Positions 1-64,000 of a stretch of 64,000 nucleotides of DNA are shown one piece after another (within the stretch, counting starts at the first letter, position 1; every line of letters starts with the position of its first letter). The stretch lies in contig JALHRP010000006.1 in the NCBI GenBank assembly GCA_022841365.1, positions 1 through 64,000 on the forward strand, read 5' to 3'. A program made the position numbers and the translations under genes. The notes under the pieces were generated by a model. The model was not told the DNA's origin and searched no databases. It saw only the letters and a program-made list of their open reading frames with translations. Origin of the DNA: Chitinophagaceae bacterium. GTDB taxonomy: Bacteria > Bacteroidota > Bacteroidia > Chitinophagales > Chitinophagaceae.

Positions 1-422
1 TTATGTACCAGCTCAACATGTTTAATCTGTTCTTCATCAAAAATCAGTGAGGGCGAAAAGACAATCATATTCAGCAAAACCGAGAAGCCCAATGCTGTAA
101 TAAAAAAAAGCAGGCTGCTCGTGAGCTTATTGCGTCTTTCAATCTTTAGTAATACCGGCGCCAGCGATGCCTCATTTGCTGATGCAGTTTTTCTTTTTGA
201 AAAAAATTGCTGTATCAGTGCAGCCACAACAATCCCCATAATTATAAAGACAATAAACCAGACAGCTGTATCAAAAAATTCGAAAACAGGGTGATGAATA
301 ATTGAACTTTCTGTTGATGATGTCTTGAAGAACCGCAATATAAAATCTAGTAACAGAAGTGTTGCTACAGGATAAAAGATCCACTGAAGCTTTCTGATGA
401 TGGTTTTTTTACTCTCGTTCAT
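1..422 (-). CDS. Membrane protein of unknown function, C-terminus cut by window edge
   Basis: An open frame runs from an ATG at 422 on the minus strand to the window edge without a stop, giving 140 visible residues. The N-terminus reads MNESKKTIIRKLQWIFYPVA. Three hydrophobic stretches (about residues 14-31, 52-70 and 103-122) look like membrane helices, with a basic loop (FFSKRKTA, then KIERRNK) between the second and third. I do not recognise a family. The gene is partial, so the true length and any C-terminal domain are unknown. Nothing in the visible part suggests an enzyme. Confidence 0.6.
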   Translation of the reverse strand, partial: MNESKKTIIRKLQWIFYPVATLLLLDFILRFFKTSSTESSIIHHPVFEFFDTAVWFIVFIIMGIVVAALIQQFFSKRKTASANEASLAPVLLKIERRNKLTSSLLFFITALGFSVLLNMIVFSPSLIFDEEQIKHVELVH

Positions 423-554
423 CCGGTTTAAGTTAACGATTTTGTTATACCTGTAAATATAACTTTTTAAATGAATGAGTCAGCCAATCTAACTTGAATC
501 AAAGTCTTCTATACCAGCCATATTGTTTATTACTTATGCTCTGTTTTTTCCGAC

Positions 555-965
555 CTATTGTTTATTAAAGTAAACTTCAGCAGGGCCAATTAAATCCCAC
601 AGATTTCCATACAGATCTTCAAACACACAAACGGTTCCATAAGGTTCTGTTACCGGGCCACGAACGATGTTGATGTTTTGATCAAGCAGGTTTTGATAAT
701 CCCGTTGAAACTGATCGGTATGTAAAAATAAAAATACACGTCCACCTGTTTGGTTGCCCACTCTGCTGCGTTGCTCATCTGTTGCAGCTTTGGCTAATAA
801 CAAACAACATCCATCAGAACCGGGCGGACGAACAAGCACCCATCGTTTGGTTTCACTTAAGACTGTATCCTCAATCAAAGTGAAATGTAATTTCTTTGTA
901 TAAAACTCAATGGCTTCGTCGTAATCGCTTACTACAAGTGCAAGATGTGCAATGGATTGTTTCAT
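555..965 (-). CDS. VOC (glyoxalase/bleomycin-resistance) family protein
   Basis: This 136-residue protein has the single-module VOC pattern: an opening strand (QSIAHLALVVSDYDEAIEFY), then FTLIEDTVLS, and a second half ending in VCVFEDLYGNLWDLIGP. The first half offers a metal-ligand-like His (IAHLALVV) and the second half an FEDLYGN turn typical of the fold. The start at 965 (MKQSIAHL) is preferred because the VOC fold begins there; a start at 995 would add ten residues with no family match. The family includes glyoxalases, dioxygenases and antibiotic-binding proteins, and the substrate cannot be inferred. It stands alone between unrelated genes. Confidence 0.85.
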   Translation of the reverse strand: MKQSIAHLALVVSDYDEAIEFYTKKLHFTLIEDTVLSETKRWVLVRPPGSDGCCLLLAKAATDEQRSRVGNQTGGRVFLFLHTDQFQRDYQNLLDQNINIVRGPVTEPYGTVCVFEDLYGNLWDLIGPAEVYFNKQ

Positions 966-1172
966 GTGTTTGTTTGTTATTGATTTTGGCCACATTGGAT
1001 TCCCATCATCATGTTCTGTTGGTATGTTTTGCTTATGGGCATTTATGAAATAAAAATAGGGGTAGATCTTTAGTAAATAGTATTAAACAGAATAGTAAGG
1101 ATATACAGATATTGTTAGTAAAAGGGGTACTATTTTTCTGAACAAAATGGACGCTTGAAGGAGTTTAAGAAA

Positions 1173-1715
1173 TTAAAAGTGTACAACCAAGCCTAATCCA
1201 TTTCGGGTTGCTGCTAATTTTAATTGAACATTATTATGCTGCTTTCCATTCCGATATTTGTTGTTAAAGATTCTTATTCCTTCACGATAATGTTTTGCTG
1301 CATTTATCATTATGATTTCAGCAGTAATTTCCATTCCAGCTGCGCCAGTGATAAGCACTATTGAAGATGTGGGTATTTGTCCGTATGTTCCCCGATTTAA
1401 AAGAATCAAACCTGTCAGGCTCATAACAGTACCAGCACCTGCAATGATCCTGGCAGTGCGTCGTTTGTTTAGTGATTCATCTATCAATTCTGCCACAGCT
1501 TTATCACTGCTGCGAAGTGTATTATGAAATTCAAGCCATGTTACACGCTGATTTCCTAAATAAAAACGTGTAGGGCCTATAAAAGGATTATAAAGCCAGG
1601 CACTGTCAGTACCTCTTTGACGTAGGGCACGCTCGTCTGAGCGACGCTGGGCATCAGTTTCCTGCACTAATATTAATAAGAAGATCAAAAAAAGAAAGCT
1701 TAATGACTTTTTCAA
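1173..1715 (-). CDS. Secreted or membrane-bound protein of unknown function
   Basis: The 180-residue product starts with a clear signal peptide (MKKSLSFLFLIFLLILVQ, probable cleavage after TDA-Q). A charged stretch (RRSDERALRQRG) follows, and then two hydrophobic segments at about residues 88-107 and 114-135 that are rich in Gly, Ala, Ile and Leu. The Gly/Ala-rich double segment resembles the small integral membrane hairpins common in Bacteroidota proteins next to outer-membrane functions, but no family is recognised. The gene is monocistronic, and I see no motif that indicates catalysis. Confidence 0.7.
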   Translation of the reverse strand: MKKSLSFLFLIFLLILVQETDAQRRSDERALRQRGTDSAWLYNPFIGPTRFYLGNQRVTWLEFHNTLRSSDKAVAELIDESLNKRRTARIIAGAGTVMSLTGLILLNRGTYGQIPTSSIVLITGAAGMEITAEIIMINAAKHYREGIRIFNNKYRNGKQHNNVQLKLAATRNGLGLVVHF

Positions 1716-1889
1716 AATTTAATTTTTCTTTTATTAAATACAAAAGATAAAAATGAACATAGAATTTGTATTTTTTTTTAACACCTTCTCATCAACAAAA
1801 TATCGGTGAAAGTTAACAAGAACATGACTTTCACTTTAAACAAAATTCAGACTAATCATCAATGCCTTATTTTCTATTACTAAAACAAA

Positions 1890-3254
1890 TTACATCTCTG
1901 CAAACCGCTTATGAAAATGTGGAATGGTTTCAATGCCTTTATAAAAATTAAAGAGGTCGTATTTCTCGTTCGGGCTGTGCAGGTTATCACTGTCTAACCC
2001 AAAACCCATGAACACGATTTTAATCCCTAACTCTTTTTCAAACAATGCACAGATGGGAATGCTTCCACCACCACGTACAGGAATGGCATCTTTACCAAAC
2101 GTATCTTTTATAGCAGCAGCAGCAGCTTTATATCCTTTACTGTCAATGGGTGTCATGTAAGGTTCGCCACCATGATGCTCGCTTGCTTTTACTGTAACGC
2201 CGGCAGGAGCAATGCTTTGAAAATAACGAATGAGTTTTTCTGTAATCACTTCAGATGATTGATTGGGTACCAGCCTTGCAGAAATTTTTGCAAATGCTTT
2301 CGATGGTAATACGGTCTTTGCACCTTCTCCTGTATAGCCGCCCCAGATACCATTTAATTCCAATGTTGGACGAATACCTGTGCGTTCATTGCTGGTAAAT
2401 CCTTTTTCGCCCCATAGTTCTTTCACTCCCAGATCTGTTTTGTATTCCTCTTCATTGTATGGAGCTGCAGCCATCAGTTTACGTTCTTCAGTTGTGGCTT
2501 CAACCACATCATCATAAAAACCGGGGATGGTGATGTGATTGTTTTCATCATGACAGCTTGCAATCATCTTTGCAAGAATGGTAATGGGGTTTGCTACAGC
2601 ACCACCATATACACCACTATGCAAATCACGGTTGGGGCCTGTAACTTCCACTTCAATATAACTCAGTCCACGTACACCAATATCAATCGAAGGATGTTCC
2701 ATACTGATCATGGCAGTATCACTGATCAACACCACATCAGCTTTCAGCAATTCTTTATTGGCTTTTACAAAGGTTGCAAGATTGGGGCTGCCCACTTCTT
2801 CTTCACCTTCAATACAAAATTTAATATTGGTGCTGAGCGTATTGGTTTGCACCATTGTTTCTAATGCTTTAACATGCATATAAAACTGGCCTTTATCATC
2901 GCAGGAACCACGGGCAAAAATTTTTCCGTCTTTGATCAGTGGTTCAAACGGCGGACTGTTCCATAAATTCAATGGATCGGCCGGCTGTACATCGTAATGA
3001 CCATACACCAATACGGTAGGCTTTGACGGATCAATCATTTTCTCGCCATAAACCAACGGGTGTCCGGCGGTTTCATAAATGGTTACCGTATCGGCACCAG
3101 CTTCCAGTAAACGTTGTTTTACAGCTTCTGCACAGCTAACCATATCGGCTTTGTGTTCACTTTTTGCACTCACGGAGGGGATGCGTAACAGATCAAGCAA
3201 TTCGTTCAAAAAGCGGTCTTTATTTTTTTCCTGATAATCTTTCCAGGCCTGCAT
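1890..3254 (-). CDS. M20 family dipeptidase (zinc metallopeptidase)
   Basis: This 454-residue protein belongs to the M20/M25/M40 dipeptidase family, which hydrolyses dipeptides and short peptides with two zinc ions. The metal-site motifs appear in order: VYGHYDVQPADP (first His-x-Asp), GSCDDKGQ (bridging Asp), EGEEEVGS (general base and ligand Glu), an internal dimerisation lid with DLHSGVYGG, and a C-terminal HSPNEKYDL ligand His. The length matches the family. The start at 3254 (MQAWKDYQEKNKDRF) is preferred because homologues begin there; the frame stays open upstream to 3320 but codes for nothing conserved. No signal peptide is seen, so it is probably cytoplasmic. Confidence 0.93.
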   Translation of the reverse strand: MQAWKDYQEKNKDRFLNELLDLLRIPSVSAKSEHKADMVSCAEAVKQRLLEAGADTVTIYETAGHPLVYGEKMIDPSKPTVLVYGHYDVQPADPLNLWNSPPFEPLIKDGKIFARGSCDDKGQFYMHVKALETMVQTNTLSTNIKFCIEGEEEVGSPNLATFVKANKELLKADVVLISDTAMISMEHPSIDIGVRGLSYIEVEVTGPNRDLHSGVYGGAVANPITILAKMIASCHDENNHITIPGFYDDVVEATTEERKLMAAAPYNEEEYKTDLGVKELWGEKGFTSNERTGIRPTLELNGIWGGYTGEGAKTVLPSKAFAKISARLVPNQSSEVITEKLIRYFQSIAPAGVTVKASEHHGGEPYMTPIDSKGYKAAAAAIKDTFGKDAIPVRGGGSIPICALFEKELGIKIVFMGFGLDSDNLHSPNEKYDLFNFYKGIETIPHFHKRFAEM

Positions 3255-3396
3255 AATTTTCTGATTTGAGATTGATGAATGAAAATCGGATAACGAAAGT
3301 AGGAATTCGTTTCCAAACACTTGCTGATATACTGTTGACTTATTTAATAAATCTCTTGAAGAGTTTAGTTTAGAATAAACTAATAAACTCGTTGAA

Positions 3397-3475
3397 AAGC
3401 TTGGGCTGTGCTTTGTAATTCTCCCCTTTGGGGGTTCTCTGAATGAGAACGAACGAAGTTCAAGTGGGGGCTTGG
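3397..3475 (+). repeat. GC-rich intergenic palindrome family, copy 1
   Basis: This copy opens with the shared lead AAGCTTGGGCTGTGC and then has a CTCCCC/GGGG palindrome and a looser inverted segment ending in GTGGGGGCTTGG. It lies upstream of the dipeptidase gene. The same lead word recurs at 17364 and 19797. Confidence 0.7.
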
Positions 3476-3554
3476 TTAAAAAAATGTGAAGAAGAAAAAA
3501 TGTTTACAATTAATACAACTTTGTAACTGATCCCTCGTTAATATTGCATCTATA

Positions 3555-3618
3555 ACAGCCTCTGCAGATGCTACTTCCCGCTTGCTTGCTTTGTGAAGAT
3601 GTTTTCTGTAGAGGCTGT
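3555..3618. other. Long-loop inverted repeat 3' of the patatin gene
   Basis: A 14-bp inverted repeat (ACAGCCTCTGCAGA against TCTGTAGAGGCTGT, one G-T wobble) encloses a 36-nt loop and ends three bases from the stop codon of the lipase gene. No T-run follows on either side, so it is not a standard terminator. It could be a 3' RNA stability hairpin. Confidence 0.5.
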
Positions 3619-3620
3619 GC

Positions 3621-5780
3621 CTATTTTGGCAACTGATGTAACCGTGTAAGCAGCGGTTGCAGGTTCATCTCCTTCCGTAACATACCATTACACACCTCTT
3701 CAATTCTTGAGATAGCCGCACTGGATAATACCCAGTTCATGGGAACTTTATGTCCATCGAGCGGCAGGTGTAAAGGAATCAGCACTCCGTTATATTCTTT
3801 ACAAACCCTAAACAGTTCTTCATAACTGTAATTGGTATGTCCGTTTCTTACATTCAGCATGGCTCCCAGAATTTCACGTGCATCATTTAAGAATTCAATA
3901 CCTCTGTATTCGCCTTCGCTCTCTTCGCTGAAATGAAACTGCAGCACAAAAAACTCAGCTTTATTTTTATATTTTGAATTTTTTTTGATTGCTTCCAGTG
4001 CTTCGGCAATACCAAGTGCTCCTTTATTTTCATAATAACCACCATCAGCATAATGTAAACGTTTACCGGTTTTCCATTCTATTGCACCTGCAGGTGATAC
4101 AAGCGGAAACCGTGCACTTAAACTGATGGCTGTGCTGTAAGGTAATTGTACCATTGACTTTTTTTGGAGGTCAATTACTTTTTTAAAATTCACAGGATCA
4201 ATTTGCACATTGCTCCAGATGGTTCTTGAGCCGGACTCAACTTCTGTAACATTGATCAATACCACTGCATTGTCTTTTTGCAACGGATTGCCTGCATGTG
4301 TTGAAAAATTTTGAGCAAACAGATTGTTACTGTCCTTTAATCCGGTTGCAGATGCAAAACCATGTTCCCATGTACGTTCCAGTGCGCTTGCACGATCGAA
4401 CAAAGGAATTAAACGGGGCGAAAATGCATTGAGTATTTCTGCAAAAATGAGTTTACCTGTAGTGGCCGATAAAAAATCGTTACAGTAAAATGTTCGTGTT
4501 ACTGTTTTGTAATCGGCAGGTAATGCAGGAGCCTGTGTAAGGGCATTAAAAAAATTTACACCCAGTGTTCCGCCACTCACACTGCTGTAACAAAATACAT
4601 AATCTTTAAAGTTGGGTAAGGAATCCTGCAGCCTTGCCAGCATCATAGATGTAAAACAACCGGTGCGTAATGCACCACCTTCTGCACCAACAAAAATTAC
4701 CGGAAAATTAGCAGTTGTATCCAGTTGTCTTGCTTCAACCCAATCATCAAAGTATTCGTGTATTAATTTTCTATTGTCAGGAAGGTTTGGTTTTATTGCA
4801 ACAGAACGTGCAGGATGATCGTTATTGATCCATGAAAAAAAGAAAACCAGCAACAGTAATGTTAAACGATAGGGTACTTTAAACCGGAGCGGTTGTACTT
4901 TATCCAGTATGTCGAGTGCACAGTAAACAATAATCCAGCAGGCAAAGGCCATGCAGATGAGTGCAGCAGCACCTGCAATGGCATACCCTTCAATGGGTAA
5001 AAAACTAAAGAAGAAAATGAAAACAATTGCAGGTACTAAAAACCAGAAATAAAAACGGTTCATCAGGGGTTTCATAAAAGCAACACCTCCAATTTTTACC
5101 AATACCTGTTTTGGTTGTCCGTCTATTACCTGCAATCGGCTGATCCATCTTTCTTTTGTAACACTGTACAGTTTGGTGAACAGGTATTTCTGCAAACGGG
5201 TGAGTTCCAGTTTATAAAAAACTGTTTTCAGTCTTCCAAAGTAGAGGTGGTACAATAGTAAAATCAACAGCAGTAAAAAAAATAAAATCAGCAGAAAATA
5301 AATCCATGGGTCTTTGTATTGAAATGCATCAATAGAAGTTCCTTTACTTAACCTGCGGTAGGCAATAATAAATCCCCAGCTTACAAATACAACGGGGGCA
5401 AACAAAAAAAACTTCGAGAGGTGTTTCTGAAACAGCTTTCTGAAACGCACTCTTCTTACTTCCAGCTCATGCGTGGTAAGATCAGAAAAATACATGATCA
5501 TGCGGCTTCCAAATTCTGAAGCAACGCTTAAAAAAAGTAAACCGATCCAAAACCAGATCAGGCTTTTCCATTCACTTTTAAAGTCAATGATATAAGTGAG
5601 CAGCATATCCTGTCCCTGCGGTGCTGCAACAAATGCAAATACTACCAACAGTTGAAACAAGAGAATCATCCACAACGGTCTGATGACAGTACCAAAATCT
5701 TTGATGCGTTCCGTCATAAATCCAAAGTTTCTTCTGAACCAGGATCTCAGGCGCCGCTTATTGATGTGTTTGTTGATCAT
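3621..5780 (-). CDS. Patatin-like phospholipase with N-terminal multi-pass membrane domain
   Basis: The 719-residue product has about seven hydrophobic segments in its first half (for example WFWIGLLFLSVASEF, FLLILFFLLLLILLLYHLYF and ICMAFACWIIVYCAL). The second half is patatin-like. The expected glycine-rich oxyanion region is VGAEGGALRTGCF, the nucleophile motif is SSVSGGTLG (Ser in an x-S-x-G context), and the catalytic Asp is in the ADGGYYENKG loop. Patatins are lipid acyl hydrolases with a Ser-Asp dyad, so membrane tethering is plausible. The start at 5780 (MINKHINKRR) is preferred over 5816, which would overlap the upstream gene. It lies 5 bp downstream of the EEP-family gene and is probably co-transcribed with it. 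Confidence 0.85.
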   Translation of the reverse strand: MINKHINKRRLRSWFRRNFGFMTERIKDFGTVIRPLWMILLFQLLVVFAFVAAPQGQDMLLTYIIDFKSEWKSLIWFWIGLLFLSVASEFGSRMIMYFSDLTTHELEVRRVRFRKLFQKHLSKFFLFAPVVFVSWGFIIAYRRLSKGTSIDAFQYKDPWIYFLLILFFLLLLILLLYHLYFGRLKTVFYKLELTRLQKYLFTKLYSVTKERWISRLQVIDGQPKQVLVKIGGVAFMKPLMNRFYFWFLVPAIVFIFFFSFLPIEGYAIAGAAALICMAFACWIIVYCALDILDKVQPLRFKVPYRLTLLLLVFFFSWINNDHPARSVAIKPNLPDNRKLIHEYFDDWVEARQLDTTANFPVIFVGAEGGALRTGCFTSMMLARLQDSLPNFKDYVFCYSSVSGGTLGVNFFNALTQAPALPADYKTVTRTFYCNDFLSATTGKLIFAEILNAFSPRLIPLFDRASALERTWEHGFASATGLKDSNNLFAQNFSTHAGNPLQKDNAVVLINVTEVESGSRTIWSNVQIDPVNFKKVIDLQKKSMVQLPYSTAISLSARFPLVSPAGAIEWKTGKRLHYADGGYYENKGALGIAEALEAIKKNSKYKNKAEFFVLQFHFSEESEGEYRGIEFLNDAREILGAMLNVRNGHTNYSYEELFRVCKEYNGVLIPLHLPLDGHKVPMNWVLSSAAISRIEEVCNGMLRKEMNLQPLLTRLHQLPK

Positions 5781-5785
5781 TGCAA

Positions 5786-6733
5786 TTATAGTTGAATGGT
5801 GATGGCAACAGGACAATGATCTGATGCGCCTTGTTTATCGGTTACGTTCATAAAACGTGGACCGGTGTACTTCGTAGCTTTTGTTACAATTCCTTTGCGT
5901 ACAATCACCGGAACTGCTGTAGGGTTATCGGTTGTAATTTTTTTCGACAGAAAAATGTAATCTATTTGTTTATAACGCTCATCAATGGGAACAGAAGTAG
6001 TATCCCAGAAATGTGTCCATCTTTCTGCAGCATCGGTAATCCTTGTTTGAATGACATTTTCCATCCATGCACTTTCAAGTAATGGTTTTAAACTGGTAGT
6101 TGCATCGGGATAATCGTTGAGGTCGCCCACTACTGCCCACAAATCTTTTTGCGGACTGTTCTTATATTTTTGTTTGATAATGTCAAGCACCGCATTGCAT
6201 TGTGCAATTCGTTTCGGTGCAGTGAGTGCTCTTTTCTGTGCAGGTGTTTTATTACTCCGGTCGAACATGGATTTAAAATGGTTGACAAAAACCGTAAACG
6301 TTTTGCCATTGATGTCAAACTCCACTTCTAAACAATCCCGGGAGAAAATTTTTCCGGTTTCACTGAACTGGTGTGTTTTTACAGGACCAAAAGGTATTTT
6401 GCTTATAACGGCTACATCAATAAAGCGTGGATCTTTTGCATCAATCAGCATCCGGTATTTATAACCTGCAGAAGCCATATGAGTTGATAAAAAATTTCTC
6501 AACGTATCCATATTCTCTACTTCCTGCAAACAAACAATATCTGCTTTGGTTGCTTTGATGGCATCTGCAGTGAGCTTGCGCTCTGTTTGCGTAATGGTTT
6601 GTAAAATGGATTTATCCATAATAAAACCATCTTTAATGGCATTGTCAATTTTGGTTTCAGAAAGGTTTTCATTAAACTTAAAACGGCGGAATAAATTTTC
6701 GCAGTTAAATGTTGCGATGGTGAGTGTAGTCAT
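5786..6733 (-). CDS. Endonuclease/exonuclease/phosphatase (EEP) family protein
   Basis: The 315-residue protein carries the EEP fold. It begins with TIATFNCENLF (metal-binding Asn), followed by DIVCLQEVENMDTL (catalytic Glu), VFVNHFKSM (His), VVGDLNDYPDATTS (Asp and Asn) and the terminal QGASDHCPVAITIQL (Asp-His pair). Family members cleave phosphodiesters in nucleic acids or phospholipids, and the exact substrate is not evident. No signal peptide is visible. Its 5' end overlaps the upstream membrane-protein gene by 29 bp, and the lipase gene follows 5 bp downstream, so the three genes probably form one operon. Confidence 0.9.
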   Translation of the reverse strand: MTTLTIATFNCENLFRRFKFNENLSETKIDNAIKDGFIMDKSILQTITQTERKLTADAIKATKADIVCLQEVENMDTLRNFLSTHMASAGYKYRMLIDAKDPRFIDVAVISKIPFGPVKTHQFSETGKIFSRDCLEVEFDINGKTFTVFVNHFKSMFDRSNKTPAQKRALTAPKRIAQCNAVLDIIKQKYKNSPQKDLWAVVGDLNDYPDATTSLKPLLESAWMENVIQTRITDAAERWTHFWDTTSVPIDERYKQIDYIFLSKKITTDNPTAVPVIVRKGIVTKATKYTGPRFMNVTDKQGASDHCPVAITIQL

Positions 6734-7256
6734 GATGAGAAGGTTTTAGTTTTTGAATAAACAGCAACAGTACCTGCAGTAAGATCCACAATACTGCAAT
6801 GGCCGCTAATACAAACTTGATAGATGCAATCCAGAAGGTGAAATTGGTTTCTGCATCGCTGGCAGTATATTTCAACATTTTCAGAAGAAAATAATTTTCA
6901 ACACAATCGAGCAACCCTGCTGTTAATCCAAACAAAGCAATTTTTTGAGAAAGTTTTTTCATACTTCCTTTTTGCCTGAGTGAAAACCAATAGGAAGCTG
7001 CAAACAAAAACAGGCTGTAGAAAAAAATAAAAACAAAATCAACAGATGTATTTACAATGGCTGTGTAGTGTACCTGTTTGTTTTTCCAGGTTGTAGTAAT
7101 TGCATCAGACTGTTGTTTGGTTTTAGCAAACTCCAGCGAAAGAATACCTGCTTTTGTTCGGGACGATTGTGAAAGAGCGTTTCCGTGCCAACGCATCACA
7201 CTCATCATAATAAGTGTTCCTGTAAAAAGAAACAGTATAACGTAAACAGGCTTCAT
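6705..7256 (-). CDS. Four-helix membrane protein of unknown function
   Basis: The 183-residue protein has hydrophobic segments at about residues 3-20, 75-92, 106-125 and 144-167. A soluble loop of about 50 residues containing TKQQSDAITTTWKNKQVHYT lies between the first and second. The C-terminus (KLKPSHHDYTHHRNI) is His-rich and is encoded by DNA that also encodes the start of the EEP gene. Translational coupling with that gene is likely. No family is recognised with confidence. Confidence 0.7.
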   Translation of the reverse strand: MKPVYVILFLFTGTLIMMSVMRWHGNALSQSSRTKAGILSLEFAKTKQQSDAITTTWKNKQVHYTAIVNTSVDFVFIFFYSLFLFAASYWFSLRQKGSMKKLSQKIALFGLTAGLLDCVENYFLLKMLKYTASDAETNFTFWIASIKFVLAAIAVLWILLQVLLLFIQKLKPSHHDYTHHRNI

Positions 7257-7290
7257 GGCAGTTGGTTCGGCTATGAAGATAAACTTTCAG

Positions 7291-7494
7291 TTACCCAATT
7301 GCAATACCTGAAAGCGGGAAAAGCCACGATTGAGTGAAAGTTAAATTGCTTTGCACCATTGCTTTGCCAAATATATTGTTGATGTATGTTTGATATGAGG
7401 TATTGATTTCTGCATAAGCAGGAGGTGTGAAGGTTTGGGAATAAGACGAAATGATAGAAAATAGCAGTGAAGCTGTAAGCAGTAGTTTTTTCAT
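7291..7494 (-). CDS. Small secreted protein, 67 residues
   Basis: The gene encodes a signal peptide (MKKLLLTASLLFSIISSYSQ) followed by about 47 residues starting TFTPPAYAEINTSY. It lacks cysteines and any known motif. It is supported as a real gene by the clean signal peptide and by a diverged copy of its 5' half found 0.8 kb away at 8155-8283. It may itself be a shortened form of a longer secreted protein family. The spacing to both neighbours is short, but no shared promoter is evident. Confidence 0.5.
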   Translation of the reverse strand: MKKLLLTASLLFSIISSYSQTFTPPAYAEINTSYQTYINNIFGKAMVQSNLTFTQSWLFPLSGIAIG

Positions 7495-7533
7495 GTTAGT
7501 TTTTTTTAAGTGTAATTAGGGAAAGGGAAGAAA

Positions 7534-8058
7534 TTAATAGCGAATATCAAAGCGGCCTTCGGTTATATTTACTTTTTTTGATTGATCATTAACATTTGTA
7601 GCTGAAAAATAAAATGTCCCTGAAATTATATGCCGTATCTGATCATGCACTTTTATAAAAAGCATACCAGAATCGTCCGTATTCATTTTATATAATGTTA
7701 ATTCTGCTAAATACCGCCCGTATGCAAATCCCTTTAAATTTTTAAGAGAATATGAATTCCCTTCAATTAAAAGAAGGCTATCAGTTTCAATACTAACATT
7801 ATTAATACCATTTGTAGTGTTTATAAAAGTATACCAACCGCCACCCGTGCCAGTACCTAAAAAATAGCTATTAGCGACTATCCCAGGCATGCCATTGTTA
7901 TCTTTTGGCACAAAGACTTTCCCATCAATTTTACAGCCAAAAGTCATTGCTCCAATTGTTGTTTCGGGGGGTAGTTGCGGCTCGTTATCTTTTTTACACT
8001 TAGAGTTAAGTAAAAGAGAGGAGAACAGAAGAAGATAAAAAGTGTGTGTCAGTTTCAT
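7534..8058 (-). CDS. Lipoprotein, probable DUF6252 family
   Basis: The 174-residue protein starts with MKLTHTFYLLLFSSLLLNSKC, in which a Cys followed by two Lys gives a lipoprotein signal. The mature part begins NEPQLPPETTIGAMTFGCKI and continues DGKVFVPKDNN. The TFGCxxDGKVFVP pattern is what I recall of the Bacteroidota DUF6252 lipoproteins, which are predicted beta-sandwich proteins of unknown role. The protein ends with an ITEGRFDIRY strand, as these do. It is presumably anchored in the outer or inner membrane facing the periplasm. The family assignment is from memory of the pattern and should be taken as probable. Confidence 0.75.
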   Translation of the reverse strand: MKLTHTFYLLLFSSLLLNSKCKKDNEPQLPPETTIGAMTFGCKIDGKVFVPKDNNGMPGIVANSYFLGTGTGGGWYTFINTTNGINNVSIETDSLLLIEGNSYSLKNLKGFAYGRYLAELTLYKMNTDDSGMLFIKVHDQIRHIISGTFYFSATNVNDQSKKVNITEGRFDIRY

Positions 8059-8154
8059 ACAATGATTGCTGTTTGATGTTCATTGTTCCGGTTCAACAGT
8101 AAGGTAAGAAAAATTCTTCTTATAAACCAGTGATTTAATTTTTTGCAATGTCAG

Positions 8155-8283
8155 CTAAACTGAAAAGTTAAATACTGCCTGTTTTATTTTTAAGACATAA
8201 CCCGTTGTCTTGTTAACTGTAAAAGCTGCTGGCGTGAAGTTTTGAGAAAAAGACAACATAATAGAAAACAGCAATGAAGTGTT
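8155..8283 (-). pseudogene. Decayed paralogue of the 67-residue secreted protein gene
   Basis: On the minus strand this stretch is about 78 percent identical over 59 bp (46 matches by eye) to the signal-peptide half of the gene at 7291-7494. It still reads in frame as SLLFSIMLSFSQNFTPAAF before running to a TAG at 8155-8157. No ATG, GTG or TTG lies at the position of the paralogue's start, and an in-frame TAA lies about 30 bp upstream. The downstream part has no similarity. It looks like the remnant of a tandem duplication that flanked the DUF6252 gene. Confidence 0.6.
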
Positions 8284-8362
8284 GAAATTAATATCTGAGA
8301 ATTAAAATCGACCTGATAGAATAGTTTATGTTTAAGACTGGAAAATCATGGCGGATCAAAAG

Positions 8363-9109
8363 TTAAATTGCTTCGTATCGTTGCTGTACAAAATCCCAGT
8401 TCAGCACATTCCACCAGGCATTAATATAATCGGCCCGTTTGTTTTGATACTTGAGATAATAAGCATGTTCCCATACATCCAAGCCGAGAAGCGGCGTTCC
8501 TTTGATGTCGCTTAGGTCCATTAATGGATTATCCTGATTGGGTGTTGATCCAATGCGGAGTTGTTTGTCTTTATTGATATATAACCATGCCCATCCGCTA
8601 CCGAAACGGTTTTTACCGGCATCAGCAAACTGTGTTTTAAATGCATCAAAACTGTTGAAGGATTGGTTGATGGCTGCTGCTAATTTGGAAGTGGGTGTTC
8701 CGCCTCCATCTTTTTTCATACAACGCCAGAATAATTCATGATTGTAATGCCCGCCTGCATTATTCCGCAGCTTGGCACTGAATTTTGAAATACTGCTGAA
8801 GATATTTTCAACAGGCTTGCTCATATCAATCCCTTCTGCTTTTGCGGCATCTTTTAAATTGCCTGCATAAGCAGCCGCATGTTTGCTGTAATGGATTTCC
8901 ATGGTGGTTGCATCAATAAAGGGCTCTAATGCATTGTAGGCATAAGGGAGGGGTGTTTGATCAAAACCAATGAATGCTGCACTACCCAAAACTTTTGGAG
9001 CATTGCAGCCGGCAATTGCATCAGCACCAATGATACCGGCAACAGAAACTGCAACGGTTGTTTTTGCTGATTGATGAAGAAAGCTGCGGCGTGAAATATG
9101 TTTTGACAT
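8363..9109 (-). CDS. Exported Fe/Mn superoxide dismutase with Tat-type signal
   Basis: The 248-residue protein has an iron/manganese superoxide dismutase domain that disproportionates superoxide. The ligand motifs are MEIHYSKHAAAY (first and second His region), NHELFWRCM, and DVWEHAYYLKYQNKRADY (Asp and His ligands), followed by WWNVLNWDFV. The N-terminus is SRRSFLHQSAKTTVAVSVAG, a twin-arginine motif with a hydrophobic stretch. It is followed by DAIAGCNAP, which resembles a lipobox. The enzyme is therefore probably folded with metal in the cytoplasm, exported by Tat and perhaps lipid-anchored. Most bacterial homologues are cytoplasmic and lack this leader. Confidence 0.92.
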   Translation of the reverse strand: MSKHISRRSFLHQSAKTTVAVSVAGIIGADAIAGCNAPKVLGSAAFIGFDQTPLPYAYNALEPFIDATTMEIHYSKHAAAYAGNLKDAAKAEGIDMSKPVENIFSSISKFSAKLRNNAGGHYNHELFWRCMKKDGGGTPTSKLAAAINQSFNSFDAFKTQFADAGKNRFGSGWAWLYINKDKQLRIGSTPNQDNPLMDLSDIKGTPLLGLDVWEHAYYLKYQNKRADYINAWWNVLNWDFVQQRYEAI

Positions 9110-9153
9110 ACGTATTGAATTGTTGCTTTAAGGTACGATCATTGACTGACAAC

Positions 9154-10590
9154 TTATTTTTCTTTTTCTTTCAGAAACCGGTTCAGTTTTAATTTTCGCA
9201 GCATACGGTAATAAAACTCTGCATTGAAAATAGTGGAGTCCTGCATGGCTTTCCATGTAAGAAAAAGACCAAACGGCACTAAGATCATGGTAGAGAGCCA
9301 CATACCGCTGAAAGGTTTCAGCACATCTTCCTTTACTAGTTTTTCACCACTTGTATTTGTAATATGAAAGGCGATAAAAAATAAAACGGAGATTACTAAC
9401 GGCAAACCAAGACCACCCTTGCGAATGATGGAACCAAGCGGCGCACCAATTAAAAACAATACAATGCAGGCAAAGGATAAAGTAAACTTGCGGTGACGTT
9501 CTGATTTATGTAAGCGTAATTGCTTTTGCTGCTCACTGTAATCGTACGATAAAAAATCAACCTGATTTTTTACGCCGGAGATTTTAGAAGTTAATGCCGT
9601 GTATACATTTGTTTTTAAACTGTCTGGTATCAGTGCTTCTATAGATTTAATTTTTTGTTTCAGCGGTTTGCTTTTTTTCCACACACTGTCAGGAATCATT
9701 TGCAACGGCAGGGTAGGTGCAATTTCACGCTGCGCTTTATTGGCAACCGTAGTTGTGAGTTTTTGTAAAGAGTCAACAACTGTTGTTAATTGCTGCAGAC
9801 TTAACATTTTGTAATAATTTTTAAATGTTGAGTCGGCCGTTTTAGATAATTTAAACGAGCTTAGGTCAAATACTTTTTTATATTCTTTAAAACCCAAACG
9901 GTAGTAATCGGTTTCGGTAGTGCCGGGGTTTCCTTTTTCCTGGTAACGCCATCCGTTTTTTAAATGAAAGTTTAAATAACGCTGGTCGGGCGAAATGGTC
10001 ATGGTGCCTTTATCGGCCAGTATAATATTATCCTGCAGCGTATAACTGCTTTCATAAATCACAATGTTGTGAATGATGGAGTCGTTTTCTTTGCGGCCGA
10101 TTTTAATGGTATAGCCATCGAGTTTTTTATAAAAAATACCTTCTTTAATATCAAAGGCAGGTTTTGCCACACGGATATCATACAGCAGTGTACGCATTTT
10201 TAATTCGGCAACAGGAATTACATAGTTGGCAAATGCAAATGCAACAACACCCAGCAGCGCCGATACAATTAATACAGGGCGCATAAAACGAATGAGCGGA
10301 ATACCTGCACTTTTAATAGCCACCAGTTCAAAACTTTCGCCCAGGTTACCAAAGGTCATGATAGATGAAAGTAAAATACCCAGCGGTAATGCAAGCGGAA
10401 CAAGTGTGGTGCTTACGTAAGCAATAAAACGGAGTAAAGTAAATGTGTCAATACCTTTACCAACAAATTCATCAATATACAGCCAGAAGAACTGTATTAC
10501 AAGGATGAACAATGCAATAAAGAACGTGGCAAGAAAGGGCCCGATAAATGCTTTTATAATAAGTTTGTCTAACTTTTTAATCACAGTCAA
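9154..10590 (-). CDS. LptF/LptG family permease (YjgP/YjgQ), LPS export
   Basis: The 478-residue protein is a permease of the lipopolysaccharide export ABC transporter. It has N-terminal helices (FIGPFLATFFIALFILVIQF, then TTLVPLALPLGILLSSIMTF), a large periplasmic beta-jellyroll region (about residues 140-360) and three C-terminal helices (SFACIVLFLIGAPLGSIIRK and following). The APLGSIIRKGGLG segment is a family hallmark. There is no in-frame ATG near the start: the frame opens after TAA and the first candidate is a TTG at 10590. Position 10590 is only 8 bp from the ATG of the divergent gene at 10599, so the two genes must share or overlap control sequences. Confidence 0.92.
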   Translation of the reverse strand: MTVIKKLDKLIIKAFIGPFLATFFIALFILVIQFFWLYIDEFVGKGIDTFTLLRFIAYVSTTLVPLALPLGILLSSIMTFGNLGESFELVAIKSAGIPLIRFMRPVLIVSALLGVVAFAFANYVIPVAELKMRTLLYDIRVAKPAFDIKEGIFYKKLDGYTIKIGRKENDSIIHNIVIYESSYTLQDNIILADKGTMTISPDQRYLNFHLKNGWRYQEKGNPGTTETDYYRLGFKEYKKVFDLSSFKLSKTADSTFKNYYKMLSLQQLTTVVDSLQKLTTTVANKAQREIAPTLPLQMIPDSVWKKSKPLKQKIKSIEALIPDSLKTNVYTALTSKISGVKNQVDFLSYDYSEQQKQLRLHKSERHRKFTLSFACIVLFLIGAPLGSIIRKGGLGLPLVISVLFFIAFHITNTSGEKLVKEDVLKPFSGMWLSTMILVPFGLFLTWKAMQDSTIFNAEFYYRMLRKLKLNRFLKEKEK

Positions 10591-10598
10591 CCATTTTT

Positions 10599-11189
10599 AT
10601 GCAGCCTTCAGCAAATGTAAGCCTTTCAGCTTTTGAGAAACAATTGGTTGCCGATCCGGAATGGATTTTAACAAAGAACAGGATTATTGAAAAAGTATTT
10701 GTGTTGTTTGGCAGTTTAAGTGAAGCATACAGTCTGCACGGTTCGTTGCATCAGTTGCCGGTTACTGTAACTGCAACTGCACCAAAAATTTCAAAAGGTG
10801 AAAACTATAAAGGACTGCCGTATGTAATGCTCGATTATCCCCGTTGTTTTTCAAAAGAAGATGTATTTGCAGTCAGAACATTTTTTTGGTGGGGGCATTT
10901 CTTCAGCATCACGCTGCATCTGAAAGGAATATATCTGAAACAATATCAATCAGCCATTCAACATGCCATCAACAATAAACAACTCACCGGTGCATGGTTA
11001 AATATAACGGATGATGAATGGGAGCATCATTTTGAACAGACGCATATGCAATCGGCAGAAGCAGCAACCATCGCTGCAGAAGCAGGGATCATTAAGCTTG
11101 CTTATAAGATTGAACTGAGCAGATGGGATGATGCAGAACTTTATTTGTGTAATGCGTTTGATGAATTGATGCAGACAATAACCGTTTAG
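10599..11189 (+). CDS. Conserved hypothetical cytoplasmic protein
   Basis: The 196-residue product begins MQPSANVSLSAFEKQLVADP. It has no signal peptide or membrane segment. Recognisable segments are NYKGLPYVMLDYPRCFSKED and VRTFFWWGHFFSITLHLKG, which are rich in aromatics and look like a compact alpha/beta fold. The C-terminal half is helical and acidic. I do not recognise the family. It starts 8 bp from the divergent permease gene. Its TAG stop overlaps the stop of the convergent START-like gene by 4 bp. Confidence 0.75.
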   Translation: MQPSANVSLSAFEKQLVADPEWILTKNRIIEKVFVLFGSLSEAYSLHGSLHQLPVTVTATAPKISKGENYKGLPYVMLDYPRCFSKEDVFAVRTFFWWGHFFSITLHLKGIYLKQYQSAIQHAINNKQLTGAWLNITDDEWEHHFEQTHMQSAEAATIAAEAGIIKLAYKIELSRWDDAELYLCNAFDELMQTITV

Positions 11190-11572
11190 TTGCTGCCACC
11201 TAAACGATGAAAGAGATCTTTGATCTGATATTCCCACAAACGGCTCTGATCTTTGATTTCTTTTTTATCTGCAAAATCTTTGATCACAAGAATTGTTTGA
11301 TTGGAAATTTCTGTTTTTTCAATTCTGAATTCAAAGTATTCATCTTTATGCATGTGCTCCCATCTGAAGCGAACAAATTTATCTAATTCTGTTTCCAGTA
11401 ACTCTGCTTTGTCTTCTGATCCGTTCCAGTTAAACGAATAAACTCCATCTCTTTCATCAACTTTATCTGCAAACCATTCTTGTAATCCGGAAGGTGTCGC
11501 TAAAAATTCATATAAAATTGCGGGAGAACATCTAACAGGAAACTCTAACGTGTATAGGACTTTTTTACTCAT
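11186..11572 (-). CDS. START-like (SRPBCC/AHSA1-type) domain protein
   Basis: The 128-residue protein matches the small START-like domain proteins of Bacteroidota. It opens LYTLEFPVRCSPAILYEFLA, then has TPSGLQEWFADKV (a common START/AHSA1 signature), FNWNGSEDKAELLETE and a C-terminal helix ending DLFHRLGGSN. This fold forms a hydrophobic ligand cavity, and the ligand is unknown. It is a single gene in a convergent overlap with the gene at 10599. The upstream region is shared with the divergent rpoD leader. Confidence 0.88.
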   Translation of the reverse strand: MSKKVLYTLEFPVRCSPAILYEFLATPSGLQEWFADKVDERDGVYSFNWNGSEDKAELLETELDKFVRFRWEHMHKDEYFEFRIEKTEISNQTILVIKDFADKKEIKDQSRLWEYQIKDLFHRLGGSN

Positions 11573-11646
11573 TTTATTTCTGATTCACCACTGATAAGAT
11601 GCAATAATAAAAAATTAATGGAGGATTCAAAATTTTAATCTTTAAA

Positions 11647-11683
11647 TTTTGTTTAAGTCATATGAGATTATCATTAAACAAAA
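11647..11683. promoter_or_regulatory. 10-bp inverted repeat in the rpoD upstream region
   Basis: TTTTGTTTAA at 11647-11656 is a perfect inverted match of TTAAACAAAA at 11674-11683, with a 17-bp spacer. It lies between the divergent START-like gene and rpoD. It could be an operator or an RNA hairpin. Confidence 0.4.
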
Positions 11684-11706
11684 CATACTCTTTTAGTAGT
11701 AAAATC

Positions 11707-11728
11707 AAGCCAGACGGGGCTTTTTTTT
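11707..11728 (+). terminator. Terminator-like hairpin upstream of rpoD
   Basis: AAGCC, a six-base loop and GGCTT are followed by a run of T (eight in total from 11721). No plus-strand gene precedes it, so it would end a leader transcript or a small RNA. An attenuator role for rpoD is possible. Confidence 0.5.
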
Positions 11729-11872
11729 GGCTGATCTGTTGAGAATTGTTAAATTCATGTCATAATTTAAGAGCAAACACCTACCTCAAGTAATCCTTTT
11801 CATTAGCAGTTCATCTTGTTTGTGGGTGTTGCCGAAACTATGGAACCTACGTAATAACCTAAATCAAAGCTT

Positions 11873-12745
11873 ATGAGCATGCGCCAACTCAAAATCACAA
11901 AGTCAATCACCAACCGTGAATCGCAGAGTCTTGAAAAGTATCTGCAGGAAATCGGTAAGGTGGAGCTGATTACTCCTGAAGAAGAAGTAAAACTTGCTGA
12001 AAGGATTAAGCAGGGCGATCAACGGGCATTAGACCGCCTTACGAAAGCCAACCTGCGTTTTGTTGTATCTGTTGCTAAACAATACCAGAATCAGGGTCTG
12101 TCACTTCCCGATTTAATTAATGAAGGTAATCTGGGTCTTATCAAAGCAGCACAGCGTTTTGATGAAACCCGTGGATTTAAATTTATTTCCTATGCTGTTT
12201 GGTGGATTCGCCAGAGTATTCTGCAGGCACTCGCCGAACAGTCGAGAATTGTACGTTTACCTTTAAACAAAGTGGGGCTTACCAACCGCATCAACAAAGC
12301 ATTTTCTCAACTGGAGCAGGAGTACGAACGTGAACCTTCAACAGAAGAGATTGCCGAGGCATTGGAAATTGAAATTGAAGAAGTAGCTTCTACACTTGGT
12401 GTGGCATCACGCCATGTAAGTATGGATTCGCCCATGTCTGATGGGGAAGAAAATACATTGATGGATGTACTTGAAAATCCCAATGCAGATGCAACCGATG
12501 GTGAGTTAGATCATAACCAGTCGTTACATACAGAAATATCCAGATCGTTAAAAACATTAACCGAACGTCAGCAGGATGTCATCCGTTTCTTTTTTGGAAT
12601 TGGTGTAGATCATCCGTTGAGTTTAGAAGATATTGGTGAACGCTTTAACTTAACCCGTGAACGTGTTCGTCAAATCAAAGACAAAGCAATCAGCAAACTG
12701 AAAACAAACAGCCGTTGCAAACTGCTGAAAGGTTACCTGGGTTAA
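11873..12745 (+). CDS. rpoD: Primary RNA polymerase sigma factor (sigma-70, Bacteroidota type)
   Basis: The 290-residue protein is the short primary sigma factor of Bacteroidota. It starts [20 protein letters not shown] (from the second ATG, 11879) and has region 1.2 ([20 protein letters not shown]). Region 2 includes [20 protein letters not shown] and [20 protein letters not shown]. Region 3 and region 4 ([20 protein letters not shown]) complete the sequence. It directs transcription from the TTTG / TAnnTTTG promoters seen across this window. Starts at 11873 or 11879 are both possible; the family usually starts at MRQLK. The leader of about 300 bp holds an inverted repeat and a terminator-like hairpin. 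Confidence 0.96.
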
Positions 12746-12765
12746 TATGCACAAATTGTTTTTAC

Positions 12766-12799
12766 AACCGGAAGCAGGTTCATCGCTTCCGGTTTTTTT
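12766..12799 (+). terminator. rpoD terminator
   Basis: AACCGGAAGC pairs with GCTTCCGGTT over a nine-base loop and is followed by T7, starting 20 bp after the rpoD stop codon. Confidence 0.85.
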
Positions 12800-12834
12800 A
12801 TGTTCTGCAATGAATGGTTCTTTGATGTTTCTTT

Positions 12835-12842
12835 TATCTTCG
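12835..12842 (+). promoter_or_regulatory. Probable -7 box for the glycosyltransferase gene
   Basis: TATCTTCG is one base from the Bacteroidota TAnnTTTG box and lies 9 bp before the ATG at 12852. Confidence 0.4.
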
Positions 12843-12851
12843 TAATCATAC

Positions 12852-14486
12852 ATGAACAGAATTCTTTCTTATTTGATCATTGCGGCCGTTGCCACTGTTT
12901 TGTTTTGCCATTCACTTGGTAATGTTCATTTGTTTGACTGGGATGAAATCAATTTTGCAGAAAGTGCCCGTGAAATGATAGCTACCGGCAACTACATGCA
13001 GGTGCAAATTAACTACGAACCCTTTTGGGAAAAACCTCCGTTGTTTTTCTGGATGCAGGTTGCCAGCATGAATTTGTTTGGTGTAAATGAATTTGCTGCA
13101 AGATTGCCGAACGCCATTTGCGGAATCATTACTTTACTCGTGTTGTTTGCAATCGGTAAACGTTTACACAATGAACGTTTTGCATTCTGGTGGGTATTGA
13201 TTTATGCCGGCACATTTTTGCCACATATGTATTTCAAGAGCGGCATCATTGATCCGTGGTTCAACCTGTTTATTTTTCTGGGTATTTATTTTCTCGGCAG
13301 TTTTATGGCTGCTAAGGAAGAGAGAAGAAAACTAATGCAACCTTTGTTACTCTCTGCATTGTTTACCGGGTTGGCTATTTTAACAAAGGGCCCTGTTGCA
13401 TTCATGGTTCTACTGCTCAGTTATGCGTTATTTCTTTTTTTCAATAGAGGAAAAGGATTGGTTGCAATAAAATATTATCTCTGGTGGGCTGTTGCTGTGA
13501 TTGCTGTTGCTCTGCTTTGGTTTGGTTTAGAAATTATGCAGCATGGCTGGTGGTTTGTAAATGAATTTTTTACCTATCAGGTACGGCTTGCACAAACAAA
13601 AGATGCAGGGCATGGCGGCTTTTTGCTGTATCATTTTGTAGTAGTGCTGATCGGTTGTTTTCCTGCTTCCTTGCTCATCTTTCGTTACAAGAATCAAATT
13701 CATGAAAACACAGCGCAGCAGATTTTCAGAAAGCTGATGGTTGCATCATTAATTGTGATTTTAATTGTGTTCAGCATTGTAAAAACAAAAATTGTTCATT
13801 ATTCATCCTTTACTTATTTGCCTATAGGTTATATGGCTGCTTCAACAGTGTATGGTCTTGTGAACAGAACCGCTACGTTGAAATCCTGGCAAAAGTTTGG
13901 ATTACTGTTTTTGGGTTTGATCTGGAGTATCCTTTTTATTGCTTTGCCATTGATTGGAAATAATATCCATTGGTTAAAGCCGTTGCTGCAAAAAGATCAG
14001 TTTGCTTTAGGAAATATTGAAGCATCGGTTAACTGGAATTATACACATATGATTCCCGGCGTGCTTTTTTTAGCTGCAATTATTGCTGCAACTGTATCGC
14101 TGCAGAAAAAAAAATACCAGCGTGCATTTCTTACATTTTTTATCGCCTGTATTGGAGCTATGCAGGTATTGCTCACCTTGTTTACTCCACGTATAGAACA
14201 GTATTCACAAAACGCAGCGATTGAATTTTTTAAAACACTCAAGGGGAAAGATGTGTATGTAAAAACACTGGGCTATAAAAGTTATGCTCAGTATTTTTAT
14301 ACTGAAATAAAACCCGGCAACCGAAAAGAATCGAAAGATGAAAATTGGCTCTTAACCGGTCCTGTAGATAAGCCAACTTACTTTATCAGCAAGAATACGT
14401 ACAGCGATACCGTGATGAAGTATCATGGCGAACGATTAAATATTCTCTACAAAAAGAATGGATTTGTTTTTTATCAACGTAAATAA
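12852..14486 (+). CDS. Glycosyltransferase family 39 / ArnT-like membrane protein
   Basis: The 544-residue protein has about eleven hydrophobic segments and the signature N-terminal loop of PMT/ArnT-type transferases: LFDWDEINFAESAREMIATG followed by EPFWEKPPLFFWMQ. The acidic DWDE pair is the usual catalytic or metal site in the first periplasmic loop, and the KPPLFFW motif is typical of GT39/GT83 enzymes. These use polyprenyl-phosphate sugars to glycosylate lipids or proteins on the periplasmic side. The C-terminal 100 residues form a soluble domain (VKTLGYKSYAQYFY). The donor and acceptor cannot be predicted. The gene is monocistronic, with a strong terminator just behind it. Confidence 0.9.
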   Translation: MNRILSYLIIAAVATVLFCHSLGNVHLFDWDEINFAESAREMIATGNYMQVQINYEPFWEKPPLFFWMQVASMNLFGVNEFAARLPNAICGIITLLVLFAIGKRLHNERFAFWWVLIYAGTFLPHMYFKSGIIDPWFNLFIFLGIYFLGSFMAAKEERRKLMQPLLLSALFTGLAILTKGPVAFMVLLLSYALFLFFNRGKGLVAIKYYLWWAVAVIAVALLWFGLEIMQHGWWFVNEFFTYQVRLAQTKDAGHGGFLLYHFVVVLIGCFPASLLIFRYKNQIHENTAQQIFRKLMVASLIVILIVFSIVKTKIVHYSSFTYLPIGYMAASTVYGLVNRTATLKSWQKFGLLFLGLIWSILFIALPLIGNNIHWLKPLLQKDQFALGNIEASVNWNYTHMIPGVLFLAAIIAATVSLQKKKYQRAFLTFFIACIGAMQVLLTLFTPRIEQYSQNAAIEFFKTLKGKDVYVKTLGYKSYAQYFYTEIKPGNRKESKDENWLLTGPVDKPTYFISKNTYSDTVMKYHGERLNILYKKNGFVFYQRK

Positions 14487-14490
14487 GTAT

Positions 14491-14526
14491 AAGAAGAAGC
14501 CCCCGACATGTCGGGGGCTTCTTCTT
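14491..14526. terminator. Perfect 36-bp palindromic bidirectional terminator
   Basis: The arms starting AAGAAGAAGCCCCCGA form an exact palindrome centred on CATG. It lies between the convergent glycosyltransferase and thioredoxin-like genes (stops at 14486 and 14534) and can serve both. The A-rich and T-rich arm ends supply the U-tract in either direction. Confidence 0.9.
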
Positions 14527-14533
14527 TCAAAGA

Positions 14534-15136
14534 TTATTTTCTTATTATTTCTCTGGTTTTGTTTGTGTAAAGCTGATACAGAAATGTATGAGCTTCTGCA
14601 TAGTTAGGTATATAAGATTTGCCACTAACAATCTTCAGCAGATCTTTTTCCAGGCTTTCAATCGGGCTTTCTACAATCCGGTTGATCTCTTTGTTGTTTT
14701 CAAACACAATCAAGGTTGGTACATGTAAAATATTCATTCCCCTTTCTTCGTGGGTAGGGCTTTGTTTGTAAGCACTGTCGTGATTGCTCACCATCACCAG
14801 TTTTATTTGATCCGGCTGAACATTGCAATAGTCAAGGATTTTAAACATGCGGGGTATTTCTCTTTTGCTATCACCACACCATGTGCCAAGAAAAAGAACA
14901 AATTGTTTGTTGCTCATCTTCTTCTTCAGTTCTTCAGCAACAGCAGTATCAACTTTGTAGCTGTTATAATTCGGAACAAACCAGGATGCAAATGGTTCCA
15001 GTAATAATGCGTCACGTGTGCAGCAGCCAATGAGCATTTGATTGCCGTTCCGGTCAACTGATTTTTGATTCAAAGGTTGAGTAAATGATTGGCTGCACAT
15101 AAAAGCAGCAAGTATAAATACAAGTAGTTGTTTCAT
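14534..15136 (-). CDS. Secreted thioredoxin-fold protein with a CGDS site
   Basis: The 200-residue protein has a signal peptide (MKQLLVFILAAFMCSQSFTQ) and a thioredoxin-like domain from about residue 70. The active-site region is FLGTWCGDSKREIPRMFKIL, that is WCGDS where classical thioredoxins have WCGPC, so only one active-site Cys is present. The cis-Pro loop is HVPTLIVFENNKEI. An upstream MLIGCCTRDAL element with two adjacent Cys is unusual. WCGDS proteins are common in Bacteroidota, where they are annotated as thioredoxin family. A periplasmic thiol role is plausible, but classical disulfide exchange is doubtful. Confidence 0.85.
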   Translation of the reverse strand: MKQLLVFILAAFMCSQSFTQPLNQKSVDRNGNQMLIGCCTRDALLLEPFASWFVPNYNSYKVDTAVAEELKKKMSNKQFVLFLGTWCGDSKREIPRMFKILDYCNVQPDQIKLVMVSNHDSAYKQSPTHEERGMNILHVPTLIVFENNKEINRIVESPIESLEKDLLKIVSGKSYIPNYAEAHTFLYQLYTNKTREIIRK

Positions 15137-15277
15137 TTTATTGTAGTTGAATGAATGAGTAAAGCCATACAGATTTAGCCTGTATGAAGAGTAAATAATA
15201 GTAACTGTTGAAGCAGCACAATAGCACAGCTGTTGAACAGGCGTTCAACTTGCAATGGACTGATCAGAAAAATGAAA

Positions 15278-15613
15278 TTAAATCCGGGGAGGTTGCAGTA
15301 AACCTTGCAGGTAACCGGGTAATTGATCCTGCCTGCAGGGAGACATAAATGAACGGCTGATCATGATTTCAGAATCAGCTGCTGTCATCCATTCATGATC
15401 AAAAAACTCTTCTGTATAATTTCTTAAATGATGTTCATGGGCCGGTTGTGATGTCGGCAGTTCATTTGCAGCTGTAGAAAGTTTTTCATCGCAACCGCAA
15501 TCTGTTTTTGATTCAATGGCAGCAGCAATGCGGCATTCCATATACGCCACCATCTTTCCGTATTGAAACAGAAAAAAGATGCTGAGAAAGAATATGGAGA
15601 TGAGTTGCTTCAT
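15278..15613 (-). CDS. Small exported Cys/His-containing protein
   Basis: The 111-residue product has a hydrophobic leader (MKQLISIFFLSIFFLFQYGK). After it come MECRIAA, TDCGCDEKL and PAHEHHLRN. The clustered Cys and the HEHH segment would suit metal binding. Similar small proteins with a QYGK/Cys pattern occur in Bacteroidota near metal efflux or TonB receptor genes, but no such genes are adjacent here. I do not assign a family. The neighbours are the thioredoxin-like gene and a lipoprotein gene on the same strand. Confidence 0.6.
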   Translation of the reverse strand: MKQLISIFFLSIFFLFQYGKMVAYMECRIAAAIESKTDCGCDEKLSTAANELPTSQPAHEHHLRNYTEEFFDHEWMTAADSEIMISRSFMSPCRQDQLPGYLQGLLQPPRI

Positions 15614-15635
15614 TAGTCAAAAACAAATTACTCAA

Positions 15636-16547
15636 TTATTCCGGTTTTTTCAACTTGATTTCTTTTTCAATGATGATCCGTGCAGGGTAAAGTTTAGATG
15701 CAAGCAGAATAGTGTCAGAAAGATTGAAATATGATTTCCTGTAGAGCATTACATTGGTTTCTTTCTGAAGAAGTATTTCATCAAATCCATCTGAACTGAG
15801 ATTTTTTGTTTTAAGCAGGGAAAACGGATGCTCCTGTTTTAAGCTGTCTTTTAACTTAACAAGACCTTTGCCTGAAAGTGTAAGCGTTGTGTCTGTTTCA
15901 CTTCGGAAATTGTATTTGAAACTAAGTGTATGATGAACAGGTGTTGAAACAGAAAAACTGATACTGTAACTGCTGTCTTTCTGAAGCGGCAGGCCTGTAT
16001 AGAAGGAGTAGTTTTCGTAAGCCATCCGGTTTACTACAAAATTGTCTACTATGTTTCTCAAAATGAGTGACAATTCCTTATTTGCAATGCCATTGCTTTC
16101 GTACATTTTAATCATTGTTTGTTTTAACTGCTCAACACCCTTTACCTCCTTTACACGGCTGTTAGCTCCAAAACCAAACGAAACATTCTTCTTCAACATT
16201 GAATAGTAAAACCAGAGTTCAATATTCTTCCAATCTGCACTGTCGAACTTAGTATCAAATATCTGCACACCATGCCCATCTTCAAATTCAATCCTGAAAT
16301 TTTTGAATGTGATCATACCATTCAGCATACTGTCTTTGCGGTTATACTTTACCGTATAATCAAACATATGTTTGGCATAAATTTCATGATCACCTTCGGG
16401 TAATTTAATCATGATCTGAAATTTATCTTCAGCAGCGTAAGTGTACGTTTTACCTGTTTCGGGTTGCAGTGCAAGTAAGTAATCTTTTTGTTTTCCGTTT
16501 GTGCACCCTGTGAGAATATACAGGCAGAAAAAAAATACGGGTGTTTT
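15636..16547 (-). CDS. Lipoprotein of unknown function, possibly DUF6263-like
   Basis: The start at 16547 gives 303 residues with a lipoprotein signal (MKTPVFFFCLYILTGCTNGK; Cys after LTG). A longer frame to 16604 would overlap the glycosyltransferase gene and bury the signal, so it is rejected. The mature protein is beta-rich (TGKTYTYAAEDKFQIMIKLP, then SFYTGLPLQKDSSYSISFS) with alternating charged strands. The pattern resembles large Bacteroidota lipoproteins annotated DUF6263, but the assignment is tentative. It lies 20 bp downstream of the GT2 gene, so co-transcription is likely. Confidence 0.7.
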   Translation of the reverse strand, partial: KTPVFFFCLYILTGCTNGKQKDYLLALQPETGKTYTYAAEDKFQIMIKLPEGDHEIYAKHMFDYTVKYNRKDSMLNGMITFKNFRIEFEDGHGVQIFDTKFDSADWKNIELWFYYSMLKKNVSFGFGANSRVKEVKGVEQLKQTMIKMYESNGIANKELSLILRNIVDNFVVNRMAYENYSFYTGLPLQKDSSYSISFSVSTPVHHTLSFKYNFRSETDTTLTLSGKGLVKLKDSLKQEHPFSLLKTKNLSSDGFDEILLQKETNVMLYRKSYFNLSDTILLASKLYPARIIIEKEIKLKKPE

Positions 16548-16567
16548 CATCAAATCAATAGTTGCTG

Positions 16568-17305
16568 TTAATATAATTTGCTCTTCATCAATCCCCATTT
16601 GCATAAACGATAAACGAGGGATGTTTTTAAACAGCCCAACCCGTATTTCATGCTGCGGCTGAAATTGATGCTGCTGGCTTCTTCGAAATATTTGGTGGGG
16701 CAGGTGACTTCGCCAATTTGAAATCCTTTGTAAAAAATTTGTGCTGCCATTTCATTATCAAACACAAAATCATCATCACAGGCTTCGTAATTGATGCTTT
16801 GTAACACTTCTTTACTGAATGCACGATAACCTGTATGATACTCCGAAAGTTTTTGATTGAGCAGCAGGTTTTGTGTGAAGGTTAAAAAACGGTTGGCAAT
16901 ATATTTATACATGGGCATACCGCCCTTTAATGCACCATTCCCTAAAATGCGGCTGGCAAATACAACAGGATACACGTCATTGCCAATAATACTCGTCATG
17001 GCATGGAGCAACTGCGGTGTATATTGATAATCGGGGTGGAGCATGATCACAATATCGCCGCCCAGCTCCAGTGCTTTTTTATAACAACTTTTTTGATTGC
17101 CGCCATAACCTTTATTTTTTTCGTGGCTTACGATATGTTTAATGCCGAGTTCTTTTGCTTTGGCAACAGTTTCATCTTTACTTGCATCATCTACCAGTAC
17201 AACTTCATCCACAATATCAAAAGGGATTTCATTGTACGTAATCTCTAATGTTTTGGCGGCATTATAAGCCGGCAAAACCACAATGACTTTTTTGTTGTTG
17301 AACAT
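16568..17305 (-). CDS. Family 2 glycosyltransferase (dolichyl-phosphate mannosyltransferase-like)
   Basis: The 245-residue GT-A enzyme begins MFNNKKVIVVLPAYNAAKTL, the usual first strand of this family. The nucleotide-sugar motifs follow: VVLVDDASKDETV (Asp pair), HEKNKGYGGNQKSCYKKAL and HPDYQYTPQLL (in place of DxD). It lacks C-terminal helices, so it is probably soluble or peripheral and transfers sugar to a polyprenyl phosphate or similar acceptor. The start at 17305 is fixed by the -7 box TATCTTTG five bases upstream. A frame open to 17359 would run into a palindromic repeat. Confidence 0.9.
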   Translation of the reverse strand: MFNNKKVIVVLPAYNAAKTLEITYNEIPFDIVDEVVLVDDASKDETVAKAKELGIKHIVSHEKNKGYGGNQKSCYKKALELGGDIVIMLHPDYQYTPQLLHAMTSIIGNDVYPVVFASRILGNGALKGGMPMYKYIANRFLTFTQNLLLNQKLSEYHTGYRAFSKEVLQSINYEACDDDFVFDNEMAAQIFYKGFQIGEVTCPTKYFEEASSINFSRSMKYGLGCLKTSLVYRLCKWGLMKSKLY

Positions 17306-17310
17306 GCCGG

Positions 17311-17318
17311 CAAAGATA
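17311..17318 (-). promoter_or_regulatory. -7 box, probable leaderless promoter of the GT2 gene
   Basis: TATCTTTG on the minus strand ends 5 bp before the ATG at 17305. With the usual -7 spacing, transcription would start at or within a base or two of the start codon. A palindromic repeat lies immediately upstream, where the -33 element should be. Confidence 0.6.
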
Positions 17319-17322
17319 AGGT

Positions 17323-17376
17323 AGCCCCTCCAAACCTCCCCTGAAAGGGAGGCTTTCAATGCACAGCCCAGGCTTT
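17323..17376 (-). repeat. GC-rich intergenic palindrome family, copy 2
   Basis: Read on the minus strand it has the lead GCCTGGGCTGTGC, then GCCTCCC, GGGGAGG and the tail TTTGGAGGGGC. It matches copy 6 (19797) over nearly its whole length and abuts the promoter of the GT2 gene. Confidence 0.8.
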
Positions 17377-17474
17377 TTTATAAATTCAAACAAAACTTAA
17401 CAGCTTAATACTTGCAGCATTAAGCACTCTTGCTGAAATGCTTAGTTGAGAAAGAAGAAAATAGCAGTTTGCAC

Positions 17475-17512
17475 GGCCTCCCTCTCTTTTGGAGAGGGGT
17501 TGAGGGTGAGGT
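17475..17512 (+). repeat. GC-rich intergenic palindrome family, copy 3
   Basis: GGCCTCCCTCTC, a TTTT loop and GGAGAGGGG are followed by the tail TTGAGGGTGAGG. It is the same subtype as the copies at 19524 and 28437. It ends 13 bp before the ffh -7 box. Confidence 0.8.
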
Positions 17513-17532
17513 GTAATCTTTGTGTACATTTG
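17500..17532 (+). promoter_or_regulatory. Probable ffh promoter
   Basis: TACATTTG at 17525-17532 fits TAnnTTTG, and a TTG at 17500-17502 lies 22 bp upstream. The TTG is inside palindrome copy 3. The predicted leader to the ATG at 17554 is about 15 nt. Confidence 0.5.
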
Positions 17533-17553
17533 CTGCCCGAAATAATGTGAATT

Positions 17554-18882
17554 ATGTTTCAGAATTTAAGTGAACGTTTAGAAAGTGCGTTTAAAAATAT
17601 TAAAGGAGAGGGCCGCATTACCGAGCTCAACATTGCAGCAACGGTAAAGGACATTCGCCGTGCGTTGGTGGATGCGGATGTGAATTACAAGATTGCCAAA
17701 GAATTTACTGATACAGTAAAAGACAAAGCACTTGGTGCAAAAGTATTGCTGGCAGTGAACCCCGGCCAGCAGATGGTGAAAATTGTACAGGATGAGTTGA
17801 CGGAACTCATGGGGGGCTCCGAAGTTGAGCTGGATATTAAAGGTGCGCCTGCTGTGATATTGATTGCGGGCTTGCAGGGTAGCGGTAAAACAACATTCAG
17901 CGGCAAGCTGGCCAATTATCTCAAAACTCAAAAAGGAAAATCGCCTTTGCTGGTGGCGGCAGATATTTATCGCCCTGCTGCGATTGATCAGTTAACGGTG
18001 TTGGCCGGACAAATTGGTGTAGACATTTACAAAGAACCTGAAAATAAAGATGCGGTTGATATTGTAAAGAATGCCATTAAAGAAGCAAAATCAAAAAATA
18101 AAAATGTAGTCATCATTGATACGGCAGGTCGTCTGGCTGTTGATGAAGTGTTGATGAAGGAAGTAGCTGATATAAAAGCTGCTGCTAACCCCAATGAGAT
18201 TTTGTTTGTGGTGGATAGTATGACGGGACAGGATGCAGTGAATACAGCCAAGGCATTCAACGACCGGCTCAACTTTACCGGTGTGGTATTAACCAAACTG
18301 GATGGTGATACAAGAGGTGGTGCGGCGCTATCGATCAAATACACCGTAAACAAACCAATTAAGTTTGTAAGCAGTGGCGAAAAAATGGAAACACTGGATG
18401 TTTTTTATCCCGATCGTATGGCACAGCGGATTCTTGGGATGGGTGATATTACTTCATTGGTTGAAAAAGCACAGGCGCAGTTTGATGAAGAAGAAGCAAA
18501 AAAATTAGAAAAGAAGATCCGAAAAAACCAGTTTGATTTTGAAGATTTTAAAAAACAGTTGGAGCAGATCAAGAAGATGGGGAACCTGAAAGACTTGATG
18601 GGTATGATTCCCGGAATGGGCAAGGCCATGAAGGATGTTGACATCAGCGACGATTCGTTTAAAGGAGTGGAAGCCATTATAGATTCAATGACTCCACAGG
18701 AAAGGGCCAATCCTGATCTCATTGATCAAAGCAGACGTAAACGGATTGCAAAAGGATCAGGAAAAGATATTGCCGAAATCAATGCATTTATGAAGCAATT
18801 TGAGCAAATGAAGCAAATGATGAGCATGATGAACAAAATGCCCATGGGTGGCCGGATGATGCCGGGGATGGGTAAAAGATAA
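17554..18882 (+). CDS. ffh: Signal recognition particle protein Ffh (SRP54)
   Basis: The 442-residue GTPase binds 4.5S RNA and signal sequences of membrane proteins and docks to FtsY. Domains in order are the N domain (MFQNLSERLESAFKNIKGEG), the G domain and the methionine-rich M domain. The G domain has the P-loop GLQGSGKTTFSGKLA, the DIYRPAAIDQL insertion motif, DTAGRLAVDE and TKLDGDTRGGAALS. The M domain ends QMKQMMSMMNKMPMGGRMMP. Length and motifs are complete. It is followed by rpsP, a frequent neighbour, but that gene has its own promoter. Confidence 0.98.
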   Translation: MFQNLSERLESAFKNIKGEGRITELNIAATVKDIRRALVDADVNYKIAKEFTDTVKDKALGAKVLLAVNPGQQMVKIVQDELTELMGGSEVELDIKGAPAVILIAGLQGSGKTTFSGKLANYLKTQKGKSPLLVAADIYRPAAIDQLTVLAGQIGVDIYKEPENKDAVDIVKNAIKEAKSKNKNVVIIDTAGRLAVDEVLMKEVADIKAAANPNEILFVVDSMTGQDAVNTAKAFNDRLNFTGVVLTKLDGDTRGGAALSIKYTVNKPIKFVSSGEKMETLDVFYPDRMAQRILGMGDITSLVEKAQAQFDEEEAKKLEKKIRKNQFDFEDFKKQLEQIKKMGNLKDLMGMIPGMGKAMKDVDISDDSFKGVEAIIDSMTPQERANPDLIDQSRRKRIAKGSGKDIAEINAFMKQFEQMKQMMSMMNKMPMGGRMMPGMGKR

Positions 18883-18900
18883 AATTTAATCTTTTATTGG

Positions 18901-18931
18901 TTGGAAGTTTGCCCCTCAGCCATTATTTTTG
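18901..18931 (+). promoter_or_regulatory. rpsP promoter
   Basis: TTG at 18901-18903 and TATTTTTG at 18924-18931 are separated by 20 bp, matching the Bacteroidota -33/-7 arrangement. The predicted leader to the ATG at 18985 is about 50 nt, enough for leader regulation by S16 or another factor. Confidence 0.6.
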
Positions 18932-18984
18932 CAGCTCTTATTTAAGATAACCTAATTATTCACGCATTTAAATTTTAATTTACG

Positions 18985-19461
18985 ATGCCAGTTAAAATCC
19001 GACTGCAAAGACACGGGTCTAAGAAGCGACCCTTCTATTTCATCGTAGTGGCCGACGCAAGAGCCCCAAGAGATGGAAAATTCATTCAGAAAATTGGTAC
19101 TTACAATCCTGTTACAGAGCCTGCTGTGATCCAGATCGATCGTCAGAAAGCACTGGAATGGTTAACAAAGGGAGCACAGCCAACTGATACAGTTCGCAAA
19201 ATCCTTTCTACCAAAGGTGTATTGTACCTGAAACATTTGTTACGTGGTGTAAGTCTTGGTTTGTTCGATCAGGCTGCTGCTATGGAGAAATTCCAGGTGT
19301 GGCATGCTGAGCACGAAGCTGCTGAAGCGAAGAAAAGAGACGAAGCACGCCGTAGCCGTTTCAAACAACGCAGTGGTGGTAACTATCAACGCCGTCCGTA
19401 CACGCCTACACCTCGCAGGCAGGAAGGTGGAGAAGCACCCGCACAACCACAAGGAGAGTAA
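18985..19461 (+). CDS. rpsP: 30S ribosomal protein S16
   Basis: The 158-residue protein has the conserved S16 core ([59 protein letters not shown]). It carries a C-terminal extension of about 70 residues rich in Ala, Glu, Arg and Pro ([20 protein letters not shown]). Such extensions are normal in Bacteroidota, whereas enterobacterial S16 is about 82 residues. The gene is followed by a terminator and then three palindromes before rimM; trmD and rplS, often next in other phyla, are absent. Confidence 0.97.
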
Positions 19462-19485
19462 TCTTACATTAATCTTCATAAAAGG

Positions 19486-19515
19486 TCCCCTGAATTTTTT
19501 CGGGGGATTTTTTTT
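19486..19515 (+). terminator. rpsP terminator
   Basis: TCCCCTG pairs with CGGGGGA (one G-T pair) over an eight-base loop and is followed by T8. It lies 24 bp after the rpsP stop. Confidence 0.85.
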
Positions 19516-19523
19516 GGCACACA

Positions 19524-19563
19524 CAGCCTCACCCTCGTTCCCTCTCCGAAGGAGAGGGAGGCC
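19524..19563 (-). repeat. GC-rich intergenic palindrome family, copy 4
   Basis: On the minus strand it reads GGCCTCCCTCTCC, GGAGAGGG and then CGAGGGTGAGGCTG. The tail is the same as in copies 3 and 8, so the element has a direction. About 110 bp of unremarkable sequence separates it from copy 5. Confidence 0.8.
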
Positions 19564-19668
19564 AAACTTTATTTTCATATTCATCTCTGGTAATTAAGCA
19601 TTTCAAGAGCAGTTCGTATTTCATCAATGAGGTGTAACCGATCATTATTTAAACTATCAAATAAGTTA

Positions 19669-19718
19669 GGGCTGTGAGGCCTCATCCTCCATCTCCTTCT
19701 CTAAAAGAGAAGGAGCGG
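19669..19718 (-). repeat. GC-rich intergenic palindrome family, copy 5
   Basis: On the minus strand it reads CCGCTCCTTCTC, TTTTA, GAGAAGGAG and then ATGGAGGATGAGG, ending in CACAGCCC. It is a diverged member with compensatory changes in both arms that keep the pairing. Confidence 0.75.
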
Positions 19719-19796
19719 TACAGTTGAATAAAGCCAATCATTTTGTTTTTCCATTTCAGCTATAGAATAAAACTGAAAACACTCAATCTCATTGAT

Positions 19797-19848
19797 AAGC
19801 TTGGGCTGTGCTTAGAAAGCCTCCCCTCCGGGGAGGTTTGGAGGGGCC
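19797..19848 (+). repeat. GC-rich intergenic palindrome family, copy 6
   Basis: The lead AAGCTTGGGCTGTGC is followed by GCCTCCCCTCCGGGGAGG and the tail TTTGGAGGGGCC. It is nearly the same as copy 2 and stops 7 bp before the rimM -7 box. Confidence 0.8.
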
Positions 19849-19855
19849 GTCTCTT

Positions 19856-19863
19856 TATCTTTG
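19856..19863 (+). promoter_or_regulatory. -7 box, probable leaderless promoter of rimM
   Basis: TATCTTTG ends 4 bp before the rimM ATG at 19868, so the transcript probably begins at the start codon. Palindrome copy 6 occupies the -33 region. Confidence 0.6.
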
Positions 19864-19867
19864 CTTC

Positions 19868-20386
19868 ATGGAACAATACTTCAGCATCGGGCAAATACTT
19901 GGCACATTCGGATTAAATGGTGAAGTGGTGCTGAAACATAACCTCGGTAAAAAAACTTCGCTCAAAGGGTTGGAAGTGTTGTTTGTTGAAGAAGCGAAAG
20001 ATAAATTTCTTCCTTACTTTATTACTGCTACCAAGATCAAGAACGAAGAGGAAGTGTACATCGCTATTGATGGAATTACAACCAAAGAACAGGCAAAAAA
20101 ACTGTCGCCCAAGAAAGTGTGGTTGCGTGAAGATGATTTTAAAAAGCAGGCCGGTAAAACTGCGCCCATTTCATTGATTGGATATTTAATGATTGACGGG
20201 AAGAAAGAACTGGGCAATGTGTTGGAAGTAATTGAACAACCCTTGCAGATTTTATGCAGATTAGAAATTGAAGGCAAAGAAGTATTGATACCGCTGCACG
20301 AAGAAACCATTCGCACAATTAATCATAAGAAGAAACAGGTATTGGTAGAATTGCCTGAAGGTCTGCTTGAAGTGTACCTTGGATAA
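19868..20386 (+). CDS. rimM: Ribosome maturation factor RimM
   Basis: The 172-residue protein assists 30S assembly and binds S19. The RimM domain opens YFSIGQILGTFGLNGEVVLK and includes a VEEAKDKFLPYFI strand. The PRC-barrel half follows with LIGYLMIDGKKELGNVLEVI, LCRLEIEGKEVLIPLHEETI and the terminal VELPEGLLEVYLG. The start at 19868 (MEQYFSIG) is chosen because the upstream in-frame extension is encoded by palindrome copy 6. The gene order rpsP-rimM is conserved, but trmD does not follow. Confidence 0.96.
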   Translation: MEQYFSIGQILGTFGLNGEVVLKHNLGKKTSLKGLEVLFVEEAKDKFLPYFITATKIKNEEEVYIAIDGITTKEQAKKLSPKKVWLREDDFKKQAGKTAPISLIGYLMIDGKKELGNVLEVIEQPLQILCRLEIEGKEVLIPLHEETIRTINHKKKQVLVELPEGLLEVYLG

Positions 20387-20405
20387 TATTATTAAATAAC
20401 AAGAA

Positions 20406-20840
20406 ATGTACAAGTTCAATAAAATCATCTTATTGATAAGTTTCCATGTTATCTCATGCTCTTCACCAAAAGATTTATCCAAAAGTGTTGCGGAGTTTGC
20501 AACAAAAGAGATTATAAAAGTTGAACTAAAGAACCTGGTCAATAACAAATCATTTTATCATGGAAAGTATATAGAAACTGAAGGCTATTTTAAATGTGGG
20601 TTTGAAATCAGTTCACTTAGGTTCAAAGATTCACTTAAATATAATTTGACAGACACTTTGGTTTATTCAGGAATTTATTTCGAAGAAATATGGGTTTATG
20701 GTAATCCGTACAAGAGAATTGAATGCGATAGTTTTAATAATAAACAAGTTGTAATTAAGGGAATGTTTGACACAACAAAGCATGGGCATGATGATTGGTA
20801 TTTTGCAGGAATCGAAAATGCTTTTATTTATTTGAAATAA
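20406..20840 (+). CDS. Small lipoprotein of unknown function
   Basis: The 144-residue product begins MYKFNKIILLISFHVISCSS, a lipoprotein signal with Cys after VIS. The mature part contains YHGKYIETEGYFKCGFEISS and KQVVIKGMFDTTKHGHDDWY. The GKYIETEGYF / VVIKGMFDT pattern resembles the OB-fold-like small lipoproteins of Bacteroidota, but I cannot name a family. It starts 19 bp after rimM and may be read through from it. The local sequence is AT-richer than its neighbours, which hints at a later arrival. Confidence 0.65.
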   Translation: MYKFNKIILLISFHVISCSSPKDLSKSVAEFATKEIIKVELKNLVNNKSFYHGKYIETEGYFKCGFEISSLRFKDSLKYNLTDTLVYSGIYFEEIWVYGNPYKRIECDSFNNKQVVIKGMFDTTKHGHDDWYFAGIENAFIYLK

Positions 20841-20845
20841 GGTCT

Positions 20846-21574
20846 CTACTTCACTTTCTTCAGCATCACCTTCGCAAATTTATAATACCTGCTCTCTTTC
20901 TTCACTGCAGTAGCATAAAGTTTTGCTTTATCGTTCTGTTGTAAATGATAGGCACTGATTGCTGCAAAGAAATTTGCATCCTCTTTATAAACAGATGCAC
21001 CATTTGCAAGTTGCTCAAATAAGGGTAGCGCATCAGCATCGTTTTGTGTTTTGATCAAACTGATACCTAAGTAATACATGATTGTTGCATCATCCGGATT
21101 GGTTCTGTTCAATTGTTGAAAAGCAGTTACTGCTTCTGCATATTTTTCATCATTGAACAATTGCGCTGCTTTGGCCAGTTCTGTTTCGTTGCCTCTGGTG
21201 ATAGCACCACTCATATCATCTACCGGATAACCATCAATCGAAACTCCGGGAATCATTAAGAAAAAGATCAATGCAATGGAAGCAGCTAATGCAAGGCCGG
21301 TAACAATACGGTTCATTGAAATCACTCTGCCAGCTTTTTGTTGTTCTGCTTTACGAAAATGAGTTTGTGTAAGAGGAGTTAAGATCTTTTTCAGTTCAGG
21401 TAATGTTTGCTCTGCCTGCTGATGTTTATCAATAGTTGTTTGCAGAAAACGGAATTCTTCCAACTGCTTTTTCAATTCATCATCCACTTGGAGCTGCTGT
21501 TCAAATGCCTGCTGTTGTACAGCATTCATTTCCCCGTTGAGATAAGCACTTATATCGTCGTAACTAAAGTTCAT
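20846..21574 (-). CDS. Anti-sigma-factor-like single-pass protein with TPR domain
   Basis: The 242-residue protein opens FSYDDISAYLNGEMNAVQQQ, the usual form of the short helical anti-sigma domain. One membrane segment is at about residues 89-107 (IVTGLALAASIALIFFLMIP). The periplasmic part carries TPR-like repeats (AAQLFNDEKYAEAVTAFQQL and DDATIMYYLGISLIKTQNDA). It lies about 100 bp downstream of an ECF-type sigma factor gene on the same strand and probably holds that sigma factor inactive. The TPR part may sense a periplasmic partner, such as the divergent CHAT or PKD proteins. The role is inferred from domain order and context. Confidence 0.75.
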   Translation of the reverse strand: MNFSYDDISAYLNGEMNAVQQQAFEQQLQVDDELKKQLEEFRFLQTTIDKHQQAEQTLPELKKILTPLTQTHFRKAEQQKAGRVISMNRIVTGLALAASIALIFFLMIPGVSIDGYPVDDMSGAITRGNETELAKAAQLFNDEKYAEAVTAFQQLNRTNPDDATIMYYLGISLIKTQNDADALPLFEQLANGASVYKEDANFFAAISAYHLQQNDKAKLYATAVKKESRYYKFAKVMLKKVK

Positions 21575-21673
21575 TTGTTCATTTTCATTTTTTTTCTTTT
21601 TGTCAAATGGAATTCCACAAAAAAATATTCATCTTCATTCAGATAATTTACTCGAATATTTTTTTGTTTCATT

Positions 21674-22192
21674 TCATGGCATCAAGTCTTTAAATTGAGG
21701 GTTAAGATGTACCAGCTCTGCCAGCTCGCCCATACAGTTACTTTTTCGCTTGCGGTAATAGGCATAGCTCATGCCTAATTCTTCAGCGATTTCTTCCTGT
21801 GGTTTTTTCAGCAGACTTTTCAGGATAACTTCTTTGCAGTTACCCATCTGTTCAAGTAAACTCATTACCAGTTGTTCACGACCTAACTGGTTAAGATGCT
21901 CATCTGCTGAGGCGTTCGCATCGCCCGGTATATTGGTATATGCCTCTTCTTCGCCATTTGTTACCACGTGCAACGAAGTTTTTTTCGTTTTATTAAAAAA
22001 CTTCCGCTTGCAAACTAATATCAGGAATGCTTCAAACGGACAACTGAGCACAAACTGCTTATCATTTGCCAGCTTATAGATATCAATCAATGCGTCCTGA
22101 AACACATCACCTGCATCCTCTTCATTGCAACCACGGGACATCAGGTAAGCCTTCATATTCGGCGCAAACCGTTGATAGATTTCACTGATCAA
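21674..22192 (-). CDS. ECF-type RNA polymerase sigma factor
   Basis: The protein has region 2 (EEDAGDVFQDALIDIYKLA, then CPFEAFLILVCKRKFFNKTK) and region 4 (QMGNCKEVILKSLLKKPQEE, then ELGMSYAYYRKRKSN). From the TTG at 22192 it has 172 residues. The frame continues upstream for 22 more codons with family-like sequence (SDQKYIDALLTHDQR) and no ATG, GTG or TTG before a TGA at 22259-22261. The true start may therefore be a rare codon (ATC at 22258, CTG or ATT) or may have been lost. It pairs with the anti-sigma-like gene downstream and diverges from the PKD/CHAT genes. Confidence 0.85.
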   Translation of the reverse strand: MISEIYQRFAPNMKAYLMSRGCNEEDAGDVFQDALIDIYKLANDKQFVLSCPFEAFLILVCKRKFFNKTKKTSLHVVTNGEEEAYTNIPGDANASADEHLNQLGREQLVMSLLEQMGNCKEVILKSLLKKPQEEIAEELGMSYAYYRKRKSNCMGELAELVHLNPQFKDLMP

Positions 22193-22331
22193 TCGTTGAT
22201 CATGTGTAAGCAGAGCATCAATATATTTCTGATCGGAGTGCAGGTAATTAGCTTTGATTCAATTAAAAGTAAGATTTTTTATACTTTAGGGTAACAGTTT
22301 GCCAACTCTGTTGATCTGCCCTTATTACAAC

Positions 22332-24263
22332 ATGAAAAAAATACTGCTCCATATTTTCCTGCTCTTCAGTTTTGTTCAAACATTTGCACAGGGCGATACG
22401 TCTGTAAGAGTGGTTCAAAAAGAAAACAAAGTTTCTTTTAAAGCAAACTTACCTGCACTCACACAAATACCGGGGGCACCCAAACCTTTTTATACTTATT
22501 TATGGGATTTTGGCGATGGTCATTTCAGTACAGCGGAAAACCCTGAACATATTTATGATAAAGTAGGCGACTATGAAGCCATTCTTTACGCAGTGAATAA
22601 TTATGATGATGGAAAAAAGCCCGGCCGTAAACCAACGAAGGTTGGGATTAAGCAGGTAAACAAAACCTATTTAGCAGCAACATCTCCTGCAGAAAATAAT
22701 TTCTTTAAAGCCAATGGTCATTTTGAACTGAAGTATAACTGTATGGCCAAACCCGGTGATACCATGCTGTTGATGGCCGGCTGGAAAAATGAGATGGCTG
22801 TGAATGGAAAGATTTACCTCTTCATTAATGAAAAACAGTTTGGGCAGAACTCCTTTGATACCGCCGGTTTTCGTTTGTATCATGAAGCTGCAATGGCGAA
22901 TGATAAAAATGCAATCGCTTCTGTTCGTTCATTCGATAATTTATTGTTGACCAGCAGCGGTAGTCCTTCTTCTCATTTCAAAGAGGAGAAAAAATTTGCA
23001 GGAGCAGAGAGTAAAACATTTTTAATGAACACCCTGAAGGCTTACAACAATGTATTTGCAGTTGATGTAAAGCATGCAGAAGAGCAATCGCAGTTTCTGT
23101 TTGCCAATCTCTACGTAACACCGGGAATGATTAAGGATACCAATGCAACAATTGTAATTACCGGTTTGTTTGTTCCGGATACCGGTGATGTGTATATGCA
23201 TCAACTCAATATTCCCATTGTTACTTCGCATGATCCCAATAAAATGAATTTAAAAAGCGGACGATTGAGTTACCGTACGCTCAAAAAAAATAAAGCATTG
23301 ACGTATAAGATCCGTTTTCAGAATAATGGCGAGGGCCCTGCACGAAAAATTTTGCTTGATATCAGTTTGCCATCGGCCATGGATGCAAAAACGATCCAGA
23401 TCAAAGACATGTCGCCTTATTGTTTGCCATGCGACAGTGTACCAAGCCGAACCGGTTGCTGGGAGTTGATTACAACCAACGACAGTGCTGCATTTGTATT
23501 CAACGGTATTTATTTGCCCGGCACCAATCAACAGGGTGTGGAAGATAAAGACAGCACCAAAGGATTTGTAGAGTTTGATGTACAAACAAAAAAGAAACTA
23601 GATAATCTTCCATTCAAAGGGCGTACTGCTATTTATTTTGATAAGAACGAACCGGTGATCACCAATTTTGCAACAGGCAGATTTAAGCCCGGTTTTTCTC
23701 CCATTGTAATGGCGGGTTATGAGTTAAACCTCGGAAAGTTTGGAAACAATGACGGGATAACTGTTGGTGCCGGTATTGCCAGGCTTGCTCCGCATAAACC
23801 TTATTTTCAGTTTGAACTGTTTTTCAAGTCCATCAGCTATAATACAAGTGTAACCAGCAATGAGCCCGGTCTGGTAAGAATAGATCAAAAAGATTATGAC
23901 TATCGTACAAGAACCACACGCAGTACAAATGCACTGTTGCGTTTGGGTATTGTGCCGCTGCATGTGCGTCATAACCTCAACGACATTTTTTCTGTTGGTG
24001 TGGGTTTAAGAGTAGATACAGATTTGAGCGGAACAATAAAAGATGCCAACGAGTATGTACTGTTTAATTTTAACGGACAGGCAAGTTATCCTTACAGTAA
24101 TTTATCAAACACAAAGATCAAAGGCTTTTCAAATTTCGATTTTCTTCCCTTTGCTGATCTGCAGGCAGGAAGAGTGCGTCTGGGTCCGCAGATCGGCACC
24201 CGTTATTACTATGGCGGAAAAAACAATAGTTATCTCTATTTTTATGCATCCTGGCGCTTATAA
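22332..24263 (+). CDS. Secreted PKD-domain protein with DUF11/DUF7619-like region
   Basis: The 643-residue protein has a signal peptide (MKKILLHIFLLFSFVQTFAQ). A PKD domain at about residues 35-100 carries the hallmark YLWDFGDGHFSTAENPEHIY. A mid region has SHDPNKMNLKSGR and LTYKIRFQNNGEGPARKILL, the pattern of conserved-repeat domains in Bacteroidota surface proteins. The last 170 residues have alternating strands with aromatic residues (GVGLRVDTDLSG, YLYFYASWRL) and end in an aromatic, as outer-membrane barrel strands do. The start at 22332 is preferred because the signal peptide begins there. It probably forms a transcript with the CHAT gene. Confidence 0.8.
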   Translation: MKKILLHIFLLFSFVQTFAQGDTSVRVVQKENKVSFKANLPALTQIPGAPKPFYTYLWDFGDGHFSTAENPEHIYDKVGDYEAILYAVNNYDDGKKPGRKPTKVGIKQVNKTYLAATSPAENNFFKANGHFELKYNCMAKPGDTMLLMAGWKNEMAVNGKIYLFINEKQFGQNSFDTAGFRLYHEAAMANDKNAIASVRSFDNLLLTSSGSPSSHFKEEKKFAGAESKTFLMNTLKAYNNVFAVDVKHAEEQSQFLFANLYVTPGMIKDTNATIVITGLFVPDTGDVYMHQLNIPIVTSHDPNKMNLKSGRLSYRTLKKNKALTYKIRFQNNGEGPARKILLDISLPSAMDAKTIQIKDMSPYCLPCDSVPSRTGCWELITTNDSAAFVFNGIYLPGTNQQGVEDKDSTKGFVEFDVQTKKKLDNLPFKGRTAIYFDKNEPVITNFATGRFKPGFSPIVMAGYELNLGKFGNNDGITVGAGIARLAPHKPYFQFELFFKSISYNTSVTSNEPGLVRIDQKDYDYRTRTTRSTNALLRLGIVPLHVRHNLNDIFSVGVGLRVDTDLSGTIKDANEYVLFNFNGQASYPYSNLSNTKIKGFSNFDFLPFADLQAGRVRLGPQIGTRYYYGGKNNSYLYFYASWRL

Positions 24264-24295
24264 ACAGATCATATCAATACGTTCGTTCACTGCTA

Positions 24296-26878
24296 TTGTT
24301 AGTTAGCAGTAGCTTTTTATTTGCCTTATTTTTTTCGGGTGATGATCAGCCGGCAAACAAAGAAAACTGGCGGAATAGTTATCTGCAGAAAGATTCACTT
24401 GGTCTTTATCTGGAGAAATTATATGAGTTAACAGATGATCATCCGTTTTATTTTTCGAATAAGGCTGACTCTGTTCTGAAAACATTGTGGCGGCAGCCAA
24501 TCAATGAAAGAGAGCAAACGGTATATCTCGATTTCATCCTCAATATTGCTTATCATTTATTACAACAGGGACAGGTGCCTGCATCCATCCGTTGGTATGA
24601 AACAGGTTTAACTTTTTATCAGCAAAACAAACTCCACCAGTACGAAGCAGAAGAATTTATTCTGAAACCGCTTGGTAATAATTATGTGCGGCTGGGTGAT
24701 TATGATAAAGCGGTGGCTATTCAGCAAATCGCCATTGAGCAGGCTATTAAAACAAACAAGAAAGAATTACTGGCAGCATTGTACAGCAACCTCGCCATCA
24801 GTTATTTCTGGTTAACGGATTATGCGGCTGTTCAACTGAATTGCAATAAGGGATTGCAGTTTGTTTCGTTTAATGAAACTGTTACTGGCTTATTGTACAA
24901 TGTAAAAGCCGATGCGTTTGATAAGGCTGGTATACGGGACAGTGCTTTGTTTTATAATCAACAGGCCCTTCGTTTTTTTCAATCACCCGAAGCGGCTGAA
25001 GCAGATGCAGGATGGATTGTTTCTACATTGCGGCTTTCTTCCAAGTTATTAGCTGATCAAAAAAAGTATCAACCTGCATTGATCAAATTACAGAATGCGG
25101 AAAAGATCCTGCAACAATCTTACCCGGATACAAGACAACGGGATAAAGCGAAACTGTTGATTGAAAAAGGAAAAATGTTCTTACATTTGAATCAAACAGA
25201 CAGCAGCGCTGCAGCATTCAGAAAAGGACTGAAAAATTTTCAAATCAGTTCTACGGGATTTTTTCCTGACAATACTGTCAGCAGCCTTTACTATGGTCTG
25301 GCAAGAGCTATGAAGTTAAACACCGACAGCAGTCTGCATTATTATCAGCTGGCTGTTGCCAATGATTATTACAGCAATCAACTGGTGAGCACATCAGCCA
25401 ACAGCTTGCAGAACATTGTTGCTGTGGATGAAACCATGAACGATGAAGCGGTGCATGCATTTCATCAACAGTTTCAGCAAACAAAGAATAAAGATTATCT
25501 GCAAAAGCAATTATGGTTGATGGAACTGTCGAAAGGGAGAAAGCTGTTGAATGAAATGAGCCGCAGCAAAGAATGGCAAACAGATACAAGCCTCCGGCAA
25601 ACGCAGCAACTCTTTACTGAACTACGGTATGATTATTTGTTGCTGGCAGAAACAACAGACACCGTTCGTAAACAACAAATTGAGCAACGTATTCGTCAAC
25701 AGGAGCTGGTATTAGGATTGGAAGAGAATCGCTTTGCCCGGTTACTGAAAGAACCATCCTTTGAACAATTTATCCAAGAACTTTCTTCAGTAACAGATTC
25801 TCCTTCGCTCCTCAGTTATTATGATGCAGGTGATTCTTTGTATTGTATGATGATCCATAAAGACGAATGGCAGAGCGTTGTTTTATCATCATCAAAATTG
25901 AATGCATCAGTCAGTGATTTTATCAATCTGTATTTTAAAGAAGGCTCTACACAGTTTAATAATAACCCGGCTGCTTTTTTTACAACTGCACAGCAGATAT
26001 TAAAATCTGTTATCCCATTTAACTTGTCGGCACAGCAACTGATTTGCTCGCCTGATGGCTTTCTGCATCAGCTTCCGTTTGAAGCATTAAGTACAAATGG
26101 TAAAGACAATTTTCTCGGCGAACAACAAGAGATCAGTTACCTGTATTCCTTTCTTCAATATGTAAACGAAGAAACAACAACAAACAGCTCCTTACCTGTT
26201 ACCGTTTATTCATTCAAAGGCCCGCATCTTGGTTTTGCTGATTTGCCGAATGCTGCTACTGAAGCTAGATATCTCAGTAAACAATTTTCAGCAACAGTTG
26301 CTGATGCCGTACAAACAACAGAACAGCGATTTGTTGAGTCCATGCAATCAAAAGGCATTCTGCATATTGCCACCCATGCGGTTGCAAACGACAGCAGCAA
26401 TCAACCTTACCTGGTATTGCAAAAGAAATTTTATTTAGCACAAATGCAGTACACGGTTACTGCTTCACCATTGGTTGTACTAACAGCCTGTGAAACTGCA
26501 GCAGGACAATTCCAAGCTGGCGAAGGCATTGTAAGTATCGGCAGAGCATTTATCAGCAAAGGTGTAAAAGGAGTGGTGGCCAGCAGGTGGAAAGTGGATG
26601 ATGCTTTCGCACCAATATTTGTAAAAACATTTTATGAACAGTTAAATAAGAGCCATTCACCGGCTGCTGCGTTGCTGCAGGCAAGAAAAGAATATTTACA
26701 ATCAACTACCAACCTGTCGCAAAAAAAACCTATGCTCTGGGCAGGTTTTAATTATATGGGAGTGGAGCAGCAGATTGAATTAAAAAAAGCTGCGGGGTTT
26801 AGTTGGTATTGGTTGTTGTTGTTGTTGTTGATACCGGCTCTCTATTTGGGGAGAAAAAAAATTAAATCATCAAAATGA
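24296..26878 (+). CDS. TPR-CHAT domain protein (caspase-like), membrane anchored
   Basis: The 860-residue protein has a hydrophobic leader, TPR-like helical repeats over about residues 80-430, and a CHAT domain over about residues 500-820. The clan CD protease dyad is present: His in ILHIATHAVAND and Cys in VVLTACETAAGQ. The flanking motifs GEGIVSIGRAFISKGVKGVV and SRWKVDDAF are typical. A C-terminal helix (WYWLLLLLLIPALYL) and GRKKIK end the protein. There is no ATG: the first usual start is TTG at 24296, and the leader could extend to an ATA overlapping the upstream TAA at 24261. It is probably an exported or membrane protease activated by its TPR part. Confidence 0.88.
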   Translation: MLVSSSFLFALFFSGDDQPANKENWRNSYLQKDSLGLYLEKLYELTDDHPFYFSNKADSVLKTLWRQPINEREQTVYLDFILNIAYHLLQQGQVPASIRWYETGLTFYQQNKLHQYEAEEFILKPLGNNYVRLGDYDKAVAIQQIAIEQAIKTNKKELLAALYSNLAISYFWLTDYAAVQLNCNKGLQFVSFNETVTGLLYNVKADAFDKAGIRDSALFYNQQALRFFQSPEAAEADAGWIVSTLRLSSKLLADQKKYQPALIKLQNAEKILQQSYPDTRQRDKAKLLIEKGKMFLHLNQTDSSAAAFRKGLKNFQISSTGFFPDNTVSSLYYGLARAMKLNTDSSLHYYQLAVANDYYSNQLVSTSANSLQNIVAVDETMNDEAVHAFHQQFQQTKNKDYLQKQLWLMELSKGRKLLNEMSRSKEWQTDTSLRQTQQLFTELRYDYLLLAETTDTVRKQQIEQRIRQQELVLGLEENRFARLLKEPSFEQFIQELSSVTDSPSLLSYYDAGDSLYCMMIHKDEWQSVVLSSSKLNASVSDFINLYFKEGSTQFNNNPAAFFTTAQQILKSVIPFNLSAQQLICSPDGFLHQLPFEALSTNGKDNFLGEQQEISYLYSFLQYVNEETTTNSSLPVTVYSFKGPHLGFADLPNAATEARYLSKQFSATVADAVQTTEQRFVESMQSKGILHIATHAVANDSSNQPYLVLQKKFYLAQMQYTVTASPLVVLTACETAAGQFQAGEGIVSIGRAFISKGVKGVVASRWKVDDAFAPIFVKTFYEQLNKSHSPAAALLQARKEYLQSTTNLSQKKPMLWAGFNYMGVEQQIELKKAAGFSWYWLLLLLLIPALYLGRKKIKSSK

Positions 26879-26887
26879 AGTAAGATG

Positions 26888-26973
26888 TCTGACGTCTGAA
26901 CGACGTCCTGACATCAGTTTCCGATTTTTCGAAAGCCAGGTGTCAGGACCTTGCAAAGGTCAGACGCCGACCT
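26888..26973. repeat. Palindromic intergenic element, GTCTGAC family
   Basis: Two imperfect palindromes lie side by side. The first runs from GATGTCTGACGTC to GACGTCCTGACATC. The second is centred on GACCTTGCAAAGGTC and flanked by GTGTCAG and CAGACGCC. It lies between the CHAT gene and the next lipoprotein gene. A shorter relative lies at 28236-28279. Confidence 0.6.
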
Positions 26974-27099
26974 AACTGCCTCATTCCCAGCTCATCTCAA
27001 CTTAATTTGAAATTTCTTTCCCAAACAGGGTAACAAAGTTTTACTGCCGCTGATATACCTGTATACAAACAAAAACAAAACAACTTAAAACTTAAAATT

Positions 27100-28170
27100 A
27101 TGAAACAGTTCCTTTTATCAGCCGTAGCAATTGCAGTCACGATAACCTTTACTGCATGTAAAAAAGAAGAAAAGAAAACATTTGTATTGCCACATGTCAT
27201 TGACCCCAAAGTGGTTTCTTTCTTCAACGCTAACGCACCCAAATATGAAAGTTTTACCATTGATGCATCAACGGGTGGTACATTAACCACAACCAAGGGA
27301 ACAAAAATTAATTTTCCAGCCGGCATCTTTAAAAAAGCAAACGGACAAATCGTTAGCGGTAATGTAACTGTTGAAGTAAAAGATATTTTAAGTGCAAGCG
27401 ATATGCTGTTGGGTAACCGCCCTACAGAAGCAAACGGACAAATGCTGGTTTCTTTTGGTGAAATGACCGTGAAGGCATCACAAAACGGAGAAGCCTTACA
27501 ATTGAAAAATGATTCTGCAAGAGTACAGGTGCCATTAGCTCCCAAACCTGCCAATGGTCAGCAAATCCGTGAAGTACCAATGTGGAGCGGCGACTCAGCA
27601 GTTGCTTATACTATCAACGGACATGATCATGAAAACACATCAGTTACATTAACACAAACAGGTTATATACCAAGAGGTATTAACTGGAACCAGAACGGAA
27701 ACTTTGCAACCAATAACAATAACGGTACAACAAGTTTTGCATTAGATAGCCTGGGTGTATGGCGCAATTGTGATGCACTGATGAGTGATCCACGTCCTAA
27801 AACAACCGTACTTGGTTATTTCAGCAATCATTGGAATCCTGCAACAAGTACATCTTATATGGCAGCCGAACCCTCGATGTTATACTTTAAAGTAAAACAA
27901 CAAAACACGATGGTGAAGTTGTACAACAAAATTGTAAACGCACCGGTTGGTAAAGAAGGGTTGTTGAGTTACCAAAGCAGTTTCCCGATTGGCTTAGAAG
28001 GTACCTTCCTTGCAATTACCATCAAAGACGGAAAGTTTTATGCCGAAATGAAAGACGTTACAATCGGCGCACCTGCATCCGGTAAAACCTATTTCCCTGT
28101 AACATTCGCTTTAACCGAAGTAACAGAATCCGGTTTGCTTGCTCTGATACAGCAGTTGAATACAAAATAA
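27100..28170 (+). CDS. Large lipoprotein of unknown function
   Basis: The 356-residue product has a lipoprotein signal (MKQFLLSAVAIAVTITFTAC, with Cys at 20 followed by KKEEKK). The mature protein begins with a beta-rich module including FTIDASTGGTLTTTKGTKIN, FPAGIFKKANGQIVSGNVTV and VEVKDILSASDMLLGNRPTE. This GTKINFPAGIF pattern is widespread in Bacteroidota lipoproteins and resembles ZU5-like or carboxypeptidase-regulatory-like modules. No catalytic motif is seen. The second half (residues 170-356) is also strand-rich. It has its own upstream region after a palindromic element and ends at a strong terminator. Confidence 0.75.
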   Translation: MKQFLLSAVAIAVTITFTACKKEEKKTFVLPHVIDPKVVSFFNANAPKYESFTIDASTGGTLTTTKGTKINFPAGIFKKANGQIVSGNVTVEVKDILSASDMLLGNRPTEANGQMLVSFGEMTVKASQNGEALQLKNDSARVQVPLAPKPANGQQIREVPMWSGDSAVAYTINGHDHENTSVTLTQTGYIPRGINWNQNGNFATNNNNGTTSFALDSLGVWRNCDALMSDPRPKTTVLGYFSNHWNPATSTSYMAAEPSMLYFKVKQQNTMVKLYNKIVNAPVGKEGLLSYQSSFPIGLEGTFLAITIKDGKFYAEMKDVTIGAPASGKTYFPVTFALTEVTESGLLALIQQLNTK

Positions 28171-28206
28171 GCCCGTTGTTTATCCGGAAAACATCTGTAC
28201 TGTAGA

Positions 28207-28241
28207 AAGAAACCCCGACTATTCAGTCGGGTTTCTTTTTT
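28207..28241 (+). terminator. Terminator of the lipoprotein gene
   Basis: GAAACCCCGACT pairs with AGTCGGGTTTC (one bulged C) over ATTC and is followed by T7. Confidence 0.85.
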
Positions 28242-28279
28242 TCGGTCGGCCCGATGCAATCGGTCTGACCGAAAAAAAG
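28236..28279. repeat. Palindrome TTTTTCGGTC / GACCGAAAAA
   Basis: A 12-bp inverted repeat (TTTTTTTCGGTC against GACCGAAAAAAA) encloses GGCCCGATGCAATCGG. Its inner words resemble the GTCTGAC family element at 26888. It overlaps the T-tract of the terminator before it. Confidence 0.6.
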
Positions 28280-28285
28280 ATATTT

Positions 28286-28328
28286 CACCTCATCCTCTTA
28301 TCCTTCTCCAAAGGAGAAGGACGGTGCG
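28286..28328 (-). repeat. GC-rich intergenic palindrome family, copy 7
   Basis: On the minus strand it reads CCGTCCTTCTCC, TTT, GGAGAAGGA and then TAAGAGGATGAGGTG. It belongs to the subtype with the GATGAGG tail. About 108 bp of unremarkable sequence separates it from copy 8. Confidence 0.8.
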
Positions 28329-28436
28329 GTAATGCAAAACCAAACTTCAGTTCTTACATATCAACTAAATGACAATGCTGTTCTATGCTGAATAGTTTAT
28401 AATTGCTGATTTGTTAGTACTACAGATCATGACTAT

Positions 28437-28482
28437 GCGGGGCTTGGCCTCCCTCTCCTTTGGAGAGGGAATGAGGGTGAGG
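28437..28482 (+). repeat. GC-rich intergenic palindrome family, copy 8
   Basis: It reads GGGGCTTGGCCTCCCTCTCC, then GGAGAGGG and the tail AATGAGGGTGAGGTG. It stops 3 bp from the stop codon of the convergent hypothetical gene at 28485. Confidence 0.8.
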
Positions 28483-28484
28483 TG

Positions 28485-28961
28485 TTATTTAAAATCACTC
28501 TTAATAAAATCAACCAGCAATTTCATCCGGAAATAAAGATTACTGATCATGAGCGGCACATTGTTTTTTAATTTGTCAACCGATCCTTTGTTCATTTTTT
28601 TCAACAGCTTCAGCTCTACAATTTTCTCATCAATCTTGTCAATGAGTTTTTCAACCGTCCAGCCAATGTATTTTTTATTGCGTTCATCAAACACATGATA
28701 AGGCTCAATGCCGCCGGCTTTTAATTTTTTAAAAGCAAAATTATTTTTCACTGCATCCTGTATGGCATCATTGCTCAACAGATCAATGATTGTATCAGAA
28801 GACACTTCATTTAAAAAAGCATTTTTAAAAATGTTGAGGTTGTTCCGCAGCTCCATCAACACCTGCTTTTTGAGCACATCATTGGTTTTTGATTGCTTGT
28901 GCAAAAAGGAGATGAGGTTATCTAATGGCGCAATGCCGCTTTTAAGCCAGTCGAGGTTCAT
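28485..28961 (-). CDS. Hypothetical helical cytoplasmic protein
   Basis: The 158-residue protein starts MNLDWLKSGIAPLDNLISFL and is almost entirely helical and Lys-rich (KIDEKIVELKLLKKMNKGSV). It has no signal peptide, cysteine motif or membrane segment. I recognise no family. A coiled-coil or effector-like helical bundle is possible. It is a lone gene bounded downstream by palindrome copy 8, and its A+T content is somewhat higher than that of flanking genes. Confidence 0.65.
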   Translation of the reverse strand: MNLDWLKSGIAPLDNLISFLHKQSKTNDVLKKQVLMELRNNLNIFKNAFLNEVSSDTIIDLLSNDAIQDAVKNNFAFKKLKAGGIEPYHVFDERNKKYIGWTVEKLIDKIDEKIVELKLLKKMNKGSVDKLKNNVPLMISNLYFRMKLLVDFIKSDFK

Positions 28962-29047
28962 AATAAGAATTAAGAATTTAAGATAGCATAATTAGCAGTA
29001 TTACTGAGCGGCTGCCTGCAAATGATTTTGCGATTTCTTTAATATCA

Positions 29048-29071
29048 GTGGTCGGTGGGGACACCGACCAC
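29048..29071. repeat. Perfect 10-bp stem hairpin upstream of dinB
   Basis: GTGGTCGGTG, a GGGA loop and CACCGACCAC form a perfect hairpin. A run of CTCAGTG/CTCTGTG words follows at 29088-29122; it resembles a further intergenic repeat type. The frame of dinB is open through this region, but it is not coding-like. Confidence 0.7.
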
Positions 29072-29173
29072 GGCGCTCAAGTTATTCTCAGTGTCCTCTG
29101 TATCTCAGTGACTCTGTGTTTACCTCTTATACTCCTTTTCTGTTTTGATCTCTTAGCTCCTAACTTTGTTCTC

Positions 29174-30361
29174 TTGAGTCAACAACGCATCATAGCTCAC
29201 TTTGATCTGGATACTTTTTTTGTATCGGTAGAACGGTTGAATGATCCTTCGCTTGTAGGACAACCCGTTATTGTAGGTGGTACAAAAGAGCGGGGAGTGG
29301 TAAGCACCTGCAGTTATGAAACAAGAGCCTTTGGAGTGCATAGTGGAATGCCCATGGCACAGGCAATGAAATTATGTCCGCATGCAATTGTATTGCAGGG
29401 CACCAGAGGTGATTACAGCCGATACTCCCGTTGGGTTACTGATATTGTGGCAGCAAAAGCACCGTTGTTTGAAAAAGCATCCATTGATGAATTTTATATT
29501 GACCTCACCGGCATGGATCGTTTTTTTGATCCCTTTCAATGGACCATTGATCTGCGGCAGGAAATTATTGATCAAACACAATTGCCGATTTCGTTTGCAA
29601 TGGCAACTAACAAACTCGTTGCAAAAATTGCAACCGATTTTGCAAAGCCCAACAATTATATATTGGTAGAGTTTGGAAAAGAAAAAGAATTTCTTGCGCC
29701 ATTGCGTGTAAATAAAATGCCGGGTATTGGTGAAAAAGCGTATCACACTTTACTTGATCTGGGTATTGAAACCATTGGTGAATTGCAGCAAACAAATCCA
29801 GTCATGCTGGAGCAGCAGTTGGGCAAACACGGCAGAGATCTCTGGCAACGGGCACATGGTATCAGCTTTGGTGCGGTGAATGCTTATCATGAATCCAAAT
29901 CAATCTCCAGTGAAAATACTTTTCATCAAAACAGTAACGATCTTTCTTTTCTTGAAACAGAAATTGTTCGTCTCACAGAAAAAATTGCTCATGAACTCCG
30001 GCAGGAAAATAAAATGGCCGGATGTGTATCAATAAAGATCCGCTACCCCAACTTTGAAACACAACAGCGACAGGCATCCATCCCCTATACGTTTTATGAT
30101 GATGAACTGATTTACAATGCCAAACAATTGTTCCATCAATTATACCGCAAAGGACAGCCTGTGCGTTTACTGGGTGTAAAGCTGAGTGAACTAACTGATG
30201 AAGCTGCACAAACCAACCTGTTTCAGGATGTTCAAAAAAAGAACGAACTGTATAAGGCCATTGATGAAGTGAAAGACCGGTTCGGTAAGGCCCTGCTTAC
30301 AAAAGGTCGTAATGCAAAGAAGAGGGAAGATCCGCCGGATAGTTTTCATGAAATTTCCTAA
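29174..30361 (+). CDS. dinB: DNA polymerase IV (Y-family translesion polymerase)
   Basis: The 395-residue protein is a DinB polymerase that bypasses lesions. Motifs are HFDLDTFFVSVE (first catalytic Asp), STCSYETRAFGVHSGMPM (steric region), KASIDEFYIDLTGMD (catalytic Asp-Glu), LVAKIATDFAKPNN, the helix-hairpin-helix MPGIGEKAYHTLLDLGIETI, and a little-finger domain to the end. No ATG starts the conserved core. The best start is TTG at 29174 (reading SQQRIIAHFDLD), because the upstream frame is built from a hairpin and repeat words. The last residues (KDRFGKALLTKGRNAK) are typical. Confidence 0.94.
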   Translation: MSQQRIIAHFDLDTFFVSVERLNDPSLVGQPVIVGGTKERGVVSTCSYETRAFGVHSGMPMAQAMKLCPHAIVLQGTRGDYSRYSRWVTDIVAAKAPLFEKASIDEFYIDLTGMDRFFDPFQWTIDLRQEIIDQTQLPISFAMATNKLVAKIATDFAKPNNYILVEFGKEKEFLAPLRVNKMPGIGEKAYHTLLDLGIETIGELQQTNPVMLEQQLGKHGRDLWQRAHGISFGAVNAYHESKSISSENTFHQNSNDLSFLETEIVRLTEKIAHELRQENKMAGCVSIKIRYPNFETQQRQASIPYTFYDDELIYNAKQLFHQLYRKGQPVRLLGVKLSELTDEAAQTNLFQDVQKKNELYKAIDEVKDRFGKALLTKGRNAKKREDPPDSFHEIS

Positions 30362-30428
30362 CGAATGTTCAATTACAAAGGTTTTTCTTGCTATGCAATA
30401 AAACCCTACCAGTTAAGTAGGAAATACA

Positions 30429-30436
30429 TATATTTG
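30429..30436 (+). promoter_or_regulatory. -7 box of the peroxiredoxin gene
   Basis: TATATTTG fits TAnnTTTG exactly and lies 36 bp before the ATG at 30473. No good -33 TTG is seen at the right distance. Confidence 0.45.
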
Positions 30437-30472
30437 TGTCCCGTTTTAATCAACAATAATAAATTATATAGT

Positions 30473-31108
30473 ATGAGTTTACGATTAGGGGACATCGCTC
30501 CAAACTTTAAAGCAAAGACTTCTGTTGGCGAAATTGATCTTTATGAATATCTTGGCGATGGCTGGGGTGTATTGTTTAGCCACCCTGCCGATTATACTCC
30601 CGTATGTACAACAGAGCTCGGCAAAACTGCTTTATTAAAACTTGAGTTTGAAAAACGCAATGTAAAAGTGCTGGCGTTAAGTGTAGATGGTTTGGAAAGA
30701 CATCAGGGCTGGATCAGCGATATCAACGAAACACAGCATACATCGGTTGAGTTCCCCATTATTGCAGATGAAGACAGAACAGTCGCTAATCTGTATGATA
30801 TGATTCATCCCAATGCATCCGAAACAGCTACAGTACGTTCATTATTTATTATTGGTCCGGATAAGAAAGTAAAACTGTTTATTACGTATCCTGCTTCAAC
30901 CGGAAGAAATTTTCATGAAGTGTTACGTGTAATAGATTCATTGCAGTTAACAGCTAACTACAGTGTGGCCACACCGGCCGATTGGAAAGAAGGTGAGGAT
31001 GTGATTGTTGTACCATCGGTTAGTACGGAAGCAGCTATTGAAAAATTTCCAAAAGGAGTAAGAGTGGTAAAACCTTATCTGCGTTATACACCGCAGCCGA
31101 ATAAATAG
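30473..31108 (+). CDS. Peroxiredoxin, 1-Cys (Prx6) type
   Basis: The 211-residue peroxidase has the peroxidatic Cys in FSHPADYTPVCTTELGKTAL, preceded by SLRLGDIAPNFKAKTSVGEI. The C-terminal dimerisation arm of the Prx6 group is present (VATPADWKEGEDVIVVPSVS). No second Cys is seen at the classical resolving position. It reduces hydrogen peroxide and organic hydroperoxides. The start at 30473 is supported by the family N-terminus and the -7 box upstream; a longer frame from 30365 is open by chance. A strong terminator follows. Confidence 0.94.
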   Translation: MSLRLGDIAPNFKAKTSVGEIDLYEYLGDGWGVLFSHPADYTPVCTTELGKTALLKLEFEKRNVKVLALSVDGLERHQGWISDINETQHTSVEFPIIADEDRTVANLYDMIHPNASETATVRSLFIIGPDKKVKLFITYPASTGRNFHEVLRVIDSLQLTANYSVATPADWKEGEDVIVVPSVSTEAAIEKFPKGVRVVKPYLRYTPQPNK

Positions 31109-31132
31109 TCTTTGTTAGTTTATAATAGTAAA

Positions 31133-31160
31133 GAGCTCCGCACTTGCGGAGCCTTTTTTA
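31133..31160. terminator. Terminator between peroxiredoxin and pseudouridine synthase genes
   Basis: GCTCCGC, loop ACTT and GCGGAGC are followed by C and T6. It serves the plus-strand peroxiredoxin gene and touches the stop codon of the convergent gene at 31158. Confidence 0.85.
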
Positions 31161-31880
31161 TTTAACCCATTTTTCAAATTGTTGCAGCAATGCTCTCAAA
31201 TCCTTGCTTAGCGGAGCTTCCAGCTCAATGGTTTGATTTGTTGAATCTGTAAAAGAGAGTTTCCATGCATGCAGTGCAAGCCGGTTCATTAACGGACGTT
31301 CCTCTTCATCTGCTTTTGACAGCTTGAATTTTTTCCGTTTCAAAGAAGATAAGAGGATGGGTATTGCAGTGCCATACACTTCATCACAAACAATAGGATG
31401 ACCAATATGTTTCATATGCACACGGATCTGGTGTGTGCGTCCTGTATGAATCTGAAATTGCATCCATGAATATTGTCCATGTTCTTCGAGCACTTTATAA
31501 TCAGTTAAAGATGCCCGCCCTTTTACATGAGTAATATAAGTTGCGTTTTTTGCAGGGTGCTCCATGGTGGGTGCATCAACGCTTCCCTCTTTATTTTGCA
31601 AAGTGCCGTGTACCAGACCGAGATAATATTTTTCTACAACTCTGTCTTCAAATTGTTTTGATAAGAGTTTGTGCGTTTCTTCATCTTTAGCAAATACAAT
31701 TAAACCACTGGTGAATTTATCCAGACGATGAACGATCCACACCTTGCCATACTTTTCGTTGAGCCAGTCTTTCAGCGATGGTTCACTTTGCATCCTGTCT
31801 GGGATAGACAACAGGCCAGATGGTTTGTTGAGAGCAATCCAATGCTCCGTTTCTGCAATAATGTCAACTTTATTCTTCAT
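31158..31880 (-). CDS. RluA-family pseudouridine synthase
   Basis: The 240-residue enzyme isomerises uridine to pseudouridine in rRNA or tRNA. The catalytic motif is VHRLDKFTSGLIVFAKDEET (Asp in HRLD), followed by KYYLGLVHGTL, TGRTHQIRVHMKHIGHPIVC and NRLALHAWKLSFT. There is no S4 domain, so it belongs to the short RluA/TruC-like group. It overlaps the start-proximal neighbour by 11 bp, so the two synthases are co-transcribed and probably coupled. Confidence 0.92.
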   Translation of the reverse strand: MKNKVDIIAETEHWIALNKPSGLLSIPDRMQSEPSLKDWLNEKYGKVWIVHRLDKFTSGLIVFAKDEETHKLLSKQFEDRVVEKYYLGLVHGTLQNKEGSVDAPTMEHPAKNATYITHVKGRASLTDYKVLEEHGQYSWMQFQIHTGRTHQIRVHMKHIGHPIVCDEVYGTAIPILLSSLKRKKFKLSKADEEERPLMNRLALHAWKLSFTDSTNQTIELEAPLSKDLRALLQQFEKWVK

Positions 31881-32871
31881 CTCTGTTCTTGCCTTTAAGT
31901 TCTTCTTTCTTTTTTACAAACGATTTGTTGAGGAATTTCAACAGTCTCACTTCTTTTTCGTTCAGGTAGCGCCATTTGCCACGGTCTACATTTTTCTTTG
32001 TGAGGTTGGCAAACAGCACACGGTCCAGTCCCTTTACATCATAGCCCAATGATTCAAACATACGGCGTACAATCCGGTTACGGCCGCTGTGAATTTCAAT
32101 GCCGATTATTTTTTTATTTTTCGGATCAGCATAACCCAATGCATCAGGGGCAATAAATCCATCTTCGAGTGTAACGCCGGATAACATTTTTTCAAAATCC
32201 TTTTTCTCCAGATTTCTGTCAAGTGTTACTTCGTATACTTTCTTTACCTGAAAACTTGGGTGCGAAAGTTTTTGTGTGAGTTCTCCGTCATTGGTTAACA
32301 GCAATACACCGGTTGTGTTTCTGTCTAAACGGCCAACAGGATATATGCGTTGTGTTGATACACCTCTCATTAAATCCATAATAGTTCTTCTTCCCTGCGG
32401 ATCTTCTGATGTAGTAATATAATCTTTTGGTTTGTTAAGCAGGATGTACACCAGCTCTTTTTGTATGCTGATTTTTTTACCGTTAACTTTTACTTCATCC
32501 TTATCTGTTACTTTATGTCCCGGCTCTGTAATTACTTTTCCATTTACCACAACGGTACCTTTTTTAATTACCTCTGCCGCTTCACGTCTGCTGCACACAT
32601 CGCAATGCGCCAGGTATTTGTTCAATGGCATTTCGCCACCGGTATTCTCTTTTTTAAACGTAATGGGTTGTGCCGGAGTTTGTGCTTTTGCAGCGAGGGG
32701 TCCTTTTTTTACTCTGGTATCTTGTGCACGCAGGCTGTTTTCTTCCGCTTTCTTTTTAGCAAAGTATTCGTTCTTCTCTGCTCTTGCCTGTTTCTTTTCC
32801 TGGCGGAACTCTTCTTTTTTTTGTGCGTTTGTTTTCTGACTTTGAAAATTACCAAAACTCTTTTTTGCCAT
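31870..32871 (-). CDS. RsuA/RluB/RluE-family pseudouridine synthase with S4 domain
   Basis: The 333-residue protein has a Lys/Ala/Glu-rich N-terminal extension of about 75 residues. An S4 RNA-binding domain follows (EMPLNKYLAHCDVCSRREAA, then EVIKKGTVVVNGKVITEPGH), and then the catalytic domain with VGRLDRNTTGVLLLTNDGEL (Asp in GRLD). The motif HSGRNRIVRRMFESLGYDVK completes the fold. A basic tail (FVKKKEELKGKNRDEE) overlaps the next gene. It probably modifies 23S rRNA, as RluB does. The extension is common in Bacteroidota members. Confidence 0.93.
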   Translation of the reverse strand: MAKKSFGNFQSQKTNAQKKEEFRQEKKQARAEKNEYFAKKKAEENSLRAQDTRVKKGPLAAKAQTPAQPITFKKENTGGEMPLNKYLAHCDVCSRREAAEVIKKGTVVVNGKVITEPGHKVTDKDEVKVNGKKISIQKELVYILLNKPKDYITTSEDPQGRRTIMDLMRGVSTQRIYPVGRLDRNTTGVLLLTNDGELTQKLSHPSFQVKKVYEVTLDRNLEKKDFEKMLSGVTLEDGFIAPDALGYADPKNKKIIGIEIHSGRNRIVRRMFESLGYDVKGLDRVLFANLTKKNVDRGKWRYLNEKEVRLLKFLNKSFVKKKEELKGKNRDEE

Positions 32872-32936
32872 ACTATTTGTGTTTGCTGTTTTGCAACAGT
32901 ATGAGGAATGCTTTATAATTTACGCTCGATGTATTT

Positions 32937-33983
32937 TTATTTCTTATTTGCCAATTGACCACATGCCGCATCAATATCTTTTCCACGGCTTCTTCTTAAC
33001 CGTGCATTCACTTTGTGTTTTTCTAAATAAGCCATGAATTGATTGGTCACTTCTTCTTCCGGTTTTTGAAACGTTGCCATATCAATTGGGTTGTATTCAA
33101 TGATGTTGATAAGATCTGCAGGAACCCGGCGATACAACTTAATGAGATCATCTGCATCTTTCAAGCCATCATTAAAATCTTTGAACAGAATGTATTCAAA
33201 GGTGATTTCATTTCCTGTCTTTTTATAAAAATGATTCAATGCTTCAACCAAGGATTTGATGTTGTTGCTGTCGTTGATGGGCATAATTTCATGTCGCTTG
33301 GCATCTGTTGCAGCATGGAGTGATAAAGCGAGTTTGAATTTTACTTCATCATCGCCCAGTTGTTTGATTTGTTTGGCAACACCTGCAGTTGAAACAGTGA
33401 TCCGTCTCGGACTCATTCCCAAACCATCCGGTGAGGTAATCCGCTCAATGGCTTTCAATACGTTTTTATAATTTAATAAGGGTTCGCCCATTCCCATGAA
33501 CACGATGTTCGTGAGCTTTTTTTGATACACCTGCTCGCTCTGCGTATTCAGCAACACTACTTCATCATAAATCTCATCAAAATCAAGATTGCGTTTTCGG
33601 TCAATATAACCTGTTGCACAAAACTTACAACTGAGTGAGCAGCCGATTTGAGAAGATACACAGGCTGTCTTGCGTTCATCAGTTGGTATCAGTACTCCTT
33701 CAACCAAATGCCCTTCATGTGTACGGAATCTTGATTTCACTGTTCCATCGCCTGAATATTGTGTGGCGTCAACTGCCAATGCAGGAAGTGTAAATTGTTC
33801 ACCTAATTTTTGACGGAGTTCTTTGCTGAGGTTGGTCATATCGGCAAAACTGTGTGCATGCTTTTGCCAAAGCCATTCGTGCACCTGCTTTGCCCTGAAT
33901 TTCTTTTCACCAATGCTTTCGAAGTAATCGTTGATTTCTTCAAGACTTAAGTGGCGGATATTTCGCTCGTTCGCTACTTTCAT
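32937..33983 (-). CDS. rlmN: 23S rRNA (adenine2503-C2)-methyltransferase RlmN
   Basis: The 348-residue radical SAM enzyme methylates A2503 of 23S rRNA and A37 of some tRNAs. The CxxxCxxC cluster motif is in SSQIGCSLSCKFCATGYIDR. The second conserved region has NIVFMGMGEPLLNYKNVLKA and SPRRITVSTAGVAKQIKQLG. The catalytic C-terminal Cys lies in GKDIDAACGQLANK. The start at 33983 (MKVANERNIRHLSL) is fixed by family length and by a TACCTTTG box five bases upstream. It diverges from the toxin-antitoxin pair with 65 bp between the start codons. Confidence 0.96.
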   Translation of the reverse strand: MKVANERNIRHLSLEEINDYFESIGEKKFRAKQVHEWLWQKHAHSFADMTNLSKELRQKLGEQFTLPALAVDATQYSGDGTVKSRFRTHEGHLVEGVLIPTDERKTACVSSQIGCSLSCKFCATGYIDRKRNLDFDEIYDEVVLLNTQSEQVYQKKLTNIVFMGMGEPLLNYKNVLKAIERITSPDGLGMSPRRITVSTAGVAKQIKQLGDDEVKFKLALSLHAATDAKRHEIMPINDSNNIKSLVEALNHFYKKTGNEITFEYILFKDFNDGLKDADDLIKLYRRVPADLINIIEYNPIDMATFQKPEEEVTNQFMAYLEKHKVNARLRRSRGKDIDAACGQLANKK

Positions 33984-33988
33984 GCCGG

Positions 33989-33996
33989 CAAAGGTA
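33989..33996 (-). promoter_or_regulatory. -7 box, probable leaderless promoter of rlmN
   Basis: TACCTTTG on the minus strand ends 5 bp before the rlmN ATG. The same five bases (CCGGC) and spacing occur at the GT2 gene. Confidence 0.6.
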
Positions 33997-34001
33997 CAGT
34001 A

Positions 34002-34033
34002 TTGGACTGAAGCAATTGATACCCTAACTTTGA
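34002..34033 (+). promoter_or_regulatory. Promoter of the toxin-antitoxin-like pair
   Basis: TTG at 34002-34004 and TAACTTTG at 34026-34033 are 21 bp apart, a good Bacteroidota promoter. The ATG follows at 34049. It overlaps the rlmN control region on the other strand. Confidence 0.6.
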
Positions 34034-34048
34034 CAGCAAATTGCAGCA

Positions 34049-34255
34049 ATGAAAATTCTTCTTGAAGTGAAAGACGAAAAGGCCCCTCCTCTTGTAGCTT
34101 TACTTAAAGAACTCAAGTTTGTAAAAACTACAACGATCAGTCCCGCCAAAGCATTATTGTTGAAGGAGATGAAGGAAGCGGTTGATGAACTTAAACTGAT
34201 TAAAAAAGGGAAGAAAAAAGCAAAAGATGCAGAAAAGTTCCTCAAATCTTTATAA
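34049..34255 (+). CDS. Probable antitoxin of a RelE/ParE-type module
   Basis: The 68-residue protein starts MKILLEVKDEKAPPLVALLK, has a short hydrophobic N-terminal strand and then a Lys-rich helical part (KGKKKAKDAEKFLKSL). Small proteins of this form precede RelE-like toxins in many Bacteroidota. No classical DNA-binding motif (ribbon-helix-helix or HTH) is evident, so autoregulation is uncertain. The downstream toxin-like gene starts inside it with a 29-bp overlap. The call rests mainly on context and size. Confidence 0.7.
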   Translation: MKILLEVKDEKAPPLVALLKELKFVKTTTISPAKALLLKEMKEAVDELKLIKKGKKKAKDAEKFLKSL

Positions 34256-34571
34256 TGTTCAAACCATTTCTGTATTTGAAAAGCAGTTTCGAAGGCTTTA
34301 CAGAAAATATCCATCTCTTAAATCTGAAGTTCTTCTGTTAATTCAAAGTTTAAAAGTAAATCCCCAAACAGGAACTTCAATCGGGCATAATTGTTACAAA
34401 ATCAGAATTGCAATCAAATCAAAATCAAAAGGAAAATCCGGCGGAGCAAGAATCATTTCAAACATTGTTGTTAAAGATAAAATAGTGTACCTGCTTTCTA
34501 TCTATGATAAATCTGAAAAGGCTGATTTAACATCCGGTGAACTTGCTTTTTTATTAAACGAAATCATTTAA
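34227..34571 (+). CDS. RelE/ParE-family toxin-like protein
   Basis: The 114-residue protein has the RelE-like core: YNVQTISVFEKQFRRLYRKY, PSLKSEVLLLIQSLKVNPQT, then CYKIRIAIKSKSKGKSGGAR and the strand IVYLLSIYDKSEKADLTSGE. The KIRIA...GARII...VYLLSIYDKSEK order matches type II mRNA-interferase or gyrase-toxin folds. Both kinds are recognised only at family level, so the target (ribosome-bound mRNA or gyrase) is unknown. The frame begins at an ATG inside the antitoxin-like gene. Its TAA overlaps the ATG of the thiolase gene by one base. Confidence 0.75.
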   Translation: MQKSSSNLYNVQTISVFEKQFRRLYRKYPSLKSEVLLLIQSLKVNPQTGTSIGHNCYKIRIAIKSKSKGKSGGARIISNIVVKDKIVYLLSIYDKSEKADLTSGELAFLLNEII

Positions 34572-35773
34572 TGCATATGAAACCTGTCTACGTTATCGAT
34601 TGCCTGCGAACTCCCATTGGAAAATATGGCGGAGCTCTCGCCACTGTTCGCCCTGATGATCTGTTGGCACATGTTATTAAAGCATTGATTCAACGCAATG
34701 CATCTGTTGATGTAAATGCCATTGAAGATGTCATTGCCGGTGCGGCCAATCAAAGCGGAGAAGATAACCGCAATGTGGCCCGTATGGCTGCTTTACTGGC
34801 TGGCTTGCCCGTAACTGTTGCAGGTAATACCGTCAATCGTTTATGTGCAAGTGGTTTGCAGGCCATCATGGATGCGGCAAGAGCCATTGCATGTGGCGAA
34901 GGTGAACTGTATATTGCCTGCGGAGTAGAAAGTATGAGCCGTGCTCCATTTGTTGTTCCTAAACAAACAGAAGCATTTGGACGCAAAGCCGAGATCTATG
35001 ATACAACATTGGGCTGGCGTTTTCTCAATTCCCGGTTATCAGAACTCTATCATCCATACAGCATGGGCGAAACTGCAGAGAATGTGGCAAAGCAATGGAA
35101 TATTTCACGCCAGGCACAGGATATTTTTGCGTTGGAAAGTCAGGAACGGTATTTTGCTGCACTGGCAGCAGGTAAGTGGAATGATGAAATTGTTCCGTTA
35201 GAAACATTACGTGGAAAAGAAGCTGTGTTGGTTGATGCAGATGAATATCCACGTAAAACATCCATTGAACTGTTGGCCAAATTAAAACCTGTATTCGCAA
35301 AGGACGGCTCTGTTACTGCAGGAAATTCAAGCGGTATCAATGACGGTGCTGCTGCCATGATACTGGCAAGTGAAGAGGCTGTAAAAAAATATCAACTAAA
35401 ACCAATTGCAAGCATTAAATCAATAGCAGTAGCGGGTGTTGATCCTTCCATTATGGGTATTGGCCCTGTACCTGCAACGATCAAAGCATTGCAGCGTGCA
35501 GACCTTACCGTGAGTGATCTCGATTTAATTGAATTGAACGAAGCGTTTGCTTCGCAAAGTATTGCATGTATTCATGAGTTGAGTCTTGACTTACAAAAAG
35601 TAAATGTAAATGGCGGTGCCATTGCATTGGGCCATCCGCTTGGTTGCAGTGGTGTTCGCATCTCAACAACATTGTTGCATGAAATGAAACGCAGAAAAAG
35701 TAAATACGGGTTAGCAACCATGTGTGTGGGAGTGGGGCAGGGAGCTGCCATTATTTATGAACATCTTCCTTAA
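34571..35773 (+). CDS. Thiolase (acetyl-CoA or 3-oxoadipyl-CoA thiolase type)
   Basis: The 400-residue thiolase has the acylated Cys in VNRLCASGLQAIMDAARAIA, the catalytic His in NGGAIALGHPLGCSGVRIST and the second Cys in LATMCVGVGQGAAIIYE. The N-terminal CLRTPIGKYGGALATVRPDD and the AANQSGEDNRNVARMAALLA segment most resemble PcaF/PaaJ-type 3-oxoadipyl-CoA thiolases. Acetoacetyl-CoA thiolase activity is equally possible. No ring-cleavage or beta-oxidation genes lie nearby. Starts at 34571 or 34577 are both plausible. A strong terminator follows. Confidence 0.9.
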   Translation: MHMKPVYVIDCLRTPIGKYGGALATVRPDDLLAHVIKALIQRNASVDVNAIEDVIAGAANQSGEDNRNVARMAALLAGLPVTVAGNTVNRLCASGLQAIMDAARAIACGEGELYIACGVESMSRAPFVVPKQTEAFGRKAEIYDTTLGWRFLNSRLSELYHPYSMGETAENVAKQWNISRQAQDIFALESQERYFAALAAGKWNDEIVPLETLRGKEAVLVDADEYPRKTSIELLAKLKPVFAKDGSVTAGNSSGINDGAAAMILASEEAVKKYQLKPIASIKSIAVAGVDPSIMGIGPVPATIKALQRADLTVSDLDLIELNEAFASQSIACIHELSLDLQKVNVNGGAIALGHPLGCSGVRISTTLLHEMKRRKSKYGLATMCVGVGQGAAIIYEHLP

Positions 35774-35776
35774 AAA

Positions 35777-35811
35777 ATAAAACCCCGCCACATAACATGA
35801 CGGGGTTTTAT
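35777..35811. terminator. Terminator after the thiolase gene
   Basis: ATAAAACCCCG pairs with CGGGGTTTTAT over a 13-base loop. It is A-rich before and T-rich after, so it can serve both the thiolase gene and the convergent lipoprotein gene at 35830. Confidence 0.85.
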
Positions 35812-35829
35812 TTAAGTATGCTGATTTAA

Positions 35830-36351
35830 TTAAAGCGGACTGGCTTTAATTCTGAACTTGATGTTTGCACGAATGTCAATGGCCTGTGTTACGGTTTCTT
35901 TTGTTACCACTTTTGTGCGCAGTTTGTAATTATTTGATTTTACATATTTATCCAGGTTCTGCGAAGAGGTGTTTAAAGAAATGGTTTGTGAGCTGCTCGC
36001 AATATTATCCAGGCTCGCCAGTTCAATTTCATCATTGCTATTGGTAGAAATAAAAATCTGAACAGATTTCAGAAAGCTGAAGGTTTTACCACTGGGGCTC
36101 ATAATAGTTAACTTCAACTCTTCCAGCTTCACTTCTTTAATAAGATTTGCTGCTGTGTTGTTGTTCTGAAACTCCTGAGATGAGTTGGTAGTTACTTCAG
36201 GCGTACCCATTTCAAACGGAAGGTTAATGGGCGATGAGCTTTCCACCCTGAAATCGGCCTGGTTTGAAAGAGAAAAGTTGATACCGCCTTTGTTACATCC
36301 GGTTATGATGCCGGCAAAAATCACAGTAAATAAAAGAAGCGTTGTTTTCAT
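35830..36351 (-). CDS. Lipoprotein of unknown function
   Basis: The start at 36351 gives 173 residues with a lipoprotein signal (MKTTLLLFTVIFAGIITGCN; Cys after ITG). The mature protein is beta-rich: VESSSPINLPFEMGTPEVTT, then LIKEVKLEELKLTIMSPSGK and VQIFISTNSNDEIELASLDN. This looks like a small beta-sandwich that may bind a partner on the periplasmic side. No family is recognised with certainty. A Met ten residues upstream is in frame but would weaken the signal peptide. It is monocistronic. Confidence 0.75.
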   Translation of the reverse strand: MKTTLLLFTVIFAGIITGCNKGGINFSLSNQADFRVESSSPINLPFEMGTPEVTTNSSQEFQNNNTAANLIKEVKLEELKLTIMSPSGKTFSFLKSVQIFISTNSNDEIELASLDNIASSSQTISLNTSSQNLDKYVKSNNYKLRTKVVTKETVTQAIDIRANIKFRIKASPL

Positions 36352-36416
36352 TTGATATTTATTATTTGTACAAAAATACAATGGTTATGGTTTCTGCAAT
36401 TAAGCTGACCAATTTA

Positions 36417-36920
36417 TTACATTCCAATAAACGGAGAAAGTGCTTTTATAGTTTTTGATGTGGCATAAAATTGTTTACCCTTCCATCTGTACGCCACTAC
36501 GAAATCATTTGTTTTTAATAAGTTGCCTAATTGACTCCCCGGTCTGGGTGCAGGTTCCAGTTTTTCAACTACCTGCAGTTCACGAACTGTATCACTTGTT
36601 TTAGGCACCAGCGTTATACGTTCGTTCCCTTCCTGTTGACCCTGTAATACAGGAGTACGTGTTGCAGGCATCATTTTCACCCGGTAATATTCCTGTTCAA
36701 TCCAAACGCCTTCAATAACAAGCGGCCCTTTTCCTGCATAAGAAATAAACAAACGGTACTGTTCTTTTTTTAGAACTGCCGTTTCATGCTCAGATGGTTT
36801 TTTACCTCCCAGCGATGCCTGCTTATAAGCATAAATTTTTTTTACAGGAGCAGTTTGAGCATTAACTGTATTCTGAATTAAAAGAAAACAGACGAACGTA
36901 AATAGTTGCCGGATTATCAT
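36417..36920 (-). CDS. Secreted hypothetical protein
   Basis: The 167-residue protein has a signal peptide (MIIRQLFTFVCFLLIQNTVN, cleavage near AQ). The mature part is mostly strands with basic patches, such as KKIYAYKQASLGGKKPSEHE and YRLFISYAGKGPLVIEGVWI. No family is recognised. The gene sits downstream of the T9SS-exported protein gene but is separated from it by a strong terminator, so it needs its own promoter in the 36921-36974 gap. Confidence 0.65.
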   Translation of the reverse strand: MIIRQLFTFVCFLLIQNTVNAQTAPVKKIYAYKQASLGGKKPSEHETAVLKKEQYRLFISYAGKGPLVIEGVWIEQEYYRVKMMPATRTPVLQGQQEGNERITLVPKTSDTVRELQVVEKLEPAPRPGSQLGNLLKTNDFVVAYRWKGKQFYATSKTIKALSPFIGM

Positions 36921-36974
36921 GATCTTTTTTTTGTTTGATGAAAATGATTGTTGAAATGCTGATAAGGTCCTGTT

Positions 36975-37010
36975 AAAGAAAAACCCTGCTTAGCTGCAGG
37001 GTTTTTCTTT
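36975..37010 (-). terminator. 15-bp perfect stem terminator of the T9SS protein gene
   Basis: AAAGAAAAACCCTGC pairs perfectly with GCAGGGTTTTTCTTT over a six-base loop. It lies 15 bp past the stop codon of the large gene, and the T/A-rich outer arms provide the U-tract. Confidence 0.9.
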
Positions 37011-37025
37011 ATGAATGAAATCTTT

Positions 37026-39971
37026 TTATTGCCTGATTACTTTTTGCAGATGACGGTATTTCTGATCATCACTCGTAATGCTGAGGAAATAAATTCCTTT
37101 GTTCATCCGGCTGATGTCTATCTGTCCGTTCTGATAACCTCCTGAGGTTCTGTACACTTCCTGTCCGTTAGAATTGTATAACTGAACACTGATGCGTTTT
37201 ACACTATATAAATTACCAATACGGTATTGAATATTGCTGTTGCTGATGGTAGGCACTACTTTGCTGATAAAGTTTTTATCATTCAGTACCTGATCATTAA
37301 TATTTGTTGGCTGATTGGGATTGTAGTTAGGTGTACCCAGATATGTGAAATACATACCGTTACCATGTGTACCTACCAGCAATACGTTATCCGATGGTCT
37401 GTATGCCAGCGATTGAACTACTGGTAAGTTTAATGTATTACCACCTTCACGGAACCAGTTTACTGTACCACCACTGATGAGTGTTGGACCAATATTTACT
37501 GCACTAAACAAGCCTACTGAAGTGCCAATATAATATTCTGTAACAGGAACATTGCTTGCATCTCTTTTTACAATAATGGCACAACTTCTTACAGAGGCTG
37601 CATTAATTAAACTACCTTCTGCATTTCGCCAGGTTGGAGTGGCTGATTTTGCATTACTGGTCCACCACACACTCACAACATTTGCACTGTTAATTTCATA
37701 ATTGGAAATAACTGCCATAATCTCATGATCATTATTAGGATTAACAGCTATGTCCTGAATATTTGCGCCCAATGGTAAACCCGGAATACTGATGTTTACA
37801 GGTGTTTGTGTGGTGAGTGCATTCACTGGATTATCTAACCTGAAAATTCTGCCATCGGTTGTACCAATGTACATGGAGTGTGATGTTTGATATGGGCCCC
37901 AGCTAAATGCAAGTGAGCGGATATATAAACCATTACTTGGGTTATTGGTTGCATCAACTGCATTGCCAACACCGGTTAATTCATCCCATGTATTTTGAGT
38001 AACATTTGATGCGTCGTTGGTACGGAACAAGCGGTTAAAGTTTACATAGTACAGATCATCTGTATTGCTCTGGTTCAGTTTAAAGGTTGTTACAAATTCT
38101 CCAAAACCGCCACCATTTGCTGTTAAGCCATTTGGACGAATCAATGTACTGGAATTGATATTCGGTAAAGATGCTCTTCTTATAGTACCTAGTTGTGATG
38201 AACCGTACATAAATTGCTGGTTGCCGCTGTTAACAGCTAAACCAACTGAACCGCCATCACCGGAAAAAGCAGGAAACAGAAAACGATGATTGTTGCTGTC
38301 GTTTGCAGCTGTTCCTAATATACCTACACGGTCTCTCAGCCATGTACCGTTATCCTGCAAGCCACCCACAAAATTATTTCTGCCTGCAGTGGGGTCAATA
38401 CCTACATAATAGTATTGAAATGTTTGATAACCCGGCACCATGCTGTAACTCACGCTAGGTGCAAGTATGTTAGTTGTTAATGAAAGACCACCATCATGTG
38501 CAGAGATCATTTCATTTGGATTATCGGGTCTGAAGGCATTTGCATGCTGATCAGGGTGATGATTTGGATATAAAAACGGATTCAGGTTTTGATTTCCATA
38601 CCCGCCAATCCATGTAACATTTCCCTGTGAAGTAAATCCATCGGTTGAACGAAGGAGATTTACACCGCCCAAAATAACCACATTGGGATCATTAGGTTTA
38701 ACAGTTACTGTAAGATCATATCCACCCTGTGTACTGAAACTTCCAACCTGTCCGCCAAAGTCAGTAATGTTTGCGCTTCTGTTGGTCCATGTATTAGTTG
38801 TTAAATCAACATGCCATAGATCCACATCATTACCCGATGTAGCACCATTTTCATACGCAACATACATAATGTTGTTGTTTGATGGAGCCAATGCAAGTAC
38901 AATCCGTTTTGGAGAGTAAAATATGGGCGTATTGCCGTCAATTACATCGTAAGAGTTGCCTCTCCATCCTGGAATTGAATCACCTGCTCCTTGTGGTCCG
39001 CCTGCTATTCTTGTAAATGATCCGCTGTTACCTGTTGTAGAAGAAAATACTCCTCTGAAAGGAATATCGGGATTGCCGCCATTTTGTGCAGCTATAATTC
39101 GTCCGGTTGAGGTAATCACTACATCCATTGTTCCGCACACTGCGGTTGATGCCTGAGAGCCAATCATTACAACTTCCCAACTGATGCCAAAATTGGTAGA
39201 GCGCATCAGTCTTCTATGACAGCCAACATAGAGGTGACTGTTGGTAGGATTAACAGCGATCTTATGAACAAAATCAAACGGATGATCAAATGCTTCTAAG
39301 CGGAAAGGGCCCGGTGCTCCGGGGAATGCCTGTGGTAAACGTACCCAGGTTGCACCATTGTCGGTTGAGCGATATAACGCTTCGCCCATATAAACAGCTC
39401 CGTTTTCAGCTGCACTGTTACCCCAATGCTCACCACCACCGGCATACCAGCGGTCTAGATTTGCATTTGCTCCTGTGCTGGTGTCTTGTACAATCCAATG
39501 CACATTATGTATTTCACCGGGTCTTGTAACGTTGGTCCAGGTGGTGCCACCGTCTGTTGAACGAAAAATACCACCACTCACTGCACCGGCTACTAATACA
39601 CGGTTACTTGTTCCGTTAAAACGTTTATCATACACAATGGTACGTGTACGCCCACCTGCATTTAAAGCCCCCGCAGCAAAATACGTGTTGGCATCATTTG
39701 GAGACAACACTTTGTCACGTTCCTGTGCCTGCATCGCCTGTTGAAATGATTTTTCAATAATACCATCCGGTATTCTTCCGGTAACAGGGTCTTTCACCAT
39801 GTTGTACATGTATTCATTTCTGCGTTTGTCAAAAGCAGTCTTGTCCATTTCCATCAGCTCTTCACCCACTGCCGGATTATTTTGCAGAGTCCGGTGATTC
39901 ATGACAGCAGAAAACAGGATGATACCTGTTAGTAAAGGGAGTAAAAAGGCAAGAAGTACATTTTGTTTCAT
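37026..39971 (-). CDS. Asp-box (sialidase/sortilin-like) beta-propeller protein with T9SS sorting domain
   Basis: The 981-residue protein has an N-terminal signal sequence (LLAFLLPLLTGIILFSAVMN). It contains a set of Asp-box motifs of the form S-x-D-x-G-x-T-W, for example RSTDGGTTWTNVT, RSTDNGATWVRLP and RSTNFGISWEVV. These mark a propeller of the sialidase/VPS10 type. The last about 75 residues form a type A sorting domain (VKRISVQLYNSNGQEVYRTS, then ISRMNKGIYFLSI). It should be exported across the outer membrane by the type IX system and anchored or released. No catalytic sialidase residues are evident, so glycan binding or adhesion is as likely as hydrolysis. Confidence 0.93.
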   Translation of the reverse strand: MKQNVLLAFLLPLLTGIILFSAVMNHRTLQNNPAVGEELMEMDKTAFDKRRNEYMYNMVKDPVTGRIPDGIIEKSFQQAMQAQERDKVLSPNDANTYFAAGALNAGGRTRTIVYDKRFNGTSNRVLVAGAVSGGIFRSTDGGTTWTNVTRPGEIHNVHWIVQDTSTGANANLDRWYAGGGEHWGNSAAENGAVYMGEALYRSTDNGATWVRLPQAFPGAPGPFRLEAFDHPFDFVHKIAVNPTNSHLYVGCHRRLMRSTNFGISWEVVMIGSQASTAVCGTMDVVITSTGRIIAAQNGGNPDIPFRGVFSSTTGNSGSFTRIAGGPQGAGDSIPGWRGNSYDVIDGNTPIFYSPKRIVLALAPSNNNIMYVAYENGATSGNDVDLWHVDLTTNTWTNRSANITDFGGQVGSFSTQGGYDLTVTVKPNDPNVVILGGVNLLRSTDGFTSQGNVTWIGGYGNQNLNPFLYPNHHPDQHANAFRPDNPNEMISAHDGGLSLTTNILAPSVSYSMVPGYQTFQYYYVGIDPTAGRNNFVGGLQDNGTWLRDRVGILGTAANDSNNHRFLFPAFSGDGGSVGLAVNSGNQQFMYGSSQLGTIRRASLPNINSSTLIRPNGLTANGGGFGEFVTTFKLNQSNTDDLYYVNFNRLFRTNDASNVTQNTWDELTGVGNAVDATNNPSNGLYIRSLAFSWGPYQTSHSMYIGTTDGRIFRLDNPVNALTTQTPVNISIPGLPLGANIQDIAVNPNNDHEIMAVISNYEINSANVVSVWWTSNAKSATPTWRNAEGSLINAASVRSCAIIVKRDASNVPVTEYYIGTSVGLFSAVNIGPTLISGGTVNWFREGGNTLNLPVVQSLAYRPSDNVLLVGTHGNGMYFTYLGTPNYNPNQPTNINDQVLNDKNFISKVVPTISNSNIQYRIGNLYSVKRISVQLYNSNGQEVYRTSGGYQNGQIDISRMNKGIYFLSITSDDQKYRHLQKVIRQ

Positions 39972-39987
39972 TTGTTTTTTTTTTCGG

Positions 39988-40197
39988 TTATCGGCTACAG
40001 TTTGTTACCCGGTAAATCATGAAACTGTCGGGTCTGTTTCCTAATAAGGTGAATGGTTCGAAAGTTACTGCTTTTTGGGCAATGCTGGAATAAGTTTGAC
40101 GGGTAATAACCTGAAATTGCTGCGGTTTGTTTGGTTGAAAAGCATTCTGTACAGATTTGTGAAATACTTTATTTCCGGAGGGTTTGAAAGCTTCCAC
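39988..40197 (-). CDS. Possible small coding remnant
   Basis: A 69-residue frame from a GTG at 40197 has amino-acid composition unlike random DNA (for example FKPSGNKVFHKSVQNAFQPN and GNRPDSFMIYRVTN). It has no ATG, no signal and no known motif. The frame stays open upstream to a TAA at 40228-40230, about 25 bp from the GIY-YIG unit. It could be the 3' end of an older gene cut by that unit, or a short orphan protein. I place low trust in it. Confidence 0.3.
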   Translation of the reverse strand: MEAFKPSGNKVFHKSVQNAFQPNKPQQFQVITRQTYSSIAQKAVTFEPFTLLGNRPDSFMIYRVTNCSR

Positions 40198-40254
40198 AAG
40201 AGACGGTTGAGGGTTACAAAAAACCGATTATTTTCATACTGAACTGTTAGAGCT

Positions 40255-40295
40255 TGCTCAACGAAGCTTCAGCGTAGTTGAGCGGTGAGGGCGGG
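40255..40295. repeat. 41-bp direct repeat, distal copy (tRNA-Ser 3' end plus hairpin)
   Basis: This 41-bp block is identical to 40628-40668. Read on the minus strand it holds the last 13 nt of the tRNA gene (CCCGCCCTCACCG) and then a hairpin with arms GCTCAAC and GTTGAGC (40256-40283). It lacks the rest of the tRNA. The two copies are offset by exactly 373 bp. Confidence 0.9.
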
Positions 40296-40320
40296 TCAAC
40301 TACGCCGGGGCTTCGTTGAC
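40295..40320. repeat. Second hairpin of the GIY-YIG unit, mirror of the first
   Basis: GTCAAC and GTTGAC arms enclose TACGCCGGGGCTTC. Its inside matches the first hairpin read on the opposite strand. It begins at the stop codon of the GIY-YIG gene and lies 11 bp from the first hairpin, forming a REPIN-like inverted pair. Confidence 0.75.
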
Positions 40321-40571
40321 TATAGATGCCGATTGAGAAATCTTTTTTTAAGAATAGCTGAACCTGAGCCTGTTTTGAAATACTTTTCTAATCCTCTCAC
40401 TTGTTTTTCTTCTGGTAGAGCAACATACATCACAAGCTCAAAAGGTAAATAATGTTTTGTTGATTGACTCAAACCTTCATTGTGTTCTTTGAATCTTCGT
40501 TTGAGATCATTGGTAGAACCGATGTAGGTAAAATCTTTTTCCAGACTCTTTAGAACATAAACATACCACAT
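40320..40571 (-). CDS. Small GIY-YIG nuclease family protein
   Basis: The 83-residue protein is essentially one GIY-YIG domain. It has YVYVLKS and then YIGSTNDLKRRFKEHN (Tyr, Gly and Arg of the active site), with a catalytic-type Glu in LEKYFKTGSGSAILKKRFL. It belongs to the short UvrC-like group found in many copies in Bacteroidota genomes. It has no DNA-binding extension. It lies between two perfect 41-bp repeats and a hairpin pair, 13 bp downstream of the T-tract of the tRNA-Ser terminator and with no promoter of its own that I can see. This points to a mobile or homing unit. Confidence 0.9.
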   Translation of the reverse strand: MWYVYVLKSLEKDFTYIGSTNDLKRRFKEHNEGLSQSTKHYLPFELVMYVALPEEKQVRGLEKYFKTGSGSAILKKRFLNRHL

Positions 40572-40584
40572 GGTAGTAATCTAC

Positions 40585-40647
40585 AAAAAAAACGCTGAAA
40601 CTTCGGGCAGGTCTTTTGAGAAGAGCCTGCTCAACGAAGCTTCAGCG
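40585..40647 (-). terminator. tRNA-Ser terminator overlapping the repeat
   Basis: On the minus strand CGCTGAAGCTTCG plus GCAGG pairs with CCTGC plus CGAAGTTTCAGCG, followed by T8. Its 5' arm is part of the 41-bp repeat, and pairing there excludes the GCTCAAC/GTTGAGC hairpin. Confidence 0.75.
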
Positions 40648-40668
40648 TAGTTGAGCGGTGAGGGCGGG
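40628..40668. repeat. 41-bp direct repeat, tRNA-proximal copy
   Basis: Identical to 40255-40295. It covers the 3' end of the tRNA-Ser gene (40656-40668) and the hairpin directly after it. Confidence 0.9.
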
Positions 40669-40744
40669 ATTCGAACCCGCGGTACAGAGTTACCCGTACG
40701 GCAGTTTAGCAAACTACTGATTTCAGCCACTCATCCACCTCACC
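40656..40744 (-). tRNA. tRNA-Ser (anticodon GCT)
   Basis: The 89-nt gene starts GGTGAGG and ends CCTCACCG without an encoded CCA. The anticodon stem GTAGT/ACTGC encloses TTGCTAA, giving anticodon GCT. The long variable arm (about 20 nt, ending before CGCGGGTTCGAATCCCGC) is typical of serine tRNAs. It reads AGC and AGU codons. Its last 13 nt are duplicated 373 bp downstream. It has its own promoter and lies behind hisS on the same strand. Confidence 0.95.
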
Positions 40745-40765
40745 GGCTGATTTTTTTTAGGGTGG

Positions 40766-40798
40766 CAAAAATAAAGATTCAGAGGCATACAACCCAAA
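40766..40798 (-). promoter_or_regulatory. tRNA-Ser promoter
   Basis: On the minus strand TTTG (40795-40798) and TATTTTTG (40766-40773) are 21 bp apart. This is a full match to the Bacteroidota consensus, about 22 bp from the tRNA 5' end. Confidence 0.75.
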
Positions 40799-40839
40799 AA
40801 AAGAAAAGTGCAGTTGCAGATATGCAGGAAAGTCTTTGA

Positions 40840-42198
40840 TTAAAATTTTTGAAGTAATGCATCCATGCTTATTGTTTCCTGCAAACCGGTAACGATATTT
40901 TTTACATTACAGGTACCGGTCTCCAGTTCTTTTGTGCCAATGATAACGATGAACGGAATATGTTTTTTCTCAGCGTATTTAAATTGCTTGTCGAATTTGC
41001 TGTTTTCATGATACAACTCACAAGCAACATTTTTGCTGCGGAGCTGCTGCATCAGTTCAAATGCTTTTTTACTTTCAGCCTCACCAAGATTGAAAAATAA
41101 AACTTTTGTACCTGTGTGTACATCTGCAGGAAACAGGTTTAATTCTTCCATCACATCATAAATGCGATCTACACCAAATGAAATACCAACACCGGGAATA
41201 TTGGGCACACCAAACAAACCGGTGAGATCATCATAACGTCCCCCGCCACCAATGCTGCCCATCTGCACATTGGTTGCTTTTACTTCGAAGATGATTCCGG
41301 TATAATAATTCAGACCACGGGCCAAAGTAAAGTCGAATTGCAGATTTGAGATTTGCGATTGCAGATGAACTGTTTCGAGTTCTTCTATTCCCTTCTTGCC
41401 ATTTTCATTTTCGCCAAGCAGTTGTTTGATGGCTGAAATTTTTTCTTCATTGCTGCCAGTTATGAGTAAATATTTTTCAATGATTATAATTTGATCAGCT
41501 GTTAATCCACGTTGAACTAATTCTTCTTTCACTTTTTCAATTCCAATCTTATCCAGCTTATCAATGGCAACGGTAATATCAACCATCTTTTCGCTGCCGC
41601 CACATATTTCAGCTAATGCTGCAAGTATTTTCCGGCTGTTGATTTTTATATCAACTTCAATACCGAGTTGCTGAAAAACAGTGGCATACATAGTTGCCAG
41701 CTCCACTTCATTCAGCAATGCGTTGCTGCCCACCACATCTGCATCGCATTGATAAAACTCACGGTAGCGGCCTTTTTGCGGTCTGTCGGCTCTCCACACC
41801 GGCTGCACCTGATAGCGTTTGAACGGCATCGTAAGTTGGTTGTGATTCATGGCCACATAACGTGCAAACGGAATGGTGAGATCGTACTTCAATGCACGTT
41901 CGGTAATGGCGCTGCTGTTTTTCCCTGCTACTACTTTTTCAAATTCATCTTTTACCAGTTGATGTTTTGCCGGGTTATCTAAACCGTTGTTCAGTATTTT
42001 AAAAATCAGTTTATCTCCTTCTTCACCATACTTGCCCATTAACGTATCGAGGTTTTCCATGGCAGGTGTTTCCAATGGTTCAAACCCATATAATTCAAAA
42101 ACCGTTTTAATGGTATTGAAAATATAATTGCGTTTGCGAACAACATCTGCTCCAAAATCTCTTGTGCCTTGCGGTAATGATACGTTAACCTTCGCCAT
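40840..42198 (-). CDS. hisS: Histidine--tRNA ligase
   Basis: The 452-residue class II synthetase charges tRNA-His. It has motif 1 (VSLPQGTRDFGADVVRKRNY), motif 2 (KRYQVQPVWRADRPQKGRYR, then EFYQCDADVVGS), the His-binding LARGLNYYTGIIFEV, motif 3 (GGGGRYDDLTGLFG, GVGISFGVDRI) and a C-terminal anticodon domain. An insert before FDFTLARG reads HLQSQISNLQ and is encoded by words of the type CAAATCTCAAATCTGCAA, which look like an intergenic repeat absorbed in frame. Start ATG at 42198. Confidence 0.97.
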   Translation of the reverse strand: MAKVNVSLPQGTRDFGADVVRKRNYIFNTIKTVFELYGFEPLETPAMENLDTLMGKYGEEGDKLIFKILNNGLDNPAKHQLVKDEFEKVVAGKNSSAITERALKYDLTIPFARYVAMNHNQLTMPFKRYQVQPVWRADRPQKGRYREFYQCDADVVGSNALLNEVELATMYATVFQQLGIEVDIKINSRKILAALAEICGGSEKMVDITVAIDKLDKIGIEKVKEELVQRGLTADQIIIIEKYLLITGSNEEKISAIKQLLGENENGKKGIEELETVHLQSQISNLQFDFTLARGLNYYTGIIFEVKATNVQMGSIGGGGRYDDLTGLFGVPNIPGVGISFGVDRIYDVMEELNLFPADVHTGTKVLFFNLGEAESKKAFELMQQLRSKNVACELYHENSKFDKQFKYAEKKHIPFIVIIGTKELETGTCNVKNIVTGLQETISMDALLQKF

Positions 42199-42249
42199 TA
42201 ATCAGTTTATAGTTTTATGTGTTTGTAGTTCCAAATCATACATCAGAGA

Positions 42250-42732
42250 TCATCCATCAGACATCTTCTTTCTTCGTGCCTCGTAATTCTGAATTATCTT
42301 ATCACATGCTTTATCAATCATTTCATACACGGTATGATAGCCATCTTCTTTACCAAACCACGGATCAGGAACAGCTCTGTTTTCGCCGGGGTATAATTCA
42401 TTCAGCAACAGATCCACTTTATCTTCTTTCCACAACTTTCCGCTGATTTTTTTTACATCAACATAGTTGTCGCTGTCCATCACATAAATAAAATCATAGT
42501 GCAGAAAATCTTCTTTTACAAACTGTCGTGCACGTTGGCGGCTGATGTCAACTCCATTGATGCCGGCAACTTTTATACTGAGCGGATGTGGTGCTTTGCC
42601 AATATGATAGGCACCTGTACCTGCACTCTCAACACTCCATTGTAATCCTGCTTTCCATGCTTTTTGCTGCAGCACACCCTCTGCCAGCGGACTTCTGCAA
42701 ATATTTCCCAAACAAACCATTAAGATACGCAT
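42250..42732 (-). CDS. Low-molecular-weight protein tyrosine phosphatase
   Basis: The 160-residue enzyme has the P-loop MVCLGNICRSPLAEGVLQ (C-x5-R-S) at its N-terminus and the general acid in RAVPDPWFGKEDGYHTVYEM. Family length is about 150. The start at 42732 (MRILMVCLGN) is confirmed by a TATCTTTG box five bases upstream. The last residues (NYEARRKKMSDG) are encoded by repeat-type DNA (ACGAGGCACGAAG and GATGTCTGATG words), so the tail is probably not conserved. It may act on tyrosine or arginine phosphate; the substrate is unknown. Confidence 0.93.
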   Translation of the reverse strand: MRILMVCLGNICRSPLAEGVLQQKAWKAGLQWSVESAGTGAYHIGKAPHPLSIKVAGINGVDISRQRARQFVKEDFLHYDFIYVMDSDNYVDVKKISGKLWKEDKVDLLLNELYPGENRAVPDPWFGKEDGYHTVYEMIDKACDKIIQNYEARRKKMSDG

Positions 42733-42737
42733 CGTTG

Positions 42738-42745
42738 CAAAGATA
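42738..42745 (-). promoter_or_regulatory. -7 box, probable leaderless promoter of the phosphatase gene
   Basis: TATCTTTG on the minus strand ends 5 bp before the ATG at 42732. The 167-bp gap to the divergent TonB gene otherwise holds low-complexity words such as CCAAAAACC. Confidence 0.6.
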
Positions 42746-42899
42746 AGGTGTAAGGAAAAAGGCGCAAGAAACAAGGTACAAGATGAAAACCAATGTCCAA
42801 AAACCAAAAACCAATTTTCAACATAAACATCGCTACATCATCCTTTTTTTCTTTTGTGGATTTTATGATGAACAGCGTCTCAGTTTAAAACGAAATAAT

Positions 42900-43718
42900 A
42901 TGACAAGCAATCAAATCCTCACCGCCAGTTTCTTAGACATTCTGTTTGAAAACCGGAACAAAGCATATGGTGCTTACAGTATTCGCAAAGCTTATCCAAA
43001 ACATTTGATGAAAGCACTTGGTATGATGTTGTTACTTGTAACTGCTTTGAGTTTATTTGTTATGAGCAGACCGCCAAAAAATCAGATTAGCAGTTCGTTT
43101 TCGGCTCATGATACATTGGTTGTAGATCTGGAACCCTATCATGAAAAAGAAAAACCCCGTGAACCGCAAACTCAACGTACCGTTGCTGCACAACCACCAA
43201 CAAGACCTGATTTTGTACCAACAATTGTAAAAGATGAAGTTGAAAATCCTGTTCCTGATCGTACTGATACTACAATATATAATCCCGGTGCAGAAAACAA
43301 ACCTGCAACCGGAACTGATGGAACTGATTTTGTACAGGCAGAAACAGGCCCGGTTACGACTATTACTCCCGAACATCAATCGGCACCGGAACCTGAAAAG
43401 CCGGCGATACATGAAACAGCCGATGTAATGCCTGAATTTCCCGGAGGGACAGATGCATGGAGAAATTATCTGCAACGCATGCTTCGTGTACCCGATGATT
43501 TGGAAACAGGCGATCGTAAAACAGTTCGTGTACGATTTGTTGTAAATGCAACGGGCGAAATAACAGATATGATTGTTGTACAAAGTGCAGGTGCAGCATT
43601 TGATAAAGAAGTGCTTCGGGTAATAGCGAAGATGCCCAAATGGAAACCCGGTAAACAGGCAGGCAAACCGGTTGCAGTTTATTATACACAGCCCGTAACC
43701 TTTACAGCACCTGAATAA
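42900..43718 (+). CDS. TonB family energy transducer
   Basis: The 272-residue protein starts MTSNQILTASFLDILFENRN, then RNKAYGAYSIRKAYPKHLMK, the usual cytoplasmic start of Bacteroidota TonB proteins. One membrane helix (MMLLLVTALSLFVMS) and a Pro/Glu-rich periplasmic linker follow. The C-terminal domain contains VMPEFPGGTDAWRNYLQRML, VRVRFVVNATGEITDMIVVQ and MPKWKPGKQAGKPVAVYYTQ. It should couple the proton-motive force to outer-membrane receptors. It heads a group with a small membrane protein, a PstS-like protein and a TPR protein; no exbB/exbD genes are here. Confidence 0.92.
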   Translation: MTSNQILTASFLDILFENRNKAYGAYSIRKAYPKHLMKALGMMLLLVTALSLFVMSRPPKNQISSSFSAHDTLVVDLEPYHEKEKPREPQTQRTVAAQPPTRPDFVPTIVKDEVENPVPDRTDTTIYNPGAENKPATGTDGTDFVQAETGPVTTITPEHQSAPEPEKPAIHETADVMPEFPGGTDAWRNYLQRMLRVPDDLETGDRKTVRVRFVVNATGEITDMIVVQSAGAAFDKEVLRVIAKMPKWKPGKQAGKPVAVYYTQPVTFTAPE

Positions 43719-43807
43719 CAGGATATGATTAACGGCTGCTGCATGGTTTGAAAAGTTTTACAGCGGTATAAAATTTATTTATCTTGCCCGTTCCTTATAA
43801 AAGAAGC

Positions 43808-44044
43808 ATGTCTGTACAGGAAGATTTCAGGAAAAAAAACAAGCCGGTAAATGTAAAAGCCATCTTTGATCTGGTGATGGGACTAGTTTATCTGGTAATG
43901 GGAGCTGTTTTAGCCGCATCCAAATATATTGGTCTGGAGTTAACATTTCCTCCACCTGAAATCATCACCATATTTGGAATTGCAGCCATCATTTACGGAG
44001 CGTTTCGCATTTTCAGAGGAGTTAAATTATACAAAGAAGCATAG
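43808..44044 (+). CDS. Small two-helix membrane protein
   Basis: The 78-residue protein starts MSVQEDFRKKNKPVNVKAIF and has two membrane helices (LVMGLVYLVMGAVLAASKYI and ITIFGIAAIIYGAFRIFRGV). It occurs between a tonB gene and a PstS-like gene, and its stop is one base from the next ATG, so it is translationally linked to it. No family name is recognised. A role as an accessory subunit of a membrane complex is a guess from context. Confidence 0.75.
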   Translation: MSVQEDFRKKNKPVNVKAIFDLVMGLVYLVMGAVLAASKYIGLELTFPPPEIITIFGIAAIIYGAFRIFRGVKLYKEA

Positions 44045-44045
44045 G

Positions 44046-44978
44046 ATGAAAAACGGAGGTTTATTGTTGTGGTTGTTGTTGTTGTTGTGTTTTTCTTCCT
44101 GTAAAGAAAAGAAAGCACAGCCAACTGATACAGGTACTACCGGTACCATCCATATCAGTGTAGATGAAACGTTTAAGCCGATTATTGAAGAACAGATCAG
44201 GGTATTTGAATCATCTAATCCCAAAGCAAAAATTATTGCTCATTACAAATCAGAGGCAGAATGCTGGGACGATTTAATGAAAGACAGTACCCGGATGGTG
44301 ATTGTGACCAAAAAAATTACACAGGCAGAGTCACGATATTATGCTGATTCAATTGGCATCTATCCACAAGGCGATATTCTTGCTTACGATGCAGTTGCAC
44401 TGTTGTTAAACAGGAATGAACCCGATTCTGTTTTTGAACACGAAGATGTGGTACAGCTCTTGCAAGGGAAGAGCAGGTTGCCGTACAAGCCTGTATTTGA
44501 TGGTATAAAAGCCACCAGCACAGTAAGGTATGCAATGGACAGCCTGTTAAAAGGAAAACCGTTGAATACCAGCGTTATTACAGCCGCAAAAACAAGTCGT
44601 GAAGTGGTTGAATACATTGGTAATACCAGAGGATATATTGGTTTTGCAGGTGTAAGCTGGATTGGAAATCCGGAAGATACAGCGCAGTTGAACAGTTTAA
44701 AAAAGGTTCGGATTGCCTGGTTACCCCGCGACAGTTGCAAAGATGGCTCTTATACCAAGCCATGGCAGGAGGAGATTTTAACAAACCGTTATCCTTACAC
44801 AAGAGGAATCTATTACGTCTTAAAAGAAAATCATGCAGGCCTCGGTAAATCAATGGTCAATTTTATGAAGGGAGACAGAGGTCAGTTAATATTCAGAAGG
44901 GGTTATCTGGTGCCGGCGTGGCGGATATTCATGATGAGGGAAACGAAATTGAAATTAGTAAAGCCTTTAAAACAATAA
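44046..44978 (+). CDS. PstS-like periplasmic substrate-binding lipoprotein
   Basis: The 310-residue protein has a lipoprotein signal (LLLWLLLLLCFSSCKEKK) and a PBP-type-2 domain: TIHISVDETFKPIIEEQIRV, SEAECWDDLMKDSTRMVIVT, then YDAVALLLNRNEPDS and NTRGYIGFAGVSWIGNPEDT. It resembles PstS phosphate-binding proteins but no pst transporter genes are adjacent. In this TonB-linked setting it may have been recruited to another task. The leader codes for a run of leucines by TTG repeats (44062-44089). Confidence 0.85.
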   Translation: MKNGGLLLWLLLLLCFSSCKEKKAQPTDTGTTGTIHISVDETFKPIIEEQIRVFESSNPKAKIIAHYKSEAECWDDLMKDSTRMVIVTKKITQAESRYYADSIGIYPQGDILAYDAVALLLNRNEPDSVFEHEDVVQLLQGKSRLPYKPVFDGIKATSTVRYAMDSLLKGKPLNTSVITAAKTSREVVEYIGNTRGYIGFAGVSWIGNPEDTAQLNSLKKVRIAWLPRDSCKDGSYTKPWQEEILTNRYPYTRGIYYVLKENHAGLGKSMVNFMKGDRGQLIFRRGYLVPAWRIFMMRETKLKLVKPLKQ

Positions 44979-45042
44979 ATTAATATTTTTACTGCCCTTT
45001 GAACATCAGATTACGTAAACAATAAGAACAAAAAACAGAAAA

Positions 45043-46824
45043 ATGAAGCGATCACTCAGTGTAGTACTCTTAGCAGTCGTTTTTGTGCAGCAGGTGTTTG
45101 CACAGTCTATTGATGAAGGAAAGAAGTTCATGTATTATGAACGCTTCAACAGTGCAAAAGAAGTGTTTACCAAGCTGCTTGCAGCCAATGCTAAAAATGA
45201 AGATGCAGCCTATTGGCTTGGCCAGGCTTATCTTGGTTTAGAAGATGTGGCCAAGGCTAAACAAACCTATCAAACCGCATTGCAGGGTAATCCAACCTCT
45301 CCGCTGTTGCTTGCAGGTATGGGGCAGGTTGAATTGATTGAAAACAAAACAACCGATGCCCGTAATCATTTTGATATGGCTGTGAATACCAGTAAATCAA
45401 AAGATATAGATGTGCTGCATGCAGTGGGCCGTGCCAATGCGTATACGAAAGCAGGTGATGCAAACTACGGTATTACCATGCTGCAAAAAGCAACAACACT
45501 CAAAGGTTTCAAAGACCCCTCAGTATATGTAACCATGGGAGATGCATACCGTAAACTGGTTGATGGTGGTAATGCCGTTCTTGCTTTTAAAAATGCGTTA
45601 GCTATCAATCCAACGTATGCTGCGGCAAAACATAAGGAGGGCTTGATTTATGAAAGTCAGAAAAACAAAGAATTCTTTCTTCCTGCTTATGAAGAAGCGG
45701 TAAGGATGGATCCGAATTACGGTCCGGCTCATTACTCACTTTATTTTTACTGGTATTTCAGGGATGTAACTAAAGCTGAAGATTACCTGAATAAATATAT
45801 TGCTGCTATTGACAGCGATCCGCAAAATGATTATTACAGGATTGATCTGAAATATGCATCAGGTCAGTTTGCAGAAGCAGTTAGTCAGAGTGATGCCATG
45901 ATTAATAAAATTGGTGCAAATGTGATCAAACCACGTATCTACCGTTTGAAAGCATACAGTTTTAAATCAATGGGTGAGGCTTCTTACAAAGAAAAAGATA
46001 CAGCCACCGGCATCAAACATTTTACTTCTGCAAAAGCAAGTATTACAGAATTCTTTCAAAAAGCAAAGCCTGAGGATATTGTTCCGAAAGACTTTGAAGT
46101 AATTGGTGATATCCTTTCTAACACACCGGGTAGTGAATCACAAGCCTACGCCAACTATGAGCGTGCAATGAATATGGATACGGCTGCAGATAATAAAGCA
46201 TCGTATTTGCAAAAAGCAGTTGATCTTGCCAAGAAACAGAAAGATAAAGGTGCAATTGCCTATTGGTTGCAAAAACAATACAACACCAAGCCAAGCCCAT
46301 CTAATGTTGATCTGTATAATTTAGGTCGTGCTTATTTTGATGCAGGAAGTGATGGCGACTTTAACTATTACCGCAAGTCTGATAGTGTGTTTGCTTTGTA
46401 TACAGAAAAATATCCTGATCAGGCTTTTGGTTACTACTGGCGTGCCCGCAGTAACTGGAGCATTGATACCAGTATGGTGAATGCAATGGCCAATCCTCAT
46501 TTTGAAAAGTTTGTACAGATTGCTTCAACCGGAAAAGATTCTGTTTCGTTCCGTCCGCAAATTAAAATTGCGTACAAGTATTTTATCGGCTACAATATTT
46601 TTGTAAAGAAAGATTATAAAGTGGCTATCGAATATTGCGATAAAATTCTGGCCATTGATCCTGCAGATCAGGAGGCAGCAGATTACAAGCGCCAGTTAAC
46701 CGGTGGAAAAACACAATCTACAGGGAACAGCACTGCACCTGCAGCCAATCAGCAAAAGAAACCGGCTACCGGTTCAAAACCTGCGGCAACAAAATCGCCT
46801 GCAACATCAGCCCGAAAGAGATAA
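45043..46824 (+). CDS. Secreted tetratricopeptide-repeat protein
   Basis: The 593-residue protein has a signal peptide (MKRSLSVVLLAVVFVQQVFA) and TPR units across most of its length. Examples are ERFNSAKEVFTKLLAANAKN, YWLGQAYLGLEDVAKAKQTY and GNAVLAFKNALAINPTYAAA. The C-terminus is low complexity (Lys, Pro, Ala, Thr, Ser). It lies 64 bp behind the PstS-like gene and completes the TonB / small membrane / PstS-like / TPR set. A scaffold in the periplasm or inner face of the outer membrane is plausible. Confidence 0.88.
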   Translation: MKRSLSVVLLAVVFVQQVFAQSIDEGKKFMYYERFNSAKEVFTKLLAANAKNEDAAYWLGQAYLGLEDVAKAKQTYQTALQGNPTSPLLLAGMGQVELIENKTTDARNHFDMAVNTSKSKDIDVLHAVGRANAYTKAGDANYGITMLQKATTLKGFKDPSVYVTMGDAYRKLVDGGNAVLAFKNALAINPTYAAAKHKEGLIYESQKNKEFFLPAYEEAVRMDPNYGPAHYSLYFYWYFRDVTKAEDYLNKYIAAIDSDPQNDYYRIDLKYASGQFAEAVSQSDAMINKIGANVIKPRIYRLKAYSFKSMGEASYKEKDTATGIKHFTSAKASITEFFQKAKPEDIVPKDFEVIGDILSNTPGSESQAYANYERAMNMDTAADNKASYLQKAVDLAKKQKDKGAIAYWLQKQYNTKPSPSNVDLYNLGRAYFDAGSDGDFNYYRKSDSVFALYTEKYPDQAFGYYWRARSNWSIDTSMVNAMANPHFEKFVQIASTGKDSVSFRPQIKIAYKYFIGYNIFVKKDYKVAIEYCDKILAIDPADQEAADYKRQLTGGKTQSTGNSTAPAANQQKKPATGSKPAATKSPATSARKR

Positions 46825-46852
46825 GATTTTATATCATCTCATCTAATAAATT

Positions 46853-46885
46853 AATCCCCTCATTTTTAAAGAGGGGATTTTTATT
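46853..46885 (+). terminator. Terminator between the TPR gene and nuoA
   Basis: AATCCCCTC pairs with GAGGGGATT over ATTTTTAAA and is followed by a T-rich tract. It separates the TonB group from the nuo operon. Confidence 0.85.
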
Positions 46886-46915
46886 TTATATCAGGGAATT
46901 TTGGTTACCCTGCCT

Positions 46916-46923
46916 TATTTTTG
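46916..46923 (+). promoter_or_regulatory. -7 box of the nuo operon promoter
   Basis: TATTTTTG matches TAnnTTTG and gives a leader of about 18 nt before nuoA at 46946. A TTTG at 46900-46903 is only 12 bp away, shorter than usual, so the -33 element is unclear. Confidence 0.5.
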
Positions 46924-46945
46924 CGACATTCAAAACCGTCTTTTC

Positions 46946-47365
46946 ATGCAATGGTTTTTCTTTTTACAGTCCAATCCCGCAGTTCCCGTTGCTCAGGCGG
47001 TGAATGATTCTGGAAATTATTTCCCCATCGGTATTCAGATTTTATTTGCAGTAGGTTTTGTAGCATTCATGATGGTGCTAACGCATTTGCTGGGTCCTAA
47101 ACGGCCAACTGCTCAAAAGCTCGAAAATTTTGAAAGCGGTATTGAAATACATGGAAATGCCCGACAGCCAATGGCAGTTAAGTATTTTCTGGTAGCAATT
47201 TTGTTTGTTTTATTTGATGTGGAAGTGATCTTTTTCTATCCTTACGCTGTTAACTTCAGAGAATTGGGATGGAATGGTTTTCTGGCAGTGTTGATGTTTG
47301 TGGGTTTTTTCCTTTGTGGGTTCTATTATATAGTTAAGAAAGATGCGCTCAATTGGGAAGATTAG
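46946..47365 (+). CDS. nuoA: NADH-quinone oxidoreductase subunit A
   Basis: The 139-residue membrane subunit of complex I has three helices. The conserved loop is LENFESGIEIHGNARQPMAV and the second helix carries ILFVLFDVEVIFFYPYAVNF with the family's Asp and Glu. The start at 46946 (MQWFFFLQSN) is preferred because it fits the family length and the promoter. It begins the 14-gene nuo operon. Confidence 0.95.
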   Translation: MQWFFFLQSNPAVPVAQAVNDSGNYFPIGIQILFAVGFVAFMMVLTHLLGPKRPTAQKLENFESGIEIHGNARQPMAVKYFLVAILFVLFDVEVIFFYPYAVNFRELGWNGFLAVLMFVGFFLCGFYYIVKKDALNWED

Positions 47366-47470
47366 AAAATTTGAAAATTAACCAATTTGAAAATTTGAAA
47401 ATGGGCCTAATTCTGGATAGATGTAGAGTGTTGGCAAGCTTTGATTTTCAAATTTTCAAATTCTCAAATT
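47366..47470. repeat. AT-rich nuo intergenic repeat 1 (nuoA/nuoB)
   Basis: Several AATTTGAAAAT units follow the nuoA stop, then about 50 bp of unique sequence, then ATTTTCAAATT units up to the nuoB start. The two halves are complementary and would form a long RNA hairpin. Confidence 0.85.
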
Positions 47471-47477
47471 AATTATT

Positions 47478-48068
47478 ATGTCACGTCCGGTACAATTTAA
47501 TATCAATCCTAAACCAACCGACTATAAAGGTCACATCAGTGTTGCTGATATGCCCGATGGTCACATGGGAGAAGGATTCTTTGCGACCAAGCTCAGCGAA
47601 GTAGTAGGGCTGGCCCGTAAAAATTCAATCTGGCCATTACCGTTTGCAACTTCCTGCTGCGGTATTGAGTTTATGGCAACTGCTGCAGCTCATTACGATC
47701 TGGGTCGTTTTGGTTCTGAGCGAATGGCCTTTACTCCCCGTCAGTGCGATCTGATGATGGTGATGGGAACAATTTCTAAAAAAATGGGTCCTGTTGTAAA
47801 ACAGGTGTATTTGCAAATGGCCGAACCCCGTTGGGTAATGGCCGTTGGTGCTTGTGCAAGCAGTGGAGGTATTTTTGATACATACAGTGTGTTGCAGGGA
47901 ATTGACCAGGTGGTGCCGGTTGATGTATATGTGCCCGGCTGTCCCCCAAGACCCGAAGCCATTCTGGATGGTTTGATGAAAGTGCAGGAGTTGGTAGGTC
48001 AGGAAAGTCTTCGCCGCCGCAACAGTGAGCATTATCAAAAATTACTGAACAGTTACGGAATACAATAA
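47478..48068 (+). CDS. nuoB: NADH-quinone oxidoreductase subunit B
   Basis: The 196-residue peripheral subunit binds the N2 [4Fe-4S] cluster next to the quinone site. Cluster Cys are in FATSCCGIEFMATAAAHYDL, VMAVGACASSGGIFDTYSVL and PVDVYVPGCPPRPEAILDGL. N- and C-terminal extensions are typical of Bacteroidota. It is separated from nuoA and nuoC by AT-rich repeats. Confidence 0.97.
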   Translation: MSRPVQFNINPKPTDYKGHISVADMPDGHMGEGFFATKLSEVVGLARKNSIWPLPFATSCCGIEFMATAAAHYDLGRFGSERMAFTPRQCDLMMVMGTISKKMGPVVKQVYLQMAEPRWVMAVGACASSGGIFDTYSVLQGIDQVVPVDVYVPGCPPRPEAILDGLMKVQELVGQESLRRRNSEHYQKLLNSYGIQ

Positions 48069-48078
48069 AACAATTAAT

Positions 48079-48157
48079 CAATTTGATAATTTGAAAATGT
48101 GCTAATGACTGAAGCGACAGGATTTTCAAATTTTCAAATTCTCAAATTTTCAAATTG
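48079..48157. repeat. AT-rich nuo intergenic repeat 2 (nuoB/nuoC)
   Basis: AATTTGATAATTTGAAAAT, a 35-bp centre and four TTTTCAAATT-type units ending 2 bp before the nuoC ATG. It has the same design as repeat 1 with a different centre. Confidence 0.85.
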
Positions 48158-48159
48158 AG

Positions 48160-48678
48160 ATGGGTTTAACCAACGAACAGATTCAAAACAAACTGACAGA
48201 AAAATTTGGAGAGCAGGTTACTGCTTTCGCTGAGCCGTACGGCATGCTTACGTTTGAAGCGCCAAAGGATTTGAATTTAAAAGTCCTTCAGTTTTTGTTT
48301 GATGATGAAACCTTGCAGTTTCGTTTCCTTACCGATTTACAGGCTGTGCATTATCCAAACGATAAAGGGCGTGAGTTAGCAGTGGTATATCATTTACACA
48401 ACCTGGTTGATAATGTACGTATCCGTTTTAAAGTATTTACAGATATCAATACACCCGATGTATTTACAGCAACGCAGCTGTATTCATCGGCCAACTGGAT
48501 GGAGCGTGAAACCTATGATTTCTTTGGAGTGAATTTCGTCGGGCATCCTAACCTCAAACGTATTTTGAATGTAGATGAGATGGATTATTTCCCCATGCGA
48601 AAAGAATTTCCATTAGAAGATCAAACACGTATTGATAAAGATGATGAGATGTTTGGAAGAGGAGGAAGCAGTAATTAG
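48160..48678 (+). CDS. nuoC: NADH-quinone oxidoreductase subunit C
   Basis: The 172-residue 30-kDa-type subunit has the signature ERETYDFFGVNFVGHPNLKR followed by NVDEMDYFPMRKEFPLEDQT. It is separate from NuoD, unlike the NuoCD fusion of enterobacteria. It has no cofactor of its own and helps shape the quinone module with NuoB and NuoD. Confidence 0.96.
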   Translation: MGLTNEQIQNKLTEKFGEQVTAFAEPYGMLTFEAPKDLNLKVLQFLFDDETLQFRFLTDLQAVHYPNDKGRELAVVYHLHNLVDNVRIRFKVFTDINTPDVFTATQLYSSANWMERETYDFFGVNFVGHPNLKRILNVDEMDYFPMRKEFPLEDQTRIDKDDEMFGRGGSSN

Positions 48679-48679
48679 G

Positions 48680-48756
48680 TAATTTGAAAATTTGAGAATT
48701 TGAAAATTGGGTTTCGCATTTTCAAATTTTCAAATTGAACAATTTTCAAATTGAAT
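48680..48756. repeat. AT-rich nuo intergenic repeat 3 (nuoC/nuoD)
   Basis: AATTTGAAAATTTGAGAATT units, a 12-bp centre and three TTTTCAAATT units just before the nuoD start. Confidence 0.85.
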
Positions 48757-48759
48757 TTT

Positions 48760-49986
48760 ATGAGTGACGTTCAAAATATATTATTACCGGAAGGTTCCAT
48801 TGAGAAGCAAACCATCACGCTCAATGTTGGTCCAACGCATCCTGCCACACATGGTGTTTTTCAAAACATCATGGAAATGGATGGTGAGCGGGTGATGTCT
48901 TCTGAATCAACAGTAGGCTATATCCACCGTGCATTTGAAAAGCTGGCCGAACGTCGTCCGCTGTACCAGATCACACCCATTACAGATCGTTTGAATTATT
49001 GCAGCAGCCCCATCAATAATATCGGCTGGCATCTTACCTGCGAAAAATTATTAGGTATTCAAACACCAAAACGTGTTGACTACCTGCGTGTCATCATCAT
49101 GGAGCTTGCACGTATCAGCGATCATTTGATTTGTAATTCCATTCTGGGTGTTGATACAGGTGCCTTCTCCGGTTTCGTTTATCTCATGGAGTTCCGTGAG
49201 TTGATCTATGAAATTTATGAAGAAATCTGTGGAAGCCGTTTAACCACAAACATTGGACGCATCGGGGGGTTCGAACGAAACTTTACACCCGTAGCATGGG
49301 AGAAATTAGAGAAGTTCCTCAAAGAATATCCAAAGGCATTAAAAGAATTTGAAAACCTCTTTACACGTAACAGAATATTTATAGACCGTACAGTCGGCTG
49401 TGGTCCTATCTCGGCAGAGCGTGCATTGAATTACGGTTTCACCGGTCCAAACCTGCGTGCAGCAGGTGTTGATTATGATGTGCGTGTACACACGCCTTAC
49501 TCATCATACGAAGATTTTAATTTTGTTGTTCCTGTTGGAACAACAGGTGATACTTACGACAGATATCTCGTTCGCAATGTGGAAATGTGGGAGAGCTTGA
49601 GCATTATTGAACAGGCGTATCAAAAAATTCAAGACTTTAAAGGAGTTGATGCAGAAGTGTATCATGCACATGTACCTGAATATTATTTGCCTGAGAAGAA
49701 AGAAGTTTATACGAGTATGGAAGCGCTTATCTGGCACTTTAAAATCATCATGGGTGAAATTGAAATGCCCAAAGGTGAAGTATACAACAGTGTAGAAGGT
49801 GCAAATGGTGAGTTAGGTTATTACTTTATTAGTGATGGCGGACGTACACCGTATCGCCTGCATTTCCGCCGGCCTTGTTTTATTTATTACCAGGCTTTTG
49901 AAGAGCTGGTGAAAGGAAGTATGTTGAGTGATGCCATTGTGGTGATGAGCAGTTTGAATTTGATTGCAGGAGAATTAGACGCATAG
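48760..49986 (+). CDS. nuoD: NADH-quinone oxidoreductase subunit D
   Basis: The 408-residue 49-kDa-type subunit lines the quinone site. Motifs are NVGPTHPATHGVFQNIMEMD (quinone-site His), YIHRAFEKLAERRPLYQITP, DRTVGCGPISAERALNYGFT and the C-terminal LHFRRPCFIYYQAFEELVKG. The ATG at 48760 is preferred to a TTG nine bases upstream that lies inside the AT-rich repeat. Confidence 0.97.
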   Translation: MSDVQNILLPEGSIEKQTITLNVGPTHPATHGVFQNIMEMDGERVMSSESTVGYIHRAFEKLAERRPLYQITPITDRLNYCSSPINNIGWHLTCEKLLGIQTPKRVDYLRVIIMELARISDHLICNSILGVDTGAFSGFVYLMEFRELIYEIYEEICGSRLTTNIGRIGGFERNFTPVAWEKLEKFLKEYPKALKEFENLFTRNRIFIDRTVGCGPISAERALNYGFTGPNLRAAGVDYDVRVHTPYSSYEDFNFVVPVGTTGDTYDRYLVRNVEMWESLSIIEQAYQKIQDFKGVDAEVYHAHVPEYYLPEKKEVYTSMEALIWHFKIIMGEIEMPKGEVYNSVEGANGELGYYFISDGGRTPYRLHFRRPCFIYYQAFEELVKGSMLSDAIVVMSSLNLIAGELDA

Positions 49987-49989
49987 GAG

Positions 49990-50025
49990 CAATTTGAAAA
50001 TTAGTTGATTTGAAAATTTGAAAAT
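49990..50025. repeat. AT-rich nuo intergenic repeat 4 (nuoD/nuoE)
   Basis: Three AATTTGAAAAT units only. The complementary half is missing, so this is a solo or shortened copy. Confidence 0.75.
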
Positions 50026-50031
50026 AAACGA

Positions 50032-50520
50032 ATGAAGTTTTCTGACGATAAGTTAAAGCAGGTTGATGAGATGATCTCTCATTATCCGGAAGGCAAACAA
50101 AAAAGTGCATTGCTGCCTTTGCTGCATTTTGTGCAGAAAGAAAATGGTGGCTGGTTGAGCAGTGAAGCAATGGATTATACTGCGGAGTTATTAAAGATTG
50201 CTCCCATTGAAGTGTATGAAGTAGCTACGTTTTACAGCATGTATAATTTACAGCCTGTTGGAAAAACGGTTTTTGAGGTTTGTCAAACAGGCCCTTGTAT
50301 GTTGCGTGGCAGCGATGGAATTGTAGATTATATCTACGAAAAGCTGGGCATCAAACCCGGGCAAACAACTGCAGATGGTTTGTTTACATTAAAGACAGTA
50401 GAATGTTTAGGTGCCTGTGGTTATGCACCCATGATGCAGTTAGGTCCTGATTTCAGAGAGCATCTTACAAAAGAAAAAATTGATGCATTGATTGCCGAAG
50501 GAAAAACAAAAGCTAATTAA
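50032..50520 (+). CDS. nuoE: NADH-quinone oxidoreductase subunit E
   Basis: The 162-residue 24-kDa-type subunit holds the N1a [2Fe-2S] cluster. The four Cys are in VCQTGPCMLRGS and VECLGACGYAPMMQL. The N-terminal helical part (PLLHFVQKENGGWLSSEAMD) contacts NuoF. It belongs to the NADH-oxidising module with NuoF and NuoG. The next gene starts 1 bp after its stop codon. Confidence 0.96.
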   Translation: MKFSDDKLKQVDEMISHYPEGKQKSALLPLLHFVQKENGGWLSSEAMDYTAELLKIAPIEVYEVATFYSMYNLQPVGKTVFEVCQTGPCMLRGSDGIVDYIYEKLGIKPGQTTADGLFTLKTVECLGACGYAPMMQLGPDFREHLTKEKIDALIAEGKTKAN

Positions 50521-50521
50521 G

Positions 50522-50725
50522 ATGAAGAAGAAAACAGCTATGTTGATCGGATTTATGCTTTCAGTTTCAGCAATGATTGTGATCATTACTTTTTTAATGG
50601 CAACAGATAAAGCAGCGATGCGGCCAATGCTGTTTGTAGGAATCGGGTTGGCATTAACCTCTTTGATTATCCGTAATCTGATTCGGTTTAAGCCGGAGTG
50701 GTTTAAAGATAATAATGTCGATTAG
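50522..50725 (+). CDS. Small two-helix membrane protein within the nuo operon
   Basis: The 67-residue protein starts MKKKTAMLIGFMLSVSAMIV. It has two membrane helices (about residues 6-24 and 30-49) and a soluble tail (NLIRFKPEWFKDNNVD). It begins 1 bp after nuoE, so it is coupled to it. It is not one of the 14 core subunits. Possible roles are complex I assembly or a lineage-specific subunit. A longer start at 50492 would overlap nuoE and is less likely. Confidence 0.75.
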   Translation: MKKKTAMLIGFMLSVSAMIVIITFLMATDKAAMRPMLFVGIGLALTSLIIRNLIRFKPEWFKDNNVD

Positions 50726-50735
50726 AATGAAGAAC

Positions 50736-50812
50736 GTACAAGAGTGCGACCCGCCTTCGCTAAAGCTACGGATGGGCAGGCGCAACAGAAGTTCAATAGT
50801 AGTAACTGCGAT
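50736..50812. repeat. GTACAAGAGTGCGAC repeat interrupted by a 31-bp palindrome
   Basis: The word GTACAAGAGTGCGAC (50736-50750) is followed by CCGCCTTCGCTAAAGCTACG and GATGGGCAGGC (50751-50781), then GCAACAG. At 54718 the same word runs directly into GCAACAG. The inserted part is palindrome-like (CCGCC to GGCAGG) and its core CGCTAAAGCTACG matches the tRNA-Ser hairpin core CGCTGAAGCTTCG in 11 of 13 bases. Confidence 0.65.
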
Positions 50813-50856
50813 GACTAAATAAAATATTAAGTCGAGAAAAACAGACGACGAAAACA

Positions 50857-52218
50857 ATGGGAAGAAAATTACTTTTAGACAAAGCGCATATCGAAGGCAT
50901 CAGGCATTATGATGTCTATCGCCGTGAAGGTGGTTACCGCAGCGTAGAGAAAGCATTGAAAACAATGTCGCCCGATGCAGTAACAGAAGAAGTAAAGAAA
51001 AGTGGGTTGCGTGGACGTGGTGGTGCAGGTTTTCCAACCGGTATGAAATGGGGTTTTCTTGCCAAACCCGAAGGCGTTCCCCGTTACTTAGTGGTGAATG
51101 CAGATGAGAGTGAGCCGGGTACATTTAAGGACCGTTACCTGATGGAATTTATTCCGCATTTGTTGATCGAAGGAATGATCACTGCATCGTATGCATTGGG
51201 CAGCAACACATCTTATATCTACATCCGTGGTGAATACTGGTGGGTAAAAGAAATTTTAGAAGTGGCCGTACAGGAAGCACGCAATGCAGGTTGGTTAGGA
51301 AAAAATATTTTAGGCAGTGGTTTCGATTGCGACATTTTTGTACAACCCGGTGCAGGTGCTTATATCTGCGGTGAGGAAACGGCATTGATTGAAAGTTTAG
51401 AAGGTAAGCGTGGTAATCCTCGTATCAAGCCTCCGTTCCCTGCGGTAAAAGGGTTGTGGGGTTGCCCGACTGTGGTAAACAATGTAGAAACCATTGCAGC
51501 GGTTGTGCCCATTGTGAACGATGGTGGTGATGAATATGCAAAACTGGGCATTGGTAAATCAACAGGTACCAAATTAATTTCGGCATGCGGTAACATCAGC
51601 AAACCGGGTGTGTATGAAATTGAAATGAATATTTCGGTAGAAGAATTTTTATATAGTGATGAATACTGCGGAGGTATTGCCAATGGTAAAAAACTAAAAG
51701 CATGTATCCCCGGTGGTTCATCTGTTCCGATTCTTCCTGCAAATCTGTTGTTGAAAACAGCAAAGGGTGAAACCAGAATGATGACCTATGAAAGTTTGAG
51801 TGATGGTGGTTTTGCAACAGGTAGCATGATGGGTAGTGGTGGTTTTATTGCGATGGATGAAGATCAGTGCGTAGTGAAGCACACCTATACATTGGCTCGG
51901 TTCTATCGTCATGAAAGTTGCGGACAATGTTCGCCTTGCAGAGAAGGAACAGGTTGGATGGAAAAAATTCTGCTCAACATTGAAAACGGAAAAGGAAAGA
52001 TGAGTGATATTGATCTGCTGTGGGATATTCAACGCAAGATCGAAGGAAACACAATTTGTCCGTTGGGTGATGCAGCAGCATGGCCGGTGGCAGCAGCTAT
52101 CCGTCATTTCCGTGATGAGTTTGAATGGCATGTGACCAATCCGGCAGATGCATTGAAAAGAAATTATGGTTTGGCGAATTATGAGAAGCCGTTGGAGATA
52201 GCAGTGGCGGCCCCCTAA
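50857..52218 (+). CDS. nuoF: NADH-quinone oxidoreductase subunit F
   Basis: The 453-residue subunit binds NADH, FMN and the N3 [4Fe-4S] cluster. Motifs are SGLRGRGGAGFPTGMKWGFL (NADH/FMN binding), VVNADESEPGTFKDRYLMEF, GAYICGEETALIESLEGKRG and the cluster Cys in ESCGQCSPCREGTGWMEKIL and NTICPLGDAAAWPV. The last codons and the stop (52208-52218) lie inside a palindromic repeat, so the tail VAAP is repeat-encoded. Confidence 0.97.
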   Translation: MGRKLLLDKAHIEGIRHYDVYRREGGYRSVEKALKTMSPDAVTEEVKKSGLRGRGGAGFPTGMKWGFLAKPEGVPRYLVVNADESEPGTFKDRYLMEFIPHLLIEGMITASYALGSNTSYIYIRGEYWWVKEILEVAVQEARNAGWLGKNILGSGFDCDIFVQPGAGAYICGEETALIESLEGKRGNPRIKPPFPAVKGLWGCPTVVNNVETIAAVVPIVNDGGDEYAKLGIGKSTGTKLISACGNISKPGVYEIEMNISVEEFLYSDEYCGGIANGKKLKACIPGGSSVPILPANLLLKTAKGETRMMTYESLSDGGFATGSMMGSGGFIAMDEDQCVVKHTYTLARFYRHESCGQCSPCREGTGWMEKILLNIENGKGKMSDIDLLWDIQRKIEGNTICPLGDAAAWPVAAAIRHFRDEFEWHVTNPADALKRNYGLANYEKPLEIAVAAP

Positions 52219-52243
52219 ATCCCCCAAAGGGGGACTTTTGGAG
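52208..52243 (+). repeat. GC-rich intergenic palindrome family, copy 9 (contains the nuoF stop)
   Basis: GGCCCCCTAAATCCCCC, AAA and GGGGGAC are followed by TTTTGGAG. The TAA of nuoF is within the first arm. Confidence 0.7.
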
Positions 52244-52283
52244 TCGCAGAAAATTTGAAAAGTATTATTTAATTAAAATGCTA

Positions 52284-52320
52284 CAAACCCTCCCCCGTTG
52301 GGGGAGATGGAGGGGGCTAT
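52284..52320 (+). repeat. GC-rich intergenic palindrome family, copy 10 (abuts the nuoG ATG)
   Basis: AAACCCTCCCCCGTTGGGGG is followed by AGATGGAGGGGGCTAT. The next base is the A of the nuoG start codon. The tail GGAGGGGGCT matches copies 2 and 6. Confidence 0.75.
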
Positions 52321-53433
52321 ATGGCAGACGAAAAAAAATTATTTACAGTAACCATCGACAACATCACTGTTGAAGTGGAGCCGGGAACAAGCATTCTGCA
52401 GGCTGCACGTAAAATAGGTGGTGATGTGGCGCCGCCGGCGATGTGTTATTACACAAAGCTGAAAGATAGTGGTGGTAAATGCCGCACTTGTTTAGTGGAA
52501 GTGGCTGCAGGTTCAGCTGCCGATCCACGACCCATGCCTAAGCTGGTGGCAAGTTGCCGTACCAACGTGATGGACGGTATGGTGGTGAAAAATATTACCA
52601 GCGATCGTGTAATAGATGCAAGAAATGGTGTGGTTGAATTTTTATTGATCAATCATCCGCTGGATTGCCCCATTTGCGATCAGGCAGGTGAATGTCATTT
52701 GCAGGATCTCAGTTACGAACATGGTAAAGGCGCCAGTCGCTATGAGTTCAAACGCAGAACATTTGATAAGCATGATCTTGGTCCATACATACAATTGCAC
52801 ATGACACGTTGCATTCTTTGCTATCGTTGTGTGTACACAGCCGATCAGGTGACGAATGAACGCAAGCATGGTATATTGATGCGTGGTGATCATTCTGAAA
52901 TTGCTACCTATATCGAGAAGAGTTTAGAGAATGATTTTATAGGGAATGTGATTGATGTTTGTCCGGTAGGTGCATTAACCGACCGCACATTCCGTTTCAA
53001 AAACCGTGTATGGTTTACCAAGCCGGTTGATGCACATTGCAATTGTGATAAGTGCAGTGGTGAAGTGCAGTTGTGGATGCGTGGAGATGAAGTGCTTCGT
53101 GTAACTGCACGTAAAGATGAGTGGGGTGAAGTAAAAGATACAAGCAAAGGTGAAACAGGATGGATCTGCAATACCTGTCGCTTTGAACGGAAGAACGCAA
53201 GCGACTGGATCATTGAAGGACCATCGCAAATCAATCGTCATTCAGTGATTTCGCAAGGACATTATGAAAATGCTGTGAAACCGAATGAAACAATTAAGAA
53301 AGTAATGGGAGGAAGGGATCCGAAGTTGCTCATGAACATTAAAGATGTAAGTGAAGTAAATCAGGTGGAGCTGAGTGAAATAAAAGGAGCGGCCACATCG
53401 GAATCGTTTAAACAATTGAAGAAAGGAAATTAA
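52321..53433 (+). CDS. nuoG: NADH-quinone oxidoreductase subunit G, short form
   Basis: The 370-residue protein has the N-terminal [2Fe-2S] domain (MCYYTKLKDSGGKCRTCLVE), the His-Cys cluster (HPLDCPICDQAGECHLQDLS) and [4Fe-4S] motifs (TRCILCYRCVYTADQVTNER, NVIDVCPVGALTDRTFRFKN). It also has a CxxC pair near CNCDKCSGEVQLW. It ends about 100 residues later and lacks the molybdopterin-oxidoreductase-like domain of the roughly 900-residue enterobacterial NuoG. A short NuoG is usual in this phylum. Its TAA overlaps the nuoH ATG. Confidence 0.95.
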   Translation: MADEKKLFTVTIDNITVEVEPGTSILQAARKIGGDVAPPAMCYYTKLKDSGGKCRTCLVEVAAGSAADPRPMPKLVASCRTNVMDGMVVKNITSDRVIDARNGVVEFLLINHPLDCPICDQAGECHLQDLSYEHGKGASRYEFKRRTFDKHDLGPYIQLHMTRCILCYRCVYTADQVTNERKHGILMRGDHSEIATYIEKSLENDFIGNVIDVCPVGALTDRTFRFKNRVWFTKPVDAHCNCDKCSGEVQLWMRGDEVLRVTARKDEWGEVKDTSKGETGWICNTCRFERKNASDWIIEGPSQINRHSVISQGHYENAVKPNETIKKVMGGRDPKLLMNIKDVSEVNQVELSEIKGAATSESFKQLKKGN

Positions 53434-54491
53434 TGGATATCACATTATTAGCAGTTGATTGGGCATTGGTGCTGGAGAAATTCATCTTCATCGCTTTTAT
53501 TATCACCGTTTCATTGGTGGTGGCTCTGTACATGACGTTTGGTGAGCGCAAAGTAGCGGCATGGATTCAGGATCGTTTGGGTCCAAACCGTGCAGGTCCG
53601 TTTGGTATTTTACAACCACTGGCCGATGGTGTAAAAATGTTTTTTAAAGAAGAGATCATTCCTACATCTTCCAATAAAATTTTATTTATTCTCGGTCCGT
53701 CACTGGCCATGATTACAGCGATGTTAACCAGTGCGGTGATTCCATGGGGCGACAAAGCAGAATTATTCGGACGTACCATTTCATTACAAATTGCCGATGT
53801 AAATATTGGCATCTTGTATGTGTTTGGTATTTTAAGTTTAGGTGTATATGGTATTATGATTGGTGCATGGGCAAGTAACAACAAGTTCTCCTTGATGGGT
53901 GGTTTGCGTGCCGCATCACAGATCATTTCGTATGAACTGGCAATGGGTATTTCACTGATCGCTTTGATCATGATCACCGGAACATTGAGTTTGGGTGAAA
54001 TGGTGCATCAGCAGAAAGAAGGCTGGTGGAATTTTTTCTATCAACCACTCGGCTTTTTTATTTTCTTAGTGTGTGCCTTTGCAGAGTGTAACCGTACTCC
54101 ATTTGATCTGGCAGAAGCAGAGAATGAACTGATCGGTGGTTACCACTCTGAATATTCAAGTTTGAAACTTGGTTTCTATTTATTTGCTGAATACATCAAC
54201 ATGTTTATCAGCAGTGCGGTAATGGCTACGTTGTATTTTGGCGGCTATGATATCATTCCGTTTTATGATGAGAGTGTGTGGGGATTATCAGCCAACATCA
54301 TGGCCTTGTTAGGAGCTGCGGCATTATTCTTTAAAATTCTGGTATTCATTTTCATATTCATGTGGGTACGCTGGACCATTCCGAGATTCCGTTACGATCA
54401 GCTGATGAACCTTGGTTGGAAGGGATTGATTCCTTTGGCCTTGTTCAATATGATTGTAACAGCAGCAGTGATTTTGTTTTTGAAGAAGTAG
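53433..54491 (+). CDS. nuoH: NADH-quinone oxidoreductase subunit H
   Basis: The 352-residue membrane subunit with about eight helices links the quinone site to the proton pumps. Motifs are GERKVAAWIQDRLGPNRAGP, FGILQPLADGVKMFFKEEII, ECNRTPFDLAEAENELIGGY and FMWVRWTIPRFRYDQLMNLG. The start codon overlaps the nuoG stop by one base (TAATG). A palindromic repeat follows directly after the stop. Confidence 0.97.
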   Translation: MDITLLAVDWALVLEKFIFIAFIITVSLVVALYMTFGERKVAAWIQDRLGPNRAGPFGILQPLADGVKMFFKEEIIPTSSNKILFILGPSLAMITAMLTSAVIPWGDKAELFGRTISLQIADVNIGILYVFGILSLGVYGIMIGAWASNNKFSLMGGLRAASQIISYELAMGISLIALIMITGTLSLGEMVHQQKEGWWNFFYQPLGFFIFLVCAFAECNRTPFDLAEAENELIGGYHSEYSSLKLGFYLFAEYINMFISSAVMATLYFGGYDIIPFYDESVWGLSANIMALLGAAALFFKILVFIFIFMWVRWTIPRFRYDQLMNLGWKGLIPLALFNMIVTAAVILFLKK

Positions 54492-54495
54492 AGGG

Positions 54496-54550
54496 CGGCC
54501 CCCTCTAACTCCCCCGGAGGGGGAGGACAGCAAGGCACAGGCCCAGCTTA
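54496..54550 (-). repeat. GC-rich intergenic palindrome family, copy 11
   Basis: On the minus strand it reads AGCTGGGCCTGTGCCTTGCT, then CCTCCCCCTCCGGGGGAG and the tail TTAGAGGGGGCC. It lies 4 bp after the nuoH stop. Confidence 0.75.
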
Positions 54551-54631
54551 TTTGAAATGAATGATGAATAGGCAGAGATATTGAAGTAGTGATAATTGAA
54601 ATGATGAAGAAGAATTGGAAGTGAGTAAGTG

Positions 54632-54672
54632 GGGTGTTTATCCCCTCCTCGGAGGGGCGGAGGAGAGTCACA
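54632..54672 (+). repeat. GC-rich intergenic palindrome family, copy 12
   Basis: TTTATCCCCTCC, TC and GGAGGGG are followed by CGGAGGAGAGTCACACAG. It is a short, diverged copy in the 314-bp gap between nuoH and nuoI. Confidence 0.6.
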
Positions 54673-54717
54673 CAGAAAGAATGATTGAAGGGGTGGGTTG
54701 TTGAATAGAATGGTTGC

Positions 54718-54760
54718 TGTACAAGAGTGCGACGCAACAGCAGCAGAAGAAAGAGCTGAA
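54718..54760. repeat. Uninterrupted copy of the GTACAAGAGTGCGAC repeat
   Basis: TGTACAAGAGTGCGACGCAA continues into CAGCAGCAGAAGAAAGAGCTG. It serves as the empty-site reference for the copy at 50736. Confidence 0.65.
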
Positions 54761-54775
54761 GTGGATGACAAAAAA

Positions 54776-54783
54776 TATATTTG
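54776..54783 (+). promoter_or_regulatory. -7 box upstream of nuoI
   Basis: TATATTTG matches TAnnTTTG exactly, 22 bp before the nuoI ATG. It suggests that nuoI-N can be transcribed separately. No convincing -33 TTG is seen. Confidence 0.45.
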
Positions 54784-54805
54784 CAAACTTTTATAACAAA
54801 CGTTG

Positions 54806-55372
54806 ATGCAATTAACAAACAAAGCAAAACCGGTAGACCGTAAACCGTTGAGTATTGCAGAAAAGATTTATCTGCCTGCAATTCTCAAAGGAATGGGAAT
54901 CACGTTTTCGCACATTTTTAAAAAGAAGGTAACGATCAACTATCCGGAAGAAACAAGACCATTCAGTCCTGTGTTCCGTGGTTTGCATATTCTGAACCGT
55001 GATGAAGAAGGTCGTGAAAACTGCACTGCCTGTGGTTTGTGTGCAGTAGCTTGTCCTGCAGAAGCCATCACCATGGATGCAGCAGAACGGTTACCTGGCG
55101 AAGAACATTTATATCGTGAAGAAAAATATGCAGCCAAGTACGAGATCAATATGCTGCGTTGTATTTTCTGTGGTTTGTGCGAAGAGGCGTGTCCCAAAGA
55201 TGCAATTTATTTAACCGAAACATTTGCACCTGCAAATTACAGCCGGCAAAGTTTTATCTATGGTAAAGACAACCTGGTAATTCCTCATCCAAAGGAAAAC
55301 CCGGAAGCATTTACCAAAGCAAAAGGATTAATTGACGAACGAAAGGCGAAAGCCAATCAACAGACTGCATAA
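54806..55372 (+). CDS. nuoI: NADH-quinone oxidoreductase subunit I
   Basis: The 188-residue ferredoxin-like subunit carries clusters N6a and N6b. The two Cys motifs are NCTACGLCAVACPAEAITMD and RCIFCGLCEEACPKDAIYLT. The N-terminus (LTNKAKPVDRKPLSIAEKIY) is a membrane-surface helix region. The ATG at 54806 is preferred to a TTG three bases upstream. Confidence 0.96.
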   Translation: MQLTNKAKPVDRKPLSIAEKIYLPAILKGMGITFSHIFKKKVTINYPEETRPFSPVFRGLHILNRDEEGRENCTACGLCAVACPAEAITMDAAERLPGEEHLYREEKYAAKYEINMLRCIFCGLCEEACPKDAIYLTETFAPANYSRQSFIYGKDNLVIPHPKENPEAFTKAKGLIDERKAKANQQTA

Positions 55373-55373
55373 C

Positions 55374-55877
55374 ATGAGTATTACTGAAATTCTATTCTGG
55401 TTCCTTACTGCAATGGCAGTTGGCGGAGCATTGATGATGGTTACCAGCAAAAACCCGGTGTACAGTGTACTGTGGTTAATTGTTGTATTCTTTGCCATTT
55501 CCGGTCATTATATTTTATTGAATGCACAGTTCCTTGCAGTGGTCAACATCATTGTATATGCAGGGGCAATCATGGTGTTGTTCTTATTCGTAATCATGCT
55601 CATGAACATGAATGCAGATAACGAGCCGCAAAAAAACATCTGGTTAAAAATTGCGGGGATGATTGCAGGCGGATGTTTGCTGCTGGTGTTTATTGCAGCT
55701 ATCCGTCAAACAGAAGCGTTGCAAATACAGAAAGTAAACACCGGCGGACAAACAGGATTGATTCATTTGCTGGGCAAAACATTGTTTACAGATTATGTAT
55801 TGCCTTTTGAAATAAGCAGTGTGTTGTTTTTAAGTGCTATGGTAGGAGCCGTGGTGTTGGGGAGAAAAGGAGATTAG
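55374..55877 (+). CDS. nuoJ: NADH-quinone oxidoreductase subunit J
   Basis: The 167-residue membrane subunit has five helices. The third helix region has FLAVVNIIVYAGAIMVLFLF, the conserved Tyr-Ala-Gly-Ala stretch with a pi-bulge in characterised complexes. The start at 55374 lies one base after the nuoI stop. Confidence 0.95.
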   Translation: MSITEILFWFLTAMAVGGALMMVTSKNPVYSVLWLIVVFFAISGHYILLNAQFLAVVNIIVYAGAIMVLFLFVIMLMNMNADNEPQKNIWLKIAGMIAGGCLLLVFIAAIRQTEALQIQKVNTGGQTGLIHLLGKTLFTDYVLPFEISSVLFLSAMVGAVVLGRKGD

Positions 55878-55964
55878 AAATTAGTAATTTGAAAATTTGA
55901 GAATTTGAAAATGATTAACTGTATGACAATTTTCAAATTTTCAAATTGAGAAATTTTCAAATTG
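55878..55964. repeat. AT-rich nuo intergenic repeat 5 (nuoJ/nuoK)
   Basis: Three AATTTGAAAAT units, a 16-bp centre and three TTTTCAAATT units, ending 5 bp before the nuoK start. Confidence 0.85.
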
Positions 55965-55969
55965 TATTT

Positions 55970-56305
55970 ATGCCGATCAATTATTATATTTTTTTAGCAA
56001 TTGCACTGTTCAGTATTGGTGTGGCCGGTGTGTTAACACGCCGCAACGCCATTATTATTTTTATGTGCGTGGAGTTAATGCTCAATGCAGTAAACCTGTT
56101 ACTGGTAGCATTCAGCAAAATGCATTATGAGAATGTGGTGATGTTTAATCCCACCTCACCGGTAGGAACAGAAGCACAGCTGTTTGTATTTTTTATTATG
56201 GTGGTGGCAGCAGCAGAGGTAAGTGTAGGGCTGGCCATTATTGTAATGATGTACAGAAATATCCATAGTGTGGATGTAAACTTTTTGAACAGACTTAAAC
56301 ACTAA
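55970..56305 (+). CDS. nuoK: NADH-quinone oxidoreductase subunit K
   Basis: The 111-residue MrpC-like subunit has three helices. The conserved Glu residues are in [20 protein letters not shown] and [20 protein letters not shown]. The start at 55970 ([10 protein letters not shown]) is chosen because the upstream in-frame codons are AT-rich repeat. Confidence 0.96.
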
Positions 56306-56371
56306 TACAGAAGTACGAACTGCGAAGTACGAATGACGTACTTCCAACTTCGTGCCTCGTACCTGACTATT
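56306..56371. repeat. AAGTACGAA inverted repeat between nuoK and nuoL
   Basis: GAAGTACGAACTGCGAAGTA is followed by GTACTTCCAACTTCGTGCCT and CGTAC, forming an imperfect hairpin. The words CTTCGTGCCTCGTA also occur at 42273-42286, inside the phosphatase gene. Confidence 0.7.
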
Positions 56372-58291
56372 ATGAACAGTATTATCGACCTGGTTTATTT
56401 AGTTCCGTTGTTTCCGTTGATCGGTTTCCTGATCAATGGATTGGGAAGAAAAAATTTAAGCAAATCGCTCAGCGGTATTATTGGCAGCGGGGTAATTCTT
56501 GCGTCGTTTATTGTGAGCCTGTTGATCTTTAATGAAACAAGGGCTGAAGGTTTTACAGCAACAACAGTCAACCTGTTTGAGTTTATTAATGTAGCCGGGT
56601 TAAATATTCCATTTGCATTTCAGGTAGATCAATTGTCTGCACTCTTTCTGCTCATCATTACCGGTGTAGGGTTTCTTATTCATGTGTATTCAACTTCTTA
56701 CATGCACGAAGAAGCGCCTCATCATTATGCACGTTACTTCGCCTATCTCAATTTATTTGTGTTTAGCATGTTGTTGCTGGTGCTGGGAGCAAACTATCTC
56801 ATCATGTTTATTGGCTGGGAAGGTGTTGGTCTTTGTTCTTACTTACTTATCGGATATTGGTTTAAGAATACAGAATACGGCAATGCTGCACGCAAAGCCT
56901 TTGTGATGAACCGCATTGGTGATCTTGGATTTCTGTTGGGCTTATTCTTCATCATTCAACAGTTTGGATCGCTAACCTACATAGATGTGTTTGCACGGGC
57001 ACAGGGTGCAGGTACAAGCATCCTTACAGTCATTACACTCTTGTTATTTGTTGGTGCAATGGGTAAGAGTGCACAGATTCCTTTGTACACCTGGTTGCCC
57101 GATGCAATGGCAGGTCCAACACCTGTATCTGCTTTGATCCACGCTGCGACAATGGTAACAGCAGGTATCTACATGATTGCACGCAGCAACATATTATATA
57201 CGCTGGCTCCCGTTTCACAAACTTTGGTTGCGGTTATTGGTTTGGCAACAGCTATTCTTGCTGCTACCATTGCCCTCAAACAAAACGATATTAAAAAAGT
57301 ACTGGCTTACTCAACGGTTAGTCAGTTAGGTTATATGTTCCTTGGTTTAGGAGTGGGTGCTTACACAGGTGCTGTGTTTCATGTAATGACACATGCGTTC
57401 TTCAAAGCCTTGTTATTCTTAGGTGCAGGTTCTGTTATTCATGCCATGCATCACGAGCAGGATATTCGCAAGATGGGTGGCTTAGCGAAAAAACTTCCTG
57501 TAACACATTGGACGTTCTTAGCCGGTTGTATTGCTATCGCCGGTATTCCTCCGTTCAGTGGTTTCTTTTCAAAAGATGAAATTTTAGTGCATGCATTTGC
57601 AGCTGAACCTTTTGGGATAATTTATTATGTAATTGGTTTGGCAGGTGCGTTGATGACAGCGTTCTATATGTTCCGCTTATATGCAATGACGTTCAAAGGA
57701 ACTTTCCGTGGTACACATGAACAGGAACATCATCTACATGAAAGTCCCTGGCAAATGACTGTGCCATTGATTATACTTGCTTTCCTTGCAGTGGTTGCAG
57801 GTTTTGTTGGTATTCCTGAATTATTTGCAGCTGATGCACATAAGCTGGAACATTATTTAGCTCCTGTTTTTGCAGCATCAACAGATATTGCAGAAACACA
57901 TCCTGTATCACATGAAACCGAATATATTTTATTAGCTGTAAGTATAACGCTGATTGTTGTTTCCATACTGTATGCATTAAACCGTTTCAGCAAAAAACCT
58001 GAAACCGGAGAAGCTGAAGGCTTTGGAAAAATTCTCGCCAACAAATGGTATGTAGATGAATTGTACAATAACATCATTACAAAACCATTGAACGGTTTGG
58101 GGGCATTCAGTAATCGCTTTATTGAAAAGAGTGGCATTGATGGTCTGGTAAATGGTGTAGGTAAAACTGTACAGTGGGGTGGCCGTCAATTACGCTTATT
58201 ACAAAGCGGACAGGTAGGGAATTATGTGTTGTGGATGGTGTTAGGCGTATTAATCTTCTTTGTACTTGCAATTACAATCCTTAATAAATAA
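56372..58291 (+). CDS. nuoL: NADH-quinone oxidoreductase subunit L
   Basis: The 639-residue antiporter-like proton-pumping subunit has about sixteen helices and the long lateral helix at its C-terminus. Motifs are MFIGWEGVGLCSYLLIGYWF (Glu of the pumping channel), GKSAQIPLYTWLPDAMAGPT and PVSALIHAATMVTAGIYMIA (Lys and His of the channel), and HAFFKALLFLGAGSVIHAMH. The start at 56372 (MNSIIDLVYL) follows a repeat that keeps the frame open upstream. Confidence 0.97.
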   Translation: MNSIIDLVYLVPLFPLIGFLINGLGRKNLSKSLSGIIGSGVILASFIVSLLIFNETRAEGFTATTVNLFEFINVAGLNIPFAFQVDQLSALFLLIITGVGFLIHVYSTSYMHEEAPHHYARYFAYLNLFVFSMLLLVLGANYLIMFIGWEGVGLCSYLLIGYWFKNTEYGNAARKAFVMNRIGDLGFLLGLFFIIQQFGSLTYIDVFARAQGAGTSILTVITLLLFVGAMGKSAQIPLYTWLPDAMAGPTPVSALIHAATMVTAGIYMIARSNILYTLAPVSQTLVAVIGLATAILAATIALKQNDIKKVLAYSTVSQLGYMFLGLGVGAYTGAVFHVMTHAFFKALLFLGAGSVIHAMHHEQDIRKMGGLAKKLPVTHWTFLAGCIAIAGIPPFSGFFSKDEILVHAFAAEPFGIIYYVIGLAGALMTAFYMFRLYAMTFKGTFRGTHEQEHHLHESPWQMTVPLIILAFLAVVAGFVGIPELFAADAHKLEHYLAPVFAASTDIAETHPVSHETEYILLAVSITLIVVSILYALNRFSKKPETGEAEGFGKILANKWYVDELYNNIITKPLNGLGAFSNRFIEKSGIDGLVNGVGKTVQWGGRQLRLLQSGQVGNYVLWMVLGVLIFFVLAITILNK

Positions 58292-58309
58292 ACCGGATTA
58301 AAACTGTTT

Positions 58310-59749
58310 ATGACTGCATTATTGTTGATATTGATTCCGTTGATTGGTGGCTTCACTGCTTTTTTTATCAAAGAAGAAAAGCTGGTAAAGATGTGGAGCC
58401 TGGCAGTTGCATTCGCTTCGCTGGCAGTAATGAGCTATGGATTGCTGTTTGCATACAACCTCGATAACAAAGTATTTGTTGCCGAATGGTTACCGCAGTT
58501 TGGTTCATCATTCGCATTGCTCATGGATGGAGTAAGCAGCCTGCTTTGTTTATTAACAGTGGTTGCTTATCCTATCATCTTTGCATCTACATGGAAAAGC
58601 AAGTACACAGCGCCCAATAGTTTTTATGGATTGATGCTGTTAACACAGGCAGGTATACTGGGTGTGTTTCTTGCAGCAGATGGATTGTTATTTTACTTCT
58701 TCTGGGAGCTGGCATTGATTCCTGTTTATTTTCTCTGCTCCAAATGGGGAGGCGAAAAACGCATTGCCGTTACATTTAAATTCTTCATCTACACATTCGT
58801 AGGTTCTTTGTTGATGTTGGTTGGATTGATCTATCTCTATTATCAAACCGCAGATGCATCGTTTTCCATGCAGTCGTTGTACGAAGTAAAATTGACTGTA
58901 ACACAACAGGCTTGGTTGTTCTGGTTATTCTTTATTGCGTTTGCAGTTAAGATGCCGGTGTTTCCGTTTCATACCTGGCAGCCCGATACATATGAACAAT
59001 CTCCAACAGCAGTAACCATGGTGTTGAGTGCATTGATGGTGAAGATGGGTTTGTTTGCAGTAGTACGCTGGTTAATTCCTTTGTTCCCGGCAGGCGCATT
59101 GATGTTTGATAATGTAGTGATTGGTTTAAGTGTTGTGGGGATGGTTTATGCAAGTGTACTTGCCATGCAGCAGGATGATCTCAAACGTCTGGTTGCTTAT
59201 TCATCCATTGCACATATTGGTTTAATGAGTGCAGCACTGTTTGTAAATAATGAGAGTGGTATGCAGGGAGCTATGATTCAGTTCTTCAGTCATGGTGTAA
59301 ATGTATTGGGTATGTGGATTGTGGTTGAACTCATCGAACGTCAATTCGGCACACGTAAAATGAGTGAGCTGGGGGGTATTGCACAAAAAGCACCGGCGCT
59401 CGCTATCTTACTGGTGGTGGTAGCTCTTGCAAATGTTGCACTGCCTTTAACCAATGCCTTTGTGGGCGAATTCTTAATGTTTAATGGCTTGTTTAAATTC
59501 AATATCTGGTATGCGGCAGTGGGTGGATTAAGTATTATTCTCAGTGCTGTGTATACATTACGTATGATCCAGAAAGTATTTTTCGGAAATGAAAATGCGG
59601 TTACTGTAAATACAACCGAAATAAACTGGTATGAAAAAACAAGTTTAGTGGTAATTGTTGCAGCCATCTTTATAATGGGTATTTATCCCAAGCCGGTGTT
59701 TGCATTGGTGCAGGAAACGGTAACAATGATTTTAGGAATTTTTAAATAA
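58310..59749 (+). CDS. nuoM: NADH-quinone oxidoreductase subunit M
   Basis: The 479-residue antiporter-like subunit has fourteen helices. It has FFWELALIPVYFLCSKWGGE (channel Glu), VKMPVFPFHTWQPDTYEQSP (Lys and His), DDLKRLVAYSSIAHIGLMSA and FFSHGVNVLGMWIVVELIER. It starts 18 bp after nuoL. Confidence 0.97.
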   Translation: MTALLLILIPLIGGFTAFFIKEEKLVKMWSLAVAFASLAVMSYGLLFAYNLDNKVFVAEWLPQFGSSFALLMDGVSSLLCLLTVVAYPIIFASTWKSKYTAPNSFYGLMLLTQAGILGVFLAADGLLFYFFWELALIPVYFLCSKWGGEKRIAVTFKFFIYTFVGSLLMLVGLIYLYYQTADASFSMQSLYEVKLTVTQQAWLFWLFFIAFAVKMPVFPFHTWQPDTYEQSPTAVTMVLSALMVKMGLFAVVRWLIPLFPAGALMFDNVVIGLSVVGMVYASVLAMQQDDLKRLVAYSSIAHIGLMSAALFVNNESGMQGAMIQFFSHGVNVLGMWIVVELIERQFGTRKMSELGGIAQKAPALAILLVVVALANVALPLTNAFVGEFLMFNGLFKFNIWYAAVGGLSIILSAVYTLRMIQKVFFGNENAVTVNTTEINWYEKTSLVVIVAAIFIMGIYPKPVFALVQETVTMILGIFK

Positions 59750-59842
59750 AGAGTTTTCAACTATTCACTTGAATAGTCGAAGGCTATGTTGAATACACAG
59801 TTTTGAAAAGTTGAATAACGACTTATAATTAAAAGGAGAATA

Positions 59843-61222
59843 ATGAACCTGATTTTAATTTCGGCACTCTGGGGTATTGTGATGATGTTTAGCGGTTTGT
59901 TTATTGCAAATAAATCAACGGCTAAAACAATTGCTGTTGTTGGTGCACTTGTTTTGCTGGCGGGCAACCTGTTTGATCTTTCCGGTAAAATGATCATTGA
60001 CAGCAACTTCAACGGAATGTTGCAGTATGATAAGTTCGGGTTACTTTTTTTAACGGTGATTGTACTGGCATTGCTGTTTTATTTTCTGCTCAGCGGTAAG
60101 GCCATTCAGGAAGTGGGCAATCACTCCTACGAATATTTTGCTCTCATGTTTTTTATCATGAGTGGGATTGGATTAGTTGCGTTGTTCAATAACCTCCTGA
60201 TCCTGTTTATTGGTATTGAAATTGTTTCTATTCCGCTGTATATCTTAACCGGTGCAGATAAAAAGAACCTGAAGGGAAATGAAGCAGCACTCAAATATTT
60301 TTTAATGGGTGCATTTTCAACAGGTATCATGCTCATGGGTATTGCATTTTTGTATGGAGCCACCGGATCTTTTCAGGTAGATAAACTCAACCTCACGGCC
60401 AACGATAACTTCACCATTTTTCTGGTCATTGGTGTGGTGATGATCATGATTTCACTGGCGTTTAAAGTTTCTGCAGCTCCTTTTCATTTCTGGACACCCG
60501 ATGTGTACGATGGCGCTCCAACAGTATTTACATCTTTCATGGCCAGCATTGTAAAAGCTGCAGTGTTTATCGGTTTCCTCAATCTGTTCATGAATGGTTT
60601 TGGAACCATCACAGGTAAATGGCAATTATCCATTGCCATCATTACTGCTCTTACTTTGTTCATTGGAAATATTACAGCCGTGTATCAGCAAAGTGTAAAA
60701 CGTATGCTTGCTTATTCAAGCATTGCACAGGCAGGCTTTATGATGTTTGCCATTTTTGCTGTAAACGATATGTCAAAACAGGGACTGCTCTTGTACGCAG
60801 CTGCTTACTGTCTGGCCACTATTGGCATTTTTGCCGTGCTTGTAAAAATGAAAGACTTTACAATCGAGGGCTTTAATGGATTAGCAAAAAAAGAACCGCT
60901 CATTGCATTGGTTGTAACGGTTTGTTTTCTCTCTCTTGCAGGCATTCCTTTAACTGCAGGCTTCTTTGCCAAATATTTTGTGCTGGCTGCAGCAATAAAA
61001 ACAGGTACGTATTTGTGGCTGGTGATTTTTGCTGTGTTGATGGCAGCTGTGAGTGTATATTATTACTTCCGTGTGATACAGGCCATGTACTTTAAAGAAG
61101 GCAACAGCGAAATGGCTGAAACAAGTTCCGGCTTTAAAGGGTTGCTCGTGGCAGTTGCAGTACTCATTATTCTATTGGGTGTTGCGCCCAACCTGCTCCT
61201 CAACTGGTTAATCCTGTATTAA
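59843..61222 (+). CDS. nuoN: NADH-quinone oxidoreductase subunit N
   Basis: The 459-residue antiporter-like subunit completes the proton-pumping arm. It has LFIGIEIVSIPLYILTGADK (channel Glu), FKVSAAPFHFWTPDVYDGAP (Lys and His) and SVKRMLAYSSIAQAGFMMFA. A purine-rich AAAAGGAG lies 5 bp before the ATG, one of the few clear Shine-Dalgarno sequences in the window. The 93-bp gap after nuoM holds nothing else notable. Confidence 0.97.
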   Translation: MNLILISALWGIVMMFSGLFIANKSTAKTIAVVGALVLLAGNLFDLSGKMIIDSNFNGMLQYDKFGLLFLTVIVLALLFYFLLSGKAIQEVGNHSYEYFALMFFIMSGIGLVALFNNLLILFIGIEIVSIPLYILTGADKKNLKGNEAALKYFLMGAFSTGIMLMGIAFLYGATGSFQVDKLNLTANDNFTIFLVIGVVMIMISLAFKVSAAPFHFWTPDVYDGAPTVFTSFMASIVKAAVFIGFLNLFMNGFGTITGKWQLSIAIITALTLFIGNITAVYQQSVKRMLAYSSIAQAGFMMFAIFAVNDMSKQGLLLYAAAYCLATIGIFAVLVKMKDFTIEGFNGLAKKEPLIALVVTVCFLSLAGIPLTAGFFAKYFVLAAAIKTGTYLWLVIFAVLMAAVSVYYYFRVIQAMYFKEGNSEMAETSSGFKGLLVAVAVLIILLGVAPNLLLNWLILY

Positions 61223-61286
61223 GTCCGTCTGCAGAAAGAACTTGTTTATCGTTGGTTGTTTCTTAATTTCGGTACGAAATCTTATT

Positions 61287-62564
61287 ATGACCTTCCGGGA
61301 TATACTTACTCTTTCGTGGCGAACAGTGCGTTCTAATAAATTGAGAACAGGTATCACTGTATCAATCATTGCATTTGGTATTATGGCGCTGATTGGGATC
61401 ATTACCGCTATTGAAGCCATGAATCAGAGCTTGTATGAAAATTTCTCCATTCTCGGCGCCAATTCATTCAGCATCCGTTTTAAAGAACGGAATATCCGTT
61501 TTGGCGGAGGCCCCAACAGTGATCTCAAAAAAGAAAAGAAAGGCGCTAAAAAAGAAAAGAACTCCAGCCTTGGGCGTGTAATTTCTTTTGATGAAGCAAG
61601 AAATTTTAAAGAGAATTTCCGGTTTCCTTCTTCGGTAAGTATTTCAAAATTTGCCAGCGGCAACTCCACCATTTTTTTTGAAGCAATAAAAACCAATCCC
61701 AACGTACGGGTAATGGGTGGCGATGAAAATTATTTGCTCAACAGCGGGTATGTACTGGAGCAGGGAAGGGATTTTAATAAACTCGATATCGAAAGTGGAC
61801 GCAACGTGGTGATCATTGGAAGTGATCTGGTACGCAAACTCTTTAAAGGCAAGAGTGCATATGCTGTTGGTAAAATCATCCGCATCAACGCCAACCGCTA
61901 CCGTGTAATTGGTGTGATGAAAGAACGGGGCGCCAGTTCTTTTCTGGCATTGGATAATATTGCCATTATCACTTACAACAATGTACGCCGCATCTTCAGT
62001 AACGAAGGCAGTTACAGCGTAACCATTCGTGCCAATGATTTTAAACAGATGGATGCGGCAGTGGGAGAAGCAACAGGCGTTTTCCGTCAGGCACGTAAAC
62101 TCAACATTAAAGAAGCAGATAATTTTTATATTGATCGCAGCGACAGTATTGTTGAAACGCTTAAGAATACACTCCGCTATGTACGTTATGCAGCCATGGT
62201 CATTGGTATCATCACTTTAATTGGTGCTGCAATAGGTTTAACCAATATCATGCTGGTGGCAGTGAACGAACGCACCAGAGAAATTGGATTATCTAAGTCG
62301 CTGGGTGCAAGAGGCTCCACCATCCGCACACAGTTTTTATGGGAAAGTATTTTAATCAGTTTGCTGGGTGCTGGTATCGGTATCATTCTTGGTATTCTGG
62401 TAGGTAATCTTGCTTCTATGTTTTTTAAAACCGGTTTTGTTGTGCCATGGGCATGGGTGGTTGCCGGTGTATTGATTTGTTTCTTTACAGGTTTGCTGGC
62501 GGGTTTGTATCCGGCGATGAAAGCATCCAAGCTTGACCCGATTAATGCGTTACGATACGAGTAA
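61287..62564 (+). CDS. MacB/FtsX-type ABC transporter permease
   Basis: The 425-residue permease has an N-terminal helix after MTFRDILTLSWRTVRSNKLR, a large periplasmic MacB-like domain (about residues 45-285) and three C-terminal helices including IGLTNIMLVAVNERTREIGL and SKSLGARGSTIRTQFLWESI. The ATPase partner is not in the window. Substrates of this family include lipoproteins, peptides and drugs, and none can be chosen here. The start at 61287 fits the family; the open frame to 61242 adds an unlikely prefix. Confidence 0.92.
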   Translation: MTFRDILTLSWRTVRSNKLRTGITVSIIAFGIMALIGIITAIEAMNQSLYENFSILGANSFSIRFKERNIRFGGGPNSDLKKEKKGAKKEKNSSLGRVISFDEARNFKENFRFPSSVSISKFASGNSTIFFEAIKTNPNVRVMGGDENYLLNSGYVLEQGRDFNKLDIESGRNVVIIGSDLVRKLFKGKSAYAVGKIIRINANRYRVIGVMKERGASSFLALDNIAIITYNNVRRIFSNEGSYSVTIRANDFKQMDAAVGEATGVFRQARKLNIKEADNFYIDRSDSIVETLKNTLRYVRYAAMVIGIITLIGAAIGLTNIMLVAVNERTREIGLSKSLGARGSTIRTQFLWESILISLLGAGIGIILGILVGNLASMFFKTGFVVPWAWVVAGVLICFFTGLLAGLYPAMKASKLDPINALRYE

Positions 62565-62578
62565 CAGTGCAACCATTG

Positions 62579-63472
62579 ATGAAAAACATGAAATGGCACA
62601 TCGTTTTATTTCTCCCTCTTTTTCTTTTCATTCATGTGCAGAAAATTTCCGGAAAGGAAAGGTTTTCAGTTCCTGCAACTGAAAAGAACATCACTTATCT
62701 TTTTATTGAATGGCGTCACTGGAACAATACGGTGGTGCTGGGGCATTTCAGCAGCAACCGTTTAAAACGGATAGAAGAAGTGGTTTGTGATGTTGATCAA
62801 CTCAACGAAGTGATGCTCCGTAAATGGCTGAAAAACCCTGAGCAGGCTGCTTTGTTTTCTTTTCACTGTATGTGGGGACAGCAACCCTGGTTTCACGGGT
62901 TGAAATATCTCACTCCCTTTTCAGAAGTTTTATCAACTGCAGAGCAATCAAACATCCGCACAGTAATTTCATTTATCTGGCATGCAGGTGGCTTTAATTA
63001 TAAAAAAAACTGGAACAGTGCTTTTGAAAAAGGATCGGCTATTGGAAAAAGTCTGGCTGCTATTAATCAATATTACAACAGAAACAGTTTTATTTTCTGC
63101 CATTCCATGGGCACCCGTTTTTTTGAAGGTGCTTTACATTCCATGTCAACAGATAAAAACCTGTTCAAAGCGGTGATACTTTTTTCTGCAGATCTTCCGG
63201 CAGACATTCATCAGCAGGAATTCCGCAACATCATCAACTCAACGGATACCGTTCTGCTGTTTAAGCATCAAAAAGATAAACCGCTTTTGCTGTCTTCTAA
63301 AATATTTAAATGCAAACGACTGGGAAGAAGCGGTCCTTTTCCATTGACAGAAGCAAACAAAATAATGATCTATGACATGACGGGATATGTAAAAGGTCTG
63401 CAACATCATGCACACATCAATAAGCGGTGGCCAAAAGAAAAACTGGCCGGATTTTTTAACCGCAGATATTAA
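62579..63472 (+). CDS. Exported alpha/beta hydrolase (DUF900-like)
   Basis: The protein has about 297 residues with a signal peptide (MKWHIVLFLPLFLFIHVQKI). The fold shows IEWRHWNNTVVLGHFSSNRL, VISFIWHAGGFNYKKNWNSA and a nucleophile elbow FIFCHSMGTRFFEGALHSM (H-S-M-G, close to G-x-S-x-G), as in DUF900 hydrolases. A C-terminal His in KGLQHHAHINKRW could complete the triad, with an Asp such as that in FSADLPADI. The substrate is unknown. Starts at 62579 and 62588 are both possible. It lies 14 bp after the permease gene and may be co-transcribed. Confidence 0.8.
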   Translation: MKNMKWHIVLFLPLFLFIHVQKISGKERFSVPATEKNITYLFIEWRHWNNTVVLGHFSSNRLKRIEEVVCDVDQLNEVMLRKWLKNPEQAALFSFHCMWGQQPWFHGLKYLTPFSEVLSTAEQSNIRTVISFIWHAGGFNYKKNWNSAFEKGSAIGKSLAAINQYYNRNSFIFCHSMGTRFFEGALHSMSTDKNLFKAVILFSADLPADIHQQEFRNIINSTDTVLLFKHQKDKPLLLSSKIFKCKRLGRSGPFPLTEANKIMIYDMTGYVKGLQHHAHINKRWPKEKLAGFFNRRY

Positions 63473-63576
63473 AAGAAAGAGGCTTCGGTAAGTTCTGCTG
63501 CTTACTTAACTTTAGTACTGATATTGGAACACAACTCAGGACGAGGCCTTTTGCCATTCATGATTAAAGTACTGTT

Positions 63577-64000
63577 ATGTATAAATTTTTTTCTCTTCTT
63601 CTCTTTTTCCCTCTCATTGGTTTCTCACAGAACAATGTCGTTACTGCAATAGATAGTTTTATGAACGGACAGGCAAACCATTTCAATTTTAACGGCAATA
63701 TACTTGTGGCAGAAAAAGGTACCATCATTTATCAGCAGGCATTCGGCTATGCTGATTACAGTACAAAGCGCAGACTCAGCAACCAATCTGTATTTGAGCT
63801 GGCATCGGTGAGTAAGCAATTTACTGCAGCAGGTATTCTGTTGCTGAAACAAAAAGGTCAGCTGCAGTTGAGTGACAGTCTGCGGAAATTTTTTCCTGAA
63901 CTTCCTTATGCAAACATGACCATTCAGCAATTACTGAATCATACTTCGGGATTACCTGATTACATTGATGCGATGCAGACGGGATGGGATGTAAAGAAAG
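63577..64000 (+). CDS. Serine beta-lactamase-like protein, 3' end beyond the window
   Basis: 141 residues are visible. A signal peptide (MYKFFSLLLFFPLIGFSQ) precedes a class C beta-lactamase / DD-peptidase-like fold. FELASVSKQFTAAGILLLKQ contains the S-x-x-K nucleophile, followed by LSDSLRKFFPELPYANMTIQ and LLNHTSGLPDYIDAMQ. The second motif (Y-x-N) is not reached. Many family members in Bacteroidota are esterases or peptidases rather than antibiotic-degrading enzymes, so a resistance role should not be assumed. Confidence 0.85.
   Translation, partial: MYKFFSLLLFFPLIGFSQNNVVTAIDSFMNGQANHFNFNGNILVAEKGTIIYQQAFGYADYSTKRRLSNQSVFELASVSKQFTAAGILLLKQKGQLQLSDSLRKFFPELPYANMTIQQLLNHTSGLPDYIDAMQTGWDVKK

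Follow-up and report, generated by a model that had tools for sequence, protein, structure and literature searches.

The window analysed here is the whole 64-kb stretch of DNA, and the locus under study lies on its minus strand between an ORF which we take to be hisS (histidyl-tRNA synthetase) and an ORF of 981 amino acids. The features are as follows.

40840..42198, minus strand: hisS as assumed here, upstream neighbour and anchor for orthologous empty sites
40655..40744, minus strand: intact tRNA-Ser(GCT), host gene of the unit (ARAGORN; Rfam RF00005, 54.5 bits)
40622..40668, minus strand: direct repeat copy 1 (47 bp), hairpin A preceded by the final 14 nt of tRNA-Ser
40629..40656: hairpin A adjoining the intact tRNA, 7-bp perfect outer arms (by eye)
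40320..40571, minus strand: ORF encoding an 83-aa protein with a GIY-YIG nuclease as its single domain (PF01541 in Pfam at E 4.6e-17)
40296..40319: hairpin B, inverse of hairpin A, immediately past the GIY-YIG stop codon
40282..40295, minus strand: displaced remnant, in which the final 14 nt of tRNA-Ser recur
40249..40295, minus strand: direct repeat copy 2 (47 bp), the remnant tail plus a second hairpin A (40256-40283)
37026..39971, minus strand: 981-aa ORF, downstream neighbour

On the minus strand the intact tRNA-Ser is followed by hairpin A, the GIY-YIG gene, hairpin B, the final 14 nt of tRNA-Ser and a further hairpin A, with tRNA-derived direct repeats at both ends of the unit. The initial annotation had described two perfect 41-bp repeats 373 bp apart with a single-domain GIY-YIG gene between them; the gene is the 83-aa ORF, and the repeats are indeed present as part of a 47-nt repeat with one mismatch between the copies and a spacing of exactly 373. 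That the repeats hold the end of tRNA-Ser also stands, but not the proposed length of 13 nt, since the tRNA gene at 40655-40744 (minus strand, ARAGORN boundary) places its last 14 nt within the repeat. Likewise, hairpin B does mirror hairpin A (88% complementary) and touches the stop codon, but 14 nt instead of the proposed 11 bp separate the two 24-nt arms. The piece of tRNA duplicated in this unit is the 3' end, and hairpins A and B, both imperfect, make up its inverted repeats, no perfect palindrome being detected in the unit by strict scan. The hairpin core, CTACGC..GCTTYG, occurs 3 times in the window, always at the locus (0.03 expected; 0 of 100 shuffles reached 3), and hairpin A is found at 7 places in the whole genome when up to 3 mismatches are allowed, 3 of them at this locus. 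Besides the GIY-YIG gene, the ORF list and Pfam gave no recognised gene within the 373-bp unit, and neither integrase nor RAYT, in agreement with the earlier description of a minimal, mobile-looking unit with the nuclease as its sole gene and a duplicated tRNA end.

Small GIY-YIG nucleases beside tRNA genes

The source genome (G000; 4.56 Mb in 326 contigs) gave 8 matches to PF01541, of which two belong to long frames (604 and 481 aa) and the other six to short ones. Of these six, five adjoin a tRNA gene on the same strand, namely tRNA-Ser(GCT), tRNA-Arg(TCT), tRNA-Pro(GGG), tRNA-His(GTG) and tRNA-Ser(GGA); given the 44 tRNA hits in the genome, the chance of five in six lying within 160 bp of a tRNA is about 5e-12. 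Beyond each of the five nucleases a damaged partial copy of the same tRNA was seen by eye and confirmed by alignment, which places the nuclease between an intact tRNA and a damaged one. The nuclease gene at tRNA-His (L004) carries an in-frame stop codon, and the sixth short gene starts at a contig edge and belongs to clade N defined below.

PF01541 was present in all 39 genomes (G000 and 38 others), and 93 hits in frames shorter than 200 aa, among the matches listed, were analysed. Fifty of these 93 listed hits are located within 160 bp of a tRNA gene, all on the same strand, and for 48 of the 50 (exceptions, L080 and L127) the far side of the nuclease aligns to the same tRNA and its flank with a score above the best of 50 shuffles. 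After removal of L081, which resembles a piece of UvrC, and of L127 and L129 (<66 aa), the tree of the other 90 splits with support of 99/93 into clade N (29 rows, 0 tRNA-adjacent) and clade T (61 rows, 48 adjacent). Of the other 13 rows of clade T, four are the second nuclease of an array and lie 385-456 bp away from the tRNA, and 7 of the last 9 have a tRNA remnant detected by BLAST; L059 and L117 gave neither tRNA nor remnant by BLAST, and this pair counts against reading the genes as parts of mobile units. Taken together, a tRNA or remnant lies nearby for 59 of 61 rows in clade T versus 0 of 29 in clade N by the same BLAST test, which makes clade N a clean internal control. The expectation that other short GIY-YIG genes would be flanked by tRNA fragments was thus borne out for clade T but failed for clade N. 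Clade N (e.g. L065, L075 and L099) is a further family of small GIY-YIG proteins that is also widespread; most are about 100-117 aa long, and it has no link to tRNA genes.

The catalytic residues of GIY-YIG nucleases are Y, Y, R, H and E. In a 42-sequence alignment Y5, Y16, R26 and E62 are invariant and H30 is kept in at least 90%, and the AF2 model of the window protein is a bare single domain of 83 aa (pLDDT 92.6); Pfam, the catalytic residues, AF2 and Foldseek all assign it to the GIY-YIG superfamily. No extra domain was recognised in the model, and Pfam gave only GIY-YIG and a marginal T5orf172 match. The nearest solved relatives by profile are UPF0213 (1zg2, 2.1e-18) and Slx1 (7cq2, 4.8e-8), while by fold Slx1 (E 7.7e-4) and 1zg2 come ahead of the catalytic domain of I-TevI (E 0.07). 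The ORF is under purifying selection, with dN/dS of 0.08-0.18 in 5 pairs (0.08 for the window gene and its counterpart in G012) and saturation in 2 of the 7 pairs. Selection thus maintains a working enzyme, although individual copies are broken. With the window protein as query, no close relative was detected in plasmids; alignment A2 gave 40 pattern matches in viral contigs, none of them a relative; and L051 gave 18 weak matches (<42% identity) in Rhizobium, Listeria and Vibrio phages, without a close relative. By these searches, one query each, a vehicle of transfer is therefore missing. A link to defence systems was rejected, as the PADLOC matches of the 42 proteins of model A1 (see below) were weak, PDC-S14 for 20 (best E 1e-5) and UzuA for 13 (best E 3.7e-5), and probably reflect the common GIY-YIG domain only.

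The A1 model, built from 42 clade T proteins, matches up to 97 of 148 genomes of the phylum Bacteroidota, an upper figure because the model also catches other small GIY-YIG genes (6 matches in G000, which has 5 clade T genes). Forty regions were sampled from the top of this match list and not by random draw; 37 of them carry a tRNA on the GIY-YIG strand within the stretch, 34 being included in the tree with one within 160 bp, and L304, L327 and L343 carry none. As a prediction test, the Met subclade was used as query, and among the best 80 of 227 confirmed stretches, corresponding to 79 loci in named genomes, 60 of the 79 have tRNA-Met(CAT) within 300 bp on the same strand; three of the 79 (L195, L234 and L262) repeat loci of the query set, matched by place and sequence. 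The other 19 include 2 with tRNA-Asn, 1 with an unclear tRNA and 16 with none (5 of the 16 have tRNA-Met at 400-1300 bp). Most host tRNAs of the Met set look like initiator tRNA, as judged from their 5' ends. Neighbouring tRNA-Met was found also beyond Bacteroidota, in records of Balneolota, Rhodothermia (L225) and Ignavibacteria (L253), while the two tRNA-Asn cases (L257 and L266) belong to Cloacimonadota and the Marinimicrobia record L230 and L231 are without tRNA. Three contigs of Niabella ginsengisoli (L219, L220 and L226) share an approximately 99% identical stretch around an initiator-like tRNA and the nuclease. Being near-identical over 3.5-4.2 kb, they were rejected as three independent insertions and are either segmental copies or an assembly effect.

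For analysis of specificity, a tree was made of 94 clade T proteins with 26 anticodon labels, taking every fifth Met locus. The tRNA label needed 42 changes on this tree against a mean of 69.3 for shuffled labels, with 0 of 200 shuffles as low, in a test limited by few alignment columns and near-copies. Compact labels are Met (21 of 22 in one group), Ser-gga (5/7), Arg-tct (5/7, two of them identical copies), His (3/3) and Val (3/4), and the subclades tend to keep one tRNA isoacceptor across the phylum. Unclustered are Pro-tgg, Leu-caa, Pro-cgg and Glu-ttc, and one Leu-caa row is the sister of one Glu-ttc row, so that targets may switch. Clustering of the labels is also expected from vertical descent with many losses. 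The recurrence of the same arrangement at many tRNA genes across Bacteroidota points to a very small, tRNA-dwelling unit of selfish DNA.

Occupied and empty tRNA genes

The hisS-tRNA-Ser(GCT) locus is occupied in 2 of 9 species (G000 and G012) and empty of both the unit and the palindromes in 7 of 9, the core of hairpin A being absent from all 7 empty sites. The nine are the genomes with tRNA-Ser found at hisS; hisS occurs without tRNA-Ser in the stretch covered in G005, G006, G009 and G008 (two copies), and was not found in G004. Empty sites in relatives, as looked for in the initial annotation, thus exist and the arrangement is not fixed. The hisS genes of G000 and G012 are 94% identical, and homologues of the 981-aa ORF lie beyond the tRNA in G012 (89% identity) and at 3 of the 7 empty sites (32-37%); among the other four, the L144 stretch ends too soon to tell.

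For eight further tRNA genes both occupied and unoccupied species were found, giving 15 pairwise comparisons. The genes of both flanks keep their order in 8 of the 15 (His 2, Pro 1, Met 1, Arg-ccg 1, Ser-gga 1 and Arg-tct 2) and those of one flank in 5 (Pro 1, Val 1 and Asp 3); the other two, Val L022 and L164, were not counted as orthologous empty sites because the flanking genes are on swapped sides. Not all unoccupied loci are clean, since Pro in G012 and Met in G000 keep remnant copies without nuclease and look as if the nuclease was lost.

Several tRNA tails drew attention in the course of this comparison. L016 (G000:C3:79229-79552) carries, behind an intact tRNA(CAT), three partial copies of equal score about 130 bp apart, in which the anticodon stem is replaced by a TCCCG..CGGGA palindrome, and no nuclease gene was seen between them; it is a remnant array without its enzyme. 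At L003, downstream of tRNA-Pro(GGG), four tandem copies of the tRNA-Pro tail and terminator are packed in 420 nt, with palindromes replacing tRNA arms. At the tRNA-Ser loci L132-L137 the 5' flank is conserved across species and the terminator right behind the tRNA differs in 6 of 6, as if tRNA tails were replaced often.

Remnants, palindromes and tandem arrays

Each unit is composed of a bare GIY-YIG gene, a fragment of the host tRNA (in most cases its 3' part with the terminator) and usually a short palindrome; the remnant is broken by the palindrome while the adjacent tRNA is intact. Loci whose tRNA lies upstream gave 113 remnants. In 75 of these a palindrome is immediately succeeded by sequence that agrees with the same tRNA at 10 or more of 12 positions, with agreement on the left as well in 66; at least 3 of the 75 palindromes are simply the T-arm of the tRNA itself (L109, L341 and the second copy in L112). 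The other 38 have no palindrome by the same test, a result that counts against the mobile-unit reading. Within several subfamilies the palindrome occupies a fixed position in the remnant. In Met units it extends from anticodon+3 to anticodon+14, and the 40 left ends and 38 right starts that take these values in the whole set are nearly all Met. For Arg-tct, Val, Gly-tcc and some Pro units it corresponds to the whole anticodon stem-loop (-8 to +9 or +10), and for three Asp units and one Gly-gcc unit it is located at the T-loop (+15 to +24), Asp L106 having it at the anticodon place. When no palindrome was required, 37 of 54 Met loci were anchored on both sides; among these 37 inserts, 35 form a palindrome with perfect arms of at least 6, arms of at least 5 being found in 0.4% of shuffled inserts. 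The inner pairs of the Met inserts co-vary (CC/GG 31, TC/GA 2, CT/AG 1 and TT/AA 1). By a looser scan, palindromes were found in 71 of 89 remnant regions, some of the 71 being terminators or tRNA hairpins; the corresponding counts were 10 of 82 for control regions and 8 of 89 for segments taken from within the ORF.

In this survey, some parts of the initial picture found no support in the form proposed. The other GIY-YIG units do not carry the hairpins of the window locus, as their palindromes differ; the unit is not always at the 3' end of the tRNA, the junction being the anticodon arm, the T-loop or the 3' end depending on the subfamily; and the intact tRNA is not always upstream but lies downstream of the nuclease in a minority. 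Nor is a single dispersed REP-like family of hairpins supported, given the 7 genomic places of hairpin A, the three cores in the window and palindromes that differ between units and are specific to subfamilies. The view that palindromes are confined to tRNA genes was rejected as well, because an excess exists genome-wide: TCCCG..CGGGA occurs 83 times in G000 versus 14 for the reversed pattern. This palindrome is 3 to 7 times commoner than the reversed control genome-wide in G000, G012, G003 and G013.

Head-to-tail arrays were identified with 8 nuclease copies at a distance of about 365 bp (L304), with 3 copies each (L306, L307 and L308) and with two (L112), the spacing of units in arrays being about 320-370 bp. 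L112 consists of an intact tRNA-Arg followed by two GIY-YIG copies, each with a tRNA-like copy behind it that carries a palindrome in the anticodon arm and is still called tRNA-Arg by ARAGORN. The array of L304 (G090) starts at a tRNA-fMet-like 3' half, beginning in the anticodon loop and without its 5' half.

Proposed mode of propagation and its alternatives

A close parallel in the literature is provided by the mORFs of fungal mitochondria (Allomyces atp6; Glomus atp6, atp9, cox2 and nad3), in which, in the available part of PMC3630166, an endonuclease ORF stands between a regenerated and a displaced native gene end, the atp9 case uses a GIY-YIG enzyme and the inserted end can be foreign. 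The same order, an endonuclease ORF between regenerated and displaced ends, is found here at 48 of 50 loci and at 54 of 59 Met loci, a few of them common to both sets. The mORFs differ in residing in mitochondrial protein genes, not bacterial tRNA genes, and in length (ORFs of about 420-1020 bp, PMC3630166 Table 2), and no fixed-place palindrome is described in the available part of that report.

Evidence on the direction of insertion came from tRNA-His. In G000 the remnant is flanked by sequence similar to the empty site in G012, the sister species (z 14; 51 over 160 nt). Sequence flanking the intact tRNA scores highest against the empty site in G013 (z 10), lower against that in G012 (5.8), and does not match the flank of its own remnant (z 2.4). 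The three occupied tRNA-His (L004, L066 and L072) have common changes in the acceptor and no encoded CCA, whereas both empty ones (L177 and L189) are free of these changes and encode the CCA. As far as these alignments tell, the pattern is the mORF signature, with a foreign end apparently inserted and the native end displaced. That it is clear at tRNA-His only counts against the mobile-unit reading. At six other loci duplication or later conversion is possible, since the flanks are alike at four (z 7-20; Arg-tct L101, Val L107 and both Ser-gct loci including that of the window), the comparison is uninformative at Arg-tct L002, and at Asp L106 the remnant flank is only weakly similar to a single one of the empty sites (z 4.6, 160 nt). 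The idea that occupied tRNAs were recoded to escape cutting was rejected, as only the His set has shared changes and most other sets are identical or patternless.

We propose, with a probability of about 0.7, that these sequences form a family of mobile units of minimal size which parasitise tRNA genes, spread in a homing-type manner and carry a tRNA end that mends the gene they enter. Cleavage, movement and the tRNA gene as target are what we infer from the arrangement of the sequences. The nuclease would cut an empty tRNA gene at the place typical of its subfamily (anticodon arm, T-loop or 3' end); repair of the double-strand break would copy the unit in; the carried piece would rebuild a working tRNA; and the native tail would be pushed downstream as a remnant that the palindrome leaves non-functional. 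Further cuts with unequal repair could produce the tandem arrays, and recombination between the repeats could remove the unit and restore an empty site. Further points against this proposal are that the rebuilt tRNA still holds the presumed target and that the bare 83-aa catalytic domain has no evident DNA-binding partner. The arrays may be the price of a rebuilt tRNA remaining cuttable, and the lack of an evident partner together with junctions at tRNA hairpins makes recognition of structure possible. More tentatively, the units could represent a new class and the smallest autonomous mobile element of bacteria (about 320-370 bp), in which an Slx1-like GIY-YIG enzyme finds tRNA genes by DNA structure (hairpins or cruciforms at the anticodon, T-loop and 3' end), the palindrome is an end mark for the enzyme, and the tRNA piece serves both to mend the gene and as homology arm.

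Free-standing homing endonucleases of the Seg type cut the empty allele, lose their own recognition site on insertion and owe their sequence specificity to a separate DNA-binding domain. The units described here resemble them in the location of the gene beside its presumed target locus and in the empty alleles of relatives, but the separate domain is absent from the 83-aa protein. The nearest tRNA-linked analogue is SegB of phages T4 and T6, a free-standing GIY-YIG enzyme that cuts inside tRNA genes and amplifies tRNA and its own gene in tandem (available parts of PMC13096335 and PMC2988022); common to both are a GIY-YIG nuclease beside tRNA genes and tandem amplification. SegB is phage-borne, with no favoured tRNA isotype reported in the accessible text of PMC13096335, whereas the present units are chromosomal, encode a bare domain of about 83 aa, are linked to isoacceptors and have a remnant and a palindrome. 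UPF0213 and Slx1 (1zg2 and 7cq2) are closest by profile and among the best by fold, but no tRNA-nested arrangement is mentioned for Slx1 in the portion of PMC1564403 at hand. A search of titles and abstract openings in the open-access literature gave, among the matches listed, no description of chromosomal tRNA-nested GIY-YIG units.

REPIN/RAYT systems combine a RAYT transposase gene in the unit with dispersed, high-copy palindrome pairs of one family. A GIY-YIG nuclease in the role of RAYT could by analogy mobilise short palindromes, with tRNA genes as favoured landing sites, and short palindromes are indeed associated here with a single small enzyme gene, flanking the gene of the window and sitting in most remnants. 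Genome-wide counts agree with such a view, not only for TCCCG..CGGGA in G000 but also for TCCGCC..GGCGGA, which exceeds its reversed pattern by at least 8 in 19 of 97 genomes with an A1 hit versus 0 of 51 without (Fisher p 2e-4, with a threshold set after the counts were seen and phylogeny ignored). We nevertheless regard it as unlikely, because no RAYT is present, the palindromes lie in tRNA remnants and vary between tRNA subfamilies with a position fixed within each, hairpin A has so few genomic places, and the arrays themselves add palindromes to the genome counts, the association being uncorrected for phylogeny. The comparison with RAYT made in the initial annotation is only partly apt, and is weaker than that with homing endonucleases and mORFs; its suggestion that the nuclease takes the part of an integrase may be right in spirit. 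The tandem arrays, such as L304 and L112, could instead suggest a domesticated, non-selfish nuclease kept for duplication or variation of tRNA (dosage, or escape from tRNA-cutting enzymes), as SegB drives such amplification in phage T6 (available part of PMC13096335). This we consider improbable, since most copies are broken tRNAs whose anticodon arm or T-loop is disrupted (both L112 copies have the palindrome in the anticodon arm), which makes them unfit for dosage, and occupancy is patchy.

Islands, once integrated, leave behind both a complete tRNA and a partial copy (PMC9897764, available in part), and an intact and a partial tRNA likewise flank the present unit; the positions at the anticodon loop, T-loop and 3' end also resemble the sub-locations used by integrases (PMC2647930, available in part). 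A tyrosine integrase might on this ground act in trans on the repeats as att sites, with GIY-YIG as passenger. Islands of this type, however, carry tRNA-derived repeats at both ends around an integrase gene and kilobases of DNA, not about 370 bp; the unit has no integrase, the array spacing leaves no room for one, and the gene that tracks isoacceptor identity is GIY-YIG itself, which makes this explanation very improbable. Equally improbable is the view that tRNA genes were duplicated in tandem long ago and house an ordinary repair nuclease, with vertical inheritance, frequent loss and no mobility. Isoacceptor clades, flanks alike at several loci and the UPF0213 and Slx1 nucleases as nearest solved structures would fit such descent, but it must account for recurrence at 26 anticodon labels, for the mixed signature at His, and for the absence of palindromes from the empty Ser-gct sites.

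If the proposal of tRNA-mending mobile units is correct, many Bacteroidota carry minimal selfish units housed in essential tRNA genes without killing the host, and the series of broken tRNA copies, as well as the small palindromes, found next to tRNA genes are accounted for. It would also assign a function to many small orphan GIY-YIG genes, describe one way in which tRNA genes become duplicated, moved and broken, and provide single-domain nucleases of directly testable isoacceptor specificity, thereby joining the three literatures of phage SegB, mitochondrial mORFs and tRNA integration sites. As a separate observation, L154 (G013) and L156 (G003) have 13 and 11 tRNA genes, respectively, crowded into 1.0-1.35 kb; an array of this kind is absent from the tRNA lists of G000 and G012 and is perhaps a mobile tRNA island.
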